This document shows, in pieces, positions 1 to 21,441 of a stretch of 21,441 nucleotides of DNA (the first letter of the stretch is position 1; the number at the start of each line of letters is the position of its first letter). This stretch comes from a virus, in IMG/VR virus record IMGVR_UViG_3300008110_001628, positions 1 through 21,441 of that record. One strand, given 5' to 3'. Position numbers and translations under genes: made by a program. The notes under the pieces are model-generated. The model was not told the DNA's origin, searched no databases, and saw only the letters and a program-made list of their open reading frames with translations.

Positions 1-15
1 GATTAGGTATACATT

Positions 16-393
16 ATGAGAGAAGTCATTGTTGAAATTGCATCTAATTGGGCGCAAGTTGATGCAGAAGGAACTGTTGTCAATGTGATTGCAGCGACCC
101 ATGAACAAATCAATGCCCGTGTTGGTGATGGTTTTCTTTATGTTGAGTCATCACCTGAACGACCTGCATTGATGGGTGGTCGCTATTTTGATGACACAGA
201 TACTTTCGCACCTTCAGCACCATTTGATTCTTGGACATGGAATGAAGCGGATCGCATTTGGAATCCACCAACGCCGAAACCTAGTGACGACACTTGGACT
301 TGGACAAACCTCGCAGGTGACTACAGCGTTGAGCGTGATGTTTGGATTTGGGATGAGTCCTCGCTTTCTTGGATTGACACACGCCCTGCGTGA
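16..393 (+). CDS. Tryptophan-repeat protein of the tail-fibre-associated type
   Basis: This 125-residue acidic protein starts at an ATG 15 bases into the window, with no clear ribosome binding site in the short upstream stretch. Its C-terminal half holds imperfect repeats built on W-x-W pairs (W73/W75, W94/W96, W110/W112, plus W82 and W119) separated by Pro/Asp-rich turns. The pattern of an SWTW-type unit, a PP turn and a WIWDE-type unit resembles small proteins I associate with tail-fibre loci of marine myoviruses. The N-terminal half (about residues 6-66) looks like the small beta-rich domain seen in such proteins. Its stop overlaps the next start by 4 bases, which implies translational coupling with the sulfotransferase. 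A virion or fibre-accessory role is inferred from family style and context; no catalytic motif is visible. Confidence 0.6.
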   Translation: MREVIVEIASNWAQVDAEGTVVNVIAATHEQINARVGDGFLYVESSPERPALMGGRYFDDTDTFAPSAPFDSWTWNEADRIWNPPTPKPSDDTWTWTNLAGDYSVERDVWIWDESSLSWIDTRPA

Positions 394-1061
394 AACTGCA
401 TTTCCTTTCAGGCTTACCACGAAGCGGTAGCACACTCTTAACTTCCATTCTTTCGCAGAACCCTGCAATACACAGTGAAGGTGTATCAGGATTGTGTGAT
501 CTGATGTGGTCAGCATCACAATCTGTGAAGCGCAACCAGCAGTGGAATGGCAACCCTCGCAATACTGAACAGGTTGTGCGTGATCTCCCTGCTCTGTACT
601 ATAGGGATGTTCAGAAACCGATTGTGATTGATAAGTGCAGGGCATGGACACTGCCACTCAATATGCAGATGGTTAGGGAATATGTGACATTAAATCCAAA
701 AGTGCTTCTGTGTGTGCGCCCTGTTGATGATGTGGTGCAATCTTTCCAGAAGTTGTTTGCCCGTAACGGGCGTGACGATTTTGAATCCTCACCATTTGCC
801 AGCGAACTATCTATATCTATTGCAGGGGTTAGTAATGCGCTAGAACAGGATGACCCAAACACGTATCTGTTAGTTGATTACAACAATCTATGTGCCAATA
901 CAGAACAAGTTCTTGCTGAAATCTATGACTTTTTAGGACTTCCACATTTCGTGCATGATTTAAATAATATTATTAATTTATATCCAGAGGATGACAACGT
1001 TTATAATTTGTCGGGTATGCACATGGTTCAGAGTTATATATGTCCACAAATAGTATTGTAA
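390..1061 (+). CDS. Sulfotransferase-family protein
   Basis: Translation begins at a GTG inside the GTGA overlap with the preceding stop. The 223-residue product opens with the PAPS-binding loop GLPRSGSTLL (residues 8-17), the 5'-phosphosulfate-binding motif of P-loop sulfotransferases. It also has a segment VRPVDDVVQSF (residues 109-119) where the family has its 3'-phosphate-binding motif. Enzymes of this family move sulfate from PAPS to a hydroxyl or amine on a carbohydrate, lipid or protein. Phage versions occur in marine myoviruses and their substrates are mostly unknown. The protein is at the short end for the family, and it stops soon after GMHMVQS, where relatives usually continue, so a slightly truncated C-terminus is possible. 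Its coupling to the W-repeat gene suggests modification of a virion or cell-surface glycan. The family call is firm and the substrate unknown. Confidence 0.85.
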   Translation: MKLHFLSGLPRSGSTLLTSILSQNPAIHSEGVSGLCDLMWSASQSVKRNQQWNGNPRNTEQVVRDLPALYYRDVQKPIVIDKCRAWTLPLNMQMVREYVTLNPKVLLCVRPVDDVVQSFQKLFARNGRDDFESSPFASELSISIAGVSNALEQDDPNTYLLVDYNNLCANTEQVLAEIYDFLGLPHFVHDLNNIINLYPEDDNVYNLSGMHMVQSYICPQIVL

Positions 1062-1070
1062 AATAGGCGC

Positions 1071-1667
1071 ATGGCAAGACGTAGACCTGGGCTTAACCCC
1101 AACTTCAACCTCGGACAGCACATGCTGGACGAACAGAAAAAGTACGATGCTATTGACCAAGCACGTAAAGAGACACTTCGTGGCATAAGTAAACAGCGAA
1201 TTGCTGGCGGTGCTGAAGTTGACGAAAGTGGCAAGCCAGTATTAAACGAAGAAACTAACCGTGAACGCCGTATAGATGAGTTGCCGTTTCTTGACACTGT
1301 GCACGTGGCTCAGATTGCCAACAAACCAGACAACCCTAGAAACTATGGTCAAGGACCTTCGGCAAGTACTCGCCTATGTTCCCACAAGTTTGTAATTGAC
1401 CAACCTTTGTTTAATATCTACGGTGCTGAAGTTGGGTTTATTTACGTACGTTTTCACAAAAAAGGAAAACGTGGTACTGACTGGGCATATGGCCCGTTTA
1501 GTTTTGAAACCTATAAGCAATTTGCAAACAGTTCTTCAAAAGGACATTTCATTAATACAACTTTGAATACCGCTCATAGACCAGCAACTCCTGAAGAAGT
1601 TTCAAAATACTTTGGAGATTTCAGCCCAAGTAGCCTAACTGACTCGGCAGGTATTAAACTGAACTGA
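1071..1667 (+). CDS. KTSC-like domain protein
   Basis: This 198-residue protein begins with a basic MARRRPG segment and a charged, probably helical stretch (residues 17-70). The second half (about 98-165) resembles the small KTSC domain: a strand pair ending VGFIYVRF, an aromatic WAYGPFSFETYKQF helix in place of the usual VPxxVYxxL, then SSSKGHFIN, which matches the family's SKGxYFN turn. KTSC domains occur alone in many phage and bacterial proteins and at the end of some lysyl-tRNA synthetases; their function is unsettled. The N-terminal 90 residues match nothing I recognise. The gene starts 9 bases after the sulfotransferase stop and ends in a TGATG overlap with the next gene, so it belongs to the same transcript. 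The domain call rests on motif resemblance only. Confidence 0.55.
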   Translation: MARRRPGLNPNFNLGQHMLDEQKKYDAIDQARKETLRGISKQRIAGGAEVDESGKPVLNEETNRERRIDELPFLDTVHVAQIANKPDNPRNYGQGPSASTRLCSHKFVIDQPLFNIYGAEVGFIYVRFHKKGKRGTDWAYGPFSFETYKQFANSSSKGHFINTTLNTAHRPATPEEVSKYFGDFSPSSLTDSAGIKLN

Positions 1668-1942
1668 TGAAGAAACTAAACGTTGTACAAGGTGTTGGGA
1701 AACTTTACTGGATTTACAGAGATATTGCAAAAGAAAATACACCAAGAGTCTGCAAAGCATTTATGCACGAGATAGGCGGGTATTGGAGAAAAGGTAAAGG
1801 CATCCAATTTAAATATAAAAAATATATATTTCAAATAGGTATTTGTAAAAAATACCCAACCGATAGTGAAGAACAAGGATTATTGTCCGTAGTTAATGGT
1901 CGCAATTTAGACTATGACCCAACTGAAATAGGAACATGGTAA
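1667..1942 (+). CDS. Hypothetical protein, small and basic
   Basis: The 91-residue product is not recognised. It is rich in Lys, Tyr and Ile, with a basic aromatic stretch (KGKGIQFKYKKYIFQIG, about residues 43-59) that could form a beta hairpin binding nucleic acid. No membrane segment, zinc site or catalytic motif is visible. It starts in a TGATG overlap with the preceding stop and ends in TAATG with the next gene, which strongly supports it being translated. The gene is noticeably more AT-rich than the terminase that follows. Confidence 0.6.
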   Translation: MKKLNVVQGVGKLYWIYRDIAKENTPRVCKAFMHEIGGYWRKGKGIQFKYKKYIFQIGICKKYPTDSEEQGLLSVVNGRNLDYDPTEIGTW

Positions 1943-2169
1943 TGAGTATTTGGAAAAAAGTAGTAGACAATACAAACAATTCTTCCCGTATTGGGAAAAT
2001 GGATAAACCATCTTTACTTAATTGGCTTGATACAAGCCTAATGGAACTGGGTGGTTCTCTTGACAGATATAGGTTTCATAACGGTGAGTTTTCTGAAGTA
2101 ACAGAACTTATTAACATTGTTAATGAACTACACACTGCTCTGTGTTCAAGAATTGCAGAAGGCAAGTAA
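1942..2169 (+). CDS. Small helical protein immediately upstream of TerL
   Basis: I place the start at the ATG in the TAATG overlap at 1942, giving 75 residues; an in-frame ATG at 1936 would add two. The product is predicted to be almost entirely helical: a Leu/Trp-containing amphipathic stretch (about residues 22-45) and a second (about 52-72) rich in Ile, Val and Leu. Its stop overlaps the TerL start (TAATG), the slot where a small terminase subunit usually lies. It is shorter than typical TerS proteins and shows no obvious HTH, so it may be a reduced TerS, a packaging cofactor or something else. Position is the only evidence for a packaging role. Confidence 0.55.
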   Translation: MSIWKKVVDNTNNSSRIGKMDKPSLLNWLDTSLMELGGSLDRYRFHNGEFSEVTELINIVNELHTALCSRIAEGK

Positions 2170-3743
2170 TGCAAGAAACAGACCCAGAATTAGACGAACT
2201 TCAGCAGGTTCTAGACATTGAGGAATTAGCGCCAGAACTAGATGAAACATCTGCTGAATTTGTTGACATGCTGGTGAAACGTATTCTTATATTTACAGAA
2301 GAATTTTGTGACGTTGAGTTTTTTCCTTATCAAATACCTATTGCTTATCGCTTAATTGAATCCGTTATCTTAGGTGATGGTGACGAGTTGACAGTTATTG
2401 CCACACGTCAGTCTGGAAAGTCAGAAGTAATGTCTGCGGTAATGGCTTCACTAATGGTTATCCTTCCAAAACTTGCTCCCGTATACCCAACGTGGTTGGA
2501 CAAGTTTGAAAAAGGATTTTGGTGTGGTGTGTTTGCGCCAACTGAAGACCAAGCAGACACGGTGTTTAGCCGTATCGTAACAAAACTTACAAGCGATCAC
2601 GCTTTGAACTTCTTACTTGACCCAGAAATTGGAGATAAAGCAGCGTCTGGAGGCGCTCGTGGTAAGGGAAAGATTATTAATCTTAAGAACTCTGGGTCGC
2701 TTTGCCGTATGCAAACCTGTAACCCAAAAGCAAAAATTGAATCAAAAACGTACCATTTTGTAATTGTGGACGAGGCTCAAGAAGCCGACGAAGTAATGAT
2801 TACTAAATCCATCAAACCTATGTTGGCGTTCAATAACGGAACCATTTGTTTAACTGGTACTGCTAACCGTAATAAATCTTATTTTTATAAGATGATTCAA
2901 TTCAACAAACGACGCTTAGTAAATGCTGGAAGGCGTTATAGACAAGCACACTTTGAATATGATTATAGAGTAGCGTCTAAATATAACAGCAACTATGGAA
3001 AGTTTATCTCTAAGGAAAAACTACGCATTGGTGAAGATTCTGACGAATTCCAAATGTCCTATTGCAATCGTTGGATTCTTGAAAAAGGTATGTTTGTTAC
3101 TGAGGAACGTATGGAAAGGTTATATGACCAATCCATGCCATTAATTAAAGAATGGTGGAGAACTCAAGTAGTTGCTGGTATTGACGTTGCCCGTCAAACT
3201 GACTCTACAGTGGTAACTGTTGTTTGGGTGGATTGGGACCACCCTGATGCCTTTGGTTTCCACGAACATAGAATCCTCAATTGGTTAGAAATTAACAACC
3301 AAGAATGGGAAAAACAGTATTTTGAAATAGTTGATTTTTTGCGCCATTACGAAGTGATGAGAGTTGGCGTAGACTCCCAGGGTGTTGGAGGGGCGGTAGC
3401 AGAACGGTTACAACTACTTCTTCCAGATATTGATGTTATTGCAATGTCATCTGATTCCAAAGCACAGCATGAGCGGTGGGTGCACTTAACCGAACTTATC
3501 CAGAGAGACCAATTGGTTATCCCTGCCCATTCAAAAGCACGTCGCACAAGAACATGGAAACGATTTAATCAGCAAATGAGCGATTTGGAAAAGGTTTACA
3601 AAGGTCCATACCTTCTAGCCGCCGCACCTGACGAAAAGGGAGCGTTTGACGACTACCCAGACTCCCTAGCCTTGGCGTGTTCCATGAGCATTTTTGAGAC
3701 CATGCCAGAGATACAAGTAGGGTACTCTCCGTTTTTTAGATAA
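2169..3743 (+). CDS. terL: Terminase large subunit
   Basis: This 524-residue protein is the ATPase/nuclease that cuts concatemeric DNA and drives it through the portal into the prohead. The ATG at 2169 overlaps the previous stop (TAATG) and gives an acidic N-terminus; an in-frame ATG 27 bases upstream is less likely. The ATPase domain has the Walker A variant ATRQSGKS (residues 78-85) and Walker B VIVDEAQE (residues 198-205, catalytic Glu202). The C-terminal RNase H-like nuclease has GIDVARQTDST with D339, GVDSQGVGG with D402 and FDDYPDSLALA with D494/D498 as probable metal ligands. The length is normal for the family and no motif is broken. It follows the small helical gene and precedes a repeat-containing intergenic region. 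A TerL of the Terminase_6 type is essentially certain. Confidence 0.97.
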   Translation: MQETDPELDELQQVLDIEELAPELDETSAEFVDMLVKRILIFTEEFCDVEFFPYQIPIAYRLIESVILGDGDELTVIATRQSGKSEVMSAVMASLMVILPKLAPVYPTWLDKFEKGFWCGVFAPTEDQADTVFSRIVTKLTSDHALNFLLDPEIGDKAASGGARGKGKIINLKNSGSLCRMQTCNPKAKIESKTYHFVIVDEAQEADEVMITKSIKPMLAFNNGTICLTGTANRNKSYFYKMIQFNKRRLVNAGRRYRQAHFEYDYRVASKYNSNYGKFISKEKLRIGEDSDEFQMSYCNRWILEKGMFVTEERMERLYDQSMPLIKEWWRTQVVAGIDVARQTDSTVVTVVWVDWDHPDAFGFHEHRILNWLEINNQEWEKQYFEIVDFLRHYEVMRVGVDSQGVGGAVAERLQLLLPDIDVIAMSSDSKAQHERWVHLTELIQRDQLVIPAHSKARRTRTWKRFNQQMSDLEKVYKGPYLLAAAPDEKGAFDDYPDSLALACSMSIFETMPEIQVGYSPFFR

Positions 3744-3786
3744 TATGTGCACTAAAAAAATGGTAATATGTGCACTAAAAAAATGG
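3741..3786 (+). repeat. Two perfect tandem copies of a 23-bp unit
   Basis: Copy one is 3741-3763 and copy two 3764-3786. Each begins with TAATAT, contains the palindrome GTGCAC and a run of seven A, and ends in TGG. The first copy includes the TerL stop codon. A weak third echo (TAAAGTTGTGC) follows directly. The repeat lies in the only sizeable gap upstream of 3830. It could be a slippage duplication, a pair of protein-binding sites or part of a promoter. Confidence 0.95.
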
Positions 3787-3829
3787 TAAAGTTGTGCTAC
3801 CGAATATTCACATTTGGAGGAATATAACA

Positions 3830-4231
3830 ATGAACGTAGCACCATCACCGATGTTTCCAGAGAAGACCCCAGTAATGTTTGAGCAGACCTATGCTCCAAG
3901 CATCCCTGGTAACAAAGGTCCATTGCGCTTTGAAGAAGGTGTGGCAACTGACACAGATGTTCCAAACGACTTTAGTCGTGGAGCATACTTTGATACAGCC
4001 CCGTCGCCAATGCGTCAAAACCAACCAAACCCAGAAAACGTGTTTAAACACGCTGAAGAAACCATGCGTGAGCGTGCTCACGTAGGTTCTGCATCGTGGG
4101 TTGAAGCCCCTGCGCTTCTTTCTGACTTCGTTACTGGTGCAGTTGCTGGCGACGGTATGCCATCATTTGAGATGGAGTACAACAGTGGCGCTCACATGGC
4201 AAGGCCAAACCCAACCGTAGTATTTGACTGA
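3830..4231 (+). CDS. Hypothetical protein, probably virion-associated
   Basis: The start is chosen at the ATG at 3830 because TTTGGAGG ends 9 bases upstream; an in-frame ATG at 3794 would sit within the repeat-bearing leader without such a site. The 133-residue product is rich in Pro, Asn and Met, with little predicted helix in the first half. A more ordered C-terminal part runs from about residue 80 and contains the segment SASWVEAPALLSDFVTGA. No known motif, membrane segment or cysteine cluster is visible. It is the first gene after the repeat region, has the best ribosome binding site in this part of the window and is followed by a hairpin, so it may be strongly expressed as its own unit. 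A structural or internal virion role is a guess from context. Confidence 0.6.
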   Translation: MNVAPSPMFPEKTPVMFEQTYAPSIPGNKGPLRFEEGVATDTDVPNDFSRGAYFDTAPSPMRQNQPNPENVFKHAEETMRERAHVGSASWVEAPALLSDFVTGAVAGDGMPSFEMEYNSGAHMARPNPTVVFD

Positions 4232-4233
4232 TT

Positions 4234-4258
4234 AATTAGTCGCAATACGACTAATTTT
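4234..4258 (+). terminator. Possible weak intrinsic terminator
   Basis: A perfect 9-bp stem AATTAGTCG (4234-4242) pairs with CGACTAATT (4248-4256) across the 5-base loop CAATA. Four T residues run from 4255 to 4258, overlapping the end of the stem. It begins 3 bases after the stop of the preceding gene. The stem is AT-rich and the T tract short, so it may only attenuate transcription or protect the mRNA end. Confidence 0.5.
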
Positions 4259-4266
4259 GTATAGTC

Positions 4267-4824
4267 ATGGCTAATACAGGCGCTAGTCCACGGGGTCGCA
4301 GTGGCGACCCTAGAAGGCTTATTAAACCGCTAACTACGTCACTATCTGGTATCCCCATTGGTGGCGCAGGCCAAGGTGGTGGTTTATATGACTTTAGCGC
4401 AATGCGCCAAGCCCGTTGGTCAGAGTTTTATAATACACAACATACCCACAAAAATATGGGTTATGACTTTGCTATTAAAAACAAGTTTGCTCCACATGAT
4501 GCTGGACGTAGAACTGGGTTTATTGGCGGTGGTTACACATCAATCCGCAGAGAATCCAGTAGTTCTAAAGTTGTCCAAGAGCCGCTAGACCATTTTAAAC
4601 CTCATAAGGCTTTTGTACACCTTAGAGGTGCTGGTGTTACCCCTCGTATTCGTTTTATGGACACCTCTCGCATGCGTAGCAGGGCTAAAAACATTTATAA
4701 CAAGGCTAACCCTCAAAACCTTAATGACCTAGATATTCAGCGTCGTATGGACTATTCTGAAATTAAGCAACTTCGTGTTGGGAATAACGGTATCGGACTC
4801 CGTGGAAAGAACTTCGGGGAGTGA
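4267..4824 (+). CDS. Hypothetical basic protein
   Basis: The 185-residue product is strongly basic and rich in Arg, Gly and Ser. Its N-terminus (residues 1-40) is a Gly/Arg/Pro-rich, probably disordered segment. The rest contains several R-R or R-x-R clusters (GRRTGF, SIRRESS, RMRSRAKN, IQRRMD) and ends in GLRGKNFGE. There is no signal peptide, membrane segment or catalytic motif. The composition would suit contact with DNA or an acidic virion surface. It begins 8 bases after the preceding hairpin with no strong ribosome binding site, and ends 3 bases before the first lysis-cassette gene. I do not recognise a family. Confidence 0.6.
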   Translation: MANTGASPRGRSGDPRRLIKPLTTSLSGIPIGGAGQGGGLYDFSAMRQARWSEFYNTQHTHKNMGYDFAIKNKFAPHDAGRRTGFIGGGYTSIRRESSSSKVVQEPLDHFKPHKAFVHLRGAGVTPRIRFMDTSRMRSRAKNIYNKANPQNLNDLDIQRRMDYSEIKQLRVGNNGIGLRGKNFGE

Positions 4825-4827
4825 CCA

Positions 4828-5046
4828 ATGACCGATGCGTGGGCGATTATCATTGCGGCTGCTATACCCGTAGTAGGAACTGGAGTCGGTTTTCTTATAA
4901 GGGAATTCAAAAACTTCAGAGTAGAAAATCGTCAAGATCACGCAAACGTAATGTCCGAACTCCGTAAGGTTCGTCATGGTGTAGAAACTGTTGCAGGGCG
5001 TTTAAACACACATATTGACTGGCATATGGATAAGGAAAAGAAATAA
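4828..5046 (+). CDS. Small membrane protein with cytosolic coiled coil, lysis cassette
   Basis: The 72-residue product has one hydrophobic segment at its N-terminus (about residues 5-24, WAIIIAAAIPVVGTGVGFLI) followed by a charged heptad-like helix (about 27-60) and a Lys-rich tail. One-TM proteins with a coiled-coil tail often sit next to holins in phage lysis loci and act as second holins, antiholins or pore modulators. The start is 3 bases after the preceding stop, and the stop overlaps the next start (TAATG), tying it to the holin-like gene and endolysin. The membrane topology is clear from the sequence; the lysis role is inferred from position. Confidence 0.7.
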   Translation: MTDAWAIIIAAAIPVVGTGVGFLIREFKNFRVENRQDHANVMSELRKVRHGVETVAGRLNTHIDWHMDKEKK

Positions 5047-5294
5047 TGTCACAGTTTAAAAACATCATGCTTCGTATCCTTGCTACCTTTGCAGCATCAG
5101 GCTTAGGCGTTATTGGTGCAGGAGCAATTGCTGGAGTGCCTCTTTGGAAAGCCTGCTTTATGGCTGGTATTGCTGGAGTTGCCTTTGTAGTAGAAGGGTT
5201 GTCAAGGGCATTTCTTGACGATGGTAAACTTAGTCTTGACGAAATTAACGCCGTATTCAACAAAGTTGACGGGAAAGACGGAGATAAAAAATGA
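5046..5294 (+). CDS. Holin-like protein with EF-hand-like C-terminus
   Basis: The 82-residue product carries two hydrophobic segments (about residues 8-30 and 33-51) joined by a short Pro-containing turn, the layout of a small two-TM holin that forms inner-membrane lesions at lysis. The C-terminal tail is soluble and acidic: DDGKLSLDEINAVF (about residues 57-70) looks like a calcium-binding EF-hand loop and exiting helix, and a second D-rich stretch KVDGKDGDKK closes the protein. The tail may only mimic an EF-hand, since a full pair of helices is not present. The gene overlaps its upstream neighbour by TAATG and the endolysin by ATGA, a compact lysis cassette. Holin is the best reading, but I see no family-specific motif. 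Confidence 0.72.
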   Translation: MSQFKNIMLRILATFAASGLGVIGAGAIAGVPLWKACFMAGIAGVAFVVEGLSRAFLDDGKLSLDEINAVFNKVDGKDGDKK

Positions 5295-5842
5295 GTAAAG
5301 TTGCATGGGATTACATTGTTCCAGTGGTATTGCCAACAGACCTTAAGGGTGTTACACCTGGCAAGTTGCCAGCCAAACTACTAGTCCCCGCAGTAGGCGG
5401 TGGAAAGTTGCACCATATCGCTGCTAAGGCATGGGCAGCAATGGTTGCTACCGCAAAGGCTGAGGGTATTGAACTCAAGCCGACCAGTGCAGGCGACACG
5501 TATCGTGAATACGAGTTGCAGAAAAAAGGCTTCCTACAACGCTACAGCCTTGAAGATACGGGAACAGGTAAAACAAAGACCTTTGAAGGAAAGACTTGGT
5601 ATTTGAAGAAGGGCATGGCAACTCTTGCTACTCCTGGCAAGTCCCAACATAATCTTGGTATTGCTGTTGATGTTGCTAATGCTGCCGAGCCAAAGCGTTT
5701 GAAATGGCTCATTGACAACGTTAAGAAGTTTGGTTTCTCGTGGGAAGTAGTTCCTGAAGAACCTTGGCACTTGCGTTACGTATGTGGTGATAATCTCCCT
5801 CAAGCCGTGGTAGAGTACACGCAAAGGAAAGAAGCGCAGTAA
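5291..5842 (+). CDS. Endolysin, M15-family D-Ala-D-Ala carboxypeptidase (VanY-like)
   Basis: The 183-residue protein is a zinc peptidase that cuts peptide crosslinks of peptidoglycan. It has the M15 signature SQHNLGIAVDV with zinc ligands H120 and D127, and EEPWHLRY with catalytic E157 and zinc ligand H160. The upstream TYREYELQ (R72, Q77) fits the substrate-binding region that precedes the zinc site in VanY-type enzymes. There is no signal peptide, so export depends on the holin. No separate cell-wall-binding domain is evident, though residues 1-45 could be a small accessory region. The start overlaps the holin-like stop by 4 bases. Length and motif spacing are normal for single-domain phage DD-peptidases. 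Confidence 0.93.
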   Translation: MSKVAWDYIVPVVLPTDLKGVTPGKLPAKLLVPAVGGGKLHHIAAKAWAAMVATAKAEGIELKPTSAGDTYREYELQKKGFLQRYSLEDTGTGKTKTFEGKTWYLKKGMATLATPGKSQHNLGIAVDVANAAEPKRLKWLIDNVKKFGFSWEVVPEEPWHLRYVCGDNLPQAVVEYTQRKEAQ

Positions 5843-5866
5843 CAAGTTAACAATCTGGAGCACAAT

Positions 5867-6139
5867 TTGTCAAATGACTCATTACTAAACGATTTACTCA
5901 ACCCATTAAAAACCACAAAAACATCACCTTGTAAAATTGGAAGGATTGTTAAAGACCTTCCTACTAACGAGCAAGACGCACTTGTAAAAGCCGTTGAACT
6001 TGTTCGTGATTCTGATGCTCAAGGCAAGAGCAAGGTGTATAGTTCTGTTTGGCTTTCTAAGGTGTTGCGTAAAAATGGATACCAAGTTAGTGTAAGTACC
6101 GTACAACGACATGTAAACAAGGAGTGCTACTGTGAGTAG
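5867..6139 (+). CDS. Small helix-turn-helix-like protein
   Basis: The start is a TTG at 5867, 6 bases after CTGGAG, because no ATG or GTG fits the frame and the reading begins SNDSLL. The 90-residue product has a helical core (about residues 34-50) and a C-terminal segment SSVWLSKVLRKNGYQVSVSTVQRHV (written in parts: SSVWLSKVLRKNGYQ at 59-73, then VSVSTVQRHV at 74-83). Its helix, turn and STVQRH helix resemble a DNA-binding HTH. Three cysteines (22, 87, 89) are too few for a clear zinc site. It overlaps the phosphoesterase gene by 8 bases. It may be a transcription regulator or a DNA-binding partner of that enzyme; the HTH call is by eye. Confidence 0.55.
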   Translation: MSNDSLLNDLLNPLKTTKTSPCKIGRIVKDLPTNEQDALVKAVELVRDSDAQGKSKVYSSVWLSKVLRKNGYQVSVSTVQRHVNKECYCE

Positions 6140-7286
6140 TTTAGAATCGGATTTAACAACACCATCTCAGGACAAGACTAAGTTGCTTGGCAAACTAGTT
6201 GAAATGCTTGAGAAAAAGAACATTGATATCAACGAGATTGGCGACATTAAACGTGTCAAGTTGTATCAAGCACTTACAAAAGATGCAGAAGGTGAAGCAC
6301 AGGTTCATGACCTTGCTGCAATTCAATTTTCACCTAAGTGGGAAACTGGTCCTGAATGGCCTGTTATTCAACAAGGTCCTGCAATTAAATTGCCAACACC
6401 TAAAGCAAAGAAAAAGAAAGCAACTACGTTTAAAACTTGCGTAGTTCCACCTGACATTCAAATTGGTTACTACCGCAACCGTGAAGGTGTATTAGAACCA
6501 ACGCATGATGAAAAGGCACTTGAAATTTGTATCAAGGTAATTGAAGATTTACAGCCTGAAGTTATTGCATTAGTTGGTGACAATCTTGACCTTCCTGAAA
6601 TGGGCAAGTATGTGACATACCCTGCGTATGCACAAACTACGCAAGCATCAATTGACCGTGCAACTTTGTTCTGTGCTCAACTCCGTGCTGCTGCTCCAGA
6701 TGCAAAGATCATTTGGCTTGCAGGAAACCACGAAGAACGTATGCCTAAGTACCTTGTACAAAATGCAGGTGCTGCTTATGGTCTTCGCAAGGGAAACACA
6801 CCAGACTCATGGCCTGTTCTTTCAGTTCCATACCTTTGTCGTATGGACGAATTTGGTATTGAGTACCGTCCAGGGTATCCAGCATCTGATTACTGGGTCA
6901 ATGAAAAGTTACGTATTATTCACGGTGACCGTGTGAAGTCATCAGGTTCAACTGCACATGTTTACCTTAACAACGAAAAGACGAGTGTTATCTATGGGCA
7001 TATTCATCGCATTGAAACGGCTTTTAAAACACGTGAAGATTTTGATGGTCCACGAACCATTATGGCTGCTTCTCCTGGCTGCCTTGCTAGAATTGATGGT
7101 GCTATTCCTTCTACTAAAGGTGGCGTAGACCTTGATGGTCGCCCACTTACTCGCCATGAAAATTGGCAACAAGGGTTGGGCGTTGTTCGCTACGAAGATG
7201 AGGGTGCTCACCGTTTCTCATATGATGTAATTCCCATCTATAATGGATGGGCTATTTATCAAGGCACTGAATACTCAGCCGAATAG
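6132..7286 (+). CDS. Calcineurin-like metallophosphoesterase
   Basis: Translation starts at a GTG within the end of the HTH-like gene. Residues 1-95 form a helical and Pro-rich N-terminal region ending in a Lys-rich linker (PKAKKKK). The catalytic domain then shows the family motifs in order: PDIQ (D108, with Gln110 where DxH is usual), GDNLD (D150, D153), AGNHEER (N199, H200), IHGD (H264, D266) and GHIHR (H290, H292). Such enzymes use two metal ions to hydrolyse phosphodiesters or phosphomonoesters; phage members include nucleases and nucleotide phosphatases. Replacement of the first metal-site histidine by Gln is seen in other phage members but could alter metal choice. At 384 residues it is intact. 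Its coupling to an HTH protein hints at a nucleic-acid substrate, which is unproven. Confidence 0.88.
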   Translation: MSSLESDLTTPSQDKTKLLGKLVEMLEKKNIDINEIGDIKRVKLYQALTKDAEGEAQVHDLAAIQFSPKWETGPEWPVIQQGPAIKLPTPKAKKKKATTFKTCVVPPDIQIGYYRNREGVLEPTHDEKALEICIKVIEDLQPEVIALVGDNLDLPEMGKYVTYPAYAQTTQASIDRATLFCAQLRAAAPDAKIIWLAGNHEERMPKYLVQNAGAAYGLRKGNTPDSWPVLSVPYLCRMDEFGIEYRPGYPASDYWVNEKLRIIHGDRVKSSGSTAHVYLNNEKTSVIYGHIHRIETAFKTREDFDGPRTIMAASPGCLARIDGAIPSTKGGVDLDGRPLTRHENWQQGLGVVRYEDEGAHRFSYDVIPIYNGWAIYQGTEYSAE

Positions 7287-7288
7287 CC

Positions 7289-7924
7289 ATGACTACCATT
7301 GTTGGTGTGCAGGGAGATGGATTTGCAGTTATCTGCGTAGATTCACGTATCTCTACCATGTTTGCAGGTGGTCTTGCCCAAGTAGGAACACTTAAAGAAG
7401 GGTCAAGCAAGGTATCAACTAATGGAAAATATTTACTCGGCGCTGCTGGAGATGTGCGGGCGATCAACATTCTCCATCATGTATTTCAACCGCCCACTCC
7501 ACCACCAAACCTTAGAGGGAAGAAACTTGACCAGTTCTTTACGGCGAAGTTTATACCAGCGCTCCGTGAGTGCTTTGATGCACAAGGATACTCAGTCCCA
7601 GACCTCAACGAAAACAAAGAACACATTGCAGAACAAGGGTCAAGCATCCTAGTAGCAATCAATGGCACTATCTACATAGTGGATGGTGATTACTCATGGG
7701 CTTCCGAATCCAATGGTATTTATTCAGTTGGTTCTGGGTCTTCCTATGCGCTAGGTGCTATGCAGGTACTTTTACGCAGTAAAAAAGTAACCCTACATCA
7801 GGCTAAAAGCAGTGCACTTCGGGCATTAGCCATTGCTTCTAAGTTTGACCCCTATACTGGTCCTCCGTATCAGACGTTTGTGCAAACTCAAGAAGTAAGC
7901 ACTAAACGTCGTAAAACGGTATAA
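7289..7924 (+). CDS. Proteasome-beta/HslV-like N-terminal threonine hydrolase
   Basis: The 211-residue product starts MTTIVGVQ. Removal of Met1 would expose Thr2 as the catalytic N-terminal nucleophile, as in HslV and proteasome beta subunits. Counting from that Thr, VDSR gives Asp17, the exact proteasome position. K41, in KVSTNGKYLLGAAGD, aligns with Lys33 after a short insertion. GSGSSYALG carries S149 (Ser129-like), and FDPYTG supplies D187 and T190 (Asp166 and Ser169-like). The catalytic set therefore appears complete. A Pro-rich loop (residues 68-74) and a basic tail (KRRK) are extra. No HslU or other unfoldase is seen nearby. The gene lies between the phosphoesterase and the portal region, starting 2 bases after the upstream stop. 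Roles in prohead maturation or host protein attack are both possible. The fold is near certain and the function inferred. Confidence 0.88.
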   Translation: MTTIVGVQGDGFAVICVDSRISTMFAGGLAQVGTLKEGSSKVSTNGKYLLGAAGDVRAINILHHVFQPPTPPPNLRGKKLDQFFTAKFIPALRECFDAQGYSVPDLNENKEHIAEQGSSILVAINGTIYIVDGDYSWASESNGIYSVGSGSSYALGAMQVLLRSKKVTLHQAKSSALRALAIASKFDPYTGPPYQTFVQTQEVSTKRRKTV

Positions 7925-7925
7925 T
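7920..7925 (+). promoter_or_regulatory. Candidate -10 element (TATAAT)
   Basis: A perfect TATAAT overlaps the stop codon of the Ntn-hydrolase gene and lies 32 bases before the next ATG. No good -35 hexamer is found 16-18 bases upstream, so this may be chance. Confidence 0.3.
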
Positions 7926-7956
7926 CAAAACAGCACATAACTAAGGAGCAATAAAT

Positions 7957-8250
7957 ATGGCAAAACAAATCAAACCAGCAGAACTTGCTGACGTGGCTAC
8001 GAAGGGCGGTGTTCTTGGCGTTATTTCGTATTTGTTTTCAACATACAACGTAGACCCTGCTTTGAACATTGTTGTTCTTCCAGCAGTAATGTATGTTCTT
8101 AACGCACTTAGCACTAAGGTTGGTGACCCACAGGTTGCTAACTTCTTTGCAAAGCAGAGCAAGGTTGTTGAAGTAGCAGTTAAGCAAACTGTAGCAAAGC
8201 CAGTAACTAAAGCAGTTGCAAAGACAACACCTAAGAAAAAAGCAAAGTAA
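7957..8250 (+). CDS. Small membrane protein with Ala/Lys-rich tail
   Basis: A clear AAGGAG site precedes the ATG. The 97-residue product has two moderately hydrophobic segments (about residues 17-29, GGVLGVISYLFST, and 36-50, ALNIVVLPAVMYVLN). It then has a long C-terminal tail (about 65-97) made almost entirely of Ala, Val, Lys, Thr and Pro, with AKPVTKAVAKTTPKKKAK at the end. Such a tail resembles histone-H1-like or DNA-condensing tails. The two-helix hairpin suggests a holin-like or other membrane protein. It lies directly before the portal gene, so an internal-core or membrane-anchoring role in head assembly is possible. I do not recognise a family. Confidence 0.6.
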   Translation: MAKQIKPAELADVATKGGVLGVISYLFSTYNVDPALNIVVLPAVMYVLNALSTKVGDPQVANFFAKQSKVVEVAVKQTVAKPVTKAVAKTTPKKKAK

Positions 8251-8259
8251 ACTAAATAA

Positions 8260-9942
8260 ATGCCCATTGATTTTTGGTCACCGTCTTATCGTGCGGCTTC
8301 TAGTGACCTTACGGTATCTATATCCCCGTTAGGTCTTGTTGAACTTGCAGACGAAGAATTTGAGGTACACGGTCCACGCTTGAACCGCTATGCGGCAGCG
8401 TGGGCTTGGTACCTTGGGCACCATTGGTCATACCGCCGTGAAATGGGCGAATCACAGTTTTATCTAAACTATGTTCGCACAATGGCAGACTACATCACTA
8501 ACTTTTGTTTTGGTAGAGGTGTGCAGTTTAAAGTACCTGAGCAAAACAACGCCATTATCCCTCACCTTTTAAATGACGTTTGGGATGGGCACAATAACAA
8601 GCATTATGTTTTGTGGGAAATGGGGCAACTTGCCGCCGTTACTGGTGACTGCTTTGTAAAGGTTGCTTATGAGGAACCATACGTAGACACTGTTGGTATT
8701 CCGCATGAGGGACGAATTCGTATTATCCCTCTAAACCCTGCCCACTGTTTTCCTGAATACCACCCGCATGACCGTGACAGAATTATCCGATTTAAATTAA
8801 AGTATCGTTTCTGGGGTACATCGCCAGAAGGAACTCGTCAGGTTTACACCTTTACTGAAATCCTTACTGACGAAATGGTTGAGCAGTACATCAACGATGA
8901 ACTTATTGACCAGTATCCAAACGCTATTGGAATGGTGCCTATTGTCCACATTCCAAATACCACCATTTCTTCTTCGCCTTGGGGTCAGTCTGACATTTGG
9001 GATATCATCCCTCTTAACCGTGAACTCAATGAAAAAATGGCTGAAGTATCAGACATTATCAACTATCACGCCGCTCCTGTAACCATCATTACTGGTGCTA
9101 AGGCTTCACAACTAGAACGTGGACCTAAGAAGGTTTGGGCTGGCTTGCCTAAAGACGCAAGCGTATTTAACCTTGAATCCAGGGGAGAAATGGCTGGCGC
9201 TTTGGAATACGTCAATTTCCTAAAGCGTGCCATGCACGAAATTACAGGTATTCCTGAAACTGCTTTAGGTCAATTCCAACCAGTGTCTAACACTTCTGGT
9301 GTTGCTTTGGCTATTCAATACCAGCCATTGATGAACCGTTACACAATGAAAAAGGTTCACTTTACAAAGGGTCTTGAAAAGATTAACGAAATCATTATTC
9401 GTACTGCGGCTGTGTTTAGACCAGAGATGTTAGTTTATAATGGTCTTAAGGCTGCTCAACCAGAACGGGATAACTTAACCCAGTTAGACCCTGCTGACCC
9501 AATTACTTATAAAACAACGTGTCATTGGATTGACCCGTTGCCAACAGATGTTCTCATCAAACTTAACGAAGTACAATCTAAAATGGCGCTTGGGCTTGAA
9601 TCCAAACGTGGTGCTCTTAAGATTTTGGGTGAGGAGTTTCCGAACGAAAAGATGGAAGAAATCTTTGAGGAACTCATGGATGACGCTATTGACCAAGGCG
9701 CACTTGACATGCTTCGTTCGCAAATACAAATGGCAGTGATGATGGTAACAGGAATGATTCCTGGTGAAAATGGACCTCAGCCAGCAAGCGCTGGTGGTTC
9801 TGATGTATCATCTGCTGGTGGTTCTGAAGGAGTAATGCCTGGAACGGCAGTAAATCCGATAGAATCAGATTTAATGAATCAATTGGTAAGTAAGGCTTAC
9901 GGTGCTAGGTTCGCCCAGCAACGTAGTCCAGGCGAAGATTAA
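8260..9942 (+). CDS. Portal protein
   Basis: The 560-residue protein is the dodecameric portal that forms the DNA channel at one head vertex, docks TerL and later the tail. The stem and wing pattern is visible: an N-terminal RLNRYAAAWAWYLGHHW segment, a central GQSDIWDIIPLNRELNEKM helix (about residues 246-264), and the conserved EITGIPETALGQF (about 327-339) followed by SGVALAIQYQPLM. These are typical of SPP1-gp6/HK97-like portals. The last 60 residues include a Gly/Ser linker with a twice-used SAGGS and a basic end. The ATG at 8260 has no obvious ribosome binding site and lies 9 bases after the previous stop, so re-initiation is likely. Its length is normal. Confidence 0.92.
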   Translation: MPIDFWSPSYRAASSDLTVSISPLGLVELADEEFEVHGPRLNRYAAAWAWYLGHHWSYRREMGESQFYLNYVRTMADYITNFCFGRGVQFKVPEQNNAIIPHLLNDVWDGHNNKHYVLWEMGQLAAVTGDCFVKVAYEEPYVDTVGIPHEGRIRIIPLNPAHCFPEYHPHDRDRIIRFKLKYRFWGTSPEGTRQVYTFTEILTDEMVEQYINDELIDQYPNAIGMVPIVHIPNTTISSSPWGQSDIWDIIPLNRELNEKMAEVSDIINYHAAPVTIITGAKASQLERGPKKVWAGLPKDASVFNLESRGEMAGALEYVNFLKRAMHEITGIPETALGQFQPVSNTSGVALAIQYQPLMNRYTMKKVHFTKGLEKINEIIIRTAAVFRPEMLVYNGLKAAQPERDNLTQLDPADPITYKTTCHWIDPLPTDVLIKLNEVQSKMALGLESKRGALKILGEEFPNEKMEEIFEELMDDAIDQGALDMLRSQIQMAVMMVTGMIPGENGPQPASAGGSDVSSAGGSEGVMPGTAVNPIESDLMNQLVSKAYGARFAQQRSPGED

Positions 9943-9991
9943 TCAGTAAATAAAAACAGTTAATATCAGCAAAGCTAGCGAGGTTATACCT

Positions 9992-10783
9992 ATGGCAAAG
10001 CAACCATCCCCAGAACAAGACTCTGTAGTCATTGGCACAGAGAATCCTGTTGTAGAGCAAGAACAACCAAAGGAAGTTGTAAAGAACTTTACAATTGACG
10101 ATGTTGAAAGTGCTCGCAAACAGGAGAAGGACAAGATGTACAAGCGTCTTGAAGAAGCCGATGTACGTGTAAAGAGCATGGAAGAACAACTTAAGATTAT
10201 TTCTTCCGAACGTGAAGAAGCCCTTAAGAAGGCTGAAGAACAAGCACAGCGTGAGGCTGAAATCCTTAAGAAGCGTGAGTTTGAAGAACTTACGGCAAAA
10301 GAGTTACTTCTTAAGCAGGAAACCGAATTCAACAAAAAGATTAATGATGTTGAAAACGAGTGGAAAGCACGCCTTGAGGAAATTGACCGTGACCGTCAAG
10401 CACAGGCTGCCCTTCTTGAAAAAGAGCGTCGCCACCAAGAAATTCAAACTTATCTAAACCGTCGCCTTCAGGAAGAACAAGAAGCAATTATTCCTGAATT
10501 GCTTGGCTTGGTTAGTGGAAATTCTGAAGATGAAATTGAAACTGCAATTGCTAAATACAAAGAAGCAAGTTCTGCTATATTTGAAAATGTCCAAAGAGCA
10601 ACTGCGGAAACGCAGGTTCGCTTTAAAGGTGCAGGTGTAACAGCCCCACCTGTTGGGCCGATGGAAACTCAAATGGAGCAGCAAACGTTGACTGCGGAAG
10701 ATATTCGTAATATGTCAATGGACCAGTATCAAAAAATGCGTGACAGGCTCTTGAACGCACGTTCTTCCAGAGGGCGTTTTTAA
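9992..10783 (+). CDS. Scaffold-like protein
   Basis: This 263-residue, highly charged protein has a long predicted coiled coil from about residue 36 to 170, dominated by Glu, Lys, Arg and Gln. The region after it is helical, then a Pro/Gly-containing linker (KGAGVTAPPVGPM) leads to a short basic C-terminal helix ending RDRLLNARSSRGRF. Coiled-coil protein with a basic C-terminal tail, placed between portal and major capsid genes, is the standard layout of a phage scaffolding protein, which guides capsid assembly through its C-terminus and is then lost. GAGGT provides a ribosome binding site 7 bases before the ATG. No protease active site is evident in it, so scaffold removal would need another enzyme or simple exit. 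Confidence 0.82.
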   Translation: MAKQPSPEQDSVVIGTENPVVEQEQPKEVVKNFTIDDVESARKQEKDKMYKRLEEADVRVKSMEEQLKIISSEREEALKKAEEQAQREAEILKKREFEELTAKELLLKQETEFNKKINDVENEWKARLEEIDRDRQAQAALLEKERRHQEIQTYLNRRLQEEQEAIIPELLGLVSGNSEDEIETAIAKYKEASSAIFENVQRATAETQVRFKGAGVTAPPVGPMETQMEQQTLTAEDIRNMSMDQYQKMRDRLLNARSSRGRF

Positions 10784-10787
10784 ACTC

Positions 10788-10796
10788 TGGTAGAAT
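10788..10796 (+). promoter_or_regulatory. Candidate extended -10 promoter element upstream of the capsid gene
   Basis: TGG followed by TAGAAT fits the extended -10 pattern TGnTAnAAT. It begins 5 bases after the scaffold stop and ends 42 bases before the capsid ATG. No matching -35 is visible, as extended -10 promoters allow. It would give the capsid gene its own transcript. Confidence 0.35.
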
Positions 10797-10838
10797 TTAA
10801 AATAACCCATTAACATTCCTTACGGAGGATAAAAAAAC

Positions 10839-11823
10839 ATGGCATATCCAGGCCCAGCAGGTGGTGCAGTCACAGGTGCTGACCTTTCGGCAATTACGAC
10901 GACAGGTTACTCAAGTGATGCAAATGCCAGGTCTCACCGTCAACTTCATGCGTTACAACAACCTAGGTGTTGATGACACCAACGGTGCAGTATTGACTGA
11001 AGGTGTACGTATGGAGCCTTCCGCTCTGTCGGCATCACAGATTCAAATTACTGTAAAAGAACAAGGTAAGTCGGTTGCAGTAACCGAACTTCTCTTGAAC
11101 GCATCATTTGATGACGTTATGGCATCGTCCAGTCGTCTTCTTGGTCGTCACATGGCACAGTCAATGGACGTTCAGGCACGCAACACCTTGTACGCCGCAG
11201 GCGTTCCATTCGGTGGCGGTGCAGCCGTTGCTCCATCGGTAGTCTTTGGTCGCAAGACCAACGGTTCAACCCGTGGTTCAATTGCTCCTTACGAGTACTC
11301 GGCAGCAGGTTCGGCTTCGGCTCCTGGCTACCTCTCACCAGCAACCATTAAGGACGCTGTTGAAATTCTCGCAGGTCAGAACATCCCACGCCTTGGCGAT
11401 ACTTACGTTTGCTTCGTTCACCCATCACAGAGCCGTGCGCTTCGTGACTGGCCTGAATTCATTGAAGTAACAAAGTACGCTGCACCTGGCAACTTCATGC
11501 TTGGTGAAATTGGTCGTCTGTATGACGTAGTGTTCATTGAAACCACTCAGGTTCTTAAGGGTGGAACGAACATTGTTGACTTGGCTCCAGGAACCAGCGG
11601 TTACCAGGACCCAACCTCAACCTCATACAGCGCAATCATGATCGGTGACAACGCATTTGGTCAGGCAATCGCCTTGCCAGTTGAACTCCGTGACGGTGGC
11701 GTAATTGACTTTGGTCGTGAGCATGGTCTCGCTTGGTACGCAATCTGGGGCTTCGGCGTAATTACCGCAGAATCCCGTGTGATTTTGAATACCAAGGGTG
11801 GAGCAATTGACTCTAACTTCTAA
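10839..11823 (+). CDS. Major capsid protein (N4-gp56-like), frame-disrupted near the 5' end
   Basis: The body of the protein is read from about 10915 to 11823 and is a major capsid protein: MPGLTVNFMRYNNLG, an LTEGV turn, VAVTELLLNASFDDVMA, RNTLYAAGVPFGGG and a C-terminal GLAWYAIWGFGVI region match the N4-gp56-like family. The start is the problem. TACGGAGG sits 10 bases before the ATG at 10839, and that frame encodes a plausible N-terminus, MAYPGPAGGAVTGADLSA, but ends at a TGA at 10971-10973. The body is in the +1 frame, whose only upstream starts are GTG codons at 10861 and 10864 with no ribosome binding site. Relatives also usually carry about 25-30 residues between the N-terminus and the MPG motif that are absent here. 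A deletion, sequence error or frameshift is therefore likely. Confidence 0.85.
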
Positions 11824-11841
11824 TCTTTAGGGACTAGAATC

Positions 11842-11877
11842 AAGGGGCGATGGTGGTGTAAACTACCATCGCCCCTT
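11842..11877 (+). terminator. Strong hairpin after the capsid gene
   Basis: A perfect 13-bp stem, AAGGGGCGATGGT (11842-11854) with ACCATCGCCCCTT (11865-11877), closes a 10-base loop. It is far more GC-rich than its surroundings and starts 18 bases after the capsid stop. Only three T residues follow, so it may be a hairpin terminator without a long U tract, a partial terminator or an mRNA-protecting structure. Confidence 0.75.
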
Positions 11878-11910
11878 TAGTATTACACGTACAACACTAG
11901 GAGAAATAAA

Positions 11911-12141
11911 ATGCCAAGAAAAACAAATCAATTTGCAGAATCAGTTGAGGATGACGAAACTGAAGTAGCAATCCCAGTTCCTGAAAAGGAAAGTGGTTTT
12001 AAGCAAGCACGTATCAAAGGTACCTGGACAATGTTCTGGGGCGGTGACATGTATAATTTTGTAGATGGAAAAACATTCAACATCCCACAAGAGTTGTTTG
12101 ACCATCTAAAGAATTACGGCAATATCTACGACACTCTCTAA
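11911..12141 (+). CDS. Hypothetical small head-module protein
   Basis: AGGAG precedes the ATG by 7 bases. The 76-residue product has an acidic, probably disordered N-terminal third (SVEDDETEVAIPVPEKE) and a compact C-terminal part (about residues 30-76). That part contains GTWTMFWGGDMYNFVDGK and then IPQELFDHLKNYGNIYDTL, a pattern of a beta hairpin plus helix. Small proteins with a similar W/F-rich hairpin and short helix often follow phage capsid genes and can be head-completion or decoration proteins. It is separated from the capsid gene by the strong hairpin and coupled to the fibre-like gene downstream, where AAGGAG overlaps its stop. I do not recognise the exact family. Confidence 0.6.
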   Translation: MPRKTNQFAESVEDDETEVAIPVPEKESGFKQARIKGTWTMFWGGDMYNFVDGKTFNIPQELFDHLKNYGNIYDTL

Positions 12142-12149
12142 GGAGTACT

Positions 12150-13040
12150 ATGGCGGGTTTTACAATCCCCAACGCACCTGATACTGATAAATCAACGCTA
12201 GACCAGTCCGAACCAGACCGTGTTGATTTTGAAATTCTAGGAAATAGAAGGAAAGGTGTTGTTACTGGTGGTGAGGTTACCTCAGTATCTGGAACAACGG
12301 TGGCAGTTACTGCCGCAACCATTGCATATGAGGGGGCTGATTACGCCCTTGTAGTAGCACGGTTTGCAACGGGGGCTGTAAGCCTTCAAACGGTGACTGG
12401 TACAGCAAGTACCACTAACCCATTGTTTCCTGTATTAGCAGCAACCGATGTTGTATTAGCCGCAGTACTACGTCGCACTAGTGCATCTATCGTAACTAAC
12501 GACATTATTGATAAGCGTGCATTCTGCTTGCCAAGTGTTCAAGCATTGTCAATTGTTAATGCTGACGTAAATGCCTCAGCCGCAATTGCTTACAGTAAAT
12601 TAAACCTTGCTAGTAGCATTACTTCATCAGACATTGTTAACGGTACTATTGCTACTGGTGACCTTGCTGATGGGGCAGTTACTACTGCAAAACTTGCATC
12701 GGGTGCTGCACAGGCTGGGTTTAATTCCACCATCAATGCTCAAACTGCAAGTTATACGTTGGCTCTATCTGACCTAGGTAAGTTAGTAGAAATGAGCAGT
12801 ACATCTGGTCTTACTCTTACAGTACCTTTGGAATCATCTGTGGCATTTGCAGTTGGTGATCGTATTGACGTTCTTCAGACTAATACTGGTCAAGTAACAT
12901 TTGCTGGGTCTGGTGGTGTAACCATTAACTCAGAAAACTCTAAGACTAAACTAAATGGTCGTTGGGCTGCCGCAACATTAATCAAGCGTGCTACTAATAC
13001 TTGGGTGCTTCTCGGAAACATTACCGACCTGACGGTGTAA
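12150..13040 (+). CDS. Fibre-like protein with beta-helix-style repeats
   Basis: This 296-residue protein is Ala/Thr/Ser/Val-rich with one cysteine. Residues 1-125 form a beta-rich head ending in TNDIIDKR, a phrase common in virion fibre N-termini. Residues 134-187 hold imperfect repeats (SIVNADVNASAAIAYSKL, then SDIVNGTIATGDLADGA, then VTTAKLA), typical of trimeric fibre shafts. Residues 192-290 resemble a C-terminal domain seen at the end of many fibres: TASYTLALSDLGKLVEMS, GDRIDVLQTNTGQVTFAG and WAAATLIKRATNTWVLLGN. Tail fibres are usually encoded beyond the tape measure; this gene lies between capsid and connector genes, so a head fibre, decoration protein or neck whisker is as likely. 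AAGGAG precedes the ATG by 4 bases. Confidence 0.75.
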   Translation: MAGFTIPNAPDTDKSTLDQSEPDRVDFEILGNRRKGVVTGGEVTSVSGTTVAVTAATIAYEGADYALVVARFATGAVSLQTVTGTASTTNPLFPVLAATDVVLAAVLRRTSASIVTNDIIDKRAFCLPSVQALSIVNADVNASAAIAYSKLNLASSITSSDIVNGTIATGDLADGAVTTAKLASGAAQAGFNSTINAQTASYTLALSDLGKLVEMSSTSGLTLTVPLESSVAFAVGDRIDVLQTNTGQVTFAGSGGVTINSENSKTKLNGRWAAATLIKRATNTWVLLGNITDLTV

Positions 13041-13042
13041 AT

Positions 13043-13588
13043 ATGATACCTGGAGTAGTTAGTTCAGCAGGTGGTCTAACAGCACCAACCCCTACGTTTT
13101 CTGCGGTTACCTCCACAGATACTGGCTTCTATTTCACCATTAGTAACTACAATTCAAACTTTAGTTACGCCGTAAGTACGACTACTGGAACTGTGGTTAG
13201 AGATGGTGCTACAGTAACGCAAGGCGGTGTGAGTTACAGCACTTCAGCAACTGTGACTGTAACAGCGTCTAAGCCTGGTTGGATTAGTAAGTCAGCAACA
13301 CGAAGCGGAACTTCTAATGCTGCTCCTCCTGCTCCTCCACCGTGCGTACCTGCTGGTTGTACCCCTTCTTGTGGTACTGCTACATTTTCTGGGGCAACAG
13401 CCTGCGGTGGTTCTATTATTTGCTCAGGTTGCCCAGGTTGTACGTATGGAGATAGAAGGTGGGCTTTAGATTGCTACACATATAGTCAGCAATCTTGTGT
13501 TTATAACTGTGGTATTACCTACTACAGAACTTGTGAAAGTTTCTGTGTAGACTCAACTGTTAGTTCATCATGTTGCCCATCATTGTAA
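13043..13588 (+). CDS. Beta-sandwich protein with a 14-cysteine C-terminal region
   Basis: I start at the ATG at 13043, 2 bases after the fibre-like stop, rather than at 13001, which would overlap that gene by 40 bases. Residues 12-92 look like a fibronectin/Ig-like domain (VTSTDTGFYFTISN, SATVTVTASKPGWISKSATR). A Pro-rich linker APPAPPP (about 94-100) leads to residues 101-181, which hold 14 cysteines (101, 106, 110, 121, 127, 130, 133, 144, 152, 156, 164, 168, 177, 178). The N-terminal 100 residues have none. An even number suggests disulfides on the outside of the virion, though metal binding is possible. It probably decorates the particle alongside the preceding fibre-like protein. No known family was recognised. 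Confidence 0.7.
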   Translation: MIPGVVSSAGGLTAPTPTFSAVTSTDTGFYFTISNYNSNFSYAVSTTTGTVVRDGATVTQGGVSYSTSATVTVTASKPGWISKSATRSGTSNAAPPAPPPCVPAGCTPSCGTATFSGATACGGSIICSGCPGCTYGDRRWALDCYTYSQQSCVYNCGITYYRTCESFCVDSTVSSSCCPSL

Positions 13589-13598
13589 GGAATACTAA

Positions 13599-13826
13599 AT
13601 GTCTGAAGAAAGTAAAAAACCAACTGTTTTTGCATTTGTTGTAGACGGAGAAGTTGCATGGTTGCATGGGTTTGATTACCGTGCCGAACAAGCAATTGCT
13701 GCGATGCAATCAAATCCAGTAGTAGTTGAATGTCCACAAGAAATTGTTGATCTAATGATTCCCAATGGTGTGCCTGACTATATTGGTTGGACATATGCTA
13801 ACGGCGTGTATAGTCCACCAGTATGA
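13599..13826 (+). CDS. Small hypothetical protein, virion accessory type
   Basis: The 75-residue product begins with an acidic segment and a beta-rich core (TVFAFVVDGEVAWLHGF), then a helix (YRAEQAIAAMQSN) and a C-terminal GVPDYIGWTYANGVYSPP. This GWTYxxGxY ending is common in short proteins encoded near phage fibres, including fibre-assembly and fibre-tip accessories. AAGGAA lies 6 bases upstream of the ATG. The stop overlaps the next start by 4 bases. It is a probable partner of the fibre-like and Cys-rich proteins upstream, from position and style only. Confidence 0.6.
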   Translation: MSEESKKPTVFAFVVDGEVAWLHGFDYRAEQAIAAMQSNPVVVECPQEIVDLMIPNGVPDYIGWTYANGVYSPPV

Positions 13827-14050
13827 GCGCATGGTCTGAATATAAAAAGAAATTAGGGGAGACTCGTCCTTGGGATTTGCTTGACCCTAACATTCCACGA
13901 GCAACTGAAACAGATGCGGACAAACGTTTAAACATTTGCGAGGAATGTCCCGATTTCATTAAACTTACAAAACAATGTAAACAATGCGGTTGCATTATGC
14001 CCGCAAAAGTAAAATTGCTTGCTTCTACTTGCCCACTTGGAAAGTGGTAA
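13823..14050 (+). CDS. Small zinc-ribbon-like protein
   Basis: The 75-residue product has a basic N-terminal half and a cysteine-rich second half: ICEECPDF (C39, C42) and QCKQCGCIMPAK (C52, C55, C57), then STCPLGKW (C70). The CxxC...CxxC pair is a likely zinc site. Similar proteins of about this length, ending CPLGKW or similar, occur in many marine and freshwater phage genomes, usually near structural genes, with no known role. It starts in an ATGA overlap with the preceding gene. The zinc site is clear; the function is not. Confidence 0.72.
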   Translation: MSAWSEYKKKLGETRPWDLLDPNIPRATETDADKRLNICEECPDFIKLTKQCKQCGCIMPAKVKLLASTCPLGKW

Positions 14051-14082
14051 AAACTTGGGGTTCTAAACCCTAGTACAATAAA

Positions 14083-14244
14083 ATGGTGGAAGAAAGACCA
14101 ATTCCTAGACCATCTGGAACCATCACGGATATTACACGTATTCGTAGGACTATGACAAAAAGAAAAAGGGATGAATACCCAAGCGTCAATTTCCCAGAAC
14201 AAGACACCATTCCAGGAGCCGACTCTAAAGGAGAAACTGTATGA
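14083..14244 (+). CDS. Very small basic protein (53 residues)
   Basis: This short ORF runs from the ATG at 14083 to a TGA at 14242-14244, and the stop overlaps the next gene's ATG (ATGA), strong evidence that it is translated. The product is 53 residues, basic in the middle (RIRRTMTKRKRDEYP) and Pro-rich at the start (RPIPRPSG). It is probably disordered and may bind DNA or an acidic partner. A TACAAT stretch lies 4-9 bases upstream of the start, but no strong ribosome binding site is seen. No family is recognised. Confidence 0.55.
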   Translation: MVEERPIPRPSGTITDITRIRRTMTKRKRDEYPSVNFPEQDTIPGADSKGETV

Positions 14245-15044
14245 GCACCCATAACGAAGTATTGTCTGAGGTTGTTGAAATTGCTCGTAACTTTCTTCGT
14301 GATTTTCCTAAGTTCTTTCAAACTGCCTTTGATGTACAAACAAGAACATTTGAGTTAGGTCACCCTAACATTGATAAAGATTCTTTGTACATTGCCATAT
14401 ACACATCCAATACACCTGTTGAGTTGGCTGCCTCTGCATTTAACCTTGACCAAAGAAACGGTATTGTTCGCCTAACTAGTACCCCTCCTGCTAACAGTCG
14501 CCTTATGGTTGAGGGTTATTACTATGAATGGGTTCTTCCAAGTGACCTTAATTTTTATGCTAAACACGCTATGGAAGCACACAGTCACAACCTTGACATT
14601 CCACTAGAACTTGCTACTCCAGCAGTTATTGACGTAGTGGGTATAGCGGCCCTTCTAGGGGCTTTGTGGGCGCTTATGACGGAGTATAGCCGTGACATTG
14701 ACGTAATGACCTCAGAGTCTGTGCACATCCCTGGAAGTCAACGATTTAATATGGTTCGTACCCTAATCCAGGGTTGGGAAGAAGAATACCGCAAGGGTGC
14801 TAAAGCCCTTAATATTGGACCTGAGCGCATAGAAGTAATGAACCTTCGTCGTGTTTCTCGCACCACTAACCACTATGTGCCTCTTTACAAAGCAAGAGAA
14901 CTTGGCGATTATGGTCCAATTGAGCGCATATTCACAGACCAAGACCATCAGCATATTAAGTACCAAGTAGAAGAACCGTTGCGTGAGGACGTTTTTGTGG
15001 ACGTAGACCCACCAATTGCTACTACCACAAATGCGTTTTACTAA
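14241..15044 (+). CDS. Neck/head-tail connector protein, putative
   Basis: The 267-residue product is rich in helix in its first third and middle. A hydrophobic helix (about residues 127-147, containing VVGIAALLGALWALM) fits a buried core helix rather than a membrane span, since charged residues flank it closely. A beta-rich stretch (about 46-100) includes GIVRLTSTPPANSRLMVEGYYYEW, written in parts: GIVRLTSTPPANSRL then MVEGYYYEW. The C-terminus is acidic and extended. GGAG lies 7 bases upstream. The position directly after the head cassette and before tail-completion genes is that of adaptor or neck proteins, which bridge portal and tail. The family was not recognised, so the role is positional. 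Confidence 0.6.
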   Translation: MSTHNEVLSEVVEIARNFLRDFPKFFQTAFDVQTRTFELGHPNIDKDSLYIAIYTSNTPVELAASAFNLDQRNGIVRLTSTPPANSRLMVEGYYYEWVLPSDLNFYAKHAMEAHSHNLDIPLELATPAVIDVVGIAALLGALWALMTEYSRDIDVMTSESVHIPGSQRFNMVRTLIQGWEEEYRKGAKALNIGPERIEVMNLRRVSRTTNHYVPLYKARELGDYGPIERIFTDQDHQHIKYQVEEPLREDVFVDVDPPIATTTNAFY

Positions 15045-15580
15045 TGGATATTCGTACTGAAGTAGGCTTAATCAGAAAACATTATCGGGAATATACCCGT
15101 AATGTTGGTGAGTCAATTATTTATTATGAGTTCATACCCTTTGGGCAATCCGCAAGCGCTGGGTCATTCTTTGATGACGTATACGATGAAAGCGTTTCTG
15201 GGACTGGTGGACGTAGGTACAAAAACGGTGTAGTTATTCCTACGCTTATGATTACAGAAACTGAAGACCAAAAGCGTTCAATCCCTGAAGGTCGTCAACC
15301 AGTTGAAGTTTCTAACTTTGTTTGCTCATTAGAAGACCTCCGTGACGCTGGGGTATCAGACCCTTTTGAATACCGAAAACACTTAAATGATATGTTTCAG
15401 TATGACGGTAGGTATTTTACTGTTACTTCATATAAAGTTCGTGGTCGTGCAAAAGACGACATTATGGTAACCATTGAAGGTCTTGAAGTGTACTTTAACG
15501 AGGAGTACGCATTTGACCCAGACCTTGTATTTACCTCAGTTGCCAACTTGCCTTGGCCCTCAACATTTGGCAAAGTCTGA
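15044..15580 (+). CDS. Head-tail connector (stopper-like) protein, putative
   Basis: This 178-residue protein starts in a TAATG overlap with the previous gene. It is mostly beta in pattern: ESIIYYEFIPFG, VVIPTLMITETED, EVSNFVCSLEDL, RYFTVTSYKVRGR and IMVTIEGLEVYF. The motif of a Tyr-rich strand, a long loop and a final strand TVTSYKVRGRAKDDIMVTI resembles small SH3-like barrel stoppers and neck proteins that seal the portal. There are no catalytic motifs. It lies between a putative adaptor and the HK97-gp10-like gene, so the order adaptor, stopper, tail completion is preserved. The function is inferred from this order and fold pattern. Confidence 0.6.
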   Translation: MDIRTEVGLIRKHYREYTRNVGESIIYYEFIPFGQSASAGSFFDDVYDESVSGTGGRRYKNGVVIPTLMITETEDQKRSIPEGRQPVEVSNFVCSLEDLRDAGVSDPFEYRKHLNDMFQYDGRYFTVTSYKVRGRAKDDIMVTIEGLEVYFNEEYAFDPDLVFTSVANLPWPSTFGKV

Positions 15581-15594
15581 TAAACTTGAATTAA

Positions 15595-15612
15595 CTTTGA
15601 CGAGCGTCAAAG
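15595..15612 (+). other. Intergenic hairpin
   Basis: A perfect 7-bp stem CTTTGAC (15595-15601) and GTCAAAG (15606-15612) encloses the tetraloop GAGC, with an outer TTGAA/TTCAA pairing. No T tract follows, so this is more likely an mRNA structure in the 62-base gap than a terminator. Confidence 0.5.
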
Positions 15613-15642
15613 GGTTCAACGCCTAGAAGTATTTGGAGTGCT

Positions 15643-16068
15643 ATGGATGCACAACCTTCATCTCCTGCTGTACGTACTTCTAGACCTTCATTTATTGACG
15701 GTGAATTAGAGATTGTTAGATACGCTCAATTCCTCGCAACAGAATACCCAAAGGCACTTCGTAAAGCCATTAAGCAGGCTGTCAAAGAAGAACAAAGCGC
15801 TTTGCAAGAGGCGGCTAGTAACGATGGTGATTGGAACCAACTAGCCAACAGTATGTCAGTTAGATACAACACAGAAACTGCTGATGTTGTTTATGGTGTA
15901 ACTACTGGTAAACAAGCGATGCAAAAAGCAACTGATTTAGAGTATGGCGTTCCTCAACAAAACGCTCCACGACCATTGCTTCGTTCCTTTGCCAAGTCTC
16001 GTGAACATGACTTTGGAAAAAGGGTTGAGACTTTAGTGGAACTGGAATTAAGGAATAAATACCGATGA
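15643..16068 (+). CDS. Tail-completion/neck protein, HK97-gp10-like
   Basis: TTTGGAG precedes the ATG. The 141-residue product has a long amphipathic helix (about residues 24-60), a central beta strand pair (SMSVRYNTETADVVYGVTT) and a C-terminal part containing DLEYGVPQQNAPRPLLRSF. The phrase E-Y-G followed by P-R-P-L-L-R is characteristic of the HK97-gp10 family of tail-completion proteins, which sit at the head-tail junction and shape the tail's upper end. The final helix is basic and ends in RNKYR. The stop overlaps the next start by ATGA. The family assignment is by motif and position; the length fits. Confidence 0.75.
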   Translation: MDAQPSSPAVRTSRPSFIDGELEIVRYAQFLATEYPKALRKAIKQAVKEEQSALQEAASNDGDWNQLANSMSVRYNTETADVVYGVTTGKQAMQKATDLEYGVPQQNAPRPLLRSFAKSREHDFGKRVETLVELELRNKYR

Positions 16069-16796
16069 AGACTGGTTTTCTCCTTGCCGAAGATGAGGCT
16101 CTTAAAAACCTTTTTAGGAACCTTACCGTAACCGATGACAGAGACAACGCACGTGAAGTGCAGGTATTCTTTCGTTATCCAGAAGGCGAAACTGAGCGTT
16201 CGTACCCTTTTATTACTTTAGAACACATTGACATTGTTCACGCTCGCAATCGTCAACATTCTGAAACAGAAATCCTATACCAGACAGGAAAACAAGGGGC
16301 ACCTGCAATTCCAGGTACGTCTTCGTACCGTATGGATTACTGGCCTAGCACTTCTGCTTCTTTTAATTATATAACGAACAAAAACAACTATGATTATTTA
16401 GAAGCAAACGAGCATGTTCCAGTAGACCTGCTGTATCAGATTTCTACCTTTACTCGTTCAGCAATACATGACCGCCAATTGACTGGCACCATCCTTGCTC
16501 AAGTTCTTCCGTTTAGAAGGGGTTTTATTGAAATCCCTGCTGATGGAACTATCCGTCGTCTTGACCTTTTGGATTGGACAACGGCTGACCTACTTGACCC
16601 TGAAGCAGGTTATCGCAAGCGTATTTTTCGTAAGGTTTATACCATTCAAATGACAGCAGAGATACCTTCATCTCAAGTTATTGGAAGGCATGCAGTTTCT
16701 GAGGTACTTGGCTCAGTAGGTCAAATCCATTCAGAAAATAACGGTGTTTATACTATGAGTAACGAGCCTACAGAACCATTTTCTGTAAGCGAGTAA
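16065..16796 (+). CDS. Tail terminator-like protein, putative
   Basis: The 243-residue protein begins in the ATGA overlap with the gp10-like gene. It is mixed alpha/beta: VQVFFRYPEGETERSYPFITL (written in parts: VQVFFRYPEGETERS then YPFITL) gives a strand and a PFITLEHIDI motif like those of tail terminators. The helix region VDLLYQISTFTRSAIHDRQL follows, and the later segment carries RRLDLLDWTTADLLDPEAGYRKRIFRK in pieces. The C-terminus is flexible. It is the last gene before the sheath, where terminators that cap the tail tube and sheath lie in myoviruses. Its size is somewhat above lambda gpU and nearer T4 gp3/gp15-type proteins. Confidence 0.65.
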   Translation: MKTGFLLAEDEALKNLFRNLTVTDDRDNAREVQVFFRYPEGETERSYPFITLEHIDIVHARNRQHSETEILYQTGKQGAPAIPGTSSYRMDYWPSTSASFNYITNKNNYDYLEANEHVPVDLLYQISTFTRSAIHDRQLTGTILAQVLPFRRGFIEIPADGTIRRLDLLDWTTADLLDPEAGYRKRIFRKVYTIQMTAEIPSSQVIGRHAVSEVLGSVGQIHSENNGVYTMSNEPTEPFSVSE

Positions 16797-16831
16797 CTAC
16801 AAATTGAGGCATAATAGTGTGTAGTTTTTTT
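16795..16831 (+). terminator. Intrinsic terminator-like hairpin before the sheath gene
   Basis: A 7-bp stem AACTACA (16795-16801) pairs with TGTAGTT (16820-16826) across an 18-base loop, and seven T residues (16825-16831) follow. The stem starts within the stop codon of the preceding gene. It has low GC content but the T run is the best in the window. Confidence 0.6.
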
Positions 16832-16835
16832 GATG

Positions 16836-16841
16836 TATACT
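16836..16841 (+). promoter_or_regulatory. Candidate -10 element for the sheath operon
   Basis: TATACT lies 18 bases before the sheath ATG, just after the T run of the terminator-like hairpin. No convincing -35 is found. A terminator followed by a promoter would let sheath and tube, the most abundant tail proteins, be made from their own transcript. Confidence 0.35.
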
Positions 16842-16858
16842 TTCATTAAGGAGTAACA

Positions 16859-18364
16859 ATGCCATATTCACGTCCTGGAGTTTACGTAACAGAGGGTGCT
16901 TTCTCGTCTAACGCCCAATCTGGCTCAACCACAACGGCTGCTGGCTTTGTTGGTTTTGTACCACGTGGTCCAATTGTCCCAACTAAGGTAAGTTCATGGA
17001 CTGCCTATAAGAACTTGTTTGGTGACCTAGACCCAGATTACGATTTGTCTTATTCGGTATACCATTACTTTGCTAACGGTGGTCGTGACGCTTATGTATC
17101 ACGAGTGTATAACTCGGTAACAAGCGCACCAGCATCTGCTGCAACTGTAAACGTGGCTGGAACTGTTAACGGTGGTTCGTCAACTACTGTATTCAAGTTG
17201 TCGGCTCAAAACCCTGGTGTTTGGGGAAACAGCCTTACAGCAACCGTTACTGCTGGCTTGGTTACTGGTTCTGAACCAACTTTTACCCTAGTTATTAAAA
17301 ACAGCGGTGTGGAAGTAGAGCGTTGGGGTGAAATTAGTTTGGACCCAACTTCAAACCGTTATGTATCTGCTGTACTTAACAATTATTCTAACTTGGTAAC
17401 TGTTTCAAACATTGCAACTTACTCAAGTGCTTATACTGTTACTGCTGTAAGCAACTCAGCGTTTGCTAATGGTTCGGCAGGAACAGCAACAAGCATTGAA
17501 ACAGCCACTGAATGGCAATGGGCAGTAAGCCGATTTGATTCGGTTGTTGAGCCACTGATTCTTAACTTGGTTGGTATGACTACTTCTTCAGTAGTAAACA
17601 ACGCTATTACCTACTGTGAAGGACGTGGAGATTACTTCTTGGTAATTGACCCAATTGATGTTTCAAGTGGTTCTGATGCGCTGTCAGCAGTCAGTGGATT
17701 TACAGCGTCTTCATATGCCGCAGTTTACTATCCAAAACTGGTAATGATTGACCCTGCTAAATCAGGTGCTGCTGCTATTAAGACAACCTTGCCAGCAGGT
17801 GCAATTCTTGGATTGTACAGCCGTGTAGAAGCAGAGCGCACAGTTGCTAAGGCTCCTGCTGGTTACGCTTACGAACTTCGTGGTGCTTACGGATTGGCAA
17901 CGTCCTTTACCGAAACAGAACAAGGCACGTTGTACGATGCAAACATCAACACTTTGAAAGCAATTCCTGGTGCTGGTGTAATCATCAACGGTGCACGCAC
18001 GCTTAAGAAGACCGACATTAGCAAGTATATTCCAGTACGTCGTAGTCTTAACTACGTTAAATCACGTGCTAAGTCGCTTACAGACTTTGCGTTGTTTGAA
18101 CCAAACAACGAAGGCTTGTGGGTAAGCATCAATACACGCTTGTCAACTTTCTTGCAAGCGTTTTGGAACGCAGGTGGATTGAAGGGTCGTACCGCACAGG
18201 AAGCCTTCTATATCGTTTGCGATTCTTCAAACAATACAGCAACCTCAGTAGAAAATGGCGAAGTACACGTTCAAATTGGTGTGGCATTGCAAACACCTGC
18301 CGAATTCATCGTTGTTGAAGTTAGCCAGTTCACTGGTGGCTCATCATACACAGAAAACCTTTAA
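16859..18364 (+). CDS. Tail sheath protein
   Basis: The 501-residue protein forms the contractile sheath around the tube and shows the phage has a contractile tail. The N-terminus YSRPGVYVTEG is the sheath signature, followed by GFVGFVPRGP and SWTAYKNLFGD. The middle, from about residue 95 to 215, is a variable Ser/Thr-rich beta domain that probably projects outward. The conserved C-terminal domain includes PAGYAYELRGAYGLA, ETEQGTLYDANINTLKAIPG and YVKSRAKSLTDFALFEPN, ending with the long VHVQIGVALQTPAEFIVVEV strand. AAGGAG lies 5 bases before the ATG. Length and motifs are complete, with no break. Confidence 0.97.
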   Translation: MPYSRPGVYVTEGAFSSNAQSGSTTTAAGFVGFVPRGPIVPTKVSSWTAYKNLFGDLDPDYDLSYSVYHYFANGGRDAYVSRVYNSVTSAPASAATVNVAGTVNGGSSTTVFKLSAQNPGVWGNSLTATVTAGLVTGSEPTFTLVIKNSGVEVERWGEISLDPTSNRYVSAVLNNYSNLVTVSNIATYSSAYTVTAVSNSAFANGSAGTATSIETATEWQWAVSRFDSVVEPLILNLVGMTTSSVVNNAITYCEGRGDYFLVIDPIDVSSGSDALSAVSGFTASSYAAVYYPKLVMIDPAKSGAAAIKTTLPAGAILGLYSRVEAERTVAKAPAGYAYELRGAYGLATSFTETEQGTLYDANINTLKAIPGAGVIINGARTLKKTDISKYIPVRRSLNYVKSRAKSLTDFALFEPNNEGLWVSINTRLSTFLQAFWNAGGLKGRTAQEAFYIVCDSSNNTATSVENGEVHVQIGVALQTPAEFIVVEVSQFTGGSSYTENL

Positions 18365-18374
18365 GGAGTAAATA

Positions 18375-19031
18375 ATGGCTTTAGCACAACGCACCGACCC
18401 TCTACGTAACTTTAAGTTTAAAATTATGATTGAGCCTACGGGCAACCTTGCAACCCTTGCACCAAACCTTCCACGTTTGGGCTTTGCTGAAATGTCAGGA
18501 TTGAGCGTAACCAACGAACTCATTGCCTACCGTGAAGGTGGTATGAACACTCACCCACATAAGATGGTTGGTCAGTCTGACTTCCCACCTGTATCGTTCT
18601 CACGTGGCGTTTTTGCTATGGATAACGGTCAGGAACAAGGTGACGGTGGCATGTGGGCATGGCAACAGTTCATCCACGCATGGAACCAAGGTATTCCAAA
18701 CGGTTCTACTGGTTTGAGCGAAGACGCTGGTACCAATGATTACCGTTGCACCATTACTGCATTGGTTTATGACCACCCATACACCCGTACGGGCGTTTCA
18801 TACTTGAACCAAGATATGGCACCAAACGCAGGAAGCGTTAAGCCTGGTAACGTTCGTTTAGCATTTAAGTTGTTTAACTGCTGGCCTGGCGTTTTTGCAA
18901 TGAACGGTTTGAACGCTGGAGACAATGGTATCCTTATCCAGCAGATGACAATTCACCATGAAGGTTTCCAAATTGGTGTAACCCCACAACAGATTCAAGC
19001 ATTGGTTCCAGGAATTTCAGTTACCGCATAA
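18375..19031 (+). CDS. Tail tube protein, T4-gp19-like
   Basis: This 218-residue protein makes the inner tube. It begins with RTDPLRNFKFKIMIEP, the typical N-terminal strand of T4-gp19-like tubes, and continues with FAEMSGLSVTNELIAYREGG and HKMVGQSDFPPVSFSRG, the conserved core of the family. The C-terminal part has MTIHHEGFQIG. AAGGAG lies 6 bases before the ATG, as strong as that of the sheath, consistent with high output. It follows the sheath by 10 bases, the standard sheath-tube order. It is intact. Confidence 0.96.
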   Translation: MALAQRTDPLRNFKFKIMIEPTGNLATLAPNLPRLGFAEMSGLSVTNELIAYREGGMNTHPHKMVGQSDFPPVSFSRGVFAMDNGQEQGDGGMWAWQQFIHAWNQGIPNGSTGLSEDAGTNDYRCTITALVYDHPYTRTGVSYLNQDMAPNAGSVKPGNVRLAFKLFNCWPGVFAMNGLNAGDNGILIQQMTIHHEGFQIGVTPQQIQALVPGISVTA

Positions 19032-19061
19032 TTTAAAACAATTTACAATTAGGAGCATTAC

Positions 19062-19865
19062 ATGTCTACAGACCTCGCTGCACAAGCAGCCGCAGCAAAC
19101 AACGCAATCCTCAGTGACCCTGCGCCTCGTGTTGACCAACCAGGAAGCGTAAAAGTTGAACTTCTTCGTGGTTTACTTATGCCCAATTCTGACGCATGGC
19201 AAACCATTGCAACAGTTAGGGAACTAACTGGAGCAGATGAAGAAGCATTGTCGGCTTATGACGTTCGTAACGACGTAACATATTCTGAATATATGTCGCA
19301 ACTTCTTAAACGAGCCGTTGTAAAAATTGGGGAAATTGAGGTTGCTGACAACGTTGAGATTGTTGACAAACTTATCATCGGTGACCGTGACGTACTGTTC
19401 ATGGGAATCATTAAAGCCACATATGGGCGTTACCGTGAATTTGACGTAACTTGCCGTGAGTGTGATGGTAAAAACAGCATTACTGTTGACCTAGAAAAAG
19501 ACTTCCCAATTGATGGGGCAAAAGACGATATCCATAAGAACATGTCCGTCACATTGAAAAACGGAACAGTCGTAGAACTGTCTTACCCTACTGGGGCTGA
19601 CAGTCAGGCAGTGTCTAAAAAGGCAAAAACAACAGCAGAGCAAAACACCATTATGTTGGCTCGCTGTGCAGTGCTGGATGATAAGAACCCCACAAAAGCA
19701 GAGGCGTGGGCACGTGGGCTTTCTTTGGCTGACCGTAACAAGTTGGTTAAAGTACTTCTTTCAGCACAACCAGGGCCTCGTATGGAGGAGGTGAAGACCC
19801 AATGCGCTCACTGTAATGCTAATATTGTTCTAGCATTAGATTGGGTCTCACTTCTATTTGGATAA
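19062..19865 (+). CDS. Tail assembly chaperone, T4-baseplate-like (gp26/gp51-type)
   Basis: This 267-residue protein has the pattern of the T4_baseplate family: VRELTGADEEALSAY (residues 52-66), YMSQLLKRAVVKIGEI (77-92), a conserved LIIGDRDVLFMGIIKATYG (104-122), and a split zinc ribbon with CREC (C131, C134) and CAHC (C248, C251). Such proteins lie between tube and tape measure in myoviruses and act in tape measure or baseplate hub assembly. AGGAG lies 6 bases before the ATG. Its stop falls inside the start region of a second ORF in the +1 frame, the arrangement of chaperone pairs that can be joined by frameshifting. The family assignment is good; its exact role is inferred. Confidence 0.85.
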   Translation: MSTDLAAQAAAANNAILSDPAPRVDQPGSVKVELLRGLLMPNSDAWQTIATVRELTGADEEALSAYDVRNDVTYSEYMSQLLKRAVVKIGEIEVADNVEIVDKLIIGDRDVLFMGIIKATYGRYREFDVTCRECDGKNSITVDLEKDFPIDGAKDDIHKNMSVTLKNGTVVELSYPTGADSQAVSKKAKTTAEQNTIMLARCAVLDDKNPTKAEAWARGLSLADRNKLVKVLLSAQPGPRMEEVKTQCAHCNANIVLALDWVSLLFG

Positions 19866-20004
19866 CTTAATCCAAACATACTGGGAATACGACATGATTG
19901 CCTCTGCGTACGGAGGTTTTGGTCTTGAGGAAATCAAGACTATGACAGTACGCCAAAGAGCCTTTTGGTACAAAATGGCTAGTTGGCGTAACTCTAATTC
20001 ATAA
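19858..20004 (+). CDS. Small overlapping ORF, second tail chaperone or frameshift extension
   Basis: This 48-residue ORF is in the +1 frame relative to the chaperone and overlaps its last 8 bases. Read from the TTG at 19858 it gives DNLIQTYWEYDMIASAYGGF and then GLEEIKTMTVRQRAFWYKMA, ending NSNS. The phrase of a helix, then hinge and RQRAFWYKM helix, resembles the second chaperone (T part) encoded between chaperone and tape measure in many phages. The frame is open from 19840, so it could be reached by +1 slippage around CTA TTT G before the TAA, or by re-initiation at the weak TTG. It is followed 9 bases later by the tape measure start. Confidence 0.7.
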   Translation: MDNLIQTYWEYDMIASAYGGFGLEEIKTMTVRQRAFWYKMASWRNSNS

Positions 20005-20013
20005 AGGCAGAGT

Positions 20014-21441
20014 ATGGAAGCAAGTCTTGGTGATGGTGCATTTGCAGGGCAAGGAGGAAGCCCTGAAGAAGGCCGTGCCGCATCTGGAGTAGGCAACTCC
20101 ACAGTTAACTCTCGCCTTAGTGTTGACCTTCAAATGCTTAAAGGTCTCAATGACGAACTTACAAAGTTAAATGACAACACTAAAAAGATTAAATCTAACT
20201 TTAAATCTTTAATTAAGGACACTAAGGACCTTACTGCTGAACTTAATAAAGCAGCCACTGCTATGGGCAAAGTTAGTGGTAGGTCAAGTAGCAGTTATAT
20301 GGACACCAGCAAAGGTATGCCAGCCGCTGCATCCATGTCTGAAAAATCAGACGCTGCTGTAAAAATCCTTAAGCAACTTCAAAGTGGTGGTGGCGGTCTT
20401 GGAGGAGGCGGTGGAGATGGAGGTGGAACGCTTGGTGGTATAACTGACATATACAAGAGTTTTACAGGTGGTAAACAACTTGGTAAAACAAACGCCGTAG
20501 CAGCAGCAATTAACATGATTAATGAGCAAGTCATTAGTCGTATTGATGACCGTGTAGATAGAAACAAAGCGTACGCTATTGGAGCGGACAAACTTAGCGT
20601 AATGCTCCAGCAAACCACTGGTTTGTCACAAAACCAAGTATCTAACCAAATGCGTATGCCATTAACCAAATACAGACTTGGTGCTAATGGTATTAATGAC
20701 CTTCTCTCATTAGAAGCACGTACGGGTATTAGTGCTCAAGGTAACGCTTCCTCAGTTGAGGCTATGCGGACTCTCAGTGGTTTTGGATTGAGCACTGGTC
20801 AGATTGCTGACTCTATGCAACAGATGGGTTCAGCCGACGTAGTAAACCGTATGTTTATGATGACGGGCACCAGCATGTATGGCATTGGTGGTAAGCAAAA
20901 GAGCCAGATGCAGGTAGTTCAAGACCTTACTAAACGCTTGGGATTGTCTAATGAAGAAATCCTTAAAGGTGGTATGCAACAAGGTTCTGTTGTTCGCCAA
21001 CGTTTGGAAATGGCTGGCGTAGGCGAAGACCTTCAAAATCAAATTTTAAACTACGCTAAATCAAATGTTCAGTTTAAGAAAAAGGGTGGTACTGGTATGT
21101 ACGACCCATCAAACCGTGAACATACAAAGTTGATGGGCGTTGAAGATAACTTTGCTACACAACAGGCTGAAACTGAACGTACTGGGGTAGCACGTGAAGA
21201 ACAAATGTATAAGCGACAAGCGGACAATTACGCTGACATGGAAAAGAACCTTCAAAAGGTTAACGCTGCTTTAGGTAAGTTTGAAGACGCTTTGCAAGGA
21301 ATTATTGGAACACGTACGTCACTTCGTGGAAACTTATTTGCTAAAGCCTTGCCATTTCTTGGCGGTGCTATTGGATTTGCTGCTGGTGGTCCAGCGGGAA
21401 TGGCGGCTGGAATTGGAGTTGGAAGTGCTGTTGCTGGAACG
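20014..21441 (+). CDS. Tape measure protein, N-terminal part (runs off the window)
   Basis: The frame is open from the ATG at 20014 to the last base, giving 476 residues with no stop. The position just after the chaperone pair is that of the tape measure, which sets tail length. The N-terminus is a flexible Gly/Ser-rich stretch followed by a helical, Lys-rich segment (about residues 38-85, LKGLNDELTKLNDNTKKIKS then more). A poly-Gly linker (about 126-139) separates it from a long helical region. The visible end, LFAKALPFLGGAIGFAAGGPAGMAA and beyond (in parts LFAKALPFLGGAIG, GFAAGGPAGMAA), is Ala/Gly-rich and hydrophobic, like the membrane-interacting region of tape measures. The ribosome binding site is weak (AAAGG, 6 bases upstream). 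Confidence 0.88.
   Translation, partial: MEASLGDGAFAGQGGSPEEGRAASGVGNSTVNSRLSVDLQMLKGLNDELTKLNDNTKKIKSNFKSLIKDTKDLTAELNKAATAMGKVSGRSSSSYMDTSKGMPAAASMSEKSDAAVKILKQLQSGGGGLGGGGGDGGGTLGGITDIYKSFTGGKQLGKTNAVAAAINMINEQVISRIDDRVDRNKAYAIGADKLSVMLQQTTGLSQNQVSNQMRMPLTKYRLGANGINDLLSLEARTGISAQGNASSVEAMRTLSGFGLSTGQIADSMQQMGSADVVNRMFMMTGTSMYGIGGKQKSQMQVVQDLTKRLGLSNEEILKGGMQQGSVVRQRLEMAGVGEDLQNQILNYAKSNVQFKKKGGTGMYDPSNREHTKLMGVEDNFATQQAETERTGVAREEQMYKRQADNYADMEKNLQKVNAALGKFEDALQGIIGTRTSLRGNLFAKALPFLGGAIGFAAGGPAGMAAGIGVGSAVAGT

Follow-up and report, generated by a model that had tools for sequence, protein, structure and literature searches.

A proteasome-like Ntn hydrolase encoded next to a metallophosphoesterase in WhiB-carrying freshwater actinophages

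The locus and its likely host

The window, i.e., the whole stretch of DNA analysed here, is a 21.4-kb virus record carrying terminase, VanY endolysin, portal, scaffold-like, capsid, sheath and tube genes; the sheath and tube genes in this structural set indicate a contractile-tailed phage. On the plus strand, as are the genes listed below from terminase to capsid, an ORF with an ATG start (7289–7924) encodes a 211-aa proteasome-like Ntn (threonine) hydrolase that begins Met-Thr and has no propeptide. Upstream lie the terminase large subunit (2142–3743; PHROG 2, E = 7e-27), a small conserved cassette protein that may be a membrane protein (4828–5046; PHROG 32850, 2e-6), a small holin-like protein (5046–5294) that matches the holin family PHROG 443 at 3.9e-6 and, more strongly, a PHROG named nuclease at 3.9e-22, a VanY/M15 D-Ala-D-Ala carboxypeptidase-type endolysin (5291–5842; Pfam VanY, 7.6e-17), a 90-aa protein with a TTG start that belongs to the conserved cassette (5867–6139), and a calcineurin-like metallophosphoesterase (6132–7286; PHROG 20266, E = 2.7e-82). 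Between the end of the metallophosphoesterase stop codon and the Ntn start codon lie 2 nt, a spacing that makes coupled translation likely. The structural model of the metallophosphoesterase is middling (pLDDT 68) and points weakly to MRE11/SbcD-like or Rv0805-like enzymes. Promoters and terminators around the Ntn gene are no more frequent than expected by chance. Close to its left edge, the window has a sulfotransferase-like gene at 390–1061 (Pfam Sulfotransfer_3, 2e-15).

Downstream, the portal gene (8260–9942; PHROG 64, 2.8e-42; 53% identical to the portal of Streptomyces phage pSt2308) is followed by a gene for a 263-aa scaffold-like protein (9992–10783), which matched nothing in family profile searches and is assigned by position, composition and a match of ~32% to the GiJojo and pSt2308 scaffolding proteins. 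The major capsid gene (10839–11823; PHROG 1357, 7.8e-56) is disrupted, with a 107-bp gap and a frame change compared with relatives. Within 10839–10923, the ATG at the capsid ribosome site (10839) is out of frame, and relatives L001–L003 carry 107 bp more; the disruption is probably an assembly error, and possibly a real one. The surroundings that the earlier note described, lysis and DNA-packaging genes on either side of the Ntn gene, are thus borne out by the VanY, holin-like, terminase and portal assignments.

The portal and capsid proteins of the window are 53–55% identical to those of the Streptomyces phages BRock, GiJojo and pSt2308. The actinobacterial marker WhiB is present in all nine long relatives searched (75–98 kb), and homologues of the Ntn protein occur in the isolated Planktophila phages LanE43 AprE7/AprF5 (33% identical; PMC10202952) and in the lake phage Actinomycetia phage DSL-LC01 (48% identical, annotated as an “ATP-dependent protease subunit”), whose genome is metagenome-assembled and whose host is predicted (PMC10611076). 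On these grounds, the host is likely a freshwater actinobacterium. A bacterial origin of the gene was rejected: one scan of a genome collection returned a single match, to a contig from a Gammaproteobacteria MAG that is probably phage, and plasmid matches are distant and mainly from rhizobia. A contig binned as Gammaproteobacteria (L097, JAURLY010000091.1) carries an actinophage-type cassette and, as judged by eye, a WhiB-like ORF at 7278–7706; it is probably phage sequence inside a MAG.

Fold and catalytic residues of the Ntn protein

The 211-aa protein matches the Pfam Proteasome family (PF00227) with E = 3.1e-7 and 30.7 bits, above the curated cut-off of 22.4, and PHROG 1040, “peptidase HslV family”, with E = 7.9e-26; PHROG 1040 is matched by all 13 phage proteins tested, the window protein included. 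A single-sequence search matched BPH (5OVS, E = 8e-5) and HslV, and a profile built from 13 phage relatives matches the whole of HslV (E = 2e-16), its position 2 falling on HslV residue 1. An AlphaFold model built on an alignment of 19 relatives reaches a pLDDT of 82 and a pTM of 0.80, being a monomer prediction and the upper end of five runs that ranged from pLDDT 49 to 82. The model shows the strand and helix order of proteasome-like proteins, with the Ntn beta-sandwich flanked by helices H1 (56–64), H2 (77–98), H3 (151–161) and H4 (169–186), and ends in a strand (195–200) followed by a low-confidence tail. Foldseek places BPH (5ovs) first among PDB entries (E = 1.3e-11, TM 0.67/0.76), followed by HslV and proteasome beta chains; among viral models the top match is a phage protein named HslV (E = 6e-24). 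The structure prediction with structural search, which the earlier note had proposed as a check alongside the profile search against the Proteasome family, recovers the Ntn core, and the family matches are far beyond chance. The loop after H2, 19–20 residues long and modelled with low confidence, is on average mildly acidic (3.6 Asp/Glu vs 1.3 Lys/Arg), a pattern closer to a BPH-like pore loop than to the short linker of HslV. Across the portal-linked Ntn clade, a basic C-terminal tail ending in RK(T/P/A)V is conserved (window 7901–7921).

Conservation was counted over 97 aligned sequences, 96 of them distinct, in which the single gap at the catalytic columns stems from an incomplete contig. 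The nucleophile Thr2 (mature Thr1; codon 7292–7294) is Thr in 95 and Ser in one of the 96 sequences having the position, the lone Ser belonging to Tenacibaculum phage pT24. Asp18 (mature Asp17; 7340–7342) and Lys41 (mature 40; 7409–7411) are each invariant in 96/96; Lys41 is the equivalent of proteasome Lys33 and aligns to BPH Lys37 in the single-sequence search (BPH numbering from PMC5777263). Gly51, at the oxyanion-hole position of proteasome Gly47 (7439–7441), is invariant in all 97, and Gly54 is also present in the oxyanion loop. In the FDPYTG motif, Asp187-Pro-Tyr-Thr190 (7847–7858) supplies the pair resembling Asp166 and Ser169, with Asp187 kept in 94/97 and Thr190 in 93/97. The complete catalytic set that had been read from this ORF is accordingly present, and its Thr2 and Asp18, whose loss in homologues would have spoken against an active enzyme, are retained throughout the alignment apart from the one Ser. 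Less strict than that reading implied is the Ser129-like serine, which is indeed found in the GSGS loop as Ser149 (7733–7735), with the column holding Ser in 61, Thr in 35 and Cys in one of the sequences. For two sets of Ntn genes of the same length, median dN/dS is 0.10 in one and 0.03 in the other, indicating purifying selection. Judged by these residues and the predicted fold, the window protein is almost certainly an active-type enzyme.

Conserved neighbourhood and search for an unfoldase

A metallophosphoesterase gene lies directly upstream of Ntn in 148 of the 162 loci with enough upstream sequence, and 86 of 123 loci have VanY no more than 6 kb upstream; the loci were picked for their similarity to two queries, and near-copies among them inflate these counts, which do not represent independent events. 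In the window-type contigs, of which there are about 80, VanY is followed in nearly constant order by the small protein, metallophosphoesterase, Ntn and portal, and some of these contigs place VanY upstream of the terminase. A second phage group, found via L097, has VanY and holin-like genes together with metallophosphoesterase and Ntn, but the gene after Ntn is not a portal. In a quick tree of the Ntn gene, portal-linked sequences form nearly one group; the exception, L206, sits inside the other clade, as would be expected if phage types had exchanged the gene at least once. In Clavibacter phage CN1A, a VanY endolysin and two holins directly precede a metallophosphoesterase with no Ntn annotated nearby, so the link between lysis genes and the phosphoesterase probably exists without the peptidase as well. 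On this pattern it is conceivable, but doubtful, that the peptidase belongs permanently to a lysis cassette of actinophages (VanY, holin-like, metallophosphoesterase) that passes as a unit from one phage type to another, and that it works free of an unfoldase in timing or finishing the late events of infection.

In the nine relatives of 75–98 kb, the AAA_2 profile (HslU/ClpX/ClpA) had no match, while as a positive control it matched in all 14 reference genomes; AAA_5 had no match in the long relatives, and the AAA profile gave two weak matches there, both below threshold. The earlier note's remark that no HslU is visible hence extends from the window to these nine contigs. Among ten larger phages from the second set, two carry a strong AAA_2 protein. 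The freshwater phage contigs L242 and L243 (169–203 kb) encode single-domain ClpB/ClpA-like AAA+ proteins, assigned by NCBIfam score in L242 and by eye in L243; the scored protein, which is not HslU, lies ~58 kb from the Ntn gene of the same contig.

Proposed activity and relation to known proteasome homologues

Collectively, we think that the gene probably encodes a catalytically competent group I (HslV/BPH/AAH-like) threonine peptidase of a contractile-tailed freshwater actinophage, one that would be independent of an unfoldase, ring-forming and made late. Host methionine aminopeptidase would take off Met1 and expose Thr2 as the nucleophile, whose reactivity would be tuned by Lys41 and Asp18. 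As in BPH, the subunits probably form a single or double ring with the active sites inside. BPH itself shows removal of Met by mass spectrometry and an epoxomicin-reactive Thr1, and has no known partner unfoldase; its authors discuss a narrow substrate range, which suggests that the activity of the phage enzyme may be narrow too (PMC5777263). Working with no dedicated AAA+ unfoldase, the enzyme would act on peptides, on proteins that are already unfolded or on a particular partner, although a host unfoldase could serve it. Its likely translation straight after the metallophosphoesterase, within a putative late block that also contains the VanY and holin-like genes, suggests that the peptidase acts late in infection.

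In window-type phages the Ntn gene is always the direct upstream neighbour of the portal block, and no other protease was recognised in the head region, both of which would suit a prohead protease cutting scaffold or capsid during head assembly. We regard this as improbable, and the place of the gene in a structural region, to which the earlier note had attached weight, does not hold up as a sign of a structural role. The portal-scaffold-capsid module is shared by the whole genomes of BRock, GiJojo and pSt2308 and by some 60 related contigs (identity of this Streptomyces lineage to the window is ~43–61% for the portal and ~53–56% for the capsid, 62% in one), yet none of them has an Ntn gene, which argues against a function in head maturation; in GiJojo none of the genes from terminase to portal is a recognised protease, and the second phage group maintains its cassette with no portal following. 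A prohead protease was rejected on the BRock-type lineage and the portal-free cassettes. It is also known that a separate scaffold gene can render a protease dispensable. The same absence from the Streptomyces lineage is what an accessory, moron-type enzyme would predict, one that breaks down proteins of the host or of defence systems, or that serves amino-acid recycling in nutrient-poor freshwater hosts, and for which the lysis cassette is just a convenient insertion point. Homologues in unrelated contexts, beside WhiB in DSL-LC01, with tRNA/ThyX genes in Pumpernickel and near DHFR in Geobacillus virus E3, speak for such an enzyme, whereas the constancy with which many freshwater phages keep the gene together with the metallophosphoesterase speaks against it, as does the lack of a PADLOC match, PADLOC covering defence proteins and not counter-defence; on balance we hold it to be unlikely. 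A defence-related family was rejected on the PADLOC result.

HslV proper, paired with an HslU-type unfoldase from phage or host, has in its favour that HslV is among the best profile and structure matches and that “HslV” is a common annotation. However, the window Ntn protein scores 28.8–30.9 bits against HslV equivalog cut-offs of 137–158, carries a long loop at the site of HslV's short linker, and comes from a group whose nine long members lack the AAA_2 domain, the scored AAA_2 protein of the large phages being ClpB/ClpA-like; HslVU was rejected on the score and on the missing HslU-type ATPase, and we give this pairing hardly any credence. Scarcely more credible is an Ntn fold devoid of peptidase activity, e.g., an amidase or a connectase-like ligase: the proteasome-like family does include connectase, a ligase (PMC8665760), but connectase has no H1 or H2 and bears a helical insertion between S3 and S4, whereas the window model has both helices and no insertion.

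The threonine peptidase proposed here is not the uncharacterised enzyme system that the earlier note suggested. Fuchs, Alva and Lupas (2021) described the phage-borne proteasome homologues PPH and AAH, with no AAA+ partner and no gene context suggestive of function for either, and with no AAH from an actinobacteria-specific phage (PMC8665760); in addition, PHROG 1040 is curated and deposited phages are annotated “HslV” or “protease”. The window protein belongs to this already-described class, and the gene context is the new part: a WhiB-carrying freshwater actinophage group with a conserved metallophosphoesterase neighbour in two phage contexts. A constant neighbour, usually with lysis genes, in a large freshwater group offers a first testable context for phage proteasome homologues, and the isolated Planktophila phages with their distant Ntn homologue are a cultivable system.

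Like the window protein, PPH and AAH are phage-borne group I proteins with an intact catalytic triad, no propeptide and no identified partner ATPase. PPH has ~140 aa and no H2; membership in it was rejected, the window protein being too long at 211 aa and having H1 and the helix 77–98 (H2); AAH is the likelier class. The window type differs from the published AAH in its WhiB-carrying genomes and conserved cassette. PHROG 1040, which the window protein matches, has members in several gene contexts. DSL-LC01 and AprE7/AprF5 are also freshwater actinophages with a homologue, but of other phage types, with the gene away from a metallophosphoesterase or portal. BPH of Thiobacillus denitrificans (5OVS), the top solved-structure match both by fold and by single sequence, shares the T1-D17-K37 pattern and the lack of a known unfoldase, and the loop of the window protein would suit BPH's long acidic pore loop in its length and mild acidity. 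BPH is 24% identical and a bacterial gene product; it forms a heptameric double ring, and the window protein, modelled as a monomer, may form a ring too. HslV (ClpQ) shares the fold, the Thr1 nucleophile and the GSG loop, and differs by the equivalog scores, the HslU partner and the shorter loop after H2. The 20S proteasome beta subunit has a propeptide where the window protein has Met directly before Thr, and Anbu has a C-terminal helix H5, whereas the window model closes with strand 195–200 and its tail.
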